A stretch of 64,000 nucleotides of DNA, taken from assembly GCF_000427645.1 (NCBI RefSeq), contig NZ_KE386571.1, positions 62,001 through 126,000 on the forward strand, in the 5' to 3' direction. Under the pieces are notes generated by a model that worked only from the letters and a program-made list of their open reading frames with translations, did not search any database and was not told where the DNA came from. The translations under genes were made by a program, and so were the position numbers. This stretch comes from Sphingomonas phyllosphaerae FA2 (GTDB lineage: Bacteria; Pseudomonadota; Alphaproteobacteria; Sphingomonadales; Sphingomonadaceae). Below are positions 1 to 64,000 of this stretch, one piece after another. Numbering within the stretch: position 1 is the first letter of the stretch; each line of letters starts with the position of its first letter.

Positions 1-147
1 CTCCAGGCCGCCGAACTTCGCCTTCCAGGCATAGTACGTCGCGCTCGACATACCGTGCTTGCGGCAAAGCTCCGTCACCACTGCACCCGCCTCGGCCTCC
101 TTCAGGATGCCGATGATCTGCTCTTCCAAAAACTGCTTCCGCTTCAT
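1..147 (-). CDS. IS3-family transposase OrfA, 5' part only (runs off window)
   Basis: Reading the minus strand from an ATG at 147 gives 49 residues beginning MKRKQFLEEQIIGILKEAEA and containing the HTH-like stretch ELCRKHGMSSATYYAWK. This is the typical N-terminus of OrfA of IS3-family elements (IS407-like group), which binds the element ends. The rest, and any OrfB, lies outside the window. A TGACCCCCG sequence on the minus strand at 206-198 looks like the outer end of this element. It directly abuts the left end of the IS6 element, so the two insertions are nested or adjacent. Family assignment is firm; whether the whole element is intact cannot be judged. Confidence 0.85.
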   Translation of the reverse strand, partial: MKRKQFLEEQIIGILKEAEAGAVVTELCRKHGMSSATYYAWKAKFGGLE

Positions 148-206
148 TCCGTCCGTCCCTTCAAGGGCCGGTCTCTAGCTCCAACTGGATGAAGAAACGG
201 GGGTCA

Positions 207-1025
207 CGTCAGTGGTAATCGGGTGATCGTGGGGTAGGGCAGGGCATGCCTCGCCCGCGCAAGCCAGCCTCTCCGTTCCGCTACTTCAACTCGTCGCCCG
301 AAGTGATCCGGCTGGTGGTGCTGATGTACGTGCGCTTTCCGCTCAGCTTGCGAAACGTGGAGGATCTGCTGTTCGAGCGCGGGATCGACATCTGTCACGA
401 GACGGTGCGCCTGTGGTGGAACAGATTCGGTCCGCTGTTCGCGGGCGACATCCGCCGGCAGCGGATGAGCCGCATGCGCGGCTTTCGTCATTGGCGCTGG
501 CACCTGGACGAAATGTACGTGAAGCTGAACGGCGAGATGGTCTACCTGTGGCGCGCGGTGGACCACGAAGGCGAGGTGCTGGAAAGCTACGTCACCCGCA
601 CCCGCGACAAGGCGGCCGCGCTTGCGTTCATGAAGAAGGCGCTGAAGCGCCACGGCGCGCCGGAGGCGATCACAACCGACGGCCTGCGCAGCTACCGTGC
701 CGCGATGAACGAGCTTGGCAATGCCGAGAAGCAGAAGGTCGGCCGCTGGGCGAATAACCGGGTGGAAAACAGCCACCTGCCATTCCGACGACGGGAGCGG
801 GCGATGCAGCGGTTCCGGCAGATGAAGACGCTGCAGAAGTTCGCCTCCGTGCACGCCCACGTCCACAACCACTTCAGCCTGGAACGCCACCTCATCGATC
901 GACAGACCTACCGGGAACGACGCTCCGCCGCACTGGCGGAGTGGCAGTCGCTTGTCAGCTGAACACCGCCGTCAAAGACTGAAATGCATCGGGTGGAGAG
1001 CGGTTCGCATTAGACTGACACCACC
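207..1025 (+). mobile_element. IS6-family insertion sequence
   Basis: The element is about 0.8 kb with one transposase gene, as expected for IS6. The left end (about 207-219) carries CGTCAGTGGTAAT. The reverse complement of the right end (1009-1025) carries GTGTCAGTCTAAT. These share GTCAGT and TAAT in the same order and look like imperfect terminal inverted repeats. The exact ends and target duplication could not be fixed, because the left end merges with the tip of an IS3 element. Two decayed relatives lie in the same orientation at 22.0-22.7 kb. Confidence 0.75.
246..962 (+). CDS. IS6-family transposase (DDE)
   Basis: The 238-residue protein has the usual length and layout of IS6/IS26 transposases. 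It has an N-terminal zinc-finger/HTH-like region with LSLRNVEDLLFERGI, then an RNase H-fold catalytic core. The three acidic residues are visible in HLDEMYVK, ITTDGLRSY and RVENSHLPFRRRERAM. The reading frame is intact, so the element could be mobile. IS6 elements move by replicative transposition and often flank resistance or catabolic segments as direct repeats. The ATG at 246 sits 40 bases inside the left end of the element, a usual spacing. Confidence 0.95.
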   Translation: MPRPRKPASPFRYFNSSPEVIRLVVLMYVRFPLSLRNVEDLLFERGIDICHETVRLWWNRFGPLFAGDIRRQRMSRMRGFRHWRWHLDEMYVKLNGEMVYLWRAVDHEGEVLESYVTRTRDKAAALAFMKKALKRHGAPEAITTDGLRSYRAAMNELGNAEKQKVGRWANNRVENSHLPFRRRERAMQRFRQMKTLQKFASVHAHVHNHFSLERHLIDRQTYRERRSAALAEWQSLVS

Positions 1026-1095
1026 ATCTCGAGGGCTTAATGTCCCCTTGCGGGTCCTCGCCGCCGTCGCGAGATCTGGCCATTTGGAGAAGCTG

Positions 1096-1572
1096 CTACC
1101 TTCGATAGAACTCGGCCACCATGAGCAACTGGCGTATCGCCCGCAGCTCTGCATCCAGATGGAGCGACAGCTTGTCGACGGTCGCGAGCATGTCGGCCTT
1201 GTACCATCGCCACTCCGATGGGGGCACGCGCAACCATCGCGTCTGGTACGCAACGAACTCCTGCCCCAATTCCATGCAATCGATCTTCATGCCTCTGGCG
1301 ATGATCTTGCTCGAAGTGGGGGCGTAGGCCACGATCGGATCGAAGATGCTGCCATGCTTGAGGCGTTGGTAGCGCTGGAAGTGCTGGCCGAGCGCGGTTC
1401 GCCGATCCGTAAGCAATGCGCATGCGTCGACGCGATCGTTCGTCACCAGCGCCCGGGCGCGCCGCATCATCAGGCTCGCGCGGAGGACGTATCCTTCGGC
1501 CTGGACGCGCAGCGCTTTCCGCTGATCGGTCAATCCGAAGAGGTTCGGCGGCGCTAAAGGGCTGTCGGTCAT
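1096..1572 (-). CDS. Uncharacterised 158-aa protein co-transcribed with globin
   Basis: I do not recognise this family. The start codon overlaps the globin stop by four bases (ATGA at 1569-1572), so the two genes are translationally coupled and probably act together. The protein is hydrophilic, has no signal peptide or membrane segment, and looks mostly helical. It has three histidines (H64, H73, H138) and several acidic residues in the helical parts, such as ELGQEF and LSLHLDAELRAI. A small four-helix, metal- or haem-handling protein would be conceivable, but no diagnostic motif supports it. Downstream the IS6 element follows after about 70 bases, so any further operon genes may have been displaced. 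Confidence 0.7.
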   Translation of the reverse strand: MTDSPLAPPNLFGLTDQRKALRVQAEGYVLRASLMMRRARALVTNDRVDACALLTDRRTALGQHFQRYQRLKHGSIFDPIVAYAPTSSKIIARGMKIDCMELGQEFVAYQTRWLRVPPSEWRWYKADMLATVDKLSLHLDAELRAIRQLLMVAEFYRR

Positions 1573-2009
1573 GCGGCGACGCCTCGCTTGGTCGAAACGG
1601 CTTCATTGGCGGCCGCGATCATGACACTCGAGAGGATGGCATAGGCGCTCGTCCATGCCGCTTCGGTTGCGGTGTCAAAGCGCGGCCCGAGCGCCCCGCG
1701 CAGCGTCTCGATGAGCGCCACGCCGACAATCGAGTAATGCCGCTCCTCGACACCATAGCCGACATGCCTGATGGCTAGCGCTCGGGCGACCGGCACCACC
1801 TTCTCGAGTTGATCAAGGGCATCGACGACGGCCGCGAGCGTGAGAAACAGCTTGCGACCTTGATCGTCGATATCGCCATGGAACAGCGCGCGCGTTTCCG
1901 GCGCCAGCGTGAACAGCTGATCATAGAAAGTGTGTGCTGCGCCGGCGGCTGCTGGCAGCACGTGGGCGAAGCTTTCCTGAACCAACTCAATCTGATCGCC
2001 GGTCATCAT
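1569..2009 (-). CDS. Single-domain bacterial globin (Vitreoscilla haemoglobin-like)
   Basis: This 146-residue protein has the complete globin pattern. Tyr29 sits at B10 (HTFYDQLF), Phe43 at CD1 after Pro37, Gln50 at E7, and the proximal His82 is in RHVGYGV. Tyr-B10 and Gln-E7 are the pair found in Vitreoscilla-type globins and allow O2 or NO binding and NO dioxygenation. There is no reductase domain, so it needs an external electron donor. An upstream in-frame ATG at 2132 exists, but the added residues are not globin-like, so I start at the ATG-ATG pair at 2009. No clear ribosome binding site precedes it. It lies 127 bases after a chemoreceptor gene in the same direction and is coupled to the next gene. 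Confidence 0.9.
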   Translation of the reverse strand: MMTGDQIELVQESFAHVLPAAAGAAHTFYDQLFTLAPETRALFHGDIDDQGRKLFLTLAAVVDALDQLEKVVPVARALAIRHVGYGVEERHYSIVGVALIETLRGALGPRFDTATEAAWTSAYAILSSVMIAAANEAVSTKRGVAA

Positions 2010-2136
2010 GATCCGGAGGTACAGCGCAAATGAGACCGGTGCGTTAACGGGGCGCGGTGATCGAGGCAGTCGAAGGTCGGCTGAAAGAACGAGGGTTAAG
2101 GCTATCCGGGATGCATGGGCCACTGTCGTCATTTCG

Positions 2137-3546
2137 TCAGAACGATGACCAGTCTTCCTGCGCGGTCGGCCGCAGCGCGGTTACCCGCGGCGCCGAGCGC
2201 ACCACCTCGAGCCTGGAACGCGGCCCGCCGCCAGCACGACGTTGCTGGGCCGACCGGTGGTCGCCCTTATCGGCAAGCGTGAACCGTGCGACTTCCGTTG
2301 CCAGATCCTGCGCCTCCGAAGCCAGTGTGCGCGTCGCCGCGGTCGCCTCTTCCACCATCGCCGCATTCTGCTGCGTCACGCCGTCCATCTCCGAGATGGC
2401 GGAATTGACCTGCTGGAGACCGATCGCCTGCTGCTCAGCCGAGGCGGCGATCGTCGAGACGATCGTGTTGATCTCCTCGACACGCCCGATGATCCCGCGC
2501 AACGCCGATCCCGTGGCGCTCACCAGCTCGACCCCGGCCTCGACCTGCACGGTGGAGGCGGCGATGCGCGCCTTGACGTCCTTGGCCGCATCCGCCGAGC
2601 GCTGTGCAAGCGCGCGCACCTCGGAAGCGACCACCGCGAAACCCTTGCCGGCGTCCCCGGCGCGCGCCGCCTCGACGCCGGCATTGAGTGCCAGCAAGTT
2701 GGTCTGGAAGGCGATCCCGTCGATGACGCTGATGATCTCACCGATCTCGACCGACGTGCGCTCGATCCCGTCCATCGCGGTCACGGCGCGGTCGACGATC
2801 TCGCCGGACGAATGCGCCTCGCTGCGTGCCTGCAGCACCAGCGCGCTGGCCTTGTTCGCGCCCTCGGCTGTCTGGCGGACCGTGGCCGTGATTTCATCCA
2901 TCGCCGCGGCGGTTTCCTCGAGCGCCGCCGCCTGCTGCTCGGTCCGACGCGATAGATCGTCTGACGCGGCGCGGATGTCAGCGCTCCCGCTGTTGATGCC
3001 GTCCGCAACCACCGACACATTGTTCAGCGTCGAAGCCATAGCCGTCATGGCGGCGTTGAAGTCGTGGCGGACGGTTTCGAACTGCCCCGCCAGCGGCGCC
3101 TTTATCTCCAGCGTCAGGTCGCCCGACGCCATCCGCCCGAGCCCGGAGCCCAGCGCCTCGACCATCGCGTGCGAGTCCGCGGTGGCGCGCCGGATTGTCT
3201 CGGCATTGTCGCGAAAGACCCGCATTGCCCGACTCATCCGCCCAACGCAGTCGCGATGGTCGGCGAACAGGATGGCGGCGTCGAGATCGCCCGCTGCTAG
3301 CGCTTCCATCCGTACCACGGTCGTGACGTAGGGGTCGCTGATCAGCTTGCCGCTGTACCAGGTGAGCAAGACCGGTAGCGAGGCCAAAACCGAGCCGCCC
3401 AGCATGATGCTCCACACCTCGGCCGCCGGCGACATCGCCGCCATGTAGATCAGGCTCAGGCTCAGCGCCGCGACCAGGATCTGGAAAGCCACAACCACGC
3501 GAAATTTGATGCGGATCGGGGCATTGTTTCGGAACCAGGAAATCAT
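2137..3546 (-). CDS. Methyl-accepting chemotaxis protein, short N-terminus
   Basis: The 469-residue chemoreceptor starts with two hydrophobic segments (about residues 16-36 and 44-63). There is almost no periplasmic loop, so it should sense a membrane or cytoplasmic signal rather than an external ligand. HAMP-like regions follow (about 65-190). The signalling domain carries the conserved hairpin tip around [20 protein letters not shown]. The C-terminus is a flexible arginine-rich tail ending in DWSSF, which fits the xWxxF tether used to dock CheR/CheB. Its neighbour downstream is a globin, so an oxygen, redox or NO cue is a reasonable guess. No chemotaxis core genes are nearby. Confidence 0.93.
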
Positions 3547-3992
3547 CTTCGTACTCCTACCGGCCGGCAGAACTAGCGAAGCTCAATAAATTTCCATTGG
3601 CGAAAGTCATTTGCGACGATCTGTATGATCGAAAACACTTGGTTAAGTTCGCGCAGTTATTTCTAGCTCTATTTAACCATAAAATATCGCTGAAGTGCGT
3701 TAGATGCTGAGGAGCGTGATCGCGAAAGGCAATTTATTATTAAGGGTAAAGAAGGCGTGTCCTTTGTAGATCGGATGAAAAATCCTCCGATTGTTAAAGT
3801 CCTGTTAAATCACTTCAATATCTGTGGAGCTATAAGGAAAGGCACAGTTTCGCGTTCTGCTCGTGAGCATCTGAAGCCAGCAGGAGCACCTTTAGCGGGC
3901 ATACCGCTGGTTAAGGTTCGTCCGGCCATGTTTCGCGCCAGGGGAGGGCGGGGCGGTACGCGCTCCCCCCCGAAGGTTTTATGACGAGCCGG
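3547..3992. other. AT-rich intergenic region
   Basis: About 450 bases between the chemoreceptor start and the response-regulator stop. It is clearly richer in A+T than its surroundings, especially 3580-3760, which suits a promoter region for the chemoreceptor on the minus strand. A small hairpin (AGCGG GCATA CCGCT, 3896-3910) is present. A 75-codon plus-strand frame at 3757-3984 shows no protein-like features. I see no RNA gene. Confidence 0.6.
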
Positions 3993-4403
3993 TCAAGTTG
4001 CCGGCGCTTCTGCCTCGGCGATCGGGCGCTCCATCAATCGTCGCATCGCATCCACGATTTCAAAGCGGTCAATTGGCTTGGGATAGAATTCCGCGCGCTC
4101 CGGGAGCGACACGCTTTCGCGGGTGAAGTACGCGGCGGTCAGGATGATCTCGATGGGTGGCCAGCGCTTTCTGATCGCCGCAGCAATCTCGATCCCCTTG
4201 CGACTGCGCGGCATGTCGAGGTCCATGTAAACCAGACGAATATCCAGCCGCTCCTCCAGCAGCGTGACCGCATCGGCGCTGCTCATCGCTTCCACCGCTT
4301 CGAAGCCGGCATCCTCGACCATGCTGATCGCATCGATCCTCAAGATCGGCTCGTCTTCGACGATCAGCACCGGCCATCGTTTAAGGGGTTGAGACTGTCC
4401 CAT
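3993..4403 (-). CDS. Single-domain response regulator
   Basis: A 136-residue receiver domain with no output domain. The acidic pocket is in IVEDEP, the phosphoacceptor is Asp61 in VYMDLDMP, the switch Thr/Ser is in ILTAAY and the conserved Lys is in YPKPID. It follows the HWE kinase gene by 13 bases in the same direction, so it is its likely partner. Stand-alone receivers next to HWE kinases in alphaproteobacteria act as phosphate relays or sinks, or bind partner proteins; the target here is unknown. The protein starts at the ATG at 4403. Confidence 0.9.
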   Translation of the reverse strand: MGQSQPLKRWPVLIVEDEPILRIDAISMVEDAGFEAVEAMSSADAVTLLEERLDIRLVYMDLDMPRSRKGIEIAAAIRKRWPPIEIILTAAYFTRESVSLPERAEFYPKPIDRFEIVDAMRRLMERPIAEAEAPAT

Positions 4404-4416
4404 GCTTGTCTACGCG

Positions 4417-5520
4417 TTACGCCTCTTGCACCTGATACAGCGGTGCAGTTGCCTCTACGGTCAAACCTTCCGGTCCATAGGAAAGCGTAACGCCCCCGGA
4501 GCCGGTTAGTCCCATGCGGATCAGGCGCGAGCCAAACCCCTTGCGCGCCGGCTCGATCGCTGGCGGTCCGCCGCGCTCCGACCAGCTCAGACACAGCATG
4601 TCCTTGTCTCCATCGCCTGTAACGGTCCACGACACCGCCACCTTGCCATCAGGTGCCGTGAGCGCGCCGTATTTGGCGGCGTTGGTGGCCAGTTCATGCA
4701 GCATCAGCGACAACGACAAGGTGGCCCTCGGACCGATAATCACGTCGGGCCCGGACAGTACGAAGCGATCTTCGCCGAAGGTCGCCAAAGCCCCCTTTGC
4801 GACGTCGCCCAGGCCCGCGCTGGACCATTGATCCCGCGTCAGCACGTCGTGCGCTGCGGCAAGAGCAGTCAACCGCTTCCCGAACGAGCGAACGGCTTCT
4901 TGATCCTCAACCTTGTTCAACGTCTGTTGCGCGAGCGCCTGCACCACGCTCAGCGTGTTTTTGATGCGGTGGGCCAGTTCCTCGTTGAGGAGAAGCTGCT
5001 GTGCGTTTGCGACGTCGCGATCGCGCTTTGCTACGACTTCGGAGGTGGTTTCTGTGACGACGAGGAAGATTCCTGCGACCCGGCCGTCCACATCCCAGAT
5101 CGGACTATGTGAATGCGTAAAGAACGCCTCTTTCGGCACGCCGTCGCGATCCGGCGTGTAACGCCCGTTTTCGACAAACACCGTCTTTCCGGCGAGCACC
5201 TGATCGAAGACCGGCGTCAGCTGGTTCCACATCTCCGACCACCACGCGCGTGCCGGCTGTCCCATATGCCCGGGATGCTTGCGGCCGAGACTCGGCGCAT
5301 AGGCGTCATTGTAAAAGGTGAAGAGCTCCGGGCCCCAATGCACCATCATCGGAAACCCGGAGGCGAGCACGATCTGGACCGCCGTTTTCAGCGGTGCCGG
5401 CCAGCGGATCGGATCGCCTAGCGGGTGATCGGTCCAATCGATCGCTCGCAAGGTTTCGGCGCAACCGCCGCCGACTGCCGGAAACGGGTGATGTGGGTCG
5501 CTGAGGGCGGGATCGGTCAC
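4417..5520 (-). CDS. PAS-domain HWE-family sensor histidine kinase
   Basis: The 367-residue soluble kinase has a PAS-like sensor (about residues 45-165) followed by an HWE kinase core. The phosphorylated His184 is in ELAHRIKNTLSVVQAL. The N box is HELATNAAKYGAL, and the family-defining Trp-x-Glu appears in WSERGGPPA. HWE kinases are common in Rhizobiales and Sphingomonadales and often have light- or stress-sensing PAS domains. The PAS domain here lacks the cysteine motif of LOV photosensors as far as I can see. There is no transmembrane segment, so the signal is cytoplasmic. The response regulator lies immediately downstream. Confidence 0.92.
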   Translation of the reverse strand: MTDPALSDPHHPFPAVGGGCAETLRAIDWTDHPLGDPIRWPAPLKTAVQIVLASGFPMMVHWGPELFTFYNDAYAPSLGRKHPGHMGQPARAWWSEMWNQLTPVFDQVLAGKTVFVENGRYTPDRDGVPKEAFFTHSHSPIWDVDGRVAGIFLVVTETTSEVVAKRDRDVANAQQLLLNEELAHRIKNTLSVVQALAQQTLNKVEDQEAVRSFGKRLTALAAAHDVLTRDQWSSAGLGDVAKGALATFGEDRFVLSGPDVIIGPRATLSLSLMLHELATNAAKYGALTAPDGKVAVSWTVTGDGDKDMLCLSWSERGGPPAIEPARKGFGSRLIRMGLTGSGGVTLSYGPEGLTVEATAPLYQVQEA

Positions 5521-5755
5521 AAACCGGCCTTATTGCTCTCTTTACGGCTATGCAGCTGTTTTTTTTGCTCGTTCGCGTTTGGCACTGCGCGCATTCGCAG
5601 CTCTAAAGGTCTAATCGGCCTACGGCTCTCCGACGATACAGTGACGATCCGGAAGGCGAGAATAGATAGGAACGCGTCAGGCTCGTGGCGGCGATATCGT
5701 ACAGGTATGAGAGGGTATTTGAACGATCTGCGCAGCGCTGATGTGCGCGGGTAGA

Positions 5756-8173
5756 TCAGGCCGGAATTGATGAAGACATTGCTTGATCGAGAAAGGCGGC
5801 AGGCCGTGATGGCTGCGTGAGATCGAGAACGTCATGGAAAGAAGTCGCGGTGAGCGGTCGGCTGACGTGGTACCCCTGGATCGTGTCACAACCTTCCGCG
5901 ACCGAGAAGGCGAGTTGCTCGCTCGTTTCGACTCCTTCAACGGTCGTTTTGATGCCAAGACATGCGCTCATTGTGATGATCGCCCGGATAATTGCCGCGC
6001 TTTCCGGATCGTCGGGGATCCGTCGTACGAAGGATTGATCGATCTTGATCTTGTCGAATGGAAATTTGCGAAGGTAGCTCAGCGATGAATAGCCGGTGCC
6101 GAAATCATCCATTGAGATGCGCACGCCAGCCGCCTGAAGCTCGGCCAGTGTCGCAAGCGTACCCGCCTCGTCGTTGAGCAGCACGCCCTCGGTGATCTCC
6201 AACTCCAGTCGGCTCGGCTCGAGTCCTGACGCGTGGAGCGCAGACAAAACGACCTTGCTGAGGGCTGGATCACGGAACTGCGCAGGCGAGAGGTTCACCG
6301 CCACACCTATGTGCGCTGGCCAGTTTACCGCTTCAGAGCATGCTGTCCGCAGCACCCAATCGCCGAGCGGCAGAATCAGTCCTGTTTCCTCTGCCAATCC
6401 TATGAAATCGACTGGTGGGACGAGTCCTCGCTCGGGATGGTTCCACCGCACCAGCGCTTCGGCAGAGGTAATCGCGCCGCTTTGAGCGTCCACCACCGGC
6501 TGGTAGTGCAACTGAAGCTCTCCGTGGCTGATCGCGTGCCGAAGGCCGATCTCGAGGCGCCGCCGCTTTTGTGTCTCCTCGTCAAAACGCGGGTCGTAGC
6601 GCCGCCAGATTGCACGCCCGTCTGATTTCGCGGCGTAAAGGGCCAAATCGGCGTTCCGCAGCAGTTCGGCGGGATCGTCGCCGTCTTGCGGCGCCCACGC
6701 GAAGCCGACGCTCGCACCCAGGTGCAGCGCCTGACCTTGATAGATGAAGGGTCGGCCTCCGATGGTCTGCACAATGCGTTCCGCCAGGATGGCCACGGAG
6801 TCGAGATGGTCTGCGGCAATCTGCAGAACAGCAAACTCGTCGCCGCCAAGCCGGGCAAGCACATCGCCGTCACGTAGCGTCGCCTGGAGCCGCTCCGCTA
6901 CCATCTGCAGGATGGCATCGCCTGCGGCGTGACCAAGCGTGTCGTTCACTGGCTTGAAGCGATCGAGGTCGAGCATGAGCACCGCGAAGGATTGATCGCG
7001 CTCCCGTCGCGAAGCCGTGTGGATTGAGAGCAGATCAAAAAAGCGCCCGCGGTTGGCCACACCGGTCAGCGAATCGCTGAATGCCAGGGTGCGCATGCGA
7101 GCCTCGGTCCGCAGCCGCTCACGCTGGTCACGTACGGCGATGACCGTGTGGACCTTGTATCCGAGCGCGACCTGCGCGCGCAGGATGCGAACGGGAATGG
7201 TGTCGCCGCTTGCGCTGGTGAGCTGCGCCTCCCGTTCCTCGCGCTCGGGAATGCTGGCGAAGTCGACGCCCGGAAGCAATTGGCTCAGGAATGATCCGGG
7301 GAGCGTGCCGGGCGCGTAGCCGGAGAGGCGCTCGATACTCTGATTGGCGGTAGTGATCTCATCCCCGGTGCAGATCAGCAATCCCTCAAGCGCGACATCG
7401 GCGAGTTCGCGCAGGCGGCGCTGATCATGGCGGAGCCTTGCTTTGGCGGCGAGGTCGAAGCGCCAGCCGAATATCGCAAGGGTGAGGAGGGCAATGGACA
7501 CGCCCGCTACCCACGGCGCGATGGTCGCCGGCGACATGGCGATTGCCGGGAACTTGACAGCCGGATCTGACCGCACGGTCATCGCCGCCATGCCGCAGAA
7601 ATGCAGAACGGCGATCGAGAGCAGGAGAAGCGGCGGCGCAGCACGGCGTACGGAGCGACGTCGGTGCGCCAACGTCATCATGCCCAGCCCGGTCACTGGC
7701 ACACCGACTACAAGCGAGAGCAACACCAGCAACGGGTCCCATGCCACGTTGCCCCGGACAAGATACGCCGATTGTCCGATGTAGTGCAGCGCGGCAATAC
7801 CGACGCCGATGACGAGTCCTGCGATAAACTGCTGCAAGCGGCGGCGCGAGCGCATCGACACCAGTATGCCGCCGCCGATGCCCGTGATCGCGCAAACCAA
7901 CGATGCGATGGTGACAAGCGGATCAAAGGCGGCTTCAATGCCTGGCTGATAGGCCAGAAGCACGATGAAGTGTGTGGCCCAGGCGGTGCAGCCGCCCGAA
8001 ACGATACTGACTAGGGCCCATCGTGAACGAGGCACTCCAACTGCCCGAGCCGCGTGGCGAGCGATCGCGAACGTCGCGTATACGCCGACAGCACAGACAG
8101 CAGCGGCAAGCGCCACAAGGCGGTGGTCATGATTGTGCACCATGCAGCGCACGATGGTATGGAGCAGACCCAT
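5756..8173 (-). CDS. MHYT-PAS-GGDEF-EAL cyclic-di-GMP enzyme
   Basis: This 805-residue membrane protein begins with about seven hydrophobic segments containing three MHYT-like repeats (ATHFI, ALHYIG, VLHFCG), thought to bind metal and sense gases. A PAS-like linker (about 255-365) leads to a GGDEF domain with intact RLGGDEFAV, and an RxxD inhibitory site (RDGD) five residues before it. The EAL domain has EALVRW, EITEGVLL, DDFGTGYSSL, KIDQSFV and VEGVET, so the phosphodiesterase looks complete too. Both activities therefore seem possible, with membrane sensing choosing between them. It is monocistronic, separated from both neighbours by more than 230 bases. Confidence 0.95.
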   Translation of the reverse strand: MGLLHTIVRCMVHNHDHRLVALAAAVCAVGVYATFAIARHAARAVGVPRSRWALVSIVSGGCTAWATHFIVLLAYQPGIEAAFDPLVTIASLVCAITGIGGGILVSMRSRRRLQQFIAGLVIGVGIAALHYIGQSAYLVRGNVAWDPLLVLLSLVVGVPVTGLGMMTLAHRRRSVRRAAPPLLLLSIAVLHFCGMAAMTVRSDPAVKFPAIAMSPATIAPWVAGVSIALLTLAIFGWRFDLAAKARLRHDQRRLRELADVALEGLLICTGDEITTANQSIERLSGYAPGTLPGSFLSQLLPGVDFASIPEREEREAQLTSASGDTIPVRILRAQVALGYKVHTVIAVRDQRERLRTEARMRTLAFSDSLTGVANRGRFFDLLSIHTASRRERDQSFAVLMLDLDRFKPVNDTLGHAAGDAILQMVAERLQATLRDGDVLARLGGDEFAVLQIAADHLDSVAILAERIVQTIGGRPFIYQGQALHLGASVGFAWAPQDGDDPAELLRNADLALYAAKSDGRAIWRRYDPRFDEETQKRRRLEIGLRHAISHGELQLHYQPVVDAQSGAITSAEALVRWNHPERGLVPPVDFIGLAEETGLILPLGDWVLRTACSEAVNWPAHIGVAVNLSPAQFRDPALSKVVLSALHASGLEPSRLELEITEGVLLNDEAGTLATLAELQAAGVRISMDDFGTGYSSLSYLRKFPFDKIKIDQSFVRRIPDDPESAAIIRAIITMSACLGIKTTVEGVETSEQLAFSVAEGCDTIQGYHVSRPLTATSFHDVLDLTQPSRPAAFLDQAMSSSIPA

Positions 8174-8442
8174 AACTGCGCGATACGCCGCAAAACTTAA
8201 TGTTCACGGTAGCGTCCCTATGATCATGAGCGTGCTGCGGTGCCTGCTTCGAGTCCATGCCATTAGCAGCCCACCGTCCAATAGGCCAAAGCTACTGCGG
8301 CAAAAAGTTGGCCGGGGGTCGGTACACCCTTCTCCCGGGCTGTTCAGCACCCAAACGCGCTGACGGCTATCTGTCGTGATGAAGATGAACGAACGTCGGA
8401 TGTGGGGAAGCTCTGCGAACCAACTGGGCGTCCGCTTGTGGG

Positions 8443-11400
8443 TCAGGTCACCGAGTTCTGTTTGAACGTTGTTACCACTATCGTGATACGGCGATTGGCG
8501 GGGGCGACTTCCTCGTCGCGGGTCATGTCGAGCAACAGTCGCCCGTCCGCGGCCCAATGGACTCGGCGCACCCGCGCATCACGCCCGTCGCCGCCGACAC
8601 CGTTGCCCCATGTGTGATACACATACAGCGGATTGCCATCTTCGTCGGTGGTGAAGGCGCCATGTCCCGGCCCCTGTTCATAGCGGCGATAGTCAGTCAC
8701 CCCGGCTGGCATCGACTGGCTTTTCTGCAGCGGCGCCGACCATTTGCGCCAGGAACCGATCCTAGTGAGGTCGGCGTTGAGCGGCGCGGAGATGCCGTTG
8801 ACGACATATTTCGGGCTCACCCCTGAACTGGAATAGACGAGGGTCAGGCGACCGTTGTGGGTGAGCGCGAACGCTCCTTCGGCAAGGTTTTCCTCGACCG
8901 AGGTCTGCGGCGCGATGATCGGGGTCGGCGGGCCGGCCAGTCGCGTCGGATGCGCAGGGTCGACCGGCGCGATCCACGTCAGCGGATCGCCGAGCGTGCC
9001 CGACGCCGGTAGGTAGCGTTGCGACCAGGTGTAATAGGACCGCTTCCCGACCGTGAAGAACGACATGTCTAGGCTGATGTTCGCCGGCATCTCCGCGCGG
9101 CCGAGCGGGGTGCCGTCCGCCTTGCGGATCGCCGCCGGGCGCGACCAGTCGGCCGGGTTGGCGGGATCGCCCCCGTCGCGCAACTGGATGAGGTGCGACG
9201 CGACCCGCGACCACGCGCCGCCTTCGTTCGACTGGTCGTCTTTCGGGTTGAAGCAGGGTGCGAACAGGATCGACAGCTTGCCGCCGATCTCGTGGATTTC
9301 GGGCGCCCAGTAGCAGCCGGCGATCACGCGCCCCTCGGTGGTGCGGTCGCGGCGCGTGCGCCGGTTGAGCAGGTCGACTTCGCGCGCGCGACCGCCATTG
9401 GCATCGGCAAGGTCCGCAAGCCGGTCGGCGACGCGCAGCGGCAGGTGCACGGAGCCGACATTGTCGTTGTCGGTGTCGTCGGTGGCGGTGAGCAGATAGC
9501 GGACCCGTCCGTCCTTCTCCCAGCGATAGATGTCGGGATCGGCGCGATTGTAGGCGAAGATCGCCGGATAGCTTCGCTGGCGGACCGTGCCGTGGACCAG
9601 ATGACGGCCCGGTTGCATGAGCCGCGCGAGGTCGGCGGCATCCCAGTCCACCGCGCGCGTGGCGGTGGAGCCGTCCGAATAGCCGAGCGTCACCCGCGCG
9701 CTCCCGAGATCGGCGCTGCGACCCGCGGCGATCTTCTGCGGCGCGACCGTCGCGTTGGTATTGACGATGCGGCCGAAGCGATGGGTGAGGCCGGTTGCGA
9801 TGTCGGCGCTGATCGCCAGCGCATCGTGAGTGGTCACCGCGCCGATCTGCGCGTCGCCGACGTTGCCGGCCGAGACGATCCGCCGGCGTCGGCCACCATT
9901 GTCCGGCTGCCACGTCGCGGCTTGCCACTCCGTCCGCGTCAGATCGGCGACCGTCGTCCACCGCTGCTGCGCGTTGCGGTCGGTCCATGACACGAGATAG
10001 CGGCGCGTGGCGCTGTCCCAGACCGCGTGCGGTTGCGTGACGGCATCGGCGCTACGCAGGTCGAGCGTGCCCAGTTCCTCAAAGTCGCCCGGGCGTGCGG
10101 GATCGCTGCGGAAGATCACCGTCGCTGTCGCGGCGGGATCGGGCTTGCCCGCCATATCGACGCGCGTCGCGATCACGCCGAGCGCTCCGTCTGCGAAATG
10201 GAAGAGAGACGGATCGGCGACGCCGCGCAATGCTACCCGGTCGACCCCGATGTAATCGCCCTTCGCGAACACCACGCCATAATCGTCATTGAGCGGCGTC
10301 ATGCGACCGTCCGAGCCGCTGAGGGCGAGATGCACGCTGCGAGCGATCGTGGACTGGTTGGCGTCATGCGCGCTGGTCGGGGTGCGAGCATAGGCTTCGA
10401 GCTGCCGTGCACCGCTGCCGAGCACGCGGACCGTGAAGCTCTTGGTGAGCGTCGTCCCGTCCGCGCGGGTCAGCCTGCCGTCGAGCCGGACGACCCGCGC
10501 CGCCGCGCCGCGGTTCGTGAGCACGCCATCGCGGACCACTCGTCCATCGGCCCGCCATGTCGCGGCGAACCCGTCCGGCACCGGCAGCCGAGTCCCCGAC
10601 GCGAGCACCGGCGGCATTACCCAGCGCGCCGCAAGGTCGCCGGCATCCGGCGTGGCGCTACGCCAATGCGCCTCGATCTGGTCGCGCTCGGCGGCGGTGA
10701 TCGACAGGACGGTGCCGTGGCGTGGCGACGGCGGCAGCTGGAAGTCGCGCGGATAGGTCCAGGCGATCGGGGCTTTGAGCGCATTGGTGGCGAGCGGGAT
10801 GTAGCCGCCGCCGCCATAGTCATCGACCCACAGGAAGTATTTGAACCCGCTCGTGTCGCCCGGATTGGCGACGAAGGCGGTCGGCCCTTCCACCTCGGGC
10901 GTCCCGGCGCGGCGGCCGATGCAGCGATCGAGGATCGTCCACTGCCCCGACGCCCCGTCCGCGCGCAGCGACGGCGAAACCTGCGCCAGAATGTCGCTCG
11001 ACGAGCATCCTTGCGCATCGCTGATCTTGGTGAAGCGGTAATAGAGGTCGCCATCCTTCATGACGGTGGCGTCGATCATCCCCTTCGCCCTGACCGAGCC
11101 CGGTACGTCGGCGGCCTTGAACCACGGGGTCGGGGTGGTGAAGGTGCGGAAGTCGCGGGTGATCGCGCTCAGGATCTGCGGCCCCTCGCCATCCTCGACC
11201 GTGTGCGCCGCGTCCTTGTAGAGCGTCGAGGTCCAGTAGACGACATAGGCGCCGATCGTCGGATCGTAGGTGGCTTCGGGCGCCCAGGTCATGCCGGCGG
11301 CGGGCAGGTTGACGCGGACGTGGCGCTGCTTGCCCCAATGGATCAGGTCGGTCGATTCCCAGATCTCGAGATAGCGGCTGCCGTGGCGGGTCGCGTCGCC

Positions 11401-11787
11401 CCAGCCGCTGCGCGCCGCCGACAGATCGGTCGCGAGCAGGAAGAAGCGGTCGCCCTCTGCCGAGCGCATGATGAACGGATCGCGCAGCCCGCGCGTGCCC
11501 TCGGTCGATTGCAACATCGGCTTGCCATGGTTGAGCGTCTTCCACTGCAAGGCATTGTTGCCGTCGGAGATCGCGAAGCGCAGCTTCTCGCCGTCGATCG
11601 TGTTCTCAGTGAAATAGACGAACAGATAGGCCGCGCCGGCGGGCGCAGGCGTGACAGGCGCGGCCGGCGGCGTCGCGCCGGTCAGCGCGATCGGCGCGGC
11701 GAGCAGCAGCAGCGGGCGGGCAAACCCTGACGTCCAATCCAACCATCGTCTCCCGATCACCGGGCGGTCGTTTCGCCGGCCCGTCAT
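8443..11787 (-). CDS. Secreted tandem glycoside hydrolase family 43 protein
   Basis: The protein of about 1,114 residues contains two separate GH43-like five-bladed propeller modules. Module 1 (about 45-400) has the base in LRDPFIM, the pKa modulator in MIDATVMKDG, WAPEATYD, and the acid in VEGPTAF. Module 2 (about 745-1090) has ADPDIYRW, WAPEIHEIGGKL, ISLDMSFF and EENLAEGAF. Both triads appear complete. Between them is an all-beta, Ig-like linker. A hydrophobic N-terminal segment (FARPLLLLAAPIALTGA) should export it. GH43 enzymes release arabinose or xylose from hemicellulose. I start at ATG 11787, preceded by AGGGA, rather than the upstream TTG. It is the last gene of the operon that begins at 20762. 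Confidence 0.88.
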   Translation of the reverse strand: MTGRRNDRPVIGRRWLDWTSGFARPLLLLAAPIALTGATPPAAPVTPAPAGAAYLFVYFTENTIDGEKLRFAISDGNNALQWKTLNHGKPMLQSTEGTRGLRDPFIMRSAEGDRFFLLATDLSAARSGWGDATRHGSRYLEIWESTDLIHWGKQRHVRVNLPAAGMTWAPEATYDPTIGAYVVYWTSTLYKDAAHTVEDGEGPQILSAITRDFRTFTTPTPWFKAADVPGSVRAKGMIDATVMKDGDLYYRFTKISDAQGCSSSDILAQVSPSLRADGASGQWTILDRCIGRRAGTPEVEGPTAFVANPGDTSGFKYFLWVDDYGGGGYIPLATNALKAPIAWTYPRDFQLPPSPRHGTVLSITAAERDQIEAHWRSATPDAGDLAARWVMPPVLASGTRLPVPDGFAATWRADGRVVRDGVLTNRGAAARVVRLDGRLTRADGTTLTKSFTVRVLGSGARQLEAYARTPTSAHDANQSTIARSVHLALSGSDGRMTPLNDDYGVVFAKGDYIGVDRVALRGVADPSLFHFADGALGVIATRVDMAGKPDPAATATVIFRSDPARPGDFEELGTLDLRSADAVTQPHAVWDSATRRYLVSWTDRNAQQRWTTVADLTRTEWQAATWQPDNGGRRRRIVSAGNVGDAQIGAVTTHDALAISADIATGLTHRFGRIVNTNATVAPQKIAAGRSADLGSARVTLGYSDGSTATRAVDWDAADLARLMQPGRHLVHGTVRQRSYPAIFAYNRADPDIYRWEKDGRVRYLLTATDDTDNDNVGSVHLPLRVADRLADLADANGGRAREVDLLNRRTRRDRTTEGRVIAGCYWAPEIHEIGGKLSILFAPCFNPKDDQSNEGGAWSRVASHLIQLRDGGDPANPADWSRPAAIRKADGTPLGRAEMPANISLDMSFFTVGKRSYYTWSQRYLPASGTLGDPLTWIAPVDPAHPTRLAGPPTPIIAPQTSVEENLAEGAFALTHNGRLTLVYSSSGVSPKYVVNGISAPLNADLTRIGSWRKWSAPLQKSQSMPAGVTDYRRYEQGPGHGAFTTDEDGNPLYVYHTWGNGVGGDGRDARVRRVHWAADGRLLLDMTRDEEVAPANRRITIVVTTFKQNSVT

Positions 11788-11867
11788 CGTCCCTAAGGCG
11801 TTGATACCCAAAGTCGAAGCCCTCCGTTCGACGGCTCCGCTTCGAGCAGCCGGCTCCGCGATCCGTC

Positions 11868-11927
11868 ATCCCGGACTTGATCCGGGATCCCGCTTCTTCT
11901 TCCCACGGTCGGCAAGGAGAAGCGGGA
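11868..11927. repeat. Two adjacent intergenic hairpin repeats
   Basis: ATCCCGGA-CTTGA-TCCGGGAT (11868-11888) is a perfect 8-bp hairpin. It is followed by CCCGCTTCT ... AGAAGCGGG with a 20-base loop up to about 11927. Sequences of this type recur between genes in many alphaproteobacterial genomes. Here they lie between the TonB receptor and GH43 genes of one operon, where they could stabilise or punctuate the transcript. Confidence 0.6.
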
Positions 11928-11965
11928 CCCCGAACCAAGTGCCGCGCGACGAACGAAGGCCGTGC

Positions 11966-14695
11966 CTAGAACCGGAAGCGCACGCCCGCCGACAACAGGC
12001 TCGCCTCCCAGCGCACGTCGCGCGGATAGCGCGGGTCCTTGACGTAGCTGTGATACGGCGTGCGCAGCAGGTTGGTGGCGTCGACGGTCAGCGTGATATT
12101 GTCGTTGACGTTGTAGCTTGCCGACAAATCGAGCCGCCCGACCGCGTCCGAATAGACCGTGGTGAACACGCCGGGCGCGCCGAAGCCGTCCACGTTGGCG
12201 CTGCGGTAATTATAGGCGAGCCGCACGCTCGCCGGCCCCAGTTCGTACAACCCGATGACGTTGAAGCTGTACTTGGACACGCCGGGCAGGGTGTTGCGCC
12301 CGCCCGCGAAATTGGCTGCGGCGGGGACGACCTGCTCGCCGTCGATATAGGTGAAGTTCGCCTGTGCGCCGAGCCCGCGCAACGCGCCGGGCAGGAAGTC
12401 GAAGAAGGTCGTCGCCGCCGCCTCGATCCCCTTGATCGTCCCCGAGCTGGAGTTCGACGGGCGGTAGACGAGGATGTTGCCGAACGGCTGGACGTTGACG
12501 ACCTGCGGCAGCGAATTGATGAACCCCTCGATCTCGCGATAGAAACCCGCGACCGACACCGACCCGGTGCGCGAAAAATAATATTCGAGCGATGCATCGT
12601 AATTGTTCGAGCGGATCGGTTGTAGCTCGGGATTGCCGCCGTTGCCGGTGTAGGAGATGTTGCCGCCGATCGTCCCCTGCGTGATCGTCAGCGTCGGGTT
12701 GATCTGGTTGAAGCCGGGGCGGGTCAGCGCCTCGGTGCGCGACAGCCGCAGCTTGAGCCGGTCGGTGAAATGCAGCTGCGCGCTGATGTTCGGCAGCACG
12801 TCGACATATTGCGTCGAGGAATCGATCGGGACGAGCTGCGTCTGGCTGGTGCCGGGGATCGGCAGCGAGTTGGTGCCGTCGAGGCGGTTGCGCGTGACGA
12901 CGACGCGCGTGCCGATCACGCCGTCGATCGGGAAGCCGACATCGAACGCATAATCGAGCTGCGCATAGCCCGAGAACACCTGCTCGCGCGCGCGGAACGA
13001 CGCGAGCGGATCGTAGCGCGGCTCGTCCGACGCCCACGCCGCCTGCGTCCCGGCATCGGCGTTGAGCCGGGCGAGCCCGTCGCGGACATAGCCGCGCACG
13101 TCGTTGAGCTTGTCGTTGAACAGATAGGCGTCGGGGGCGTACCAGCTGCGGAACTGCTGGACGTCGTCACCGCGGAAACCGGGTTCGATGATCCCGCCTT
13201 GCGACACGGTCGGCACCTTGCTGATGACCTCGCGCAGCCCCGACAGTCCGGCGTAGCGGCCACCGAATTCAGAGCGCGCATTGCGATCGGCGTAGCGCAA
13301 GCCGAGCCGGAACTTGGGGAACAGCACCGAGCCGGTGTCGATCAGCGCATTGCCCTGCCATTGCCACTGGCTGCCTTCGGAGCGGCGGCGCTCGTCATAG
13401 ACGCCGCGCACGTAGAAGCTGTCGGGATTGGCGAAATCGACCCCGCTCGGCACGAAATTGACGCTGCGTTGGTCGTTGAGCCGCACCGCCAGCGACAGCG
13501 GGGACACGGTCTGGGTCTCGAAGCGGCCGAAGGTGTTGCTGACCACCGAGCGCGTGTACGCAAGGTCGGTGGTGAAGACCGCATTGCCGACCTCCCATTT
13601 CGCGCCCAGCGCGCCCTGATAGGTGTCGGTGCTGCTGTCGCCGAATTCCTTGGTCGGGCCGTTGACGATGCCGAGATCGATGTCGAACGATTCCAGCGTC
13701 GTGCCGTCCGGGGTCAGCACCGCGTTGCGGATCGTCGGCGGGGTGCCGCCGGTGGTGCTCGACTGGATCGGCACGCCGAAGAAGTCGTTGGCGTTCTTGT
13801 TGCGATATGCCTGCCACAGCCCGTCGGCGTAGATCATCAGATTGTCGGTCGGCTGCCATTGCAGCGAGCCGTTGACCGACGGCCGCTGGCGCGTGCCGCG
13901 CCCGTAGAACAGCCCGATGTCCTGCGGGAAGGTGAAGTCGCGTCCCACCGACGCGGGCAGGATCGCCTGCGCGGCGGGGACATTGTCCTGAAAGCCCTGA
14001 TAGCGGACCGAATTGAGGTAGCGCGTCTGCGTGAACGAGACGTTGAGCAGCGCGCCGATCTCGCCGATCCCGGTCTGCCAGCGGTCGCTGACCAGCAGGC
14101 TGCCGATCGGGTCGAGCTTGCGGCTCTGGTCGTTATAGACCCCGCGCAGCGCGCCGGCGAGTTCGAAGCCCTTGAAGTCGAACGGCCGGCGCAGCCCGAC
14201 GTCGAGCAGCCCGGCGATCCCGCCTTCGAGGTTCACCGCGGTCACCGCCTTGAACACGTCGACGCGCGCCACCGCCTGCGCGGGGAAGTCCTGGATCGCC
14301 ACGGAGCGTCCGTCGGCGGTGAAGATCTCCCGCCCGTTGACGGTCGTCTGGACGTTGGGCAGCCCGCGGATCAGCACCCCGTTCGCCTCGTCGAGATAGC
14401 GCGTCACCTGCACGCCGGTGATCCGCGCGATCGCTTCGGAGGCGTTGTTGTCGGGGAATTTGCCGATATCCTCGGCGACCAGCGCATCGACGATCGCGTC
14501 GGAATTCTGCTTGATGTTCTGCGCGCTGCTCAGGCTCTGGCGGATGCCGGTGACCACGATCTCCTCGGGCGCGTCGCCCGAGGGCGCCGTGGTGCCCGGC
14601 TCGGGCGCGGTCTGCGCGGCGGCGGTGGTCGCGGCGACGGTGATCGCCAGTGCGGCGCTCGAGGCGAGCAGGCGCGCGTTCGTCAGTATGAACAT
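11966..14695 (-). CDS. TonB-dependent outer-membrane receptor (carbohydrate type)
   Basis: The 909-residue protein has a signal peptide ending near AAAQTAPEP and then a TonB box/extension with EEIVVTGIRQSL. The plug domain includes DNNASEAIARITGVQVTR and VLIRGLPNVQTTVNGRE. A long beta-barrel follows, ending in the outer-membrane-targeting SAGVRFRF. The opening EDIGKFPDNN is typical of the sphingomonad/Caulobacter receptors that import oligosaccharides. GGAGG seven bases before the ATG at 14695 fixes the start. It lies 48 bases after the clan GH-A-like hydrolase gene, inside the GH31 operon, so it probably imports the same oligosaccharides. Confidence 0.95.
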   Translation of the reverse strand: MFILTNARLLASSAALAITVAATTAAAQTAPEPGTTAPSGDAPEEIVVTGIRQSLSSAQNIKQNSDAIVDALVAEDIGKFPDNNASEAIARITGVQVTRYLDEANGVLIRGLPNVQTTVNGREIFTADGRSVAIQDFPAQAVARVDVFKAVTAVNLEGGIAGLLDVGLRRPFDFKGFELAGALRGVYNDQSRKLDPIGSLLVSDRWQTGIGEIGALLNVSFTQTRYLNSVRYQGFQDNVPAAQAILPASVGRDFTFPQDIGLFYGRGTRQRPSVNGSLQWQPTDNLMIYADGLWQAYRNKNANDFFGVPIQSSTTGGTPPTIRNAVLTPDGTTLESFDIDLGIVNGPTKEFGDSSTDTYQGALGAKWEVGNAVFTTDLAYTRSVVSNTFGRFETQTVSPLSLAVRLNDQRSVNFVPSGVDFANPDSFYVRGVYDERRRSEGSQWQWQGNALIDTGSVLFPKFRLGLRYADRNARSEFGGRYAGLSGLREVISKVPTVSQGGIIEPGFRGDDVQQFRSWYAPDAYLFNDKLNDVRGYVRDGLARLNADAGTQAAWASDEPRYDPLASFRAREQVFSGYAQLDYAFDVGFPIDGVIGTRVVVTRNRLDGTNSLPIPGTSQTQLVPIDSSTQYVDVLPNISAQLHFTDRLKLRLSRTEALTRPGFNQINPTLTITQGTIGGNISYTGNGGNPELQPIRSNNYDASLEYYFSRTGSVSVAGFYREIEGFINSLPQVVNVQPFGNILVYRPSNSSSGTIKGIEAAATTFFDFLPGALRGLGAQANFTYIDGEQVVPAAANFAGGRNTLPGVSKYSFNVIGLYELGPASVRLAYNYRSANVDGFGAPGVFTTVYSDAVGRLDLSASYNVNDNITLTVDATNLLRTPYHSYVKDPRYPRDVRWEASLLSAGVRFRF

Positions 14696-14743
14696 CGTAA
14701 TCCTCCCATTTTTTCGTTTCTGCTTGTCGTTCGGCCGCGCGGA

Positions 14744-17296
14744 TCACGGCATCTGCGTCACCGTGATCCGGTCGATGTTGGGGGCGAAGCGCGAGCGCAG
14801 CAGCACGTCGGGCCACACCGTCGAGGCATAGCTCTTGCCGTCCCAGTTCGGCTGTTCCTCGCCCGCGATGCGCACCGTGTTGCGCCCGGCGCGCAGCGTG
14901 ACGGGCACGGTCATCTCCCACCAATTGTTGCGGTGAAAGCTGTTGGGGAAGGTCGCCAGCACCGGTGCCGCGCCGTTCACCGCGATCCGAGCGACGCGCG
15001 CGAGCGGATCGGGATTGTAATGCGTCGCCTTCGACTGTTCGTCGTTCGAGAAGCGCAGCGTCAGCGCGTAGGTGCCCGCGCGCGCGACGCGCACGTCGGG
15101 GAAGGTCAGCGCATTGCCGTTGCCCGGCGCGCCGCCGATGTCGAACACCGCTCGGCCGCCGCTCGCCCGCGACGCCGCCGCTACCCGCGCCGTACCCACG
15201 ACCTGCGCCGCCTCGGCTTCGTAATGCTGCGCACCGACCGCCGGCACTGGCGTCACCCGCAGCCCGCTTCCACCGTCGACCACCACCTTGTTGATGCCGC
15301 CGAGCAGGAAGGCGCGATCGCCGCGCAGCGCGCGCCCGTTGACGCGCAGCACCCGCCCACCCGCTGCAGCGAGCCGCGCCGGCCCGTCCTCGGCGGCATA
15401 GACCCAGTACGTCGCCATCGCGCCGTCTCGCTTCGCATCACGCGGGTCATAAACCTGCGCCGCATCGCCCGTCGCCTCGGTCAGCGTGATCCGGTCGACC
15501 AGCGCGTTGCCCTGCGTCCGCGCGCGCCCGTCGCGGCTGCGCGTCGCCAGCGTCACGACATGCCGCCCCGCGCCGAGCGTCAGCTTGGTATCGGCATGAT
15601 CGAGCACCGCCGGCTTGTAGCCGAGCGGCAGGTACAGCTCGCCGACCTCCTTGCCGTCGACGCGCAGGAAGACGTTGGTCGCCCCCTCCGCCTCCGCCAG
15701 CGGGTCCTTGTTGAACGTGCTGGCGAGCACGCGCAGCGTGTAGCGCCCCGCGCGCGGCACCTGCACCGCAAAGTCGAGCGCGGCATCGTTGCCGCCCGCG
15801 AACCCCTCGACCGAATAGCCATCGGACGTATGGAAGCGCGACACGTCCTTGGGCGACCCCTCCGGCCCGCGCACCCTCAAGCCGCTGCCACGCCGCGTCG
15901 CCGCCTCGGCCTCATAATCCTGTCGCCACGGTGCGCGCGGTGCGGGCAGGGCGGTCCCGGCCGGGGTGACGACCAGCTCATAGGCCGACTCCTCGCGCAG
16001 CGCCGGCAGGTCGCCGCGCCCGAACGTCAGCGCGATTGTGCCGTCGGAGACCGGCACGCGCCGGTCGGCGATCGTCACGGGCGGGGCGGCATCGCCCAAT
16101 TGCCCAGTCCATGCGATCTCGCGCACGCGCACCTGCGCCGCCGCGCCGAACAGCGCGGGCAAGTTCGTCAGCGCCACCGTCGCCGCGCCGCTCTTGCCCC
16201 CGAGCAGCACGCGCGCCTGTCGCTGCGCCGGGTCGAGCGTCGCGACCCCCTGCAACGTATAGCTCTGGTCGCGGTGCGGCGGCGTCACCGCCAGCGTGTG
16301 CCCGCTCATCGTCGCATAGGCGTTGAGCAGCCACCATTGCCCGTTGCCGCGGTTCGCCTGCACCGCGCTGTCGCTCAGATTGCCGTCGATGTTCCAGTAA
16401 GCGATGTCGGCATCGACCTTGGCATCCTCGATCGCCGCGACCCACTGGATCATCTGCCCCGGCACCGACGTGTGGTAATTATAGGCATATTCGTTGATGT
16501 TGACCGGCAGGTGCCGCCCCTGCCACTTCGTCCCCGCGAACAGCCGGTCCTCCCACGCGCGATACTTTCGCACGCTGGTGCGGACGGTTGCCGGGTCGCT
16601 CAGCTCGTGCCACGTCACCACGTCGGGCATCGTATCGGCGGCGATCGCGTGGCGCAGGAAGCCCTCGACCTGATCGAACAGGATGCTGGTGTTCGGCCCG
16701 GCGATCCGCGTCCCCGGCGATGCCTGCCGCAGCGCGCGCACCGTGCGATCCCAGGCGTCGAGGAACACCGCCGGCTCCTTGAGCCAGCTGACCCCGGTGC
16801 AGCTCTTGGCGTCGGCGCTGAACATGTTGCCGTCGGGCTCGTTGAACGGCACGAACACGATCCGGTCGCGATAGCGCGGCGGCAGCGCGCGGACCTGCGC
16901 GGCCTGCCGCTTGAGCACCTCGATATAGTTGGTCACCGATTGCGCGCAGTCGCCGCTCTTCCACTTGTACGGAAACTCGCGGAAGATGTCGGTCATGTAG
17001 ATATAGGTGTCGCCGCCCGACGCATCGGTCAGCAGCGTCGACACCTCCAGCGCGTCGGCGCCGGGATGCTGCGGCCCGTCCTGCGCCTTGGTCGAGACGG
17101 TGCGCAAATCGATGCCTTCGAGCAGATTGGGGTGCGGCAGCCGCGCATCGTACAGGCCGTAGAGCGTCCCCGACGCCCCGCCGTGGAACGCGCCGGTGTC
17201 GCTGCCCATGTCGACGGTCAGCCGTTCGGGCGCGTCCTGCGCCAGCGCGGGCGCGGCGGTGGTGGCGAGCAGAGCGGCAAGGCAGAGGGCACGCAT
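14744..17296 (-). CDS. Secreted clan GH-A-like glycoside hydrolase with CBM6/35-like modules
   Basis: The 850-residue protein has a clear signal peptide (MRALCLAALLATTAAPALA). The N-terminal half looks like a TIM-barrel retaining hydrolase: VFVPFNEPDGNMF would hold the acid/base Glu and NINEYAYN the nucleophile. Family GH39 or a neighbour is my best guess. Two beta-sandwich segments follow, each opening with a YEAEAA motif (about residues 430 and 670), as in CBM6/CBM35 modules. GGAG nine bases upstream supports the ATG at 17296; an ATG at 17332 overlaps the transporter stop (ATGA) and is the alternative. Its place in the operon argues for attack on xylose/arabinose-rich glycans, but the exact specificity is not visible. 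Confidence 0.7.
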   Translation of the reverse strand: MRALCLAALLATTAAPALAQDAPERLTVDMGSDTGAFHGGASGTLYGLYDARLPHPNLLEGIDLRTVSTKAQDGPQHPGADALEVSTLLTDASGGDTYIYMTDIFREFPYKWKSGDCAQSVTNYIEVLKRQAAQVRALPPRYRDRIVFVPFNEPDGNMFSADAKSCTGVSWLKEPAVFLDAWDRTVRALRQASPGTRIAGPNTSILFDQVEGFLRHAIAADTMPDVVTWHELSDPATVRTSVRKYRAWEDRLFAGTKWQGRHLPVNINEYAYNYHTSVPGQMIQWVAAIEDAKVDADIAYWNIDGNLSDSAVQANRGNGQWWLLNAYATMSGHTLAVTPPHRDQSYTLQGVATLDPAQRQARVLLGGKSGAATVALTNLPALFGAAAQVRVREIAWTGQLGDAAPPVTIADRRVPVSDGTIALTFGRGDLPALREESAYELVVTPAGTALPAPRAPWRQDYEAEAATRRGSGLRVRGPEGSPKDVSRFHTSDGYSVEGFAGGNDAALDFAVQVPRAGRYTLRVLASTFNKDPLAEAEGATNVFLRVDGKEVGELYLPLGYKPAVLDHADTKLTLGAGRHVVTLATRSRDGRARTQGNALVDRITLTEATGDAAQVYDPRDAKRDGAMATYWVYAAEDGPARLAAAGGRVLRVNGRALRGDRAFLLGGINKVVVDGGSGLRVTPVPAVGAQHYEAEAAQVVGTARVAAASRASGGRAVFDIGGAPGNGNALTFPDVRVARAGTYALTLRFSNDEQSKATHYNPDPLARVARIAVNGAAPVLATFPNSFHRNNWWEMTVPVTLRAGRNTVRIAGEEQPNWDGKSYASTVWPDVLLRSRFAPNIDRITVTQMP

Positions 17297-17328
17297 CGGT
17301 CGGAACTCCGGGAAGGGTGCGGCGGCGG

Positions 17329-18717
17329 TCATGCCGCGCGCGCCGCGTTCATGCGCGCGATCGTCGCGTGGTTGAGGATCAGCCGGCTGATCGTGACGGC
17401 GAGCAGCAGGTGCATCGCCGCCGGCACCAGCGTCGACAGGGCGCGGATGCCGGTCAGCGACAACGGCGTCTGGTTGTTCGCGCCGGCCTTGTAGGAGACG
17501 AGCACCAGCACCGCGCTGATCAGCGCCCCCGCGACCGCCCACGCCAGCTTCACGAAGAACTGATTGAACGCGAAGCTCATGCCCGACGAGCGCATCCCCA
17601 GCTTCCACTCGCCATATTGGTCGGCCAGCTGGATCAGCGTGAAATGCAGCGGCAAGGTGCAGCCCAGCACGATGCAGCACAGCCCGACCAGCACCAGCCA
17701 CAGGGTCGGATAGTCGCCCGGCACGAAGAAGGCGGCGACATGCCCGACGACGAGGATCAGATTGACCCAGATATAGATCGTCCGCACGTCATGGCGGCGC
17801 GTGAAGAAGGTGACGACGATCGAGCCGATGAACCCGCCGATCGTCGCGATGCCGAAGAAGAACGCCTGATAGGTCGTCCCGCCGTTCAGCACATAGGTGA
17901 TGAAATACAGCGCCGCGCCACCCTTGGTGTTGAAGATCGCGATCAGCAGCAGCGTCATCGCGAAGGTAATGCGCAACTGGTCGTTCTTCAGCGTATTGGC
18001 GATCGCGACGCGCAGCGGCGGCTCCTCGATGGCCGCGAAGGTGACGCGCTCGCGCACGAACAGGAAGCAGATCAGGAACATCGCCACCGCGGCGAGGCTC
18101 AGGAGCGCCACGCCGTCGCGATAGCCGCGCGCGACATCGCCCGCGCCGAGCGCGCGCACCATGATCGGCAGCCCGACCGAGACGGTGAACGAGGCGATCG
18201 CCACCATCGCGAACCGCACCGACTGGCAGGCGACGCCTTCCTCGGCGCTGTCGGTCATCCGCGTCACCAGCGCGCAAAAGGGGACGTTGTTGAGCGAATA
18301 GGAGAAGGCGAGCAGGAAATAGGTGATCGCGGCATAGGCGACCTTGCCGTCCTGCCCGAGATCGGGCGACTGGAAGGTCAGGAAACAGCTCAGCCCGACC
18401 GGGATCGCGGTCCACAACAGATAGGGGCGGAACTGCCCCCAACGCGTCTTCGTGCGGTCGGCCATGATCCCGATCAGCGGATCGGAGATCGCGTCGAAGA
18501 TGCGCAGCGACAGGAACAGGATACCGACCACGCCCGGCGCGATCCCGAACACGTCGGTGTAATAGAAGGTCAGGAAATTGGCGATCAGCCCGGTGATGAT
18601 CGTGCCCCCGGCGTCGCCGAAGCCGTAGGCGACCTTCTCGCCGAAGGGCACGCGCGCGGCCGGGGCCGGGGCGGGGTGGACCGGCGCGGCGTCGCCCTGT
18701 TGCGCGATCGTCGTCAT
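17329..18717 (-). CDS. GPH-family (MelB/XynB-like) sugar:cation symporter
   Basis: The 462-residue integral membrane protein has about twelve hydrophobic helices. The glycoside-pentoside-hexuronide signature near the N-terminus reads SLRIFDAISDPLIGIMADRT, followed by TRWGQFRPYLLW. This family imports small glycosides such as xylobiose, isoprimeverose or melibiose with Na+ or H+. The ATG at 18717 overlaps the GH31 stop (ATGA), so the two are coupled. A longer frame to 19110 is an artefact of the overlapping GH31 gene. Together with cytoplasmic GH31, this implies that intact alpha-linked oligosaccharides are taken in and cut inside the cell. Confidence 0.92.
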   Translation of the reverse strand: MTTIAQQGDAAPVHPAPAPAARVPFGEKVAYGFGDAGGTIITGLIANFLTFYYTDVFGIAPGVVGILFLSLRIFDAISDPLIGIMADRTKTRWGQFRPYLLWTAIPVGLSCFLTFQSPDLGQDGKVAYAAITYFLLAFSYSLNNVPFCALVTRMTDSAEEGVACQSVRFAMVAIASFTVSVGLPIMVRALGAGDVARGYRDGVALLSLAAVAMFLICFLFVRERVTFAAIEEPPLRVAIANTLKNDQLRITFAMTLLLIAIFNTKGGAALYFITYVLNGGTTYQAFFFGIATIGGFIGSIVVTFFTRRHDVRTIYIWVNLILVVGHVAAFFVPGDYPTLWLVLVGLCCIVLGCTLPLHFTLIQLADQYGEWKLGMRSSGMSFAFNQFFVKLAWAVAGALISAVLVLVSYKAGANNQTPLSLTGIRALSTLVPAAMHLLLAVTISRLILNHATIARMNAARAA

Positions 18718-20762
18718 GCCTCGGAGTCCATGAACGCCCCCGCGACGCGTGCGCCGGCGCGGACGAAGACCGGCAGCCGGTCGCGCGGCGCGGCGCAGCG
18801 AACCGTCGCGTTGCCCGCCACTTCCGCCCCGGTCCACGCATCGATCCACGCGCCCGCCGGCAGCCACACGTCGCGCGCGTCGACGCCCGCCGCGGTGACC
18901 GGCGCGACCAGCAGGTCGGGGCCGAACATATATTGGTCGTCGACTTGCCAGCTGCGCGGCTGCTCGGGATAGTCGTAGAACATCGGCCGCATCGGCGGGT
19001 CGCCCGCTTCGTGCGCGGTGCGCATCAGCCCGGCGACATACGGCCGTAGCCGCTCGCGCAGGCCGGCGTAGCGGCGCAGGATCGCGAACACCTCGTCGCC
19101 GAAGCTCCACAATTCGTTGCCCGCGCCGGTGTCACATTGCGCGACCCCGTCGCGGAACGGCTCGGCGGGTGGGGTGATCGGGTCGCGATGCCCGTGCATC
19201 CGCAGCACCGGGGTGAACACCGCCCATTGGAACCAGCGGATCATCAGCTCGTGAAACGCCGGATCGTCGACATCGCCGCCGTGGAAGCCGCCGATGTCGG
19301 TCGTCCACCACGGGATGCCCGCCATCGCCATGTTCAGCCCGGCGCTCAGCTGGTTGCGCATCGCGGTGAACGAGCTGTGGATGTCCCCCGACCAGATCAG
19401 CGCTCCGTACCGCTGGCTCCCCGCCCACGCGCAGCGCACCAGGCTGACGCTTTCGGTCGCGCCCTCGGCCGTCAGCCCGTCGTGGAGCGCCTGCGCATAA
19501 TAGAGCGGATAGGCATTGCCGACCGCCAGCACCTCGCCGGCATGATAGCGATAATTGTCGAAGTCATACGCGCCATATTCTGGCTCGGCCTCGTCGAGCC
19601 AGAACAAGGTCACGCCCTTGTCGTGGTAGTTGCGCTTTAGCGTCTGCCACAGGAAGTCGCGCGCGCCGGGATGCGTGACGTCGAGGAAGCGCGTGTTGCC
19701 GAGGAACTCCTGCTGCACGTCGATGCCGCGATTGGCGCGCACCAGATAGCCGCGCTCGGCGAGCGCCGGGTAATTTTCCGAGCGCGGATCGACGGTCGGC
19801 CACACCGACACCATCAGCGCGGTGCCCATCGCCGCCAGCTCGGCGCACATCGCGGCGGGGTCGGGCCATTCGCGCACATCGAACCGCCAGTCGCCCTGCA
19901 CCGGCCAGTGGAAAAAGTCGGCGACGATCACCGCCAGCGGGATGCCGCGGTCGCGATAGGCGCGCGCCACCGCCAGCAGCTCGTCCTGCGTGCGGTAACG
20001 CAGCTTGCTCTGCCACAGCCCCAGCGCATAATCGGGCATCATCGGCGCGGTGCCGGTGACCTGCGCATAATTGCGCACGATCTGTGCAGGCGCGTCGGCG
20101 GCGGTGATCCAGTAATCGATCTCGTGCGCGGCGCGCGCGGTCCAGACCGCGCCATTGGCGGCGAAACACGCCTCGCCGACCGCCGGGCTGTTCCACAACA
20201 TGCCATAGCCGTGGCTCGACACGACGAACGGCACGCTCGCCTGCGAATTGCGCTGCGCCAGTTCCAGCACGCAGCCGGCGAGGTCGAGGTTGGGCTGCTG
20301 ATATTGACCCATGCCGTACAGCCGCTCGCCCGGCCGGGCCTCGAACCGCACTGTGATCCGCGCCGCGCCGCCGGGCAACGGGCGGAACTCGCGGCCTGCC
20401 AGACCCAATGCGCTGATCGTGTCGACCGTGTCGCTGCCGATTGTCCAGAATTTGGTGACCGTATCGCGCTGCCGCCACTTCTCCTCGAGCAGAACGCGCC
20501 CGCGATTGTCCAGAAAGCGCACGCGCCCCTGTAAATCCAGCTCCGCCGTGATCCCGCCGTTGCGGATATGCGCCACCGAACCGACCCGTCCGACGAGCGC
20601 GGCGATCGGATCGATGTCGAGCAACGCGCCCGGCGCGGCGGGGCGGGGGGCATAGGTCGAGGCGCGCAGCCGCAATCCGCTGGGGCCATGCGCCTCGATC
20701 CGCACCCAATCGCCATCATAGGCCCAGGCAATCGCGCGCTCTTCAAGCGTCAGCGTATCCAC
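18714..20762 (-). CDS. GH31 alpha-xylosidase/alpha-glucosidase
   Basis: The 682-residue enzyme belongs to glycoside hydrolase family 31. The catalytic nucleophile is Asp390 in FWLDEAEPEYG and the acid/base is Asp460 in IWSGDIHSSF. The LDEAEPE form resembles alpha-xylosidases more than starch-type alpha-glucosidases. No signal peptide follows the chosen start, so it is cytoplasmic. I start at GTG 20762, which has GGAGAGGAAG about nine bases upstream; the longer frame would run through the operator and promoter. It is the first gene of the operon and would remove alpha-linked xylose (or glucose) from imported oligosaccharides. Xyloglucan fragments are a plausible substrate, but this is inference. 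Confidence 0.88.
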   Translation of the reverse strand: MDTLTLEERAIAWAYDGDWVRIEAHGPSGLRLRASTYAPRPAAPGALLDIDPIAALVGRVGSVAHIRNGGITAELDLQGRVRFLDNRGRVLLEEKWRQRDTVTKFWTIGSDTVDTISALGLAGREFRPLPGGAARITVRFEARPGERLYGMGQYQQPNLDLAGCVLELAQRNSQASVPFVVSSHGYGMLWNSPAVGEACFAANGAVWTARAAHEIDYWITAADAPAQIVRNYAQVTGTAPMMPDYALGLWQSKLRYRTQDELLAVARAYRDRGIPLAVIVADFFHWPVQGDWRFDVREWPDPAAMCAELAAMGTALMVSVWPTVDPRSENYPALAERGYLVRANRGIDVQQEFLGNTRFLDVTHPGARDFLWQTLKRNYHDKGVTLFWLDEAEPEYGAYDFDNYRYHAGEVLAVGNAYPLYYAQALHDGLTAEGATESVSLVRCAWAGSQRYGALIWSGDIHSSFTAMRNQLSAGLNMAMAGIPWWTTDIGGFHGGDVDDPAFHELMIRWFQWAVFTPVLRMHGHRDPITPPAEPFRDGVAQCDTGAGNELWSFGDEVFAILRRYAGLRERLRPYVAGLMRTAHEAGDPPMRPMFYDYPEQPRSWQVDDQYMFGPDLLVAPVTAAGVDARDVWLPAGAWIDAWTGAEVAGNATVRCAAPRDRLPVFVRAGARVAGAFMDSEA

Positions 20763-20796
20763 GCTTTTCTTCCTCTCCCCGCCCGGCAATTCCGAA

Positions 20797-20842
20797 CCGT
20801 AAACGTTTTCGGACTTGTGCAATCCGGGTGGTGGTCTGTCAA
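20797..20842 (-). promoter_or_regulatory. GH31 operon promoter with LacI-type operator
   Basis: CCGTAAACGTTTTCGG (20797-20812) is a near-perfect palindrome with the central CG of LacI/GalR-family operators. On the minus strand TTGACA (20842-20837) fits a -35 box, with a weak -10 around 20819-20814. That places the operator at the transcription start and about 35 bases before the GTG of GH31. The divergent gene at 20883 encodes a LacI-family protein, the obvious ligand-responsive repressor. The -10 is poor, so the promoter call is weaker than the operator call. Confidence 0.75.
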
Positions 20843-20882
20843 CACCCTTGCGCTGTGGACGTGCGGCAGCGATCAGGCGCGA

Positions 20883-21914
20883 ATGGACATTCGTGCGCTT
20901 GCCAGCCATCTGGGCCTGTCGATCGGCACTGTGTCGCGCGCCTTGAACGATCGTAAGGATGTCAGTCCCTTAACCCGGCAACGCGTGCTGGAGGCCGCAT
21001 CGGCGCTCGGCTACACGCCCAACCAGTCCGGCCGGACGCTGCGGATCGGCCGGACCGCGACGATCGGTTTTATGCTGACGCTGGAACACGATAGCGCGGT
21101 GCACGGCGATCCCTTCTTCATGGCGCTGCTCGAAGGCGTGCAGGCCGGCCTGGTGGAACACGGCCTCGACCTGGTCATCCTGCTGGCGCGCAAGGGCGAG
21201 GACGGTGAGACCTTCCTTCGCCGCCACATCGCGCGCGGCACCGTTGACGGCTGGCTGCTGTCCGGTACGCAATATGAGGATGCCCGGATCAAGTTGCTGT
21301 CGGAGCGTCGCATTCCCTTCGTCGCGCTCGGGCGTACCGCATCGATCGCCGATTATCCGTGGATCGATCTCGACTTCGAAGGTGTCGTTGCGGAGGCAAT
21401 GGCCTTGCTGCTCGCAGACGGGCACCGTCGCATCGGCTTGGTGACACCGCCGGCGACGATCAACAACAGCCACATCGTCGTCGCCGAATATCGCGCCGCG
21501 CTCGTCCGGGCCGGGCTTGCGGCGGATGAGGCATTGATTCACCGTGGCGACACCGACGAACATGACGGTGAGGCCGCGACGCGTGAGCTGATGGCTTTAG
21601 AGCAGCCGCCGTCGGCATTGTTGCTAATGGGCGAAACAGCTCCGGTGGGGGCGTATCGAGCGCTCCGCGACAAGGGTCGTGAGCCAGGACGAGATATCGC
21701 GGTGATTGGCCTGCGTAATAACCCCATGTGCCAAGCCCTGTCACCCGAGCTGACGTGCTTCACGCTTGATCTAAACGCCTTAGGTCTAGCTCTTGCGGGT
21801 AAATTAGTGTCGATAGTAGAAGATGAGGTCGGCTATGTCGAAGCAATCCAATCTCGTTGGCCCCTGAATATTCTTCTTCGGGAGAGCCACAAAGGAGGTC
21901 TGCCAAAAGAATAA
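20883..21914 (+). CDS. LacI-family transcriptional regulator
   Basis: The 343-residue protein opens with a LacI helix-turn-helix (MDIRALASHLGLSIGTVSRA) and hinge (LGYTPNQSGRTLRIGRT). A periplasmic-binding-protein-like sugar domain follows, with GFMLTLEHDSAV and AVIGLRNNPM. I start at ATG 20883, because the HTH begins there; upstream codons lie in the operator region. It is transcribed away from the GH31 operon across a palindromic operator and should repress that operon, and perhaps itself, until an inducer sugar binds. The gene's 3' end is followed within about 110 bases by IS6 debris. Confidence 0.94.
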   Translation: MDIRALASHLGLSIGTVSRALNDRKDVSPLTRQRVLEAASALGYTPNQSGRTLRIGRTATIGFMLTLEHDSAVHGDPFFMALLEGVQAGLVEHGLDLVILLARKGEDGETFLRRHIARGTVDGWLLSGTQYEDARIKLLSERRIPFVALGRTASIADYPWIDLDFEGVVAEAMALLLADGHRRIGLVTPPATINNSHIVVAEYRAALVRAGLAADEALIHRGDTDEHDGEAATRELMALEQPPSALLLMGETAPVGAYRALRDKGREPGRDIAVIGLRNNPMCQALSPELTCFTLDLNALGLALAGKLVSIVEDEVGYVEAIQSRWPLNILLRESHKGGLPKE

Positions 21915-22021
21915 GTTGAGCGTAGCTTGGTAATGCATAAGAAGTGGCTTCTGTATAAATAATCTTCGCCACTTTATCTTGTTTTTACCATCCGCTGATG
22001 GAATTATTGGTCGTTCATGAG

Positions 22022-22326
22022 CCATGCCGAGAAGCAGGAGGTAGGCCGCTGGGCGAACAACGGGGTGGAGAACAGTCACTTGCCGTTCCGACGAAGGGGG
22101 CGGGCAATGTTGCGGTTCTGGCAGATGAATACGCTGCAGAAGTTCGCATCTATCCACGCCAACGTCCACAATCACTTCAGCCTGGAACGCCACCTCATCG
22201 ACCGACAAAACTACCGTGAACGACGCTCAGCTGCACTGGCGGAGTGGCAGGCGCTTGTCAGCTGAACGTCGCCGTCAAAAGGCCGATTTGCATCGACTGG
22301 AGAGCGGTTCGCATTAGACTGACAGC
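22022..22326 (+). pseudogene. IS6 transposase remnant, 3' part with right end
   Basis: The sequence matches the last third of the transposase at 246-962. It encodes AEKQEVGRWANNGVENSHLP and continues to AALAEWQALVS, then the GCATTAGACTGACA right end. The first two thirds, including two of the three catalytic acids, are missing. Numerous base changes relative to the intact copy show that this is an old, separate insertion rather than a recent duplicate. Confidence 0.85.
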
Positions 22327-22411
22327 ACCGCCACTACCTTGCCAAACGATATTTGGTCGCCGAGGATTAGGCGGGGGGCACCGCCCAGCTAAATGCACCG
22401 GCTGGAGATCG

Positions 22412-22703
22412 GTTGATGGTGGGGCGGGGCGTGCCTGCGCACGTCAGCCTCGCCGTTCCTCTACTTCAGTCGTCGTCAGTGATCAGGCTGGGGCTGCTAA
22501 TATACGTGTGCTTGCCGCTGAGCCTACGGAACGTCGAGGACCTGCTATTCGAGCTCAGCATCGACATCTGGCATGAGACGCTGTGGTTGTGGTGGAGCAG
22601 GTTCGGCCTACTGTTTGCCGGAGACATTCGCCGGCAGCGGGTGAGCCGGATACGCGACCTTTGTCACTGGCGCTGGCACTTGGATGATATGTACGTAGAG
22701 CAG
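22412..22703 (+). pseudogene. IS6 transposase remnant, 5' part
   Basis: This fragment matches the first ~90 codons of the IS6 transposase: LPLSLRNVEDLLFE, LFAGDIRRQRVSRI and HWRWHLDDMYV are recognisable. It then breaks off into AT-rich unrelated DNA at about 22703. It lacks the rest of the catalytic core. It follows the 3' remnant in the same orientation, so the order is tail then head. That fits the junction of two direct IS6 copies, each cut by later deletions. Confidence 0.82.
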
Positions 22704-23532
22704 GTGCGCTGGCATAATATGGGATCAGCAAAGGAAGAATTTTTCTGATCTCCAAACGCCCTATATCGCAAGATCTGGCGGAAAACTTCTCCTTCGGTCG
22801 GGTGTGAGTTCGACGGGGAATGGTTATTTGGGTATGATGAGACAAACACCATCTTTGATATATTTTGCCAAGGCCTTAAAGTTGTAATATTTAAATATAT
22901 TTATTCTCATACGCTTTAAATATTATTTAGCCCGGCTTCATTGGTGCCGTTGATGGATTTAGTTTGTTTGCAGAAGGTAGCTATTCCGTCATGGATGACG
23001 TGACCTTCTCCCACCGCGGCAGTGCCAGAGTCTGCAACTTGGGCCCTGATGATCCTCGGCTTCGGCGGGGTGGGTTATTCCATACGTCGTCGCCAAAAGG
23101 CTGCTGTGGGCTTCGCCTGACCTCATACAAAAGTCCGTGGAAGCGATCCTGTGGTTTACGCCAAGATTTGCCGGCAGGGCGATTACTCCGGCCGGAGCTG
23201 GGCCACCCCGAATGACTCCGCTTCCCCTGCGCGCAGCCCTTTGACGCCTTGCTCACCCCGGGGAGCACGCCAGCAGCGCGTGATCGTCGAGGATGCCACC
23301 AGCGTGAGGTTGATGATGAGCGGATGTACCTCCGCGCGCGCAGCTTGCGTCCGTTGCCGCCGAATGGGGATGATTTTGACTCTTGAGGTTGATCTACTTC
23401 GGCGAGAAATGCCGCCGAGCATCTCACAGATGTTCACCCACGGCACGCAGGTGACCACTTTAGATTAGGCCAGAAATCTGTCACGATCCTGTAAGTGAAC
23501 CGGCGTCGGGGTCGCGAGGGGGCGATTGGCGG
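22704..23532. other. Gene-poor region with AT-rich segment
   Basis: About 830 bases without a recognisable gene. 22840-22960 is strongly AT-rich with ATATTTAAATATATTTAT-like runs, unlike the rest of the window. 23000-23460 is GC-rich, and both strands have open frames of 80-150 codons. Their compositions (Arg/Ser/Pro-rich, no known motif) look like decayed or non-coding DNA. Lying between IS6 debris and a kinase gene, it is probably a remnant of past insertions and includes the promoter of the kinase near its right end. Confidence 0.5.
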
Positions 23533-25068
23533 ATGAATTTTCTGGACCAATTAGAGACTTTCATGCCGCATGGTATGTGCCTTTTATGGCGTCCGGAGTT
23601 GATGATCCTCCACATTGGCTCTGATGCGCTTATCGCACTGGCCTATTTCGCCATTCCTTTCGGCATTGCACAATTTGTGAATGCCAGGGTTGACCTGGAT
23701 CAAGGTCACCGGCGTCTGGCTTTGCTGTTCGCTGCGTTCATCGGCCTTTGCGGCATAACTCACGTCGCCAGCATATTCGTCCTCTGGTACCCGTTCTACG
23801 TGACCGAGGGCTGGCTGAAGGCAGCGACCGCTGTCGCCTCCGTTGCGACGGCGATATTTGCGCTATCGCTTGTTCCGAAACTGCTCCTCCTGCCGTCCGC
23901 AAAAGCCTTGCAAAGGGAAATCGACGATCACCAGGCGACGCTGCGGGAGTTGCAGGCTGCTCGGGCCGCGCTCGCGCGGCGCGTGGATATGACCGAGAGC
24001 GAGTTGCGACGCGTCGAGGCAAACTACGAGACATCGGACAAGCTTCTCAGGTCCGTCGTGGAAACGGTACCCGGCGCGATCTACGCCAAGGATGAAGCAG
24101 GTCGAATGATCCTTGCGAACAAGAGCACGCTCAATTTCCTCGGCTTGTCGTGGGAAGCTGTCGTTGGAAAGAGGGATGACGAATTCATCGACGATGCCGA
24201 ACAGGCTGAGGCGATCATCGCCAATGACAGGTTGGTCTTGAGCGGCGGTGGCATCCGGGAAATGGAAGAGAGCATCACGCTTCCCGACGGCGGAACGCGG
24301 ACCTTTTGGTCGACCAAATATCCGATGCGGGACGACGCCGGTCGGGCAATTGGCATCGTCGGTGTCTCCGTCGACATCACGGACCGGAAGAAGGAAGAGA
24401 GTGACGCCCGTGCGTCGATCGAACGTGCGTTGGCGGAAAAGGTCGCTGCGCTGGAGCAGCGGGACATTCTCATCAGGGAAGTCTATCATCGTGTGAAAAA
24501 CAACTTGCAGATTATCGACAGCTTCCTGGTGCTGCAAAGCAGGTCGTTATCGGATCAGCGTGCCAAAGACGGGCTGAGAAGCCTACGTGATCGGGTATAT
24601 GCCTTGGGGCTCGTACATCACCAACTTATGGCGACGGCCGATTTTGCGACGTTCGATCTGTCGTCGTTCTTAAGTGAACTCGTCGAAAATCTCGCTGAGG
24701 GGTCTGGCTCTAGCGAAATCGCGCTTTCGGTCAGTGCCGATCCACTCACAGTGGGGCTGGACTTCGCCATACCGTTCGGTCTGTTGGTGACCGAACTTGT
24801 CACGAATGCCATCAAGCACGCATTCCCTGCGGGTTCCGGCACAATCCACGTTCAGGTGAATAACATCGGAGAGGATGAAGTCATGCTTCTCGTGAAGGAT
24901 GATGGGTGTGGGACCACTGCATCGGTGACAGGCGAACCTTCAACAGGCGGTGGGCTTGGCAAGAACATCATCACCAGCATGGCGCGTCAGCTTCGGGGCA
25001 ACGTGACCTACAGCTGTGACGACGGAACTCGTGTGGAGGTGCGGGTGAAGGGGCCGTGTCGGAAATGA
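23533..25068 (+). CDS. Ethylene-receptor-like membrane histidine kinase (EBD-PAS-HisKA_2)
   Basis: This 511-residue kinase has three N-terminal hydrophobic helices (about 26-48, 62-84, 94-118). They resemble the ethylene-binding domain of plant ETR1 and cyanobacterial SynEtr1. Aligning SDALIALAYFAIP and FIGLCGITH with the plant sequence puts Asp31, Tyr38, Ile41, Pro42, Ile70, Cys73 and His77 at the positions of ETR1 Asp25, Tyr32, Ile35, Pro36, Ile62, Cys65 and His69. Cys and His are the copper ligands. A coiled coil, a PAS domain (172-285) and a HisKA_2 core follow (His319 in YHRVKNNLQIIDSF; N box TELVTNAIKHAF). The response regulator gene overlaps its stop. Binding of ethylene or another small ligand is inferred from the residues only. 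Confidence 0.88.
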   Translation: MNFLDQLETFMPHGMCLLWRPELMILHIGSDALIALAYFAIPFGIAQFVNARVDLDQGHRRLALLFAAFIGLCGITHVASIFVLWYPFYVTEGWLKAATAVASVATAIFALSLVPKLLLLPSAKALQREIDDHQATLRELQAARAALARRVDMTESELRRVEANYETSDKLLRSVVETVPGAIYAKDEAGRMILANKSTLNFLGLSWEAVVGKRDDEFIDDAEQAEAIIANDRLVLSGGGIREMEESITLPDGGTRTFWSTKYPMRDDAGRAIGIVGVSVDITDRKKEESDARASIERALAEKVAALEQRDILIREVYHRVKNNLQIIDSFLVLQSRSLSDQRAKDGLRSLRDRVYALGLVHHQLMATADFATFDLSSFLSELVENLAEGSGSSEIALSVSADPLTVGLDFAIPFGLLVTELVTNAIKHAFPAGSGTIHVQVNNIGEDEVMLLVKDDGCGTTASVTGEPSTGGGLGKNIITSMARQLRGNVTYSCDDGTRVEVRVKGPCRK

Positions 25069-25439
25069 GCGATCTTTCGGATTATGTCCTGATCGTGGAC
25101 GATGAAGAGATGATCGCGATGGCCTTCAAGTACCAGATCGAGGATCTCGGGTATGCGGTGTGCGGAACGGCGGCCTCCGCGGATGAGGCCGTCGCTATGG
25201 CGTGCCTGCACCGGCCCAAGGTCGTGTTGATGGACATGCGTTTGCGGGGCGAGAAAGATGGCGTGGATGCGTCGTTAGACATTCACGAACGGGTCGGATC
25301 GCGCGTGATCTTCGTGACCGGCTCCAAGGAGCCCGCGACAGTGACGCGCATTCAGCTCGACCACCCCCGCGCTATCCTGTTCAAACCGGTGTCGTATCGG
25401 AAGCTCGAAAGCGCGATTCAGGAGGCGATGCTGGACTGA
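25065..25439 (+). CDS. Single-domain response regulator, partner of ethylene-receptor-like kinase
   Basis: A 124-residue CheY-like receiver with Asp-Asp pocket LIVDDEE, phosphoacceptor Asp57 in VLMDMRLRG, Thr in FVTGSK and Lys in LFKPVS. The RLRGEKDG loop resembles receivers paired with HisKA_2/HWE kinases. The ATG at 25065 overlaps the kinase stop (ATGA); a GTG at 25056 is an alternative with a closer AAGG. No DNA-binding domain follows, so the output must be a protein partner or a further relay. Coupled translation makes the pairing with the kinase very likely. Confidence 0.92.
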   Translation: MSDLSDYVLIVDDEEMIAMAFKYQIEDLGYAVCGTAASADEAVAMACLHRPKVVLMDMRLRGEKDGVDASLDIHERVGSRVIFVTGSKEPATVTRIQLDHPRAILFKPVSYRKLESAIQEAMLD

Positions 25440-25857
25440 TCTCGTCGAGGCGTATGGACATCGCGTGGCTGTGTCGGGGCTGCGACATGGCGCGGATTGA
25501 CGGGGCGACGACCTTACATGGGCGTCGGAACCACGCCCCCGCTGAGTGGCCGCGCTTGACCAGTCCCGCCACGAGGCAGCCATGCGTGAAGTGGCTTTCG
25601 CTGGCACCGTTAGTCAAATGCACCAGCGTTTAATCCAGGGCGGGATTAAGGCAGGTGAATTTAAGCTCGTCGAGCATTCTTGATGATCGGTCGTCGGCTG
25701 GCGTAGACGCGCTCCACCTTGATCGGTCGGCAGCCTGCCCACGGCACGCTCGTGATCTGACAGGGTTGAAACGCCGGAACCGCTTGCCTGTTCGGATTGC
25801 CATGCAATGGCGGCAAGGCGGTGGTTCCTGGTTCAAGAGAGACGGAATCCAGCCGCA
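25440..25857. other. Intergenic region before rlmJ
   Basis: About 420 bases with no convincing gene, RNA or strong hairpin. A 60-codon plus-strand frame (25453-25635) contains CRGC but no other protein-like signature and has no ribosome binding site. The rlmJ promoter is presumably in the right part. Confidence 0.5.
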
Positions 25858-26688
25858 GTGAATTATCGCCATTCCTTCCACGCTGGTAATAGTGCCGATG
25901 TGGTCAAGCACAGTCTCCTCATAGAGCTTGTACGCGCTTTGCAACAAAAGCCGGGAGCGCTGACCCTGATCGACACGCATGCCGGTTGCGGGCTGTACGA
26001 TCTTGGCGGGGAAGATGCTCGACGTACCGGCGAAGCGCTGCAGGGCGTCTTGCGAACCTTTGAAGACGCCAACCCGCTGCTAGACGATTATCGTGCGGCG
26101 GTGCGGGCGGTGAATGTTTCGTCCGAACCACACCTATATCCCGGCTCGCCACGGATCCTGGCGCAACTCGTTCGCCCGCAGGATTTTTTGATCCTGAACG
26201 AAAAACATCCGGAGGATGCCGACACGCTGCGCCGGGCGATGCGCGACACCTCCGCTGCCGTGCACGAGCGCGACGCGTATGAATTCTGGCGAGCGATGGT
26301 GCCGCCGCGCACGGCGCGCGGTGTAGTGATCGTCGACCCGCCCTATGAGCAGACCGACGAACGCGCCCGCATCACTGCGACCCTCGCGGCGGCTTACCCC
26401 AAATGGTCGCACGGCGTGACGGTGATCTGGTATCCGCTGAAGGACCGTAGCCTCCACTGGCGGTGGAAGGAGCAATTGCGCTCGCTCGGCATCCGCAAGT
26501 TCCTGAACGTCGAGCATTGGCTGTACGACGTCGACCAGCCGGGCATCTACAACGGCGCGGGCCTGTTCATCATCAACCCGCCCTATGCCTTCACGCAGGC
26601 GCTGCCGCCGATGCTGGAGGTGCTCCGCGCCGTCCTTGCGCCCGAGGGGCATCGCGGTGCGATTACGGCGGACTGGCTGACCGGGTGA
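25858..26688 (+). CDS. rlmJ: 23S rRNA (adenine-2030-N6)-methyltransferase RlmJ
   Basis: The 276-residue protein (family usual length about 280) starts NYRHSFHAGNSADVVKH, the hallmark of RlmJ. It has the SAM-binding LIDTHAGCGLYDL and the N6-adenine methyltransferase catalytic motif DPPY in VIVDPPYEQ. It modifies A2030 of 23S rRNA. I chose GTG 25858, because homologous sequence begins immediately after it; the upstream in-frame ATG at 25807 would add unrelated residues. It is monocistronic and unrelated to its neighbours. Confidence 0.95.
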   Translation: MNYRHSFHAGNSADVVKHSLLIELVRALQQKPGALTLIDTHAGCGLYDLGGEDARRTGEALQGVLRTFEDANPLLDDYRAAVRAVNVSSEPHLYPGSPRILAQLVRPQDFLILNEKHPEDADTLRRAMRDTSAAVHERDAYEFWRAMVPPRTARGVVIVDPPYEQTDERARITATLAAAYPKWSHGVTVIWYPLKDRSLHWRWKEQLRSLGIRKFLNVEHWLYDVDQPGIYNGAGLFIINPPYAFTQALPPMLEVLRAVLAPEGHRGAITADWLTG

Positions 26689-26970
26689 AAGAAGACGTTG
26701 CGGCTTTTCGGCTGCGCCGAATCCGCGTGCCCCGATCCGTTCGGCCGTGAAGCCCGGGGCTCGATTGAAGGCGATGATACCTGTCGGCGGGGAGGGGCTT
26801 GACCGACAAACCGGGCGCAAAGCCGCCGATCCGCGCAAGCGATTGAATACGAACAACAAGACTGACAATTGGCCGCTTAGCTTGCTTTGGACCGAAGTCG
26901 GATTCGCCGCCGCCTATCCCGTTGTGATCGTTCTACATTCCAGAAATTTGGCTTCTCAGGTTAAAAGTAT

Positions 26971-27009
26971 GACAATTCAATTGTCCGGCATTTGGCTTTT
27001 TGCGATATA
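26971..27009 (+). promoter_or_regulatory. Promoter with palindromic operator for TonB receptor-halogenase operon
   Basis: GACAATTCAATTGTC (26971-26985) is a perfect 15-base palindrome. It overlaps a possible -35 (TTGTCC, 26981-26986). A -10-like GATATA lies at 27004-27009 after a 17-base spacer. The ATG of the receptor is at 27054 with AGGAGG just before it. A second GACAATTG half-like sequence is near 26861. A repressor binding here would block the promoter; no regulator gene is adjacent. The rest of 26689-26970 shows nothing else recognisable. Confidence 0.55.
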
Positions 27010-27053
27010 GGCTAGGTTAGCTGCGACACGGCAGCGACTTGAGGAGGGGGTAT

Positions 27054-29909
27054 ATGCGGAAGCTGGAAGCGCGTTGGTTGGTCGGTGCATCGATGGTGGC
27101 GATCGCCGTCTTCGGATCGAGTGGCATGGCCGGTGCGCAGGTGAGCGCAACGCCGGCGATGCTGGCCGGCGGCGTCGGGGCCGGGCAGGGTGGCACTGCT
27201 GACCAGTCCACTGGCGCGTTGAACGCCTCGCAAGTCGCGCAACAGGATCAGAACGAGCAGGACATCGTGGTCACCGGCGTCCGGGAGTCGCTGCGCTCGG
27301 CACAGGCGCTGAAGCGCAACGCCAGCCAGATCCTCGACTCGGTACAGGCGACGGACATCGGCAAGCTGCCCGACGCCAACACCACCGAGGCGCTGCAACG
27401 CATCACCGGTGTGCAGATCCAGCGGCGCTATGGCGAGGGGGCGACCGACTTCGATCACCGCACGTCGCCGGCGATCACCGTCCGCGGGCTTACCCAGGTC
27501 CAGAACTTCCTCGATGGCCGCGCGGTCTATTCGGCATCGGGCGGTCGCGCCTTCGATCTGGAAGGCATCCCGCCCGAGCTGCTCGCCGGGATCGACGTCT
27601 ACAAGAACGCGCCCGCCAACATCATCGAGGGCGGCGTCGGCGCGGCGGTGAACCTGCGCACGCGGCTGCCGTTCGACCAGCCCGGCCAGACGATCAGCGG
27701 CACCGTCCGCGGCAATTACTACGACCGGGTCGACAAGTTCGGCTATTCGGCGTCGGGGCTCTACAGCAACCGCTTCGACACCGGGATCGGCGAGATCGGC
27801 ATCCTCGCCAATGCGGTCTATTCGACGAGCGCCTATCGCCAGGACGGCATTCTCGCCAACCCGCAGAACCCGATCCCGGCCGGATCGATCGCCGGCGCGC
27901 CCGCCAATGCCCGGGCGCCAATGGGGATGCAGGTCTATGACGATCTGGGCGATCGTCGCCGGCTGGGCATCGCTGCCGCGGTCCAATGGCAGGCGGCGGA
28001 CAATCTGCTGGTCACCGGCCAGTATCAGCTCGCCAAATATTGGTTCAACCGCCGCGGCGCTTATTACTACACCGTCAACGGCGGATCGCAATCCAACCCG
28101 CTGCCCAGCTCGACCTTCACGTTCAACAAGGACGGCTATGCGACGTCGGGGGCGCTGCAGCAGCAGAATTTCGAGACCGGGCGCTTCGACCAGCAATTGT
28201 GGAGCCAGAGCCAGAACTTCACGCTCGGCGCCGATTGGCAGGCGACCGACCGCGCCAAGGTCCATTTCGACGTCCAGTATCTGAAGAGCTATTACAACGC
28301 CGATCGCAACGGCCACGTCCTGACGCTGTTCACCGCCGCAGGCCAGAACACGCCGACCGGATCGCCGCACCCGTCGATCATCGACTTCGACCTGCGCGGC
28401 AGCCGCCCGCGGTGGGACGTGCGCGACAAGGCTTTGCTGACGAACCCCGCCAATTACGCGACGCCGTTCATCGCCGACGCGTTGCAACGCAACGACGCCG
28501 ATACGCTCGCGCTCGCCTATGACATCGAATATGATCTCGAGGGCGGCTTCCTGCAGAAGCTGCGCGGCGGCGCGCGCTATTCTGACAATTCGATTGATCT
28601 GCGCGGTACGTGGAACGGCGTCTGCCTCTACGCTACCGGCCCCGATCCGTCCTGCTCGGCGAAGGACGGCACCGCGCTGATCCCGCTCAGCCGCAATCCG
28701 GAGCTGGCGATGTCGGCGCCGTCCCCGAACTTCTTCGACGGCAAGAGCGTCACCGGCGGGCTGCTGTATCCGGCGCTGCCCGGCGGCGGCGGCGTGACCG
28801 GCGACGTCTGGAAGCAGACCAAGGCGCTGTACGCGCTGTTCGGCGCCAAGACCAAGGACGCCTTCACCCCCGGCGATCTCAACGCGCAGACCGAAAAGAC
28901 CTACACCGTCTGGGGGTCGACCGATTATGCGTTCGAGGCGGGCAGCATCCGCTTCGACGGCAATGCGGGCGTACGGCTGGTCAAGACCGACCTCACCTCG
29001 TTCGGGACGCAATTCAATTCGGACGGCACCACCTCGCCGCTGGCGGTCGCCAAGAGCTACACCCGCGCATTGCCCAGCGTGAACCTGCGCGCGCGGATCA
29101 CCGAGGAGTTCCAGATGCGCTTCGCCTATTCAAAGGGGCTGGCGCGACCGAACTTCGATCAACTGTCGACCAATCTCACGCTCAACAACGCCAATCAGGT
29201 CAATCCGATCACCGGTCGCCCGAGTGCCAGCTCCGGCAATCCGCGGCTCAACCCGATCGAATCCAACAATTTCGACCTGACCGCCGAATGGTATTTCGCG
29301 CCGGCCGGGTCGGTGACCGGTGGTCTGTTCTACAAGAAGGTCGACGGATTCCTGGCCAGCGGTACGCTGGTCCAGACCTTCCAGGGCCGCGCCTATGACG
29401 TCAGCACCGTGCTCAATTCGGGCAAGGGCACCGTCAAGGGCGCCGAGATCGGCTATCAGCAGTTCCTCGACTTCCTGCCCGGTCTGTTCAGCGGCTTCGG
29501 GGTGCAGGCCAATTACACCTATGTCGACTCGAACGTCACGAATCCGTTCGCGGCCGCCGGCTCCGGTCAGTCGGCGCAGCTGCCGCTCGAGAAATTGTCG
29601 AAGCACAATTACAATTTGATCGGGCTGTACGAGAAGGGGCCGCTGACCGCGCGGCTCGCCTATAATTGGCGGTCGAGCTACCTCGACCAGACGTTCGGCG
29701 CGGGCACCAACCAGCCGCAATATGCCAAGCCCTATGCGTCGCTCGACGCATCGGTGAGCGTCAACCTCAACACCCATGTCGCGATCTCGGCGGATGCGGT
29801 GAACCTGACCAATCGCATGAACGTCACGTACATCGGCACGATCGGTCAGCCGCTGCAATATCAGCTCAACGATCGCCGCTTCGGCCTGTCGCTACGCGCG
29901 ACCTATTGA
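27054..29909 (+). CDS. TonB-dependent outer-membrane receptor
   Basis: The 951-residue receptor has a signal peptide (LVGASMVAIAVFGSSGMAGA), an N-terminal IVVTGVRESLRSAQALK TonB box/plug start, and a plug with DANTTEALQRITGVQIQRR and AITVRGLTQVQNF. A 22-strand-type barrel ends in RFGLSLRATY. It belongs to the sphingomonad/Caulobacter carbohydrate-import group. The start is fixed by AGGAGG seven bases before the ATG at 27054; an upstream TTG lies within that site. It precedes DUF6445 and a flavin halogenase, a combination seen repeatedly in sphingomonads, Caulobacter and Xanthomonas. Confidence 0.95.
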   Translation: MRKLEARWLVGASMVAIAVFGSSGMAGAQVSATPAMLAGGVGAGQGGTADQSTGALNASQVAQQDQNEQDIVVTGVRESLRSAQALKRNASQILDSVQATDIGKLPDANTTEALQRITGVQIQRRYGEGATDFDHRTSPAITVRGLTQVQNFLDGRAVYSASGGRAFDLEGIPPELLAGIDVYKNAPANIIEGGVGAAVNLRTRLPFDQPGQTISGTVRGNYYDRVDKFGYSASGLYSNRFDTGIGEIGILANAVYSTSAYRQDGILANPQNPIPAGSIAGAPANARAPMGMQVYDDLGDRRRLGIAAAVQWQAADNLLVTGQYQLAKYWFNRRGAYYYTVNGGSQSNPLPSSTFTFNKDGYATSGALQQQNFETGRFDQQLWSQSQNFTLGADWQATDRAKVHFDVQYLKSYYNADRNGHVLTLFTAAGQNTPTGSPHPSIIDFDLRGSRPRWDVRDKALLTNPANYATPFIADALQRNDADTLALAYDIEYDLEGGFLQKLRGGARYSDNSIDLRGTWNGVCLYATGPDPSCSAKDGTALIPLSRNPELAMSAPSPNFFDGKSVTGGLLYPALPGGGGVTGDVWKQTKALYALFGAKTKDAFTPGDLNAQTEKTYTVWGSTDYAFEAGSIRFDGNAGVRLVKTDLTSFGTQFNSDGTTSPLAVAKSYTRALPSVNLRARITEEFQMRFAYSKGLARPNFDQLSTNLTLNNANQVNPITGRPSASSGNPRLNPIESNNFDLTAEWYFAPAGSVTGGLFYKKVDGFLASGTLVQTFQGRAYDVSTVLNSGKGTVKGAEIGYQQFLDFLPGLFSGFGVQANYTYVDSNVTNPFAAAGSGQSAQLPLEKLSKHNYNLIGLYEKGPLTARLAYNWRSSYLDQTFGAGTNQPQYAKPYASLDASVSVNLNTHVAISADAVNLTNRMNVTYIGTIGQPLQYQLNDRRFGLSLRATY

Positions 29910-29971
29910 CGACCCCTCCCGGCCTCTCCTGATAGGAAGAGGCCGGCATCGTTTGGAGGGAAGGAGCGTCG

Positions 29972-30688
29972 GTGGGGGTTCGGCACGATCTGGCGTTCGC
30001 CCCCGGCGCGACCCTGACCATCCTGCACGTCGGCACCGAGCGCGAGCCGGTGTTGGTCGTCGATGGTGCGACCGGACAGGTCGACGCACTGCGCGCGTTC
30101 GCCGTCAGTCAGGCCGCGTTCGCGCCGGCCGCAAGCGTCGGCAATGGCTATCCCGGCCTGCTCGGCACCGCGCCGGTCGCGTATGTCGACGCGATGGTGC
30201 GCGGGATCCTGCCGCTGATCGCGGCGCATTTTACCGGTTGCCCGGTCCGGCCAGCGCGTGCCCGCGGCAACTTCTCGCTCGTCACCACCGCCCCGGCCGA
30301 TCTGACCGCCGACCAGCGCGTGCCGCATGTCGACACCGCCGACAGGCTGCAATTCGCGACCGTCCACTTCCTGTCGCCGGGAAATTCCGACGGCACCGCC
30401 TTCTTTCGCCATCGCGCAACCGGGTTCGAGACGCTCGATGCCGAACGATGGCCCGCCTACCAGGCGGCGCGCGCCCACGATCCGGTCGCGCCGCCTCGCT
30501 ATTCCATCGGCGCCGACGACGGGTTCGAGGCGATCGAGATCGTCCCCGCGATCCCCGACCGATTGCTCCTCTACCGCGCGGCGCTGCTCCATTCGGGCTG
30601 GATCACGACGCTTCCTGCACGGGCAGCCGACCCACGCCACGGCCGGCTGACCGGCAACCTGTTCCTGCAATGCCGGGTGGACGCATGA
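29972..30688 (+). CDS. DUF6445 family protein (halogenase-associated)
   Basis: The 238-residue cytosolic protein matches the DUF6445 family that sits next to tryptophan-halogenase-like genes. Recognisable parts are PHVDTADRLQFATVHFLS, GTAFFRHRATGFE and LYRAALLHSGWI. The PHVD ... H pattern is reminiscent of the metal facial triad of 2-oxoglutarate oxygenases (His-x-Asp plus a later His), so an oxygenase-like fold is possible. The start is GTG 29972 with GAAGGAGCG just upstream. Its stop overlaps the halogenase start (ATGA). Function is unknown. Confidence 0.75.
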   Translation: MGVRHDLAFAPGATLTILHVGTEREPVLVVDGATGQVDALRAFAVSQAAFAPAASVGNGYPGLLGTAPVAYVDAMVRGILPLIAAHFTGCPVRPARARGNFSLVTTAPADLTADQRVPHVDTADRLQFATVHFLSPGNSDGTAFFRHRATGFETLDAERWPAYQAARAHDPVAPPRYSIGADDGFEAIEIVPAIPDRLLLYRAALLHSGWITTLPARAADPRHGRLTGNLFLQCRVDA

Positions 30689-32205
30689 CCGACAACACAC
30701 CGCTGCGCAGAATCGCGATCGTCGGCGGCGGCACCGCCGGCTGGATGGCGGCCGCCGCGCTCGCGCGAGTCTTGGGGCCGCACGGCCCGGCGATCACGCT
30801 GGTCGAGTCCGAGGAGATCGGGACGGTCGGCGTCGGCGAGGCGACGATTCCGCCGATCCAGGCGTTCAATGCACTGCTCGGCATCGACGAAGCCGAGTTC
30901 GTCCGCGCGACGCAGGGTACGTTCAAGCTCGGTATCGAGTTCGTTGACTGGCTGCGATCGGGGCACCGCTATTTCCATCCGTTCGGCGTCTACGGCATCG
31001 ACAAGGGCGCGGTGCCGTTCGAGGCGATGTGGCAACGGCTGCGCCAGGCGGGGGAGGCGCAACCGCTGGAAGCTTATTCGATCTGCGCGGCCGCGGCGCG
31101 CGCGGGCCGGTTCATGCCGCCCCAGCCGGGCAACACGCCGCTCGCGCATATCGGCTATGCCTTCCATTTCGACGCTGGGCTCTATGCCCAGTTCCTGCGC
31201 CGCCATGCGGAGGCGGCCGGGGCCATGCGGCGCGAGGGGCGTGTCGTCGAAGTGATCCGAGGCGACCACCCCGACCGGATCGCCGCCGTCGTGCTGAAGG
31301 ACGGCACGCAGATCGACGCGGATTTCTTCGTCGACTGCTCGGGGTTTCGCGGGCTGCTGATTGCCGAAACGCTGGGCGCGACCTTCGAGGATTGGGGCCA
31401 ATGGCTTCCCAATGATCGCGCCGTCGCTGTCCCAACCGCGAACATCGCGCCGCCCGCGCCCTACACGCGCTCCACCGCGCGGGCAGCGGGCTGGCAATGG
31501 CGCATCCCGTTGCAGCACCGCGTTGGCAATGGCCATGTCTATGCCAGCCGGCACCTCTCCGAGGACGAGGCGACCGCGACGCTTCTAGCCAACCTTGATG
31601 GCGAGCCGCTGGCTGCGCCGCGCCAGCTCCGCTTCCGCACCGGGCGGCTCGACCGGTTCTGGATCGGCAATTGCGTTGCGCTCGGGCTGGCGAGCGGGTT
31701 CATGGAGCCGCTGGAATCGACCAGCATCCATCTGATCCAGGCGGGAATCGCGCGGCTGCTAGAAATGCTGCCGACCCGCGCGTTCGAGCCCGCAGACACG
31801 CGCCGCTACAACCGGTTGATGGTGGCGGAGTTCGAGAGCATCCGCGATTTCCTGATCCTGCATTTTCACGCGACCGAGCGGCGCGACACGGCCTATTGGC
31901 GCGATCTGGCTGCGATGCCGATCCCGGAGACGCTGGCCGAGCGACTGGCGATCCATGCGCGAACCGGGCGGGTGTATCGCGAGGCGGATGAGCTGTTCAC
32001 CAAAACGAGCTGGCTGGCGGTCATGAACGGGCAAGGGCTGACGGCCGATGGCTACGATCCGCTGGCGGCGGGCATGGCGCTGGACGAGGTGCGGGCACGG
32101 TTGCAACGGATCGCCGCGGTTACGCAGGCCGCAATCGGGCATATGCCCGCGCATGCCGACTTCATCGCGCGCCATTGCGCTGCGGCCCCGATGATGGTGC
32201 CTTGA
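30685..32205 (+). CDS. Flavin-dependent tryptophan-halogenase-like enzyme
   Basis: This 506-residue FADH2-dependent halogenase has the FAD-binding GGGTAGWMAAAAL and the halogenase signature WQWRIPL (WxWxIP). The catalytic lysine is in GTFKLGIEFVDW, and the conserved Glu is in GFMEPLESTSIHLI. Such enzymes make HOX at the flavin and chlorinate or brominate an aromatic substrate held near the lysine. In this genomic setting (TonB receptor plus DUF6445, no natural-product genes) the substrate is unknown; BrvH-like brominases come from a similar context. A separate flavin reductase would be needed and is not present nearby. Confidence 0.92.
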   Translation: MTDNTPLRRIAIVGGGTAGWMAAAALARVLGPHGPAITLVESEEIGTVGVGEATIPPIQAFNALLGIDEAEFVRATQGTFKLGIEFVDWLRSGHRYFHPFGVYGIDKGAVPFEAMWQRLRQAGEAQPLEAYSICAAAARAGRFMPPQPGNTPLAHIGYAFHFDAGLYAQFLRRHAEAAGAMRREGRVVEVIRGDHPDRIAAVVLKDGTQIDADFFVDCSGFRGLLIAETLGATFEDWGQWLPNDRAVAVPTANIAPPAPYTRSTARAAGWQWRIPLQHRVGNGHVYASRHLSEDEATATLLANLDGEPLAAPRQLRFRTGRLDRFWIGNCVALGLASGFMEPLESTSIHLIQAGIARLLEMLPTRAFEPADTRRYNRLMVAEFESIRDFLILHFHATERRDTAYWRDLAAMPIPETLAERLAIHARTGRVYREADELFTKTSWLAVMNGQGLTADGYDPLAAGMALDEVRARLQRIAAVTQAAIGHMPAHADFIARHCAAAPMMVP

Positions 32206-32213
32206 AGGTATCG

Positions 32214-32312
32214 GCGGGTGCACCGTCATACCCGCTGAGTTCCGCCGTTCGTACGCCGGGCGGGCATGCGATGCGCACATAAGCCGGTCAGCTGCTCCCA
32301 GCATGCCCGCCC
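32214..32312. terminator. Convergent-gene hairpins, possible terminators
   Basis: GCGGGT ... ACCCGC (32214-32235) lies just after the halogenase stop. A longer 11-bp inverted repeat, GGGCGGGCATG ... CATGCCCGCCC (32258-32312), fills most of the gap to the convergent ABC gene. Neither is followed by a T-run, so they may be Rho-assisted or structural. Confidence 0.4.
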
Positions 32313-32331
32313 CCTCGTGCCTGGCATCCGC

Positions 32332-33078
32332 TCACGAACCACCGGCCAGAAGCAAGTCCAGAATTCGACCTTCGATCGTCGCGAGTTGCGCATCGCCGTG
32401 GCGACGGGGCCGGGGGGCGGGGATGTCGGTATCGCTGACGATCCTCCCTCGATCCATCATCACCACCCGATCGCTTAGCATTACCGCCTCGCCGACGTCG
32501 TGCGTGACGAAGAGCGCCGTAAATTGCTGGCGAGACCAGACATTTTCGATCAGTCGCTGCATCTCGATCCGGGTCAGTGCGTCGAGCGCACCGAGCGGCT
32601 CGTCGAAGAGCAGCAGGCGTGGCTGGCTGACCAGGGCGCGGGCCAGGGCGACGCGCTGACGCTGGCCACCCGACAGGCGTGTCGGCCATTCGTGCGCCTT
32701 GGCCGACAGGCCCACCAACGCCAGCGTCTCGGCGGCGCGCTCCCGTGCGTCGGGCAGATCGCCGGCGCCGAGCACGACGTTCGTCAGGACGTCGAACCAC
32801 GGGAGCAGGCGCGGTTCCTGAAACACGATGCGGGCGCGGTCGCGGTCCACGGTGATGGTGCCGCGCTGAGGTGCCTCCAGCCCGATGATCGTGCGCAGAA
32901 GCGTGCTCTTGCCGCAGCCGGAACGGCCGACGATCGATACGAACGCGCCGGGATCGACCACGAGGTCGAGGTTGTCGATCACCGGAGGTCCATCGAACGC
33001 GACGACCAGTCCGGACACCACGATCGGCGTACCACCGGATGCTTGTTCCACGAGCGGCCGCGAAGCGGTCTGCGCCAT
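32332..33078 (-). CDS. ssuB: Sulfonate/nitrate-type ABC transporter ATPase (SsuB-like)
   Basis: The 248-residue ATPase has Walker A GRSGCGKST, Q-loop FQEPRLLPW, signature LSGGQRQRVALARAL, Walker B LLLFDEPLGALD and switch His in FVTHDVGEA. The pattern is that of the SsuB/TauB/NrtD group. I start at ATG 33078, which has GGAG nine bases upstream and lies just past the permease stop; ATG 33093 is an alternative inside the permease gene. It is the last gene of the organosulfur operon and powers uptake through the adjacent permease. Confidence 0.92.
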   Translation of the reverse strand: MAQTASRPLVEQASGGTPIVVSGLVVAFDGPPVIDNLDLVVDPGAFVSIVGRSGCGKSTLLRTIIGLEAPQRGTITVDRDRARIVFQEPRLLPWFDVLTNVVLGAGDLPDARERAAETLALVGLSAKAHEWPTRLSGGQRQRVALARALVSQPRLLLFDEPLGALDALTRIEMQRLIENVWSRQQFTALFVTHDVGEAVMLSDRVVMMDRGRIVSDTDIPAPRPRRHGDAQLATIEGRILDLLLAGGS

Positions 33079-33079
33079 G

Positions 33080-33934
33080 TCAACGCTCTCCATAAGCGGG
33101 GTTCCAGCGCAGCAGACGGCGCTCGGCCGCGCGCGTCGCCGTGTCGGTCAGCTTGCCGAGCGCGCCGTAGATGACGATCGTCAGCACGATGACGTCGGTC
33201 TGGCTGAACTCGCGCGCCTGGTTCGCCATATAGCCGATACCGGAACTGGCGGCGATCGTCTCCGCCACGATCAGCGCCAGCCACATCAAACCGAGTGCGA
33301 AGCGGATGCCGACCAGTATCGACGGCAGCGCGCCGGGCAGCGTGACGCGCCGGAACAGCGTCGTCCGTCCCATGCCGTAGACGCGCCCCATCTCGAGCAG
33401 GCTGCGATCGACCGACCGCACGCCATGATAGGAATTGAGGTAGAGCGGGAAGAACACGCTCCATCCGATCAGCGCGATCTTCGCGCCCTCGTCGATCCCT
33501 AGCCAGAGGATGATGAGCGGAAGCAGCGCGAACGGCGGCACGCTGCGTAGCGCCTGGATCGTGGGGTCGAGCAGCCGGCGCAACCCGACCGATATGGCGG
33601 TTGCGATGCCCAGCAGCAGACCAAGCGTCCCTCCCACCGCCAGCCCCGCCAGCGCCCGGCTGGCGCTGATCGCGAGGTTGGTCGGCAGCGTGCCGTCGCG
33701 GGTGAGTTGCCATCCCGCGGTCAGGACGGCCACCGGCGCCGGCAGCACCGACGCAGGCAACGCGCCCGTCGCCGATCCCGCTTCCCAGCCGGCGAGCAAC
33801 AGCGCCGGCACCAGCAGCGGCGTCCAGCGCGACCGGGCGAGACGCGACTCTTGGATCTGCCGGGTGGCCGCGCGGCTGGCCACCGCGCGCGGGTCCGCAG
33901 CGCGGCGGGGAGGTCCATAAGCAAGACTGGCCAT
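33080..33934 (-). CDS. ssuC: Sulfonate-type ABC transporter permease (SsuC-like)
   Basis: The 284-residue membrane protein has about six helices and the BPD_transp_1 cytoplasmic EAA-type loop (EMGRVYGMGRTTLFRRVTLP) that docks on the ATPase. The N-terminal 40 residues are Arg/Ala-rich and cytosolic, slightly longer than usual. It lies 12 bases after the binding-protein gene and next to the ATPase gene. Confidence 0.92.
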   Translation of the reverse strand: MASLAYGPPRRAADPRAVASRAATRQIQESRLARSRWTPLLVPALLLAGWEAGSATGALPASVLPAPVAVLTAGWQLTRDGTLPTNLAISASRALAGLAVGGTLGLLLGIATAISVGLRRLLDPTIQALRSVPPFALLPLIILWLGIDEGAKIALIGWSVFFPLYLNSYHGVRSVDRSLLEMGRVYGMGRTTLFRRVTLPGALPSILVGIRFALGLMWLALIVAETIAASSGIGYMANQAREFSQTDVIVLTIVIYGALGKLTDTATRAAERRLLRWNPAYGER

Positions 33935-33946
33935 GATCGTCTCCTC

Positions 33947-34909
33947 TCAGCGCTTCGGCGTCCAGCCGGTCCAGGCGGCGGCCTGCGCGTCGACCTTGCG
34001 GGTCAGCACCCCTGCCTCGAACAGGATGTCGCTAACCCGCTGCTGGTTGGCGATCTCGGCGGGCGCCACCGGGTTCACGGCGAACGGCGTGCCGGTGAAG
34101 CGGTCGAGCATTCGCCGCTGAAGCGGTGGGGAGATGCGGGTCGCCGCGGCGAACAATGGCGCCACCTGATCGAGATGCGCGTCCGCCCATGCCGCCTCGT
34201 CACGCAATGCGTCGAGCACGGCGCGAACCTGCTGCGGCTGTGCCTTCACCCACGCGCCGCGCGCGATGTAGAAATTGGTCGCGGCCAATCCTCCGCGGTC
34301 GAGCGGGACGACACGCCCACCGATCTTGTCCTCGGCGAGCGTAAGATACGGGTCCCACGTCAGCCACGCGTCGATCGCGCCGTTGGCGAAGGCGGTCATC
34401 GTATCGCCGGGAGGCAGATTGACGGGGGTCACGTCCTTGAGGGTCAGGCCGTATTTCCTGAGCGCGACGATCGCCGCGACCTCCGCCGCCGATCCCTTTA
34501 CGAACGCCAGGCGCTTGCCCTTCAGATCTGCCGCCGTGCGGATCGGCGAGCCCTTGGGAACGAGCAACTGGCTGCCGATTTCGGCGGGGAAGCTGTGCGT
34601 CGCCACATAAACGATGTCGAGCCCGGTCGCCTGGGCATAGGCGACCGGCGTATCGCCGACATGGCCGAAATCGACCGCGCCGGCACGCATGGCCTCGATG
34701 AGCGGTGGGCCCGACGGGAACTCGACCCAACGGACCGGCCCGAGATGCTCGGACTCCAGCCGCTTCGTCACCACGCCGCGAAGTCGGGCGATGAGCAGCG
34801 TGCCACCTTTCTGATAGCCGATGGTGATGCCATCGCTCTTGTTCGCCTCGCCTCCGCAGCCGGCGAGAAGCAGCGCCAGTGCGGCGACGATCCAGCCGCG
34901 CCGGGTCAT
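33947..34909 (-). CDS. ssuA: Sulfonate-type ABC substrate-binding lipoprotein (SsuA-like)
   Basis: The 320-residue binding protein of the SsuA/TauA/ThiY fold has a lipoprotein signal ALALLLAGC, with Cys18 as the lipid anchor, rather than the free periplasmic form of E. coli. The core shows IGYQKGGTLLIARLRG, VDFGHVGDTPVAYAQ and LKGKRLAFVKGSAAE. It should capture an organosulfur compound (aliphatic sulfonate or similar) at the inner membrane. The ATG overlaps the monooxygenase stop (ATGA). Confidence 0.9.
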   Translation of the reverse strand: MTRRGWIVAALALLLAGCGGEANKSDGITIGYQKGGTLLIARLRGVVTKRLESEHLGPVRWVEFPSGPPLIEAMRAGAVDFGHVGDTPVAYAQATGLDIVYVATHSFPAEIGSQLLVPKGSPIRTAADLKGKRLAFVKGSAAEVAAIVALRKYGLTLKDVTPVNLPPGDTMTAFANGAIDAWLTWDPYLTLAEDKIGGRVVPLDRGGLAATNFYIARGAWVKAQPQQVRAVLDALRDEAAWADAHLDQVAPLFAAATRISPPLQRRMLDRFTGTPFAVNPVAPAEIANQQRVSDILFEAGVLTRKVDAQAAAWTGWTPKR

Positions 34910-36270
34910 TCCGCTGCCTCGGCCAGAGCTGCGCCCGCTGCGGGGTGGACGGGGAAGGGCAGGCCAAGATGCTCGCGCAACGTCGTCCCTTCATAGCCGT
35001 CGCGGACCCGGCCGCGGCGTCGAAGCTCGGGCAGGACCTGATCGGCGAAATCGTCGAGATGTTCCGGCAGCGCGGGTGGCATGATGTTGAAGCCGTCGGC
35101 GCCATGACCATCGAACCATTGTTCGAGCTGGTCGGCGATCTGGCCGGCGTCGCCGAAGATCGTCCAATGCCCGCGGGCCCCGGTGACGCGCAGGTGCAAC
35201 TCGCGCGCGGTCAGCCCCTCGCGGCGGGCGATATCGAGCAACAAGGCCGGGCGGCTCTTGCGCCCATCCACTACCAGCCAGTCGGGCAGTTGCCGGTCCT
35301 GATCGTGGTCGAGCAATCGTTCGTCCTCGAAGATATGCGCCAGAAAGCGACGGCCGATGTCGGGATGGACCAGTTGCTGCAATTCTTCGTAGCGCGCGCG
35401 CGCGTCCGCCTCGCTGCGGCCGATCACCGGCATCACCCCCGGCATGATCTTCAGCGTGTCCGGTGTGCGATGGTATCGCGCGAGCCGTCCCTTCACATCG
35501 GCGTAGAAGGCGGCGGCGGAGTCGAGCGTCTGATGCGCGGTGAACACCACCTCCGCGGTCGCCGCGGCCAGGTCGCGCCCCGGTTCGGACGAGCCGGCTT
35601 GCACGACCACCGGATGTCCTTGCGGAGAGCGCGGTACGTTCAGCGGACCCGCGACCGCGAAATGCTCGCCGCGGTGGTCCAGCAGATGGAGCTTGTCGGG
35701 ATCGGCGAACAGCCCGGTGGCGCGATCACGCGGGAACGCATCGTCTTCCCAGCTCTCCCACAGCCCCTTCACCACGGCCGCGAACTCGGCGGCGCGTGCG
35801 TAGCGCGCCTCAGGCTCCGGATGACGGTCCAGCCCGAAGTTCTGCGCCTCGGCGGCGGCCGCAGACGTGACGAGGTTCCAGCCGGCGCGCCCGTTGCTGA
35901 GCACGTCGAGCGACGCGAACAGCCGCGCGAGCAGATAGGGCGGATAATAGGTCGTTGTCGCCGTCGCGACGAGCCCGATGCGCTGCGTGCGTGCGGCAAT
36001 CGCGGAGAGCAGCGTCAGCGGCTCGAACCCGGCGACCTGCGGGCTGCGCGCTACGCTGTCGAGCTGCGACCGGTCGACCCAGCCACCCTGGCTGTCGGCA
36101 AGGAACATCATGTCGAAGCCTGCGGCCTCGGCACGTTGCGCGATGGTGACATAATGGTCGATGCTGACGCCGGCGTCGGCGGCGGCGCGCGGGTGCCGCC
36201 ACGCGGCGACATGATGTCCCGTCGCCATCAGGAACGCGCCAAGGCGAATTTGGTCGGTACGCTTGGTCAT
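34906..36270 (-). CDS. FMNH2-dependent monooxygenase, NtaA/SnaA/DszA family
   Basis: The 454-residue luciferase-like flavin monooxygenase is longer than SsuD (about 380) and fits the NtaA/SnaA/DszA/SoxA family. Diagnostic stretches include RAEAAGFDMMFLADSQGG, TYYPPYLLARLFASLD, LSNGRAGWNLVTSAAA and NFG. Members oxidise nitrilotriacetate, sulfones or other C-S/C-N compounds with reduced FMN. Within an Ssu-type transporter operon the most likely job is release of sulfite from an organosulfur compound. No flavin reductase gene is in the cluster, so FMNH2 must come from elsewhere. It is 31 bases from the TonB receptor gene. Confidence 0.88.
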   Translation of the reverse strand: MTKRTDQIRLGAFLMATGHHVAAWRHPRAAADAGVSIDHYVTIAQRAEAAGFDMMFLADSQGGWVDRSQLDSVARSPQVAGFEPLTLLSAIAARTQRIGLVATATTTYYPPYLLARLFASLDVLSNGRAGWNLVTSAAAAEAQNFGLDRHPEPEARYARAAEFAAVVKGLWESWEDDAFPRDRATGLFADPDKLHLLDHRGEHFAVAGPLNVPRSPQGHPVVVQAGSSEPGRDLAAATAEVVFTAHQTLDSAAAFYADVKGRLARYHRTPDTLKIMPGVMPVIGRSEADARARYEELQQLVHPDIGRRFLAHIFEDERLLDHDQDRQLPDWLVVDGRKSRPALLLDIARREGLTARELHLRVTGARGHWTIFGDAGQIADQLEQWFDGHGADGFNIMPPALPEHLDDFADQVLPELRRRGRVRDGYEGTTLREHLGLPFPVHPAAGAALAEAAE

Positions 36271-36301
36271 GGAAACGTCTCCAGAAAGGGAAGCGGGCGG
36301 C

Positions 36302-38722
36302 TCAGCCGAACCGGCGGCCGAGCGTGAGGCCGATCGTGCGGGGTTCGCCGAAGATCTGGTTGATCGGCGAGGAGCCGCCCGCCGTGCTGAACATTGTCGC
36401 GTAGCGCCGGTCGAACAGGTTGCGTGACCACAGCGAAAGCGACCACAGATCGTCGGCCGAGCGCACGCCGACGCCGGCGTTCACCAGTGCATAGCCGGGC
36501 TGCCAGAAGTAGATCGAGCGCGGATTCGCGAGATTGGTGCGCGTGCGGTAGGCGACGTTGGCATAGCCGGTCAGGACCAGATGGCCGCCGATCGGTTGCG
36601 TGACGTCCAGACCGCCCTGCAGCGTCCATTTCGGCGCGTTACGGATTTGATAGCCGGTCAGCGGCAGTCGCGTCGCGGCGGCGGCCACGCCCTGCTGCGT
36701 CGCAAGATACGCCTGATATTCAAGGGGGGCCGGCGCATTGTCGTACGACAGGTAGCGCGCATCGTTATGCGCCGCGTTGAAGGTGAGCGTCCAGCCCTGC
36801 ACCGGGGAGACGCCGGTCTCCAGCTCGAACCCGCGCAGCCGCACCTTGCCGACATTGGCGAGATAGGTGCCGAGGACCGGCTGGCTCTGATCGACCTGCG
36901 TGTCCTGATAGTTCTTGATCGTGTCGTTGTAGAAGTTGAGGTTGGCGGTCACGCGCCCGTCGAGCCAGCGGCCCTTCACTCCCACTTCGAAGTCCTGCGA
37001 CGTTTCCGGCTGGATGATCAGCACGCCGGCCTGTGCGGCGGTCGCAGCCGTGTTCACCGCGCCGGATTTCTCGCCATAGCTGGCAACCGCATAGGCGTTC
37101 AGCGTGTCGCTGATCTTCCAGGCGGGATTGATGAGCCACGACCACGATCCGTGCCGCACCGCCGCGTCGAGATTGTAGACTGGGCCGGTGATCGCGGCGC
37201 GTTGCGCGGCATAGGCGGCAAGGCTGTCGGTGAGCGGCGCGGCGCCGAACGACGAGCCCGCAACGGACGCCGCCTTCCGCTCGCTGGTGTAGCGTACCCC
37301 GCCGGTGACCGACACCCGCTCACCAAGGTGCAGCGTCGCTTGACCGAACCCCGCCAGGCTGTCGACCTTCATCCGTCCGTCGCGATCGACCTCCAGGTTG
37401 GCGAGGACGGCCGAGGGCACCTTGGGCGACAGGAAATAGGTGCTCGCGTCGCTGTAATAGATGGTGCGCAGGCGACTGCGCAGATCCTCGTGCAGGTAAT
37501 ACGCCCCGACCGTCCAGTCGATCGGCCCACCTTTGTCGGAGGCTAGGCGCAGTTCCTGCGTATATTGGTCGACATCGACGTCGAAGCCGTAGCGCAGGAT
37601 CGACAGCGGGCTGCCGTCGCTGTCGTTATAGGGGCGGAAGTACATCCGCCGCCATGCGGAGATCGCCGACAAGGTCGTTCCGCCGATACCCACCGTCGCC
37701 TCGTTCGAAGCTCCATCCACGCGCGAGACGAGGCGTTTTTGCGTGTTGAGGTTGGCGTTGTCGGGGGAGGCCAGGCTCGGATTGTAGCCGAAGAGCGTGC
37801 GTAGCTTGTTGGTCCAGCTATTGCGTGCGCCGGTGGGATTGGCCGTTGTGGTGAAGGGCGTGTTGTCGAGCTTCAGGTTGGTGTTGACGTCGACGGTCGG
37901 CGGATACCAGTTGTTGTATTCGGTCGTTTCGTAATGTTCCGCGATCAATCGGCTGCTGACGGTATCGCTCGGCTTCCACAGCAACTGGCCGCGGGTCGAC
38001 CAGCGGTTCGTGTTCAGGTAGCCGGCGCCGTCATAGGCATTGGTGATCCAGCCGTCGTCGACCGAATTGGAGAAGGTCAGCCGGTACGCGAGCGTGTCCG
38101 AGATCGGGCCAGTCGCATTCAGGCGCAGTTGCTTCAGGTTGCGCGAGCCGTAAGTGGCGTTGATGTTGAGTTCGGGCGTAAAGCTCGGCTGCTGCGTCCG
38201 GACGATCAGCGCACCGATCGTCGTGTTCTTGCCCAGCAGCGTGCCCTGGGGGCCGCGCGCCACCTCGATGCTGTCGAGGTCCACGAAATCGAGCCAGCTG
38301 AAGCCGACATAATTGTAGACGACGTTGTCGACGATCAGGCCGACGCCGCCCTCCGCGCCGTCGTTGCTGGCGTTGCCGCCAAGACCGCGGATGAAGAGCC
38401 CCGAGACGCGCGTATTCTGTTGCAGCGCGCTGAAATTGGGCACCTTGATCGCGAAATCGGCGACTCGATCGAGGTGTTTTGCGGCAAGTTCCTGCCCCGC
38501 GACGACCGAAATGGCGATCGGCACGTCCTGCAACCGTTCGCTACGATGACGCGCCGTGACGGTGACTTCGCCTCCGAACGCCTCGTCGACGTCCGGCGTC
38601 GACGCATCGGCGATCTTGCCGGCGGTGTCCTCGCCCGGAAGATCGCGCGCGGCAGCCGGCGTCGCCAGCGCGAGGAAGGAGACGGCACCGAGCAACGCGG
38701 CACCGAAGCCGTTGATTGTCAT
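36302..38722 (-). CDS. TonB-dependent receptor of the organosulfur locus
   Basis: The 806-residue receptor has a signal peptide (GAVSFLALATPAAA), a TonB-box region (GEVTVTARHRSERLQDVPIA), a plug with VPNFSALQQNTRVSGLFIRG and IEVARGPQGTLLGKNTTIGA, and a barrel ending TIGLTLGRRFG. The plug resembles the FecA/siderophore-like and organosulfur receptors that head ssu clusters in sphingomonads and pseudomonads. GGGGGA precedes the ATG at 38722. It probably admits the sulfur source that SsuABC then imports. Confidence 0.93.
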   Translation of the reverse strand: MTINGFGAALLGAVSFLALATPAAARDLPGEDTAGKIADASTPDVDEAFGGEVTVTARHRSERLQDVPIAISVVAGQELAAKHLDRVADFAIKVPNFSALQQNTRVSGLFIRGLGGNASNDGAEGGVGLIVDNVVYNYVGFSWLDFVDLDSIEVARGPQGTLLGKNTTIGALIVRTQQPSFTPELNINATYGSRNLKQLRLNATGPISDTLAYRLTFSNSVDDGWITNAYDGAGYLNTNRWSTRGQLLWKPSDTVSSRLIAEHYETTEYNNWYPPTVDVNTNLKLDNTPFTTTANPTGARNSWTNKLRTLFGYNPSLASPDNANLNTQKRLVSRVDGASNEATVGIGGTTLSAISAWRRMYFRPYNDSDGSPLSILRYGFDVDVDQYTQELRLASDKGGPIDWTVGAYYLHEDLRSRLRTIYYSDASTYFLSPKVPSAVLANLEVDRDGRMKVDSLAGFGQATLHLGERVSVTGGVRYTSERKAASVAGSSFGAAPLTDSLAAYAAQRAAITGPVYNLDAAVRHGSWSWLINPAWKISDTLNAYAVASYGEKSGAVNTAATAAQAGVLIIQPETSQDFEVGVKGRWLDGRVTANLNFYNDTIKNYQDTQVDQSQPVLGTYLANVGKVRLRGFELETGVSPVQGWTLTFNAAHNDARYLSYDNAPAPLEYQAYLATQQGVAAAATRLPLTGYQIRNAPKWTLQGGLDVTQPIGGHLVLTGYANVAYRTRTNLANPRSIYFWQPGYALVNAGVGVRSADDLWSLSLWSRNLFDRRYATMFSTAGGSSPINQIFGEPRTIGLTLGRRFG

Positions 38723-38846
38723 GATAGAAAGTTCCCCCTTTTCTTGTTCTTGTCAGCGCGCGTCGAAGCAGCGCGCGAATCCGCACGCGGCGAGTTGCTT
38801 CGCGCGCGGCGCGGGTGTGACCCGGTTCAGGTCGGCGGCGACCCGC

Positions 38847-39326
38847 TCAGGCCGCGGCGGCGCGCTCCGCCGGTTCGGGTTTGATCGTGCGGCTGCGGTG
38901 GTCGTCGAGACCGACCGCCACGTCTCTGGCAATGGTGGCGCGGCGCAGATGACGTGGCTTCTTGCCGAAGTCCGCGATGGCGCGATGCTGTATCGCGCGA
39001 TTGTCCCTGATCGCGACGTCGCCGGGCTGCCTGCGCATCGTATGCTCTGCCACGGTCGCGTGTTCCTGCAACGCGTTGAAGATGCGCTGCGAGCCCGCCT
39101 GCTTCACGCCGCGCGCGGCATCGTCCAGCGCGCCCTGCCCGCGAAAAAAGATCACCGTGCAGCGTAGAAGAGCAGCACGGATCGGCGCCAGCGTTGCGGC
39201 GTCCCCCGCGTCGCGGCCGAGATCGATGCCGAGGATTTCCGCGCCGGTCCGGCCAGCGGCCGGGCGCATGTCGGGTGCGATTTCGGCGGAAGAGGCACCG
39301 GCAAATTCATGGTGGATCACGGTCAT
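38847..39326 (-). pseudogene. TauD/TfdA-type dioxygenase with internal deletion
   Basis: The 159-residue frame joins the N-terminal part of a TauD-like 2-oxoglutarate dioxygenase (GAEILGIDLGRD, LLRCTVIFFRGQ) directly to its C-terminal part (QPGDVAIRDNRAIQHRAIAD). Intact family members are about 280 residues. The missing ~130-150 residues carry the His-x-Asp iron ligands, so only the distal His in IQH remains. The highly conserved Trp of AIWDNR is also changed to Arg. The frame is still open, so the deletion was in frame, but the product cannot bind iron normally. It is the first gene of the organosulfur operon, and its loss would remove taurine-type cleavage. Confidence 0.85.
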
Positions 39327-39631
39327 GAATGCTCTTTCTCAAACAGGCGACGGGCGATTGGCCGCAACCGACCGAGGCACAATTCAAACTCCACCGATTC
39401 AGTGGGAATTGATAGAAATTTAAAATTGGCGGTCGGCAAATTTGGTTTCGCAGGCTGCGCCGGGCGCAAAGACGGCGGATTTGGCCGTCACCGGCGGCTT
39501 CAATCACCGGCCACGCACAAACCGGCGCAGACCGATGGCCTGAAGAATCAGCCGATCCGCTCCGGTCTGTGCGATTTGTGTCTTTTCTTTGCTTGCCGCG
39601 TTGGGGAGGTGAACGGCAAGAGGACGGCGCG
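39327..39631. other. Divergent promoter region, organosulfur operon and gcd
   Basis: About 305 bases between two divergent genes, with an AT-rich stretch around 39400-39440. An inverted repeat GCGCAGACCG ... CGGTCTGTGC (39525-39572, one G-T pair) lies upstream of gcd and could be an operator or transcript hairpin. No coding sequence is apparent. Confidence 0.5.
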
Positions 39632-41998
39632 ATGGGACGATTGTTGACCACCTTACTGGCGTGGCTCATCGCGATCCTCGGCGGATTTTTCGCGGTGGCC
39701 GGCGGGGTGCTCGTCTCGCTGGGCGGATCGCCCTATTATCTGGTCGCCGGCCTCGCCATGATCGCGAGCGGCGCCTTGCTCGGTCGCGGCAGCGTGCTGG
39801 GGCGCTGGCTGTTCGTCCTCATCTGGGCAGGGACGCTGCTCTGGGCGTTGTGGGAGGTCGGGTTCGACGGTCTCCAGCTCGTCCCGCGTCTGGTCGCCCC
39901 CACGGTGTTGCTCGTACTGGTGCTGTTGACTGGCTGGAGCGGGCGATCGCCACGGCTGCATCACCGTGCGGTTCCGGCGGCCGCCATCGCGCTGATCGCC
40001 TTCTGTGCCGGCGGGTTGCTGCTGCGCGGTGAGGGTGCGGTCGCGCAGCAGACGCCGAATTCGGTCGTCGCCGCTGCGCCCACCGGGGGGGCGGACGGTG
40101 ATTGGCGCGATTATGGCGGAACGCTTTCGGGTCGCCGCTACTCCGCGTTGGCGGACATCACGCCACAGAATGTCGGGCAGCTACAGCTCGCCTGGACGCA
40201 GCGCACCGGCGATCTGCCGATGCCGGCGGAGAGCAAGGAGCACAAACGCGAATATCATTCGGAGGCGACCCCGATCCACATCGGCGACACGCTTTATACC
40301 TGTACGCCGCATTCCTTCGTCCAGGCGATCGACGCCACCACCGGCCGGACGAAGTGGAGCTGGCACGAGGATGCCAGGATCGCCGGCAACAATTATCTCG
40401 TCTGTCGTGGCGTCACCTATTTCGAGGCGCCGGCCGGAACGCCGTGCCCGCGCCGCATCTTCGCGCCGACCTTCAACGCCCGGCTGGTGGCGCTGGATGC
40501 CGACACCGGGCGGCCGTGCCCGAGCTTCGCCAACGGCGGCGCGATCGACCTGCGCGCCAATATGGGCACGTCCAAGCCATCCGATCAGATCGGCACCACG
40601 CCGCCGGTGGTGGTCAACAATCGCCTGATCATCGGCGAGCGGATCATCGACAACGTCAATCGCGACATCCCCTCGGGCGTGGTGCGCGCCTATGACCCGG
40701 TGTCGGGTGCGCCGGTCTGGGCGTGGGACGTCGGCCGCTCCCCCGATGCGATCGCGCCGCTGCCGGCGGGGCAGACCTACACGCGCGGGACGCCCAATGT
40801 CTGGGGCGCGATCACGGCGGATTCCGCCAACGGGCTCGTCTATCTCGGCACCGGCAACGCGTCGCCCGATTACTGGATCGGCTACCGCCGGCCCTTCGAC
40901 GACCGGTTCGGTTCGTCGATCGTCGCGCTCGACATCGCGACCGGCAAGTTGCGCTGGACGCGGCAGCTGGTGCACCGCGACATGTGGGACATGGACCTGC
41001 CGATCGGTCCGTCGCTGTTCGACTATCGCGCGCCCAACGGGCAGGTGATCCCGGCGCTGCTCCAGACGACCAAGATGGGGCAGGTGTTCTTCCTCAACCG
41101 CATGACCGGCGCGCCGATCGCCGCGATCACCGAACGGCCGGTCCGCACCGACGGCGCCACCCCGGGTGTCCGGGTGTCGCCGACGCAGCCATTCTCGACC
41201 GGGATGCCGAGCTTCACCCCGGCGGCCCCCAGCGAGGTCGCGACCTGGGGCGCGACGCCGATCGACCAGTTGTTCTGCCGGATCGACATCCGCCGCGCGC
41301 AGGGCACCGGCATCTACCAGCCGATGGGGCTGAAGCCGATCATCGGCCATCCGGCGTTTGATGGCGTAACCGACTGGGGCGGTGCGGCGGTCGATCCGGT
41401 GCGCGGGATCATGACCGTCAACACGATGGAGATGCCGTTCAAGCTGTGGCTGATGCGCCGTGACGATCCGCGCGTCGGGCCGATGATGAAGCAGAAGCAG
41501 GGCGGCGAGAACGCCATGCAGGCGCAGCTCCAGACGCAGTATAACACCCCCTATGTCGCGGTGGTGAAGGCGTGGGTGGGAATATTCGGCGCGCCGTGCG
41601 TCGCGCCGCCGTGGGGGCATTTGACCGCGGTCGATCTCGGCACGCGGCGCATCCTGTGGAAGAAGGTGCTGGGCACCGCCCGCGACACCGGGCTGTTCGG
41701 CACGCATCTGGGCGTCCCGATCAAGACCGGCGTGCCCAATCTCGGCGGATCGATCATCACCGCCGGCGGGCTCGCCTTCATCGGCGCGACCACCGACCAG
41801 TATCTGCGCGCCTACGATCTCAACAGCGGCGAGGTGGTGTGGAAAGCGCGGCTGCCCGCCGGCGCGCAGGCGACACCGATGACGTACCGAGGGCGCGACG
41901 GGCGGCAATATGTGGTGATCACCGCGGGCGGCCACGGTGCGCTGGGCACGCGTTACGGTGATTACACGCTGGCCTTCGCGCTGCCGCGGCAGCGTTGA
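39632..41998 (+). CDS. gcd: Membrane-bound PQQ-dependent glucose dehydrogenase
   Basis: The 788-residue protein has five N-terminal membrane helices (residues 1-135) followed by a periplasmic PQQ propeller of W-motifs, the architecture of Gcd (E. coli 796 aa). Typical blocks are WRDYGGTLSGRRYSALADIT, LVHRDMWDMDLPIGPSL and AFIGATTDQYLRAYDLNSGE. It oxidises glucose (possibly other aldoses) to the lactone in the periplasm and passes electrons to ubiquinone. Quinate dehydrogenase is a close relative and cannot be fully excluded. AGAGGA ten bases upstream supports ATG 39632. No PQQ biosynthesis genes are in the window. Confidence 0.9.
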   Translation: MGRLLTTLLAWLIAILGGFFAVAGGVLVSLGGSPYYLVAGLAMIASGALLGRGSVLGRWLFVLIWAGTLLWALWEVGFDGLQLVPRLVAPTVLLVLVLLTGWSGRSPRLHHRAVPAAAIALIAFCAGGLLLRGEGAVAQQTPNSVVAAAPTGGADGDWRDYGGTLSGRRYSALADITPQNVGQLQLAWTQRTGDLPMPAESKEHKREYHSEATPIHIGDTLYTCTPHSFVQAIDATTGRTKWSWHEDARIAGNNYLVCRGVTYFEAPAGTPCPRRIFAPTFNARLVALDADTGRPCPSFANGGAIDLRANMGTSKPSDQIGTTPPVVVNNRLIIGERIIDNVNRDIPSGVVRAYDPVSGAPVWAWDVGRSPDAIAPLPAGQTYTRGTPNVWGAITADSANGLVYLGTGNASPDYWIGYRRPFDDRFGSSIVALDIATGKLRWTRQLVHRDMWDMDLPIGPSLFDYRAPNGQVIPALLQTTKMGQVFFLNRMTGAPIAAITERPVRTDGATPGVRVSPTQPFSTGMPSFTPAAPSEVATWGATPIDQLFCRIDIRRAQGTGIYQPMGLKPIIGHPAFDGVTDWGGAAVDPVRGIMTVNTMEMPFKLWLMRRDDPRVGPMMKQKQGGENAMQAQLQTQYNTPYVAVVKAWVGIFGAPCVAPPWGHLTAVDLGTRRILWKKVLGTARDTGLFGTHLGVPIKTGVPNLGGSIITAGGLAFIGATTDQYLRAYDLNSGEVVWKARLPAGAQATPMTYRGRDGRQYVVITAGGHGALGTRYGDYTLAFALPRQR

Positions 41999-42023
41999 TG
42001 CGCGGGGACGGGCGACGATAAAA

Positions 42024-42053
42024 GCAGGCCGGCGGTTACCTTCGCCGGCCTGC
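42024..42053 (+). terminator. Strong hairpin between gcd and antiporter genes
   Basis: GCAGGCCGGCG-GTTACCTT-CGCCGGCCTGC is a perfect 11-bp stem with an 8-base loop, 26 bases after the gcd stop. It lacks a T-run on the plus strand, so it may act with Rho or as an RNA stabiliser. It separates gcd from the antiporter unit. Confidence 0.6.
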
Positions 42054-42069
42054 GCGGTTAAGCCGCCTT

Positions 42070-43905
42070 ATGGAACAACAAGCTCTCGTGATCGCGCTGA
42101 TCGGCGCCTTGGGGATCGGTGCGCAATGGGTGGCGTGGCGGACCGGATGGCCCGCCATCGCGCTGATGCTGGCCGCGGGTGTCATCGCCGGCCCGATCGC
42201 CGGCGTGATCGTGCCCGAACAGACCTTCGGTTCGCTCCTGGAGCCGATGATCTCGATCGCCGTCGCGTTGATCCTGTTCGAAGGTGGGCTGAGCCTCAAT
42301 TTCCGGGAGCTGCGCAAGACCGAAGGCGCGGTGACGCGGTTGATGGTGATCGGCATTCCGCTCGGCTGGGTTCTCGGTACGCTGGCCTGCTATTACGTCG
42401 CCGGGCTGGTGTGGCCTGTCGCGATCCTGTTCGCAGGCATCCTCGTCGTAACGGGCCCGACAGTGGTCATCCCGCTGCTGCGGCAGAGCAATGTCGCGTC
42501 GCGTCCGCGCGCGATCCTGAAGTGGGAAGCGATCGTCAACGATCCGTTCGGCGCGCTCTGCGCGGTCATCACCTACGAATATCTGCGGCGCGTCGATGAC
42601 GGGGGGACATTGCTGTCAGTGGTGTCCGCGCTGCTGGGCGCGGCTGTGGTCTCCGGGCTGATCGGGTACGGCATGGCGCGTGCGATCGCCTGGGCGTTCC
42701 CGCGCGGGCATGTGCCGGAATATCTGAAGGCGCCGGTCCTGCTCGTCGCCGTCATCGGGACGTTCGTCCTGTCGAACCTGATCCAGCAGGAAACCGGGCT
42801 GCTCGCGGTGACGGTGATGGGGGTGGCGGTGGCCAACATGCGGCTGGATTCGCTGCGCGACATCCATCCGTTCAAGGAAAATGTGACGGTCCTGCTGATC
42901 TCCGGCGTCTTCGTCCTGTTGTCCGCCTCGCTCGACTTCGCGGCGCTTCGCCTGTTCGAGTGGCGCTTCGCCGCGTTCCTCTTCGCGCTGCTGTTCCTCG
43001 TCCGGCCGGCGACCGTGCTGATCGCATTGGCGTTCAGCAAGATCCCGTGGAACGAGCGGCTGCTGATCGCGTGGATCGCGCCGCGCGGCGTCGTCGCGGT
43101 CGCGATTTCGGGGCTGTTCGCGCTGCGCCTCAACCAGCTCGGCTATGGCAATGGCGAAATCCTGGTCACCCTGTCCTTCGCGGTCGTGGTCGCGACGATC
43201 GTCGCGCACGGCTTCAGCATCCGCCACGTCGCGCGCTGGCTGAAGGTGACCGGGGCGACGCAGAAAGGATTGCTGATCGTCGGCAGCACGTCGTGGAGCG
43301 TCTCGCTGGCGCGACAGCTTCAGTCGCTGGGGCTGCCGGTGATGATCGCCGACACGAGCTGGCAGCGACTGTCGGCCGCGCGTCAGGCGGGCATCGAAAC
43401 CTTCCACGGCGAGATCCTGGCGGAGACGACCGACGAACGGCTCGACCTCACGCAATTTCAGGTTCTTGCCGCGACCACAGAGAACGAAGCCTATAACGCG
43501 CTGGTCTGCAACGAATTCGCGCACAAGGTCGGTCGCGACTCGGTCTATCAACTGGGGGGCAGCGGCGATGACGAGGACCGGCGCAGCCTGCCCGAGGCGT
43601 TGCGTGGCCGCGCGATGTTCACCGCCGGGCACGGCGTCGAGGACATTTCTCGGCGTGAGGCCGCCGGCTGGGCGTTTCGCAGAACCCGGATCAGCGAGCA
43701 GTTCAACTTCGAGGATGCCCGCTCGCTGCTGCCGGACGAGGCCGACATGCTGTTCGTGCTGCACAAGGATGGTCGTATCCGGTTCTTCACCCATGCCGCA
43801 CGACCGACGCCGCAAAGCGGCGACATCATGGTGTCTTACGGTCCGTCGCGGCATGGTGATCCGGAGGCAAATCGATCCATCGCAGTCGGAGAGGGTATTG
43901 CATGA
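42070..43905 (+). CDS. Sodium/proton antiporter (CPA1) with C-terminal TrkA-like domain
   Basis: The 611-residue protein has about twelve membrane helices with the CPA1 ion-site Asn-Asp pair in WEAIVNDPFGAL and a conserved Arg in WIAPRGVVAVAISG. A cytosolic part (from about 395) begins KGLLIVGSTSWSVSLARQL, a Rossmann-like NAD-binding/RCK (TrkA-N) fold. This fold often gates NhaP2/KefC-type transporters by nucleotide. It exchanges Na+ or K+ for H+. The start is ATG 42070, and its stop overlaps the OmpA-like gene (ATGA). Confidence 0.9.
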   Translation: MEQQALVIALIGALGIGAQWVAWRTGWPAIALMLAAGVIAGPIAGVIVPEQTFGSLLEPMISIAVALILFEGGLSLNFRELRKTEGAVTRLMVIGIPLGWVLGTLACYYVAGLVWPVAILFAGILVVTGPTVVIPLLRQSNVASRPRAILKWEAIVNDPFGALCAVITYEYLRRVDDGGTLLSVVSALLGAAVVSGLIGYGMARAIAWAFPRGHVPEYLKAPVLLVAVIGTFVLSNLIQQETGLLAVTVMGVAVANMRLDSLRDIHPFKENVTVLLISGVFVLLSASLDFAALRLFEWRFAAFLFALLFLVRPATVLIALAFSKIPWNERLLIAWIAPRGVVAVAISGLFALRLNQLGYGNGEILVTLSFAVVVATIVAHGFSIRHVARWLKVTGATQKGLLIVGSTSWSVSLARQLQSLGLPVMIADTSWQRLSAARQAGIETFHGEILAETTDERLDLTQFQVLAATTENEAYNALVCNEFAHKVGRDSVYQLGGSGDDEDRRSLPEALRGRAMFTAGHGVEDISRREAAGWAFRRTRISEQFNFEDARSLLPDEADMLFVLHKDGRIRFFTHAARPTPQSGDIMVSYGPSRHGDPEANRSIAVGEGIA

Positions 43906-44552
43906 CGATGTTGAAGTGGAAGGACCGCGCGTCGCTCCTCGCCGCCGCCGCCGCGATCGGCCTCGGCATGGCCGGGTGCGCGCCGCGAACCGAACCCGCC
44001 GGCAACGATACGGCGCACGAATCGCCCGAGGGCGAGGCCGCCGGCAACGGCGCGCTGCCCAACAATCAAGTCGACGATGGGGCGAAGGAGGATGCGGCCA
44101 AATCGATCATCCGTCCGGACATCGAGCCATCCCCCACGACGACCCCTCCCGCCAAGGCAGCCGAACTGACCGTGCCGTTCCCCGCCAGCGGCGTTCAGCC
44201 GGATGCGGCGGGACGGGCGTTGCTCGACACGCTGGCGGCCGATCCGGTCGTGGCGCTCGGCGGCCCGATCACGATCTGGGGTCACAGCGATTCCAAGGGC
44301 TCCGACGCGGCCAACCTCAGCGCGTCCCGCCGCCGTGCAGAGGCCGCACGCGACTATCTGGTGACGAAGGGGATTGCGGCGGATCGCATGACCGTCATCG
44401 CGCTTGGCGAGGCGCGGCCGATTGCCCCCAATCGGAATCTCGACGGCACGGATGATCCGCAGGGGCGCGACAAGAACAGGCGCGTGGAGATCAAGGTCGA
44501 TGTGCCGGCGAACGCGCCGGCCGCCGACGCGGCGCCTTCGAACGATCCGTGA
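43902..44552 (+). CDS. OmpA-family peptidoglycan-binding lipoprotein
   Basis: The 216-residue protein has a lipoprotein signal with lipobox GMAGC, a Pro/Thr/Asn-rich linker, and a C-terminal OmpA domain (about 95-205). The peptidoglycan-binding pattern shows as TIWGHSDSKGSDAANLSASR and RDKNRRVEIKV. It tethers the outer membrane to peptidoglycan. Translational coupling to a cation antiporter is unusual and may reflect envelope or pH stress control. Confidence 0.9.
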   Translation: MTMLKWKDRASLLAAAAAIGLGMAGCAPRTEPAGNDTAHESPEGEAAGNGALPNNQVDDGAKEDAAKSIIRPDIEPSPTTTPPAKAAELTVPFPASGVQPDAAGRALLDTLAADPVVALGGPITIWGHSDSKGSDAANLSASRRRAEAARDYLVTKGIAADRMTVIALGEARPIAPNRNLDGTDDPQGRDKNRRVEIKVDVPANAPAADAAPSNDP

Positions 44553-44645
44553 CGTCCGGCTGGCCGGCCGCGCACGATGATCGGGAACGTCATGCCGCGT
44601 GGGTCGCTTGAGCAGCACGGGCGCGGATGCCCGTGGAGATGCTTG

Positions 44646-44894
44646 ATGGCAGAAGCCGGAACCGCGACACTATATCGAATGGTGCTGCCCGGTCACACCT
44701 GTCCGTTCGGCGTCCGCGCCAAACAGATGCTGGAGGACGCGGGCTATGACGTCGACGACCGTATCCTGCGGTCGCGCGACGAGGTCGATGCGTTCAAGGC
44801 GGAACAGGGCGTCGCGACGACGCCGCAAGTCTTCATCGATGGCGAGCGGATCGGTGGCAGCGACGAACTCGAGCGCCTGCTGGCGAAGGGGTGA
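44646..44894 (+). CDS. Glutaredoxin with CPFG active site
   Basis: An 82-residue glutaredoxin fold: LYRMVLPGHTCPFGVRAK at the active site, TTPQVFIDGERIGGSDEL at the cis-Pro and glutathione site. The usual CPYC is replaced by CPFG, so only Cys19 is present and the protein should act by a monothiol, glutathione-dependent route. The ATG at 44646 begins the conserved domain; an upstream ATG (44577) adds unrelated residues. It is followed after 4 bases by a DCC-family gene. Confidence 0.85.
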   Translation: MAEAGTATLYRMVLPGHTCPFGVRAKQMLEDAGYDVDDRILRSRDEVDAFKAEQGVATTPQVFIDGERIGGSDELERLLAKG

Positions 44895-44898
44895 TCGC

Positions 44899-45276
44899 GT
44901 GCGTGACGCGGCGGCGCAGCGGGTGACCGTCTGGCATGACGGAAACTGTCCGCTCTGCCGACGCGAGATCGCCCTGATGCGGCGTCTGGATCGGCGCGGT
45001 GCGATCGCGTTCGTGGATGCCACCGGCCCGGTTGATTGTCCGCTCGACCGCGCCGACATGCTGGCCCGCTTCCACGCGCAGGAGGACGGCGGTCCGTTGT
45101 TGTCCGGGGCGGCGGCGTTTGCGGCGATGTGGCGCGCGATCCCGCTGTTGCGGCCGTTGGGCGAGGTGGCGCGCAACCGGCTGGTGCTGGCCGGGCTGGA
45201 GCGTGTCTATCGGTCCTTCCTTCGCGTGCGGCCGCGGCTTAAGCGCCGGTTCCTGCGGCGAAAAGCCCGCGCATGA
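44899..45276 (+). CDS. DCC-family thiol-disulfide oxidoreductase (DUF393)
   Basis: The 125-residue protein has the DxxCxxC hallmark of the family, HDGNCPLCRREI, and the conserved ADMLARFH block near the middle. It is a thioredoxin-fold protein predicted to handle disulfides. The start is GTG 44899 with GAAGGGG eight bases upstream. It is tightly packed between a monothiol glutaredoxin and a DUF427 gene (stop overlaps the next start), so a small redox operon is likely. Confidence 0.85.
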   Translation: MRDAAAQRVTVWHDGNCPLCRREIALMRRLDRRGAIAFVDATGPVDCPLDRADMLARFHAQEDGGPLLSGAAAFAAMWRAIPLLRPLGEVARNRLVLAGLERVYRSFLRVRPRLKRRFLRRKARA

Positions 45277-45767
45277 GGCCGCGGCCCGATCCCGTGGCGC
45301 CCGGACAGGAGAGGGTGTGGTGCTACCCGCGCCCTGCGGTCGCAGAAGCCAGCGATCGACATGTCATCATCGAGCATCGCGGTGTTCTTGTCGCCGATAC
45401 GCGCCGTGCGGTTCGCACGCTGGAGACCAGCCATCCACCAAGCTGGTATCTGCCCCCTGCCGACCTGACGTCTGGGCTGCTGCGCGCATCGTCACGCCGC
45501 TCCTTCTGCGAATGGAAGGGGCACGCGGTCTACTGGCATCTGGCGATCGGCGACGAATTGCTCCGCGACGTGGCGTGGAGCTATCCCGAGCCGACGCCTG
45601 ACTTCGCGGCCTTGCGCGATCACGTCGCCTTCTATGCAGGGCCGTTCGACCGTTGCACGATCGATGGCGAGCAGGTGGTGCCGCAGCCCGGCGGCTTTTA
45701 CGGTGGCTGGATCACCTCCGACCTCGCGGGGCCGTTCAAGGGCGTTTCCGGCAGCACGGGGTGGTGA
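45273..45767 (+). CDS. DUF427 family protein
   Basis: The 164-residue cytosolic protein matches DUF427: VRTLETSHPPSWYLPPADL, RRSFCEWKGHAVYW, VAWSYPEP and GGFYGGWIT are family blocks. The family has a small beta-tent fold and no established function. The start overlaps the DCC gene stop (ATGA). Confidence 0.88.
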   Translation: MRPRPDPVAPGQERVWCYPRPAVAEASDRHVIIEHRGVLVADTRRAVRTLETSHPPSWYLPPADLTSGLLRASSRRSFCEWKGHAVYWHLAIGDELLRDVAWSYPEPTPDFAALRDHVAFYAGPFDRCTIDGEQVVPQPGGFYGGWITSDLAGPFKGVSGSTGW

Positions 45768-45827
45768 CGGTCGGCGCGTCGCTTCCCTCACCGACGTGAG
45801 CGTAGCGACGCGCGCGGGACTGAACAC

Positions 45828-45974
45828 CTAGACCGATCGACGTCCCGAGAACAGCTGGATCAGCCCGACCACGATGGCGACGACGAGCAGGATGTGAATC
45901 AGGCCCCCGGCGACGTGCAGGGAAAATCCGAGCAGCCACAGCACCAGCAAAATCACGGCGATGGTCCACAACAT
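45828..45974 (-). CDS. Small membrane protein, lmo0937 family
   Basis: A 48-residue protein with two hydrophobic helices (MLWTIAVILLVLWLLGF and IHILLVVAIVVGLI) ending in GRRSV. This matches the lmo0937 family of stress-associated inner-membrane peptides. I start at the ATG at 45974, because the family begins ML(W)TIAVIL; the upstream extension is not conserved. It is convergent with the DUF427 gene. Confidence 0.8.
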   Translation of the reverse strand: MLWTIAVILLVLWLLGFSLHVAGGLIHILLVVAIVVGLIQLFSGRRSV

Positions 45975-46080
45975 GGCGTCTTCCCTAATCGATGCGCCTG
46001 CCGGCGGTGGCAGACACATTCAGAAATAATCGGCGCCCGAAAGCGTTCCACGGGCACGCGTCGCGCGTCATAAACGCGAA

Positions 46081-46105
46081 AGGGGCGCCCGATGCGGACG
46101 CCCCT
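46081..46105 (-). terminator. Hairpin terminator after small lipoprotein gene
   Basis: AGGGGCG-CCCGATGCGGA-CGCCCCT forms a 7-bp GC-rich stem 46 bases past the lipoprotein stop. On the minus strand it is followed by TTTCG, a short T-run. Confidence 0.6.
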
Positions 46106-46151
46106 CCAGTCCGGGCCACGCTTGGGAGCAGCCCGTCCTGTTCGATGTGGC

Positions 46152-46421
46152 TCAGATGCCGTTCTTCAGATTGGTGTCCGCATCATGCGTGCGCATGTCG
46201 TCGGCCTTCTTCTCGCCGAGGTCGCGAACCGCATCGGCCTTGTTCTCGAGTTGGTCCTCGGCCGCGTCGTTCTCGACATTGTCCGCCGCATCCTCGAGAT
46301 TGTCCGCGACCGCGTCGGCATTGGCCTCGATATTGTCGGCCGCCTGCTCGCGCGGGCTGGAGTTGCATGCGCTGAGCGAGGCCACGCCGGCCAGCAACGC
46401 GATCGCCAAAACCTTCTTCAT
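46152..46421 (-). CDS. Small acidic entericidin-like lipoprotein
   Basis: The 89-residue protein has a lipoprotein signal, MKKVLAIALLAGVASLSAC. The mature part is rich in Ala, Asp, Asn and Glu in heptad-like repeats (DNIEANADAVADNLEDAADN), predicted to form a helix or coiled coil. Similar small envelope lipoproteins are common in sphingomonads, but the function is not established. The start is ATG 46421, where the signal peptide begins. Confidence 0.8.
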   Translation of the reverse strand: MKKVLAIALLAGVASLSACNSSPREQAADNIEANADAVADNLEDAADNVENDAAEDQLENKADAVRDLGEKKADDMRTHDADTNLKNGI

Positions 46422-46505
46422 GAAAAGCCCCTTCGTTGGAGGTGACACCTCAACCGGTTACAAGTGCGGCCACCGCACGATGGTTCCACGCCTCGGCATC
46501 CGCCG

Positions 46506-48866
46506 TCACCAGCCACCGGTCAGCCTGACGCCGATCGTCCGGGGCGGGCCGACCAGATAGGAGAAATAGCTCGTCGCCGTGGTGTTGCCGGGCGAGGTCG
46601 TAAACTCCTGACCGAACAGCGGCACGACGTCGAACAGGTTGGTGACGAACAGATCGACGCCAACGCCGCGCGCGTTTCGTAAACCGGCCGAAGCATCCAC
46701 CAGCGTATAGGCCGGTCGCGGCAGCACCTCGCCCTCGCCGAACCCGCTGTTGCTCGATCCGACATGCCGGACCGCGGCGAACAGCGTGCCGCGCCACCTG
46801 TTTGACAACGCGACATCGTAATCGCCACGCGCATTCCAGGTCCAGCGCGGCACGTCCAGCACGCGCGATCCTGCCGGCAGCAAGAGGTTGGGCACGTCGT
46901 TGCGATAGGTCGCGTCGGTGAACGCACCCCCCGCGTGCAGGTCGAGCCCGTCAAACGGCATGACGGATATTTCGAGTTCACCGCCGCGGCTGCGCACGCG
47001 CCCGGCGTTGACCGTGAAGGAGATGGTCGTGGCGTTGTTGATTCCGCACGCCGTCTGGAACGCCTGCTGATAGTCCTTCCAGTCGATCGCATAGGCCGCC
47101 GCATCGATCCGCACGCGGCCGCCCCACAGGCTGCTCTTGGCGCCCACTTCGTAATTGTCGGTCCGGTCGCTGCGATAAGGCGGCGGCACGTCGGGAATGC
47201 CCGCGGCACGTCGTTCCGCGGGCGAGCAGATGCTGTCGGTGACCGGTGCGTTGACACCGCCCGTCCGAAAGCCCTGCGCATAGCTGGCGTACAGCGTCGC
47301 GGCCTGGCCAGGCGCGTAGCTGAGCGTGGCGCGCGGCGTGATGCCATGCTCGCGGTTGCGCTCGTCATAGGCATAAGCGAGATCGCCGCCGCTCACCCCG
47401 CCGATGCCGAACCGCCGGTTGGCCTCGCGTTGCCGATAGCCGAACAACCGCGCGCCCGCGGCGATCCTGATGTGCGGCGCGACGGCGTAGGTCAGTTCAC
47501 CGAACGCCGCGATTTCTTGCTCGCGAAAGCGAACCGCGCTGTCCTGGATGACGGGCGGGCTGCTGGCGCCGAGCGGCAGCGGCGCGGCGACGCCGAACAA
47601 ATCCGCCACCGTGATCGTGCGGCCGGATCGCTGGCGGAGATCGCGGTAGAAGCCGCCAAGCACATATTGCCAGGGCCCTGTCCCGTCGGAGACCGCGCGG
47701 ACTTCCTGCGTGAACTGCTTCGTTCGCCCGACATCGACCAGCGGCGTCGGAAACAACCGGCCGCCGGGCGCAGGGCCGACGATCTGCTCGACGATCGGAG
47801 AATCGAACGCGGTGACGTCGAACGACAGGCTGTTGCGCCGGTCGAGAAAGGACGAATTCGACGACAGCGTCAGGCCGCCGAACGCGTCGAAGGTATTCTC
47901 GATTAACAGCGAGCCGATCGCAAACCGGTCCTTCGCGAACGTATCCGCGTACCGCGCCTTCAGCCGCGCACGCTTGCCGAAGGTCGCGTCGCTGTGCGGT
48001 CGATCGGCGTTGCTGAAACCATCCTGCCAGACCAGCGACGGCGTGATCGTGAGCGTCGGCGTCGCGGTCCAGCGCAGCGCGGCCCGGACGAACCCGGTGC
48101 GCGCCCAGTTCACGTCCTTGCGCACCGCTGCCGTCCCGCCGTTTTCGGTCAGGTTGCCGGTGACAGGGCGGAGATCGTCGATCCAGCCGCCCTGGCGGAC
48201 GATCCCGCCCACGACGCGCAGCGCCAGCGTGTCGGCGATGATCGGCAGGTTCAGCATCGCCTTCGCTTCCCAACTCGTGCCGCCGTCCCTGATCGTCGAC
48301 GCGCCCGCTTCGCCCCGGGTAGCGATCCGCGACGCGTCGGGCTGGTTGGTGACGATCCGCACGATCCCGCCCAGCGTCGACGAGCCGTACAGAACGCCCT
48401 GCGGTCCGCGCAGCACCTCGACGCGTGCGATGTCGAACGATTGTGGGTCGGGTTGTGAGAAGCCGCGGAGTGTGCGGGTCTGCAATTGCGTCTCGTCGAG
48501 ATAGAGTCCGGTCGTCGGCGACTGGACGAACCCGACCCCGCCGATGCCGCGCAGGATGTACTGGGAATTGCCGAGCCCGGTGGTGGCGAAGGCGACGCCT
48601 GGCACCGCATCGGCGATCCGTGAGAAATCCGGCGTGTCGAGGCGGCCGAGCAGGCCGGGCGAAAGGGTCGTGACGCTGGCCGGCACGTCCCGGACGATCT
48701 GCGGCCGCTTCTGCGCGGTCACGACGATCTCGGCCTGGCGAAGGACGGTTCCTTCGGCATCGGTGGCCGGTCGCGGTGTGGGGGGCGCCGCGACCTGCGC
48801 GGGTGCGGGAACGACGAAGAACAGGCAGGGCAAGCAGGCCCCCGCCAGAAGATGGGATCGGATCAT
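46506..48866 (-). CDS. TonB-dependent receptor near DUF2946 gene
   Basis: The 786-residue receptor has a signal peptide (HLLAGACLPCLFFVVPAPA), a TonB-box region EIVVTAQKRPQIVRDVPASV, a plug with AVPGVAFATTGLGNSQYILR and VEVLRGPQGVLYGSSTLGGI, and a C-terminus TIGVRLTGGW. It belongs to the FecA/CirA-like group with the RGPQG plug motif. The gene upstream encodes a DUF2946 protein, a family often found beside copper-linked TonB receptors, so a metal or metallophore substrate is possible. Confidence 0.92.
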   Translation of the reverse strand: MIRSHLLAGACLPCLFFVVPAPAQVAAPPTPRPATDAEGTVLRQAEIVVTAQKRPQIVRDVPASVTTLSPGLLGRLDTPDFSRIADAVPGVAFATTGLGNSQYILRGIGGVGFVQSPTTGLYLDETQLQTRTLRGFSQPDPQSFDIARVEVLRGPQGVLYGSSTLGGIVRIVTNQPDASRIATRGEAGASTIRDGGTSWEAKAMLNLPIIADTLALRVVGGIVRQGGWIDDLRPVTGNLTENGGTAAVRKDVNWARTGFVRAALRWTATPTLTITPSLVWQDGFSNADRPHSDATFGKRARLKARYADTFAKDRFAIGSLLIENTFDAFGGLTLSSNSSFLDRRNSLSFDVTAFDSPIVEQIVGPAPGGRLFPTPLVDVGRTKQFTQEVRAVSDGTGPWQYVLGGFYRDLRQRSGRTITVADLFGVAAPLPLGASSPPVIQDSAVRFREQEIAAFGELTYAVAPHIRIAAGARLFGYRQREANRRFGIGGVSGGDLAYAYDERNREHGITPRATLSYAPGQAATLYASYAQGFRTGGVNAPVTDSICSPAERRAAGIPDVPPPYRSDRTDNYEVGAKSSLWGGRVRIDAAAYAIDWKDYQQAFQTACGINNATTISFTVNAGRVRSRGGELEISVMPFDGLDLHAGGAFTDATYRNDVPNLLLPAGSRVLDVPRWTWNARGDYDVALSNRWRGTLFAAVRHVGSSNSGFGEGEVLPRPAYTLVDASAGLRNARGVGVDLFVTNLFDVVPLFGQEFTTSPGNTTATSYFSYLVGPPRTIGVRLTGGW

Positions 48867-48947
48867 GGAAAGGCCTTCGACCCGCGCGGCGGAACGCCCA
48901 CGCGTTTGAACGGGAGCCGCGTCCGCCAGGAACGCGGGATCGATCGG

Positions 48948-49358
48948 TCAAAGGAGGGTCGGCGGACCTCTCAAGGGTGGGCGCAGGCGCTCCCATGCGA
49001 TGCCGGGCGGCAGCACCCGTCGTGCGAGGCCCATGGCCATCACGAAGACGATCAGGGCGGCAAGCTGGAGCGGATCGGTCGCGCTCAAGGCGGCGGCCGA
49101 CAGGCCGGAAAAGGCGCACGGCATGTCGGCCTTGCCGCGATCGTCCGTCTTGCCGTGATCGGGCATGTCGCCGTGCATGCCCGGCATTGCGGCCGCTGCG
49201 GCGGGGGTCGCAATCCCCGGGCAGATCGTGATCGTGAAATGCCCGGGCGCACGGTCGATCATATAGCCGCCGGGAACCAGCAGCTTGAGCAGCAGCGTCG
49301 CCGCGCAGATCAGGATCGCGAGCCGGCGTTGCGCAAGAAGGTGCCGAACGGCATGCAC
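48948..49358 (-). CDS. DUF2946 family membrane protein, Met/His-rich
   Basis: The 136-residue protein has an N-terminal hydrophobic segment (LAILICAATLLLKLLVPGGY), a periplasmic loop and a C-terminal helix (LQLAALIVFVMAMGLA). The loop holds CPG, then AMPGMHGDMPDHGK and PCAFSG, a Met/His/Cys-rich stretch suited to binding copper. DUF2946 genes frequently accompany TonB receptors and copper proteins, as here. Metal binding is inferred from residue content only. Confidence 0.75.
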   Translation of the reverse strand: MHAVRHLLAQRRLAILICAATLLLKLLVPGGYMIDRAPGHFTITICPGIATPAAAAAMPGMHGDMPDHGKTDDRGKADMPCAFSGLSAAALSATDPLQLAALIVFVMAMGLARRVLPPGIAWERLRPPLRGPPTLL

Positions 49359-49495
49359 GCGACATGACTAGCTTTGCAGGAACGGCGTGTCACCCGAACA
49401 TTCCGCGGCTGTCGACCACCGATTTGGCGACACCGCGCCTCAGCCGTACAGCACGCTGAGCGACCGGCGACGGCCCCCGACGAAGGATGACAGAG

Positions 49496-50389
49496 ATGCG
49501 CGTGCTCATGATCGGACTGGGGGACATCGCCCGCAAAGCCTATCTTCCGGTCCTGTCGCGGCGATCCGATCTCGATATCCACCTCGCCACCCGCAACCAA
49601 TCGGTTCTGGATGAGGTCGGTCGCTCGTTCCGGATCGCGCATCGACACACCAGCACGGTCGCGGCGCTGTCCGCGAGCACGTTCGACGCCGCCTTCGTCC
49701 ACACGGCCACCCCCGCGCACGCCGAACTCGTCGAGCTTCTTCTCGGCCGGAATATTCCTACCTTCGTCGACAAGCCGCTTGCCGACAATCTCGGCGAGGT
49801 GGAGGCGCTCGTCGCGCTGGCACGGGATCGCGCCACCCCGCTTGCCGTGGGCTTCAACCGGCGGTTCGCGCCCGATTATGTCGCGCTGCGGGCCGTCGAT
49901 GCCAGCCTGATCGTCATGGAAAAGCACCGCCACCGACAGCCCGACGTCGCCCGCCGCGTGGTGTTCGACGATTTCATCCACGTCGCCGATACGCTGCTGT
50001 CGCTCGCGCCCGCGCGGGTGCGACGCCGCACGATCGAGACGCATGTCGTGCAGGGCATGCTGCACGCGATCACGCTCACGCTGGCGGGCGACGGCTTCAC
50101 GGCGATCGGCACGATGCATCGCGACGGCGGGCTCGACGAGGAACGGCTCGACGTCATCGGCGGCGGCGTGCGCCGGACCGTCCTGAACCTCGCGGATCGC
50201 ATCGAGTCGAGCGGGATGACGACGGTGCGCCGTCGCGGTGACTGGGTTTCTGTCGGGCAACAGCGAGGTTTCGAGGCGATGTGCGACGACTTCCTGCTAG
50301 CAGCGCGCGAGCGCCGGCCCGTCGACGCCCCCGCGCTGCTGGCGACGCACGAGATTTGCGAGGCCATCGTCCGCCACGCCGAAGCGTGA
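49496..50389 (+). CDS. Gfo/Idh/MocA-family oxidoreductase (MviM/YceM-like)
   Basis: The 297-residue protein has an N-terminal Rossmann fold (MRVLMIGLGDIARKAYLPVL) and the Gfo/Idh catalytic-lysine region FVDKPLADN. It then has the shortened C-terminal domain of the MviM/YceM branch. It is an NAD(P)-dependent sugar or cyclitol-type dehydrogenase of unknown substrate. AAGGA eight bases before ATG 49496 favours that start over ATG 49487. It precedes nasT by 80 bases, but nothing links it to nitrate metabolism. Confidence 0.82.
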   Translation: MRVLMIGLGDIARKAYLPVLSRRSDLDIHLATRNQSVLDEVGRSFRIAHRHTSTVAALSASTFDAAFVHTATPAHAELVELLLGRNIPTFVDKPLADNLGEVEALVALARDRATPLAVGFNRRFAPDYVALRAVDASLIVMEKHRHRQPDVARRVVFDDFIHVADTLLSLAPARVRRRTIETHVVQGMLHAITLTLAGDGFTAIGTMHRDGGLDEERLDVIGGGVRRTVLNLADRIESSGMTTVRRRGDWVSVGQQRGFEAMCDDFLLAARERRPVDAPALLATHEICEAIVRHAEA

Positions 50390-50469
50390 GCATTGCCGTG
50401 CCAGCCAGGAGGGACGACGCCATCCAGGGGCTAGTCAGTGTCCCGTCCTCGCTTTAGTCGATCGTCACC

Positions 50470-51051
50470 GTGAAGATCGCGATCATCGATACCAGCACCA
50501 CGCGCGCCGCGATCATCTCGGATGGGTTGCGCGAAGCCGGGCTCGTCGATCTGGTGGTGATCGATCCCGCCGGGCCGCTGGTCGCGCAGGTCGAGGCGAG
50601 CGCGCCCGAGGTGGTGCTCATCAATCTCGAAAACCCCAGCCGCGATTTGCTGGAGGATTTCTTCGCGATGTCGCGTGCGCTGGCGCGGCCGATCGCGATG
50701 TTCGTCGACCAGTCCGACGCGCAGACGACGATGGCGGCGGTCGATGCGGGCGTGTCGGCCTATGTCGTCGACGGGCTGGCCAAGCAGCGGATCAAGCCGG
50801 TGCTCGATCTCGCGATCCGCCGCTTTCAGGCGTTCTCGCGGTTGCAGACCGAATTGGCCGAGGCGAAATCGGCGCTGGCCGACCGGCAGACGATCGACCG
50901 CGCCAAGGCGATCCTGATGAAGCGGCGCGGGCTGGACGAACCCGCCGCCTATGCGCTGCTGCGCGGCCATGCGATGAAGTCGAACCGCCGGATCGCCGAG
51001 GTGGCGGAGGCGATCGTGACCAGCGAAGCGCTGATGGGAGACCTGCCATGA
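50470..51051 (+). CDS. nasT: NasT-type ANTAR antitermination regulator
   Basis: The 193-residue protein has a receiver-like N-terminal domain and a C-terminal ANTAR RNA-binding domain (about 130-185: ADRQTIDRAKAILMKRRGLD, AYALLRGHAMKSNRRI). ANTAR proteins bind paired hexaloop hairpins in leader RNA to prevent termination. The usual phosphoacceptor Asp is replaced by Asn52 in VLINLENPS, so control by phosphorylation is unlikely and sequestration by NasS is expected. The start is GTG 50470. It overlaps nasS by four bases, and the matching leader hairpins lie at 52326-52384. Confidence 0.93.
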   Translation: MKIAIIDTSTTRAAIISDGLREAGLVDLVVIDPAGPLVAQVEASAPEVVLINLENPSRDLLEDFFAMSRALARPIAMFVDQSDAQTTMAAVDAGVSAYVVDGLAKQRIKPVLDLAIRRFQAFSRLQTELAEAKSALADRQTIDRAKAILMKRRGLDEPAAYALLRGHAMKSNRRIAEVAEAIVTSEALMGDLP

Positions 51052-52259
51052 GCGCCGAGACCTTCCGCATCGGCTTCGTGCCTTTGGTCGATGCCGCATT
51101 GCCGATCCTCGCGCACGAACTGGGCTTCGCCGCCGCCGAGGGCGTGCGGATCGAGCTGATGCGCGACGTGACCTGGGCGACGGTGCGCGACCGCTTGCTC
51201 TACGGCCATACTGATGCCGCGCATCTGGTCGCGCCGCTCGCGATCTCGACCGCGCTGGGGCGTGATAGACCGGCGGTGGCGCTGACCGTGCCGTTCGTGC
51301 TGGGGCTGAACGGTAATGCGATCACCTTCTCGACCGCGCTGGGCGAGGCGTGCGGGCTGGGCGACTCACTCGGCGATCCGATCGCGCTCGGCGCGGCGCT
51401 CAAGCAGGTGGCGGCGCAGCGGCGGGCGGCGGGGCGTCCGCTGCGCTTCGGGGTGGTGCATCGCTACTCCAGCCACAATTACATGCTGCGTTACTGGCTG
51501 GCGGGGGTCGGCATCCGCCCCGACGATGACGTGGCGATCACCGTCACCAGCCCGACCTTCGCCGCCGATGCGCTGGCGGCGGGCGAGGTCGACGGCATTT
51601 GCGTCGGCGAGCCGTGGAACGCGATCGCGGTCGATCGCGGCGTCGGCCGGATCGCGCTGGCGACCGCGCAGATCTGGCGGCGCGGGGTGGAGAAGGTGCT
51701 GGCGCTGCGCTCCGACACCGCCGCCGAACGGCCCGAGGCGCTCGCCGCGCTGCTGCGTGCGCTCCACGCCGCCGCCGAATATTTCGTCCGCCCCGACACC
51801 GTCCAGAACAGTGCCGCGCTGCTCGCGCGGCCCGAATATTGCGACGCGCCGGTGGAGGCGATCCTGCGTGCGATCACCGACCGCATCCGCGTGACGCCGG
51901 GCAGCGCGCCGATCGCCTATCCCGACTTCATGTTCCAGTACCGCGAGGCCGCCAACTTCCCGTGGCGCAGTCAGGCGGCGTGGCTCTATGCACAGATGGT
52001 GCGCTGGGACGGGTTGCGCTTCTCCGCGGCGGATGCCGCAACCGCGCAATCGGTGTTCCGCCCCGACCTGTACCGCGCCGCGCTGGCCGGATCGGGTGCG
52101 CCACTGCCCAACGCCAGTTCCAAGCTTGAGGGTGCGCTCGATGCGCCGATCGGCGCGGGATCGACGCAGGGGCGGTTGCTGCTGGGGCAGGATCGCTTCT
52201 TCGACGGCCGTGCCTTCGATCCCGACGATATCGCCGGCTATCTGGCGCAGCTTCCGTAA
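51048..52259 (+). CDS. nasS: NasS-type nitrate/nitrite-binding regulator
   Basis: The 403-residue protein resembles the NrtA/CmpA periplasmic nitrate-binding proteins (TFRIGFVPLVDAALPILAHE, YGHTDAAHLVAPLAIS, RYSSHNYMLRYWLAGVGI, ICVGEPWNA). It has no signal peptide, as expected for the cytosolic sensor NasS. In Azotobacter and Paracoccus NasS binds NasT and releases it when nitrate or nitrite binds. The ATG overlaps the nasT stop, giving roughly stoichiometric synthesis. Confidence 0.92.
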   Translation: MSAETFRIGFVPLVDAALPILAHELGFAAAEGVRIELMRDVTWATVRDRLLYGHTDAAHLVAPLAISTALGRDRPAVALTVPFVLGLNGNAITFSTALGEACGLGDSLGDPIALGAALKQVAAQRRAAGRPLRFGVVHRYSSHNYMLRYWLAGVGIRPDDDVAITVTSPTFAADALAAGEVDGICVGEPWNAIAVDRGVGRIALATAQIWRRGVEKVLALRSDTAAERPEALAALLRALHAAAEYFVRPDTVQNSAALLARPEYCDAPVEAILRAITDRIRVTPGSAPIAYPDFMFQYREAANFPWRSQAAWLYAQMVRWDGLRFSAADAATAQSVFRPDLYRAALAGSGAPLPNASSKLEGALDAPIGAGSTQGRLLLGQDRFFDGRAFDPDDIAGYLAQLP

Positions 52260-52325
52260 CGCCGCTGATGCTGCGGATGCGAAGGGGACTTGCATCGCCG
52301 CCGCGAATCAGGCAGCTTTACATTC

Positions 52326-52384
52326 GTCGGGCAATGATGCCGGACACGAGATAGCAGCGACACGCCTCTCCAACGCCGGGGAGG
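52326..52384 (+). promoter_or_regulatory. Two ANTAR-target hexaloop hairpins in narK leader
   Basis: Hairpin 1 is GTCGGGC-AATGAT-GCCGGAC (52326-52345, one G-G mismatch). Hairpin 2 is CCTCTCC-AACGCC-GGGGAGG (52365-52384, one G-U pair). Both loops are six bases with A at position 1 and G at position 4, the signature recognised by ANTAR domains. They are 19 bases apart, upstream of an intrinsic terminator and downstream of nasTS, which encode the cognate protein. Structures were folded by eye. Confidence 0.85.
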
Positions 52385-52390
52385 TCCACG

Positions 52391-52483
52391 CTGGCGGAGC
52401 AGGGCGACAGCGCCCCGCATCCGTACCGAGGCAACGACGCCGCCAGGACGCACCCGCAAGGGTCGCCGTCCTGGCGGCTTTTT
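52391..52483 (+). terminator. Intrinsic terminator with overlapping antiterminator
   Basis: GCCGCCAGGACG ... CGTCCTGGCGGC (52439-52478) is a perfect 12-bp stem topped by ACCC-GCAA-GGGT and followed by TTTTT (52479-52483). CTGGCGG at 52391-52397, just past ANTAR hairpin 2, is complementary to CCGCCAG at 52440-52446 in the left arm, so a competing antiterminator can form. The narK ribosome binding site (GGAG) begins seven bases after the T-run. Termination here would silence narK-nirBD-nasA-cobA. Confidence 0.88.
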
Positions 52484-52501
52484 CTGTTTGGAGCACGGGC
52501 G

Positions 52502-53752
52502 ATGGCGACGGCGTTCTGGGATCGCGGGCAAGAAGGGGGGAAGCAGGCGGCGGCGGGCGGCTTCTGGGCGAGCGGGCATAGCCCGACGCTGATCGCCGCC
52601 TTCCTCTATTTCGATCTCGCCTTCATGGTGTGGGTGCTGCTGGGGCCGCTCGCGCCGGACATCGCCGCGGCGCTGGGGCTCAGCCCGGCGCAGAAGGGGC
52701 TGATGGTCGCGGTGCCGACGCTGGCGGGGGCGGGGCTGCGCGTCGTCAACGGGCTGCTGGTCGACCGGCTCGGGCCGAAGCGCTCGGGGGCGATCAGCCA
52801 GTTGATCGTGATCTTCGGCCTGCTCGCGGCGTGGATGCTCGGCGTGACCAGCTTCGCGGGGACGCTGGCGCTGGGCGTGATCCTCGGCTTTGCCGGCGCG
52901 AGCTTCGCGATCGCGCTGCCGCTCGCCAGCCGCTGGTATCCGCCCGAGCATCAGGGCAAGGCGATGGGGCTGGCCGGCATGGGCAATTCGGGCACGGTGC
53001 TCGCCGCGCTGTTCGCGCCCGCGCTGGCGGGGCTGTACGGCTGGAACGCGGTGCTGGGGCTCGCCTGCATCCCGCTGACGATCGTGTTCCTCGTCTACAT
53101 GGCGCTCGCCAAGGACGCGCCGGGCGCGCCCGCGCCGAAGCGGCTGGCCGAATATCTCGCGCCGCTGCGGCAGGCGGATGCGTGGTGGCTGATGGCCTTT
53201 TACGCGGTGACGTTCGGCGGCTTCGTCGGGCTGGCGGCGAGCCTGCCGATCTATTTCACCGATCGCTTCGCGCTGAGCACGGTCCATGCCGGCTATGCGA
53301 CCGCCGCCTGCGTGTTCGCCGGATCGCTGGTGCGGCCGATGGGCGGCGCGCTGGCGGACCGTATCGGCGGGGTACGCACGTTGAGCGTCGTGTTCCTGCT
53401 CGCCGCGCTTGCGCTGCTCGGGGTCAGCCTCGCCGGGACGTTCGTCGCCGCGCTGGCGTGCTTCGTCGCGGCGATGCTGGCGCTGGGGGTCGGCAATGGC
53501 GCCGTGTTCCAGCTCGTGCCGCAGCGGTTCGCCGCCGAGATCGGGGTGATGACCGGGCTGGTCGGCATGGCTGGCGGGGTGGGCGGCTTCTATCTCGCCT
53601 CGTCGCTGGGCCTTGCCAAGCAATGGACCGGCAGCTTCGCGCCCGGCTTCCTGATCTTCGCCACGCTCGCGCTCGTCGCGCTGGCTGGGCTCACGATCGT
53701 CAAGCGCGGCTGGCGCGCACGCTGGGGCACCGCCGCCGGCGTGCGGATCTGA
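52502..53752 (+). CDS. narK: Nitrate/nitrite transporter (MFS, NNP family)
   Basis: The 416-residue transporter has twelve predicted helices. The NNP signature regions are GFAGASFAIALPLASRWYPP in the first half and ALGVGNGAVFQLVPQRF in the second. Conserved arginines for nitrate are present (GAGLRVVNGLLVDRLG, SLVRPMGGALADR). It imports nitrate or exchanges it for nitrite. ATG 52502 has GGAG eight bases upstream. It is the first structural gene after the attenuator. Confidence 0.93.
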   Translation: MATAFWDRGQEGGKQAAAGGFWASGHSPTLIAAFLYFDLAFMVWVLLGPLAPDIAAALGLSPAQKGLMVAVPTLAGAGLRVVNGLLVDRLGPKRSGAISQLIVIFGLLAAWMLGVTSFAGTLALGVILGFAGASFAIALPLASRWYPPEHQGKAMGLAGMGNSGTVLAALFAPALAGLYGWNAVLGLACIPLTIVFLVYMALAKDAPGAPAPKRLAEYLAPLRQADAWWLMAFYAVTFGGFVGLAASLPIYFTDRFALSTVHAGYATAACVFAGSLVRPMGGALADRIGGVRTLSVVFLLAALALLGVSLAGTFVAALACFVAAMLALGVGNGAVFQLVPQRFAAEIGVMTGLVGMAGGVGGFYLASSLGLAKQWTGSFAPGFLIFATLALVALAGLTIVKRGWRARWGTAAGVRI

Positions 53753-53779
53753 TCCACCGGATACGGACAGGACAAGCAT

Positions 53780-56260
53780 ATGAAACACGAACCCATCCGC
53801 ATCGGCGAGGCCGACACCCGGCTGCACATGGTCGTGATCGGCAACGGCATGGCGGGATGCCGCGCGGTCGAGGAACTGCTGGCGCGCGACCCGACCCGCT
53901 ACCGCATCACGATCGTCGGTGCCGAGCATCACGTGAACTACAACCGCATCATGCTGTCGCCGGTGCTGGCGGGCGAGAAGACCTTCGACGAGATCGTCAT
54001 CAACGACCACGACTGGTATGCCGACAACGGCATCACGTTGCTGGCAGGCGATCCGGTGATCGCGATCGACCGCGCGGCGCGCACCGTCACGACGCGCGGC
54101 GGGATCACGATGGACTATGACCGGCTGCTGATCGCGACCGGCTCCGATCCGTTCATCATCCCGGTGCCGGGCAGGGATCTGCCGGGCGTGATCGGCTTCC
54201 GCGACATGAACGATGTCGGCGCGATGCTCGCGGCCGCCGAAAAGGGCGGACGCGCGGTGGTGATCGGTGGCGGTCTGCTCGGCCTCGAAGCCGCGCACGG
54301 CCTCGCGCTGCGCGGGATGACCGTCACGGTGCTGCACCTGATGCCGACCTTGCTCGAACGCCAGCTCGACGAGGCGGCGGCGTGGCTGCTGCGCACCGCG
54401 CTGGAGGCGCGCGGGCAGACGATCCTGACCGGCGCGGACACCGCGGCGATCCTCGGGGACGCGCATGTCACGGGCGTGCAGCTGAAGGATGGGACCGAAC
54501 TGCCGGCCGATCTGGTGGTGATGGCGGTCGGCATCCGCCCGTCGGTGGCGCTGGCGCGTGACGCCGGGCTGGACGTCGGGCGCGGGATCAAGGTCGACGA
54601 CCATATGGTCACCTCCGACCCGAACGTGCTCGCGGTCGGCGAGTGCGTCGAGCATGACGGGCAGGTCTATGGCCTCGTCGCGCCGTTGTGGGACATGTGC
54701 CGCGCGTTGGCGGACGGGCTGGTCGAACAGCCGAGCGGCTATCGCCCCGCGCCGACCGCGACCAAGCTGAAGGTCGCGGGGCTCGATGTTTTCTCGGCGG
54801 GCGATTTCTCGGGCGGCGACGGCGCGGAGGACATCGTGCTGCGCGACGCCAGCCGCGGCATCTACAAGCGCGTCGTGGTGCGCGCCGACCGGATCGTCGG
54901 CGCGGTGCTGTACGGCGATACTGCCGACGGCAATTGGTACTTCGACCTGTTGAAGAAGGGCGAGGATATCGCGGCGATCCGCGACGCGCTGATCTTCGGT
55001 CAGGCCTTCGCCTCGGGAGGGGGGCAGGCGGACCCTAAGGCGGCCGTTGCGGCGCTTTCCGACGGGGCGGAAATCTGCGGCTGCAACGGCGTGTCCAAGG
55101 GCAAGGTGCTGGCGTGCATCGACGGCGGCGCACACAGCCTCGACGCGGTGCGCAGCGGGTGCAAGGCCTCGGCGAGCTGCGGGTCGTGCACCGGGATCGT
55201 CGAAAGCCTGCTGGCGCTACGGCTCGGCGGCGAGGTCGAGACCGGGCCGAAAACGATGTGCAAATGCACAAGCTTCGGTCACGACGACGTGCGCCGCGAG
55301 ATCGTCGCGCAGGGGATGCGCGCGATCCCCGAGGTGATGCAGAAGCTGCACTGGTCGACCCCGGACGGTTGTTCGTCGTGCCGGCCGGCGCTCAATTACT
55401 ATCTGCTCTGCGCGCTGCCCGGTGAGTATGTCGACGATCAGCAGAGCCGCTTCGTCAACGAACGGCTGCACGCCAACATCCAGAAGGACGGCACCTATTC
55501 GGTGGTGCCGCGGATGTGGGGCGGCCTGACCTCGCCGAAGGAGCTGCGCGCGATCGCCGACGTGGTCGAGAAGTTCAACGCGCCGATGGTCAAGGTGACC
55601 GGCGGGCAGCGGCTCGACATCTTCGGGATCAGGAAGGAGGATCTGCCCGCGGTCTGGGCGGACCTAAACGCCGCGGGAATGGTCAGCGGTCATGCCTATG
55701 GCAAGTCGCTGCGCACCGTGAAGACCTGCGTCGGCAGCGAATGGTGCCGGTTCGGCACGCAGGATTCGACCGGGCTGGGCGTGAAGATCGAGCGTGCGAC
55801 CTGGGGGTCGTGGATGCCGCACAAGTTCAAGATCGCGGTCAGCGGCTGCCCGCGCAATTGCGCCGAGGCGACGATCAAGGATTTCGGGATCGTCTGCGTC
55901 GACAGCGGCTACGAACTGCATGTCGGCGGCAATGGCGGGATCAAGGTCCGCGCCACCGACCTGTTGTGCAAGGTCGCGACCGAGGCGGAGGCGATCGAGA
56001 TGTGCGCCGCCTTCATCCAGCTCTACCGCGAGGAGGCGCGCTATCTGGAGCGCACCGCGCCGTGGATCGAGCGCGTCGGGCTGGCGTACCTCCAGTCGCG
56101 GTTGCTGCCCGATGCCGAGGCGCGCGCCGCCCTCGCGGGGCGGTTCTTCTACTCGCAACGCTTCTCGCAGGACGATCCGTGGGCGCAGCGCGTCGCCGGC
56201 GCCGAGCGCGAGCATCATGCGCCGATGGCGCGCTTCCAGCCGCAGGAGGAACTGGCATGA
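53780..56260 (+). CDS. nirB: Assimilatory NAD(P)H nitrite reductase, large subunit
   Basis: The 826-residue enzyme has an N-terminal FAD/NADH module (MVVIGNGMAGCRAVEELLAR, LLIATGSDPFIIPVPG) and a BFD-type [2Fe-2S] domain (CGCNGVSKGKV ... ASCGSCTGIVESLL). The siroheme/[4Fe-4S] sulfite-nitrite reductase domain has Cys ligands in KTCVGSEWCRFGTQ and VSGCPRNCAEATIKD. It reduces nitrite to ammonium in the cytosol using NAD(P)H. The stop overlaps nirD (ATGA). CobA at the end of the operon supplies siroheme precursor. Confidence 0.96.
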   Translation: MKHEPIRIGEADTRLHMVVIGNGMAGCRAVEELLARDPTRYRITIVGAEHHVNYNRIMLSPVLAGEKTFDEIVINDHDWYADNGITLLAGDPVIAIDRAARTVTTRGGITMDYDRLLIATGSDPFIIPVPGRDLPGVIGFRDMNDVGAMLAAAEKGGRAVVIGGGLLGLEAAHGLALRGMTVTVLHLMPTLLERQLDEAAAWLLRTALEARGQTILTGADTAAILGDAHVTGVQLKDGTELPADLVVMAVGIRPSVALARDAGLDVGRGIKVDDHMVTSDPNVLAVGECVEHDGQVYGLVAPLWDMCRALADGLVEQPSGYRPAPTATKLKVAGLDVFSAGDFSGGDGAEDIVLRDASRGIYKRVVVRADRIVGAVLYGDTADGNWYFDLLKKGEDIAAIRDALIFGQAFASGGGQADPKAAVAALSDGAEICGCNGVSKGKVLACIDGGAHSLDAVRSGCKASASCGSCTGIVESLLALRLGGEVETGPKTMCKCTSFGHDDVRREIVAQGMRAIPEVMQKLHWSTPDGCSSCRPALNYYLLCALPGEYVDDQQSRFVNERLHANIQKDGTYSVVPRMWGGLTSPKELRAIADVVEKFNAPMVKVTGGQRLDIFGIRKEDLPAVWADLNAAGMVSGHAYGKSLRTVKTCVGSEWCRFGTQDSTGLGVKIERATWGSWMPHKFKIAVSGCPRNCAEATIKDFGIVCVDSGYELHVGGNGGIKVRATDLLCKVATEAEAIEMCAAFIQLYREEARYLERTAPWIERVGLAYLQSRLLPDAEARAALAGRFFYSQRFSQDDPWAQRVAGAEREHHAPMARFQPQEELA

Positions 56261-56595
56261 TTGGCGAATGGCTCGACATCGGGCGCGTCGACGAGATCCC
56301 GCTGCGCGGCAGCCGGACAGTCCAGGTCGCAGGGGGCGACGATATCGCGGTGTTCCGCACCGGCGAGAGCCAGGTCTTCGCGCTGCTGGACCGCTGCCCG
56401 CACAAGCACGGGCGGCTGTCGCAGGGGATCGTGCATGGCGGCGCGGTGGCGTGTCCGCTGCACAATTGGCGGATCTCGCTGTCGACCGGCGAAGCGCTGG
56501 GCGAGGATCGCGGCTGCACGCCGGTGGTGCCGGTGAAGGTGACCGCCGGACGCGTGCTGATCTGCCGCGCCAGCACGCTGAAGGCGGCGGCGTGA
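56257..56595 (+). CDS. nirD: Nitrite reductase small subunit (Rieske-type)
   Basis: The 112-residue protein has a Rieske fold with the [2Fe-2S] ligand motifs CPHKHGRLSQG and CPLHNWRISL, both with Cys and His intact (many NirD lack some). It partners NirB. The ATG overlaps the nirB stop. A 133-base gap with inverted repeats separates it from nasA. Confidence 0.94.
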   Translation: MIGEWLDIGRVDEIPLRGSRTVQVAGGDDIAVFRTGESQVFALLDRCPHKHGRLSQGIVHGGAVACPLHNWRISLSTGEALGEDRGCTPVVPVKVTAGRVLICRASTLKAAA

Positions 56596-56612
56596 GCGGG
56601 GGTGTAACAAGG

Positions 56613-56721
56613 CCCTCTCCCCGTTGGGGAGAGGGTTGGGTGAGGGGAAGGTGCCTCGCAGAGAGGGCGGTTTCGGTGAAACCCCGCCCCTCTCCCAACC
56701 CTCTCCCCGGAGGGGAGAGGG
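56613..56721. repeat. Paired palindromic intergenic repeat between nirD and nasA
   Basis: Two near-identical hairpin units face each other. CCCTCTCCCC-GTT-GGGGAGAGGG (56613-56635) is followed by TTGGGTGAGGGG. CCCCTCTCCCAA leads into CCCTCTCCCC-GGA-GGGGAGAGGG (56699-56721). Each is a perfect 10-bp stem with a three-base loop, and the two halves can also pair with each other. Such units are scattered between genes in several proteobacteria. The last arm also supplies the purine-rich ribosome binding site of nasA, seven bases before its ATG. Confidence 0.85.
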
Positions 56722-56728
56722 CTAGGCG

Positions 56729-59311
56729 ATGATCCGCACCACCTGCGCCTATTGCGGGGTCGGGTGCGGCATCCTCGCCACCCCGACCGGCGATCGCAGC
56801 GTCCACATCCAGGGCGACCCCGATCACCCCGCCAACCATGGCCGGCTCTGTTCCAAAGGCACGCACCTCGGCGAGACGGTCGGGCTCGACGGGCGTCTGC
56901 TCCACCCGATGATCGGGCAGCGCCGCGCGTCATGGGACAAGGCGCTCGATCTGGTCGCTAAGCGCTTCCGTGACACGGTCGCGCAATATGGCCCGGACAG
57001 CGTCGCCTTCTACGTCTCGGGGCAATTGCTGACCGAGGATTATTACGTCGCGAACAAGCTGATGAAGGGCTTCATCGGCAGCGCGAACATCGACACCAAT
57101 TCGCGGCTGTGCATGTCGAGCGCGGTGGCCGGGCACATGCGCGCGTTCGGCGAGGACGTGGTGCCCGCCAGCTATGCCGACCTCGACGCTGCCGACCTGA
57201 TCGTGCTGGTCGGGTCGAACACCGCCTGGTGCCACCCGATCGTCTATCAGCGCATCCGCGCGCGCTGCGCGGCGGGCGCCACGCTGGTGGTGATCGACCC
57301 GCGCCGCACCGAGACCGCCGAGGAAGCGGACCTGCATCTCGCGATCCGGCCGGGCAGCGACGTCGCGCTGATGAACGGCGCGCTGGCGTGGTGTCGCGAT
57401 GCCGGAGCGGTCGACGAGCGCTACCTCGCCGATCACGTCAATGTGCCGGACGATTTCTGGGCGGCGCTGGGCGCGGGGCACGACCTGTGGTCGGTGGCGC
57501 GCACCTGCGACGTGCCCGCGTCCGAGCTGCGGCGCTTCTACGAACTGCTCGCCGCCACCCCGCGCACCGTGACGATGTTCAGCCAGGGCGTGAACCAGTC
57601 GCTGGCCGGCACCGATCAGGTCAATGCGATCCTCAACCTCCACCTCGCCACCGGCCGGATCGGCAAGCCCGGCGCGGCGCCCTTCTCGATCACCGGGCAG
57701 CCCAATGCGATGGGCGGGCGCGAGGTGGGCGGGCTGGCGACGACACTGGCGGCGCATCGCGACTTCGCGCCCGAGAACCGCGACGTGGTGCAGCGCTTCT
57801 GGGCGTCGCCGACGATCGCGCACAAGCCGGGGCTGAAGGCGGTCGACCTGTTCCGCGCGGTGGGCGAGGGGCGGATCAAGGCTTTGTGGGTGATGGCCAC
57901 CAACCCCGCCGTATCGATGCCTGACGCGGCGCGCGTGCGCGAGGCGCTGGCCGCGTGCCCGTTCGTGGTCGTCTCGGACGTGATGGCGGACACCGATACG
58001 GGCGCGTTCGCGCATGTCCGCCTGCCCGCGGCGGCATGGGGCGAGAAGGACGGCACCGTCACCAACTCGGAACGGATGGTCAGCCGCCAGCGCGCGCTGT
58101 TCCCGCTCCCCGGCGAGGCGCGACCCGACTGGTGGATCGTGTCGCAGGTCGGGCGGCGGATGGGGTGGAAGTCGGCCTTCGCCTATGATCGACCCGCCGA
58201 CATCTGGCGCGAGCATGTGCGGCTGTCGCGCTACGAAAACGACGGCGCGCGCGTGTTCACATTGCCCGCGAGCGGCGGGGGCAATGCCGGTTATGACGAT
58301 CTCGCGCCGTTCCGCTGGGGCGGGACGCCGTTCGCCGACGGACGCTTCTCGACCGCCGATGGTCGCGCGCGGCTGGTGGCGGTGGCGCAGAAGCCGCTCG
58401 CCGCGCCGCTGCCGAAATGGCCGCTGACGCTCAACACCGGGCGCTATCGCGATCACTGGCATACGATGACGCGCACCGGGCTGGCCCCACGGCTGGCGCG
58501 GCATCGCGCCGAACCGCTGGTCGAGGTGCATCCCGACGACGCGGCGCGCTTCGGCATCGCCGATGGCGGGCTGGCGCGCGTCGCGACGCCGCAGGGGGAG
58601 AGCGTCTATCGCGCCAGCATCGTCACGACGCAGCGCGCGGGCGAGCTGTTCGTCCCGATTCACTGGACCGATCGCACGTCGACCGGCGGCCGCACCGGGC
58701 TGCTCCCGCGCCCGCTCGCCGATCCGCATTCCGGGCAGCCGGGGTTCAAGGCGACACCGGCGACGATCGCCGCGGTGGCGACGCGCTGGCGCGGCTTCGC
58801 GCTGTTCGCTGGCGAGCCGGCGCGGCGGCCCGACGTGCTGTGGGCTACGCGCGTTGCGGTGCCGGCGGGAACGCTGTGGGAACTGGCCGACGATCGCGCG
58901 CCGGACGGGCTCGACGTGCTGCTGCCCGCTGGCGAGCGCGTCGAAGCCGTCGATCCGGCGCGCGGCACGCGTCGCGTTGCGGTGCTGGCCGGCGGGCGGC
59001 TGGTCGCTGCCTTGTTCCTCACCGAAAACGGGGAGCTGCCCGCGCGGGACTGGCTGATCGAGCAATTGTCCGCGCCGCTGGCGGCACCGACGGTGCTCGC
59101 GGGGCGCGCCCCTGGCATCGCGGTCGAGCGTGGCGCGATCGTCTGCGCCTGCTTCGATCTGGGCATACGGACGATCGTCGCGGCGATCCGCGAACAGCGC
59201 CTGACCGACGTCGCCGCAGTGGGTGCCGCGATCGGCGCCGGCACCAATTGCGGCTCCTGCCGCCCCGCACTCGCGCGACTGATTGCCGAGGAGAAGACCG
59301 ATGCCGCATGA
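56729..59311 (+). CDS. nasA: Assimilatory nitrate reductase catalytic subunit with C-terminal BFD domain
   Basis: The 860-residue molybdopterin enzyme has an N-terminal [4Fe-4S] site (TTCAYCGVGCG, then GRLCSKG) and bis-MGD binding blocks (GSANIDTNSRLCMSSAVAGH, GQPNAMGGREVGGLA). The C-terminal Mo-cofactor domain has LNTGRYRDHWHTMTRTG. The last ~60 residues form a BFD-like [2Fe-2S] domain (IVCACFDLG ... GTNCGSCRPAL), as in Klebsiella NasA. It reduces nitrate to nitrite in the cytosol. No separate NasB electron-transfer subunit is in the operon, so the extra cluster may accept electrons from ferredoxin or a shared reductase. Confidence 0.95.
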   Translation: MIRTTCAYCGVGCGILATPTGDRSVHIQGDPDHPANHGRLCSKGTHLGETVGLDGRLLHPMIGQRRASWDKALDLVAKRFRDTVAQYGPDSVAFYVSGQLLTEDYYVANKLMKGFIGSANIDTNSRLCMSSAVAGHMRAFGEDVVPASYADLDAADLIVLVGSNTAWCHPIVYQRIRARCAAGATLVVIDPRRTETAEEADLHLAIRPGSDVALMNGALAWCRDAGAVDERYLADHVNVPDDFWAALGAGHDLWSVARTCDVPASELRRFYELLAATPRTVTMFSQGVNQSLAGTDQVNAILNLHLATGRIGKPGAAPFSITGQPNAMGGREVGGLATTLAAHRDFAPENRDVVQRFWASPTIAHKPGLKAVDLFRAVGEGRIKALWVMATNPAVSMPDAARVREALAACPFVVVSDVMADTDTGAFAHVRLPAAAWGEKDGTVTNSERMVSRQRALFPLPGEARPDWWIVSQVGRRMGWKSAFAYDRPADIWREHVRLSRYENDGARVFTLPASGGGNAGYDDLAPFRWGGTPFADGRFSTADGRARLVAVAQKPLAAPLPKWPLTLNTGRYRDHWHTMTRTGLAPRLARHRAEPLVEVHPDDAARFGIADGGLARVATPQGESVYRASIVTTQRAGELFVPIHWTDRTSTGGRTGLLPRPLADPHSGQPGFKATPATIAAVATRWRGFALFAGEPARRPDVLWATRVAVPAGTLWELADDRAPDGLDVLLPAGERVEAVDPARGTRRVAVLAGGRLVAALFLTENGELPARDWLIEQLSAPLAAPTVLAGRAPGIAVERGAIVCACFDLGIRTIVAAIREQRLTDVAAVGAAIGAGTNCGSCRPALARLIAEEKTDAA

Positions 59312-60083
59312 CGATTTCCCGCCCGCCAGCGTCTGGCTGGTCGGCGCCGGGCCGGGCGACCCCGAACTGCTGACGCGCAAGGCGGCGCGGCTGATCGCGC
59401 AGGCCGATATCGTCTTCTACGATGCGCTGGTCGGCCCCGGCGTCCTCGACCTGATCGCGCCGGGCACCACGCGGATCAGCGTCGGCAAACGATCGGGCCG
59501 TCATTCCAGGGATCAGGGCACGATCGATACGCTGATCGTCGCGGCCGCCCTTGAAGGGCACCGGGTGGTGAGGTTGAAGGGGGGCGATCCCGCGATCTTC
59601 GCCCGGAGTGCGGAGGAAGTCGCGGCCTGCACCGCGGCGGGCGTGCCGGTGCGGATATGCCCGGGCATCACCGCCGCCAGCGCCGCCGTGGCGAGCGCCG
59701 GCGTGAGCCTCAGCCTCCGCGGCCTCGCCCGCCGCGTGGTGTTCGCGACCGCGCACGCCAGGCAGGGCGTGCCGCTCGACATGGACTGGACGACGTTTGC
59801 GGCGCCGGATGCGACGCTGGCCATCTACATGGGCCGCGCGGCGGCGGCGACGATCGCACGGCAATTGATCGAGGCGGGGCGATCGCCCGACACGCCGATC
59901 CTGATCGTGGTCGACGCGTCCTTGCCGAGCGAGCGGCTCGTTCGCGGGCGGCTGTCGGCGCTGGCGTTTCTCGTCGACGCGATCAGCACCAACGATCCTG
60001 CCGTGCTGATCGTCGGCGAAGCCGTCGCCAGCGAGGCGCGAAGGATCGATGCCCTCTCGCGGGCGCAACAAGCCGATGCGTAG
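59301..60083 (+). CDS. cobA: Uroporphyrinogen-III C-methyltransferase (siroheme/B12 branch)
   Basis: The 260-residue SAM-dependent methyltransferase has VWLVGAGPGDPELLTRKAAR, VVRLKGGDPAIFARSAEEV and CPGITAASAAVASAG, the conserved CobA/SUMT blocks. It makes precorrin-2, the precursor of siroheme needed by NirB. There is no dehydrogenase/ferrochelatase (CysG N-terminal) domain. ATG 59301 overlaps the end of nasA by 11 bases and has GGAG upstream. Confidence 0.94.
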   Translation: MPHDDFPPASVWLVGAGPGDPELLTRKAARLIAQADIVFYDALVGPGVLDLIAPGTTRISVGKRSGRHSRDQGTIDTLIVAAALEGHRVVRLKGGDPAIFARSAEEVAACTAAGVPVRICPGITAASAAVASAGVSLSLRGLARRVVFATAHARQGVPLDMDWTTFAAPDATLAIYMGRAAAATIARQLIEAGRSPDTPILIVVDASLPSERLVRGRLSALAFLVDAISTNDPAVLIVGEAVASEARRIDALSRAQQADA

Positions 60084-60204
60084 TTTGCCCAAGATGCTCC
60101 GCACCGGCTTCGCCGCGCCCACGGGTGGATGGCGTCGCTTTCTCACGGCGACCGCGCTGTGCTGCGCCGCCGACCTGCTGTTCGTTCTGGTCGTCCGTAG
60201 CTGA
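60076..60204 (+). CDS. Possible 42-aa small protein at end of nas operon
   Basis: A short frame starts eight bases before the cobA stop and encodes 42 residues. It has a basic start (MRSLPKMLRTGF) and a hydrophobic end with Cys-Cys (TALCCAADLLFVLVV), so it might be a small membrane peptide. Overlap with cobA suggests coupling, but there is no good ribosome binding site and I know no family for it. It could be chance. Confidence 0.3.
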   Translation: MRSLPKMLRTGFAAPTGGWRRFLTATALCCAADLLFVLVVRS

Positions 60205-60252
60205 CCGTTTGGCAGAGCGCCGCGCTGTTCAACGAGCGCACGGCGGCGGCGG

Positions 60253-61281
60253 TCAGGCCGTCAACTCCTCCCGGACGATCGTCGCCCCGGCGGTGAGCGC
60301 GTTCAGCTTGCCGCGCGCGACGGCGCGCGCGAGCGGCGCCATCCCGCAGTTGGTGGCCGGGTAGAGCTTGTCGGCATCGACGAAGCGAAGCGCGTTGCGC
60401 AACGTCGCGGCGACCTGTTCCGGCGTCTCGATTGCATCGGTGGCGACGTCGATCGCGCCGACCATCACCTTCTTGCCGCGGACCAGTTCGATCAAATCCA
60501 TCGGCACGCGCGAATTCTGGCATTCCAGCGAGATGATATCGATCGTCGATTTCTGCAGATTGGGGAAGGTCTGCTCATATTGCCGCCACTCGGCGCCCAG
60601 CGTCTTCTTCCAGTCGGTGTTGGCCTTGATGCCATAGCCATAGCAGATGTGGACGGCGGTTTCCGCCTTCAGCCCTTGCGCGGCGCGTTCCAGCGTGGCG
60701 ATGCCCCAGTCGTTGGCCTCGTCGAAGAACACGTTGAAGGCGGGCTCGTCGAACTGGATGATGTCGACGCCTGCGGCCTCGAGTTCGCGCGCTTCCTCGT
60801 TGAGCAGGCAGGCGAATTCCCACCCCAGTTTTTCACGGCTGCGGTAATGGTCGTCGTAGAGCGTGTCGATCATCGTCATCGGGCCGGGCAGCGTCCATTT
60901 GATCGGCCGGTCGGTCTGCGCGCGCAGGAAGGCGGCATCGGCGACGAACACCGGGTTCGGCCGCGACACCGCGCCCACCACGGTCGGCACGCTGGCGTCG
61001 TAGCGGTTGCGGATCCGCACGACCTTGCGCTTCTCGAAATCGACCCCGCCCAGATGCTCGATGAAGGTGGTGACGAAATGCTGGCGGGTCTGCTCGCCGT
61101 CGCCGACGATATGGATGCCGGCCTGACGCTGATCGTCGACCGCCAGCCGCAGCGCGTCCTGCTTGCCCGCGACCAGCTCGTCACCGTCCAGCTTCCACGG
61201 CGACCACAGGGTTTCGGGGGTGGCCAGCCATGCGGGCTTGGGCAGGCTGCCCGCGGTGGTCGTCGGCAACAATGTCGTCAT
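60253..61281 (-). CDS. mesD: Core methionine synthase MesD (MetE C-terminal domain-like)
   Basis: The 342-residue protein contains only the catalytic half of cobalamin-independent methionine synthase. The zinc ligands are visible as His-x-Cys in VHICYGYG, Glu in ISLECQNS and Cys in PATNCGMAP. The substrate region DIIQFDEPAF is also intact. The folate-binding N-terminal half of MetE is absent. Together with the DUF1852 (MesX) gene upstream this matches the MesD/MesX system, an oxygen-requiring, folate-independent methionine synthase shown genetically in Acinetobacter and other aerobes. The natural methyl donor is unknown. Confidence 0.9.
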   Translation of the reverse strand: MTTLLPTTTAGSLPKPAWLATPETLWSPWKLDGDELVAGKQDALRLAVDDQRQAGIHIVGDGEQTRQHFVTTFIEHLGGVDFEKRKVVRIRNRYDASVPTVVGAVSRPNPVFVADAAFLRAQTDRPIKWTLPGPMTMIDTLYDDHYRSREKLGWEFACLLNEEARELEAAGVDIIQFDEPAFNVFFDEANDWGIATLERAAQGLKAETAVHICYGYGIKANTDWKKTLGAEWRQYEQTFPNLQKSTIDIISLECQNSRVPMDLIELVRGKKVMVGAIDVATDAIETPEQVAATLRNALRFVDADKLYPATNCGMAPLARAVARGKLNALTAGATIVREELTA

Positions 61282-61311
61282 GATGCAATACCTTCGTGTC
61301 GTTCGTGCTGA

Positions 61312-62298
61312 TCAAAGCCCGCAGGTCGCGGACCAGCGCGCGAGCGTCGCGCCGTGCGGCTTGATGAGATGTTCCTCGGCGAACCGCCCCTGTTCGATCG
61401 CCAGCCGGCTGCGCTCCTCGCGGTCGTAGACGATGCGGGTCAGTGAATAGTCCTGATACGCCAGGCTGGGCTGGTACCGTTCGGCGGCGACCGAATTGGC
61501 GTTGTAAATTTCCGGCCGGTAGATCTTCTGGAACGTCTCCATCGTGCTGATCGTGCTGGCGAGTTCCAGGTTGCTATAGTCGCCGACCAGATCGCCGATG
61601 TGATAGAAGGCAAGCGGCGCGACGCTGTGCGGCGGCATGAAGTATCGCGCCTTCATGCCCATCTTTGCGAAATAGCGGTCGGTCGCGGAAACGCCGTCGT
61701 TCCTGTATTCGACGCCCAGGATCGGGTGGACGTTCGCGCTGCGGTGATAGACTTCCTTGCTGGAGACGCTCAGGCAGATGACCGGCGGCTTGGCGAAATG
61801 CGCGCGATAGGCGTCGGATCGCAGGAAATGCTTGAACAGATTGCCGTGCAGCTCGCCGAAATGATCGGGCGCGCCGCGGTTCTCCGCGCGTCCGAGATGA
61901 TCGGGCAACACGACGCTGAAGTCATAGTCGCGGATGTACGACGAGAAATTGTTGCCGACGATGCCGTCGCTACGCTCGCCGCGCTGCTTGTCGACCACCG
62001 CAGTGTGCAGGATCTCGATCAGCGGAAACGCCTCCGCCCCCGCGTCGGCATCGATCCGCAACGCGGCGGAGATGATCGTCAGCTCGACCGAATAGCGGTC
62101 GCCCGCTGGATTGTCCCAGTGCATCAGCGAGTTGAAGCGATGATCGATCATCGCCAGCGTGTTGCGCAGATTCTCGCGCCGACGTTCGCCGCGCGCCAGA
62201 TTGGCGAAATTGGTGGTGATGCGCGTGTTGTCCGCGGGGCGATAGTCCTCGTCGAACGGGATGCTGCCGACCGTGAACGTGAAGCCGCTATTCGTCAT
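61312..62298 (-). CDS. mesX: MesX (DUF1852), partner of MesD
   Basis: The 328-residue protein belongs to DUF1852, with blocks FTVGSIPFDEDYRPADNTRI, TNFANLARGERRRENLRN, VEYRNDGVSATDRYFAKMGM and LTRIVYDREERSRLAIEQGR. MesX is required for MesD-dependent methionine synthesis and has been proposed to generate or deliver its methyl group. It precedes mesD by 30 bases in one transcript under a cobalamin riboswitch. Confidence 0.92.
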   Translation of the reverse strand: MTNSGFTFTVGSIPFDEDYRPADNTRITTNFANLARGERRRENLRNTLAMIDHRFNSLMHWDNPAGDRYSVELTIISAALRIDADAGAEAFPLIEILHTAVVDKQRGERSDGIVGNNFSSYIRDYDFSVVLPDHLGRAENRGAPDHFGELHGNLFKHFLRSDAYRAHFAKPPVICLSVSSKEVYHRSANVHPILGVEYRNDGVSATDRYFAKMGMKARYFMPPHSVAPLAFYHIGDLVGDYSNLELASTISTMETFQKIYRPEIYNANSVAAERYQPSLAYQDYSLTRIVYDREERSRLAIEQGRFAEEHLIKPHGATLARWSATCGL

Positions 62299-62432
62299 GA
62301 CTCACCTGCATGTTGCGGGCAGGGGTCACGGAAGAGCGCGCAAGGCGTGAACAGGGCCGGACGGCAAGCGACCGCGGACCATGCGTCAAGCGCGATCCGC
62401 CGGAGGAACCCCCGTCCGAGGAACGTTATCGC

Positions 62433-62631
62433 GTCGGAGGCAGGTCTCCTGGCTCACGGGTCGACGCAGTGGTTCCGGCCTTCCCGGGCTCAGTGCGGAG
62501 CCCAGTGACACGAAAAGGAACCGCCGCTCGCCGCTTACAGTTGCGGGGGCAGCGCCGGACTTTGCCTCGAAAGGCAGCACCGGCTTCCCGTCTTAGCCCC
62601 ATCGCCATGCCTGGGATGAGGAACCTCGACG
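62433..62631 (-). promoter_or_regulatory. Cobalamin (B12) riboswitch upstream of mesX-mesD
   Basis: Read on the minus strand the conserved blocks occur in order: GGGAAGCCGGTG near 62590, CCCCCGCAACTGTAAGCGGC (about 62549-62530), GTCACTGGG with its loop near 62510, GGGAAGG near 62482, and the B12 box core AGCCAGGAGACCTGCC (62454-62439). The order and spacing are canonical. About 135 bases remain to the mesX start at 62298, enough for an expression platform. B12 binding should reduce MesXD synthesis. Confidence 0.95.
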
Positions 62632-62637
62632 CGCCGG

Positions 62638-62693
62638 TTTGAACACGATCCGCGCACGCCTGTCAACCACGATATAAAGATATCCTTATATCG
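62638..62693 (-). promoter_or_regulatory. mesX-mesD promoter with AT-rich palindrome
   Basis: CGATATAAAGATATCCTTATATCG (62670-62693; 24 bases, split here as CGATATAAAGAT + ATCCTTATATCG) is palindromic except for one mismatched pair. Next to it, on the minus strand, TTGACA (62666-62661) and a weak TTCAAA (62643-62638) are 17 bases apart and fit a promoter starting transcription at about 62631, exactly where the riboswitch begins. The palindrome resembles ArsR-family operators; SahR-type control of methionine genes is possible but unproven. Confidence 0.6.
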
Positions 62694-62785
62694 TTAAATG
62701 GAAGTCGGGATCGGGTGGACGCAATATCCGGTTGAGGCGCGCGGACAATCCGCACATGGGGGCGGACAGGGGCGGGGGGATGACG

Positions 62786-64000
62786 ATGAAACGACGTGCT
62801 GTGATGCTTGCGCTGACCGGGATGACGCTGTCGGCAGCCGACGCGCCGCCACCGGACTGGGCGGCATTGACGCGGCAGGACGTGCAGGCGTTCCACGATC
62901 AGGTCGTGGCGAACCATCCCGGGCCGCTCAACCGGCTCGACCCCGGCTTCACGAAGCGGAACGAGGCGAGCTTCGCACTCGCGCGGCGGCGTGCTGGACA
63001 GGTGCGGAGCTACGGCGGCTATATCGGCGCGATGCGCGGCTATGTCGCCAGCTTCAACGACGGGCATCTCGCGCTCGATGTCCACGATGCACAGCCGTTG
63101 CCGCTGGCATGGCCGGGGTTCCTGACCGGCTTCGACGAAGCGGGGCGACAGGTGGTGCGGACGCGCGCGGATGACGTCGACCTGCCGCTCGGCGCGCAGC
63201 TGGAAAGCTGCGACGGCGTGGCGGCGGAGACGCTCGCCGCGCGCAACGTCGGCGCGTTCCGGGGACGGTGGCAGTTGCTCAGCCAACGTGCGACGAACGG
63301 CGGACGCTTGTTCATCGACGCGGGCAATCCGTTCATCACCCGGCCGACGCGCTGTCGTTTCTCGGTCGAGGGAAAGGTGCGGGACGTCGCGCTGGCGTGG
63401 CGTCCGTTGTCCGATGCCGCGTTTCAGGAGCGGTTCGCCGCCACCGCGCCGCGCGCGCGCCCCGATTTCGCGTCGCGCACCCTCGCTGACGGAACGCGCT
63501 GGTACACGATGCCCAGCTTCGACGGCGATCCGGCGGGCGACGCTGCCAGGGCGCTGGCCCCGATGATCGCCGCGATGAAGCGCGATCGCGCCGTCGTGAC
63601 GACGGCCCCCCGCATCGTGCTGGATCTGCGCGGCAATGGCGGCGGGTCGTCGGACTGGTCGCAACAGATCGCCGCCGTGCTGTGGGGGCAGGCGGCGGCC
63701 GACGCGCAAGAAGCGGAGGCGACCACGGTCGATTGGCGCGCGTCGCCGGGCAATTTGGCCGCGATGCAAAAGTACCGCGCCGATCTGACCGCGTCCGCCG
63801 ATGTCTCGCCCGACGCGAAAGCATGGGTCGAGCGGGTCGCGACCGGACTGTTCGATGCGATCGCCCGACGGCAGCCGCTGTGGCGCGAGCCGGACACCGC
63901 ACCACCCGCGCGCGCGTCCACGACCGTCGCCCCGGAGACGGTACCGACCGCCAAGGTGTATGTGCTCACCGATTGGGGCTGCGCATCGGCATGCCTCGAT
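62786..64000 (+). CDS. S41-family peptidase-like protein, 3' end outside window
   Basis: An open frame runs from ATG 62786 to the window end (405 codons). It starts MKRRAVMLALTGMTLSAADA, a signal peptide, followed by VVANHPGPLNRLDPGF and YVASFNDGHLALDV, as in C-terminal-processing-like proteases. The core has IVLDLRGNGGGSSDWS and, at the edge, the catalytic serine in DWGCASACLD. The general-base and C-terminal parts are cut off. An in-frame ATG at 62780 is an alternative start. It is transcribed divergently from mesX. Confidence 0.8.
   Translation, partial: MKRRAVMLALTGMTLSAADAPPPDWAALTRQDVQAFHDQVVANHPGPLNRLDPGFTKRNEASFALARRRAGQVRSYGGYIGAMRGYVASFNDGHLALDVHDAQPLPLAWPGFLTGFDEAGRQVVRTRADDVDLPLGAQLESCDGVAAETLAARNVGAFRGRWQLLSQRATNGGRLFIDAGNPFITRPTRCRFSVEGKVRDVALAWRPLSDAAFQERFAATAPRARPDFASRTLADGTRWYTMPSFDGDPAGDAARALAPMIAAMKRDRAVVTTAPRIVLDLRGNGGGSSDWSQQIAAVLWGQAAADAQEAEATTVDWRASPGNLAAMQKYRADLTASADVSPDAKAWVERVATGLFDAIARRQPLWREPDTAPPARASTTVAPETVPTAKVYVLTDWGCASACLD

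Follow-up and report, generated by a model that had tools for sequence, protein, structure and literature searches.

In the window, a stretch of 64,000 nucleotides from the genome of Sphingomonas phyllosphaerae FA2, a gene for a sensor histidine kinase whose N-terminus resembles that of the plant ethylene receptor ETR1 is followed by an overlapping gene for a receiver protein (Table 1). The question raised by this locus is whether such a pair may serve as an ethylene receptor and, if so, which output it may control. Before the study of Azospirillum brasilense, the only microbes with a proven receptor-mediated ethylene response were Synechocystis and one fungus, and the pathway downstream of the A. 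brasilense receptor AzoEtr1 is called unknown (PMC11819568). Our analysis indicates that the pair is probably a copper-dependent ethylene receptor organised as a two-gene two-component system with phosphotransfer to its own receiver.

Table 1. Features of the locus and its neighbours, numbered from the first letter of the window.
Feature	Position	Strand	Remarks
Ethylene-receptor-type sensor histidine kinase	23533..25068	+	511 aa; ORF, Pfam and model
ETR1_N-coding DNA	23599..23886	+	residues 23-118; D31, Y38, I41, P42, I70, C73, H77, K96
Single-domain response regulator	25065..25439	+	124 aa; phosphoacceptor Asp57; Response_reg 5e-17
Glycosyl hydrolase 31	18714-20909	-	neighbour, domain scan
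LacI-type regulator	20874-21914	+	neighbour, domain scan
RlmJ	25858-26688	+	neighbour, domain scan
TonB-dependent receptor	27039-29909	+	neighbour, domain scan

The putative ethylene-binding domain

The initial annotation, made from the letters of the DNA, had proposed an ethylene-binding domain (EBD) at the kinase N-terminus and had suggested a profile comparison. In Pfam the kinase matches ETR1_N (PF25487) with an E value of 5.7e-29 and a score of 100.7 bits, the cut-off being 27, which is far beyond chance, and it is the sole ETR1_N match in the 3.92-Mb genome. The seven residues assigned to the ethylene site (Table 1) do stand at the positions proposed for them, in register with those of AzoEtr1 of A. 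brasilense Sp7 (DYIPICH in both proteins; DNA from plasmid ABSP7_p1, NZ_CP012915, frame 2980-4557 of our locus L032). Lys96 is also common to both, and 59 of 122 aligned EBD residues are identical. The counterpart of Tyr38 we take to be Tyr32 of Arabidopsis ETR1. The ETR1 residues Cys65, His69, Asp25, Ile35, Pro36 and Ile62 are named in PMC6586836.

In the family sample the complete set of seven is kept in 43 of the 47 other ETR1_N matches, the exceptions being L047, where Val replaces an Ile, both pieces of the broken gene L048 and the degenerate L049. The L048 gene comes from a genome (G007) that is 86% complete and 7% contaminated; its coding sequence is distributed over two overlapping frames, either because the gene is broken or through an assembly error. 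Within this sample the EBD of the window belongs to the more divergent ones, with 104.5 bits as against 142.9 for the highest score. Compared with all 11 aligned relatives it carries two additional residues in the loop that joins helices 1 and 2.

A full-length AlphaFold2 model built from seven sequences, of medium confidence (mean pLDDT 67.7, pTM 0.38), places three helices of fitting length at the N-terminus (21-51, 57-82 and 89-111), followed by a long helix (123-164). The helix order claimed in the initial annotation agrees with the model; of its downstream coiled coil only a long predicted helix is left, since the model is of medium confidence. The site residues mostly cluster on helix faces: on an ideal helical wheel Asp31, Tyr38 and Pro42 lie within 40 degrees and Ile70, Cys73 and His77 within 60, with Ile41 at the edge, 80 degrees away from Asp31. 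A sequence search of solved chains with the EBD gave no match at E values up to 10. Foldseek returned 1150 matches; the best 50, headed by LOV-kinases, comprise histidine kinases, phytochromes, NifL and similar proteins and are uninformative for the EBD.

In an EBD tree the window sequence stands on a long branch beside proteins that join ETR1_N to an HWE-type kinase, one branch having an SH-aLRT of 94. An HWE-type EBD may thus have been placed on a HisKA_2 core, which is only a lead because the tree rests on 96 columns and a quick method and has long branches.

The kinase core and the receiver

The kinase has the order ETR1_N (23-118), long helix (123-164), PAS (about 171-286, Pfam PAS_4), HisKA_2 (316-388, with HRVKNN) and HATPase_c (417-506). 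The histidine kinase part matches HisKA_2 at 5e-20 and HWE_HK at 4.1e-6 and carries the HRVKN motif at His319; HRVKNN, Asn425 and the DxG fall in invariant columns of the five HisKA_2 members of the family. With the PhyK model the core scores 145.9 bits, far under the 750-bit cut-off. The four-base overlap is real, because the receiver ATG at 25065 overlaps the kinase stop TGA (25066-25068) as ATGA; a GTG at 25056 is an alternative receiver start. The proposed combination of PAS, HisKA_2 kinase and overlapping receiver gene is thereby confirmed by the Pfam domains and the ATGA alike.

The receiver carries the acidic pair, the phosphoacceptor Asp, Thr85 and Lys107. The position three before the conserved Lys is that of the Y-T coupling aromatic of CheY, and an aromatic is absent there from the window receiver and from all 10 aligned relatives. 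In place of the PFxFATG(G/Y) (FATGUY) motif of SdrG and MrrA the receiver has VIFVTGS, and IF(I/V)TGS is found in nine of the 10 relatives, the tenth having TAS. MrrA likewise has no Y-T coupling residue and possesses the FATGUY motif (PMC5964349). Besides itself, the best match of the receiver in its own genome is PhyR (61.8 bits), to which it is identical at 42 of 117 positions (36%) as against 32 of 119 (27%) for AzoRR. The receiver profile also finds solved chains of PhyR type (4qic is so named) near the top of its matches; the first two, a diguanylate-cyclase receiver and a putative antiterminator, are not named PhyR. The PhyR of this genome, recognised by PhyR_sigma2 and PhyR_sigma-like, adjoins genes for NepR, a sigma factor and a HisKA_2 kinase, in a locus about 145 kb away from our pair.

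Kinase types joined to ETR1_N

The kinase types across the family were compared in an alignment of 46 proteins (the window kinase, AzoEtr1, one Kovacikia protein and 43 other family members), from which L048, L049 and L077 were omitted since the residue pattern missed them (L077 only for its long frame). At E values up to 0.001 HisKA was matched by 25 proteins, HWE_HK by 21 and HisKA_2 by six; all six HisKA_2 proteins match HWE_HK too, and the 15 others match HWE_HK above the cut-off and HisKA not at all. The 44 family proteins, window included, accordingly divide into 15 HWE, five HisKA_2 and 24 HisKA kinases, the last number being obtained by subtraction of AzoEtr1.

The 15 ETR1_N-HWE kinases (L035-L047, L078 and L079) are short, 381-475 aa, and give no PAS match. 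No relative of the window receiver lies near their genes in the stretches fetched, nor was a common neighbour found, the most widespread flanking frame matching two other loci; these kinases might feed the stress response as orphan inputs. Two of them, at 3142-4275 of L035 and 3136-4268 of L042, lie near what appear by eye to be genes of ribosomal proteins L11 and L1. We tentatively suggest, as a doubtful possibility, that alphaproteobacterial lineages of ETR1_N kinases have changed over to HWE/HisKA_2 cores, in one case together with a PhyR-like receiver, and that a gas sensor of the plant-hormone type would in this way supply the general stress response with input.

Distribution and origin of the pair

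ETR1_N is present in 46 of 397 genomes of the family and in 28 of 385 of the class sample, the window's own genome being counted in both, and in none of 10 other sampled genomes of the genus. The pairing of kinase and receiver is constant. Among 48 loci examined, some of which end early at contig ends, a close receiver relative (E values of 1.2e-40 to 1.8e-48) occurs at four only, L055, L058, L061 and L074, which are the four other HisKA_2 genes of the family; the next matches are in Kovacikia (2.2e-19), within hybrid kinases (8.5e-9 or weaker) and in separate receivers (1.2e-7 or weaker). When the receiver profile was run against the 397 genomes, with 11 of 22-51 candidates scored per genome among the matches listed, five strong matches (223-227 bits; next best 102) were obtained, and all five lie directly behind an ETR1_N-HisKA_2 kinase, in the window and the same four loci. 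Three weaker matches (94-102 bits) all belong to one other genus; in the one upstream frame inspected there, part of which is masked, no ETR1_N can be recognised by eye.

A search of genome contigs with the receiver alignment gave at least 80 loci, among the matches listed six at 58-66% identity and the next at 42%. Four of these six (two Caulobacter, one Phenylobacterium and one Nitrospirillum, two of the four records being metagenome-assembled) have an ETR1_N-PAS-HisKA_2 gene upstream with the seven residues kept. The highest identity over kinase core and receiver, 59%, is that to L080 (Caulobacter). PAS is not matched in L055, L058 and L074. In L081 (Phenylobacterium aquaticum, 2621-4480) ETR1_N scores 42.7 bits, the Asp is kept and the Tyr, Ile/Pro, Cys and His are lost, and a kinase and receiver of the window type are retained, so the module can persist without the ethylene site. 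In L083 (Rhodospirillaceae) a dCache-like region (25.5 bits, below the cut-off of 45) is found and no ETR1_N. The loss of the site in the one and the replacement of the sensor in the other imply that the core of kinase and receiver can be uncoupled from its ethylene-type input, and make these two loci natural controls.

No conserved third gene was found in 11 loci (frames of at least 110 aa, E values up to 1e-15); if other frames overlying the pair are set aside, only L055 and L058, which belong to one genus, have flanking genes in common. A tree of kinase core and receiver did not resolve the placement of the window, one of nine inner branches being starred and the outgroup very long. The GC content is 56.8% in the kinase gene and 59.7% in the receiver gene, as against 66.2% in the window, of which 22-26 kb is the GC-poorest part in 2-kb steps. 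The value falls to 47.6% at 22500-22999, just upstream of the receptor gene, which is possibly an acquired segment, and nine promoter-like sites occur in 22000-26000 where 1.6 are expected. Neither tree resolves the placement of the pair. Its transfer is likely but not proven.

Comparison with known ethylene receptors

The closest described system is AzoEtr1 with its receiver. AzoEtr1 consists of EBD, PAS and kinase in 525 aa, the gene of a 135-aa receiver overlaps its stop codon, and its residues 1-130 expressed in yeast bind ethylene saturably, disrupted strains binding little or none (PMC11819568). The window pair shares with AzoEtr1-AzoRR the ETR1_N domain, the same seven residues and Lys, PAS_4, a C-terminal kinase and the overlapping single-domain receiver gene, and at 511 aa its kinase is slightly shorter. 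As a kind, the system is already known: the layout is that of Azospirillum, for which layout and function have already been published, and its novelty is limited for this reason. The variant part is the output half, with HisKA_2 instead of the HisKA (PF00512) of AzoEtr1 and a receiver that by identity is nearer PhyR than AzoRR. Orthology of the whole systems was rejected on these two differences. The claim of the initial annotation that the output is different consequently stands for the kinase family and the receiver lineage and falls for the layout, and its list of precedents, plants and Synechocystis, was incomplete without AzoEtr1.

The HisKA_2 kinase with a closely related receiver directly behind it is shared with two Caulobacter, one Phenylobacterium and one Nitrospirillum pair and with four pairs of the family, compared to which, however, the EBD of the window is more divergent. 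Plant ETR1 and SynEtr1 of Synechocystis possess the same PF25487 domain. ETR1 contains a GAF domain (PMC6586836), whereas the window kinase gives no GAF match and has a PAS domain, a HisKA_2 kinase and a separate receiver; in plants the receptors pass their signal mainly to a Ser/Thr kinase, in the case of SynEtr1 it goes to the response regulator slr1213 (PMC11819568). Output domains of prokaryotic ethylene receptors are reported to range widely (PMC7700396). A literature search found, among the titles and abstracts listed, no ethylene receptor with an HWE/HisKA_2 kinase, which is weak evidence of novelty, and the available excerpts of two papers that mention both terms (PMC6944256, PMC10779265) describe none.

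Mode of action and alternative explanations

What the sequences show is the anatomy of the chain, with the sensor domain and its site residues, the motifs of kinase and receiver and the constant pairing of the two genes. For the copper and ethylene at the site, the direction of the effect and the target we take ETR1 and AzoEtr1 as models, and infer the following mechanism. The membrane domain would most likely form a dimer with Cu(I) at Cys73 and His77, where ethylene would be bound. Binding would alter the following helix and the PAS domain and hence the activity of the HisKA_2 kinase, which would phosphorylate the co-encoded receiver at Asp57. Because this receiver has no output domain, it probably relays the phosphoryl group or works through protein contact. 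By analogy with ETR1 and with the prediction for AzoEtr1, ethylene probably reduces the kinase activity; the inhibition of AzoEtr1 by ethylene is its authors' prediction (PMC11819568).

The output may be the general stress response, the kinase and the PhyR-like receiver exchanging phosphoryl groups with PhyT, PhyR, NepR and EcfG so that ethylene (or copper) tunes stress resistance. This alternative, which is compatible with the ethylene-receptor reading and specifies its output, we consider possible but rather doubtful. A link of this sort is plausible from the family of the kinase and the kinship of the receiver. In Sphingomonas melonis the HWE/HisKA_2 kinases termed Paks work in the stress response together with a single-domain receiver and phosphorylate SdrG and PhyR in vitro (PMC5898713), and the Caulobacter response likewise employs HWE/HisKA_2 kinases and a single-domain receiver (PMC5964349). 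Our pair resembles Paks, SdrG, MrrA and PhyR in its HWE/HisKA_2 kinase with HRxxN and in its PhyR-related receiver, which has no aromatic ahead of the conserved Lys. The score of the core with the PhyK model, although far under the cut-off, the best in-genome match of the receiver, the PhyR-type chains among its structural matches and the presence of a NepR-PhyR-sigma factor locus with a HisKA_2 kinase point in the same direction. However, in contrast to Paks, SdrG and MrrA, the window system has a membrane EBD, an adjacent dedicated receiver and no FATGUY motif; the seven Paks are cytoplasmic (PMC5898713), the phyR locus is distant, the two best structural matches of the receiver bear another name, and a dedicated receiver might equally insulate the system.

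The ETR1_N domain might instead sense copper or redox state, or another small gas or olefin. Cys and His form the putative copper site in ETR1 (PMC6586836), SynEtr1 is reported to be bifunctional for ethylene and light (PMC11819568), the EBD of the window is divergent and the four flanking genes scanned give no hint of plants or of ethylene signalling; yet all seven residues that ethylene binding requires are kept, not the Cys and His alone, and AzoEtr1 binds ethylene with the same set, which makes such a sensor unlikely. It is very improbable that the gene is a relic, transferred in and retained by chance with no response to ethylene. The low GC content of both genes, the GC-poorer upstream stretch without long genes, the lack of the domain in the 10 sampled congeners and the degenerate homologue L081 would fit such an origin, but both frames are open, the residues of catalysis and of the ethylene site have been preserved, and start and stop still overlap.

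We therefore retain the receptor-type sensor of the initial annotation, which agrees with the profile, the residues and the AzoEtr1 domain order. Its suggestion of a plant-proximity signal gained nothing from the genome, in which no ACC deaminase match was found, nor from shared flanking genes or the sampled congeners; none of this disproves it. The ACC deaminase control is without a true positive because none of the six control genomes out of 14 that gave a match exceeded the cut-off.

The pair joins an AzoEtr1-like sensor to the kinase family at work in the stress pathway of alphaproteobacteria, and this offers a concrete candidate output, testable with an EcfG reporter. If the link to the stress response is true, the pair would offer a route by which ethylene could tune stress resistance in soil and plant bacteria.

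Some minor observations complete the description of the region. A short open frame on the forward strand at 23004-23120, without the rest of a gene, ends in VPESATWALMILGFGGVGYSIRRRQKA..., which presumably resembles the C-terminus of a PEPxxWA-CTERM protein. A second HisKA_2-type match in the window lies at about 4828-4980 on the reverse strand (32.8 bits), and is one of nine such matches in the genome, eight of them above the cut-off.
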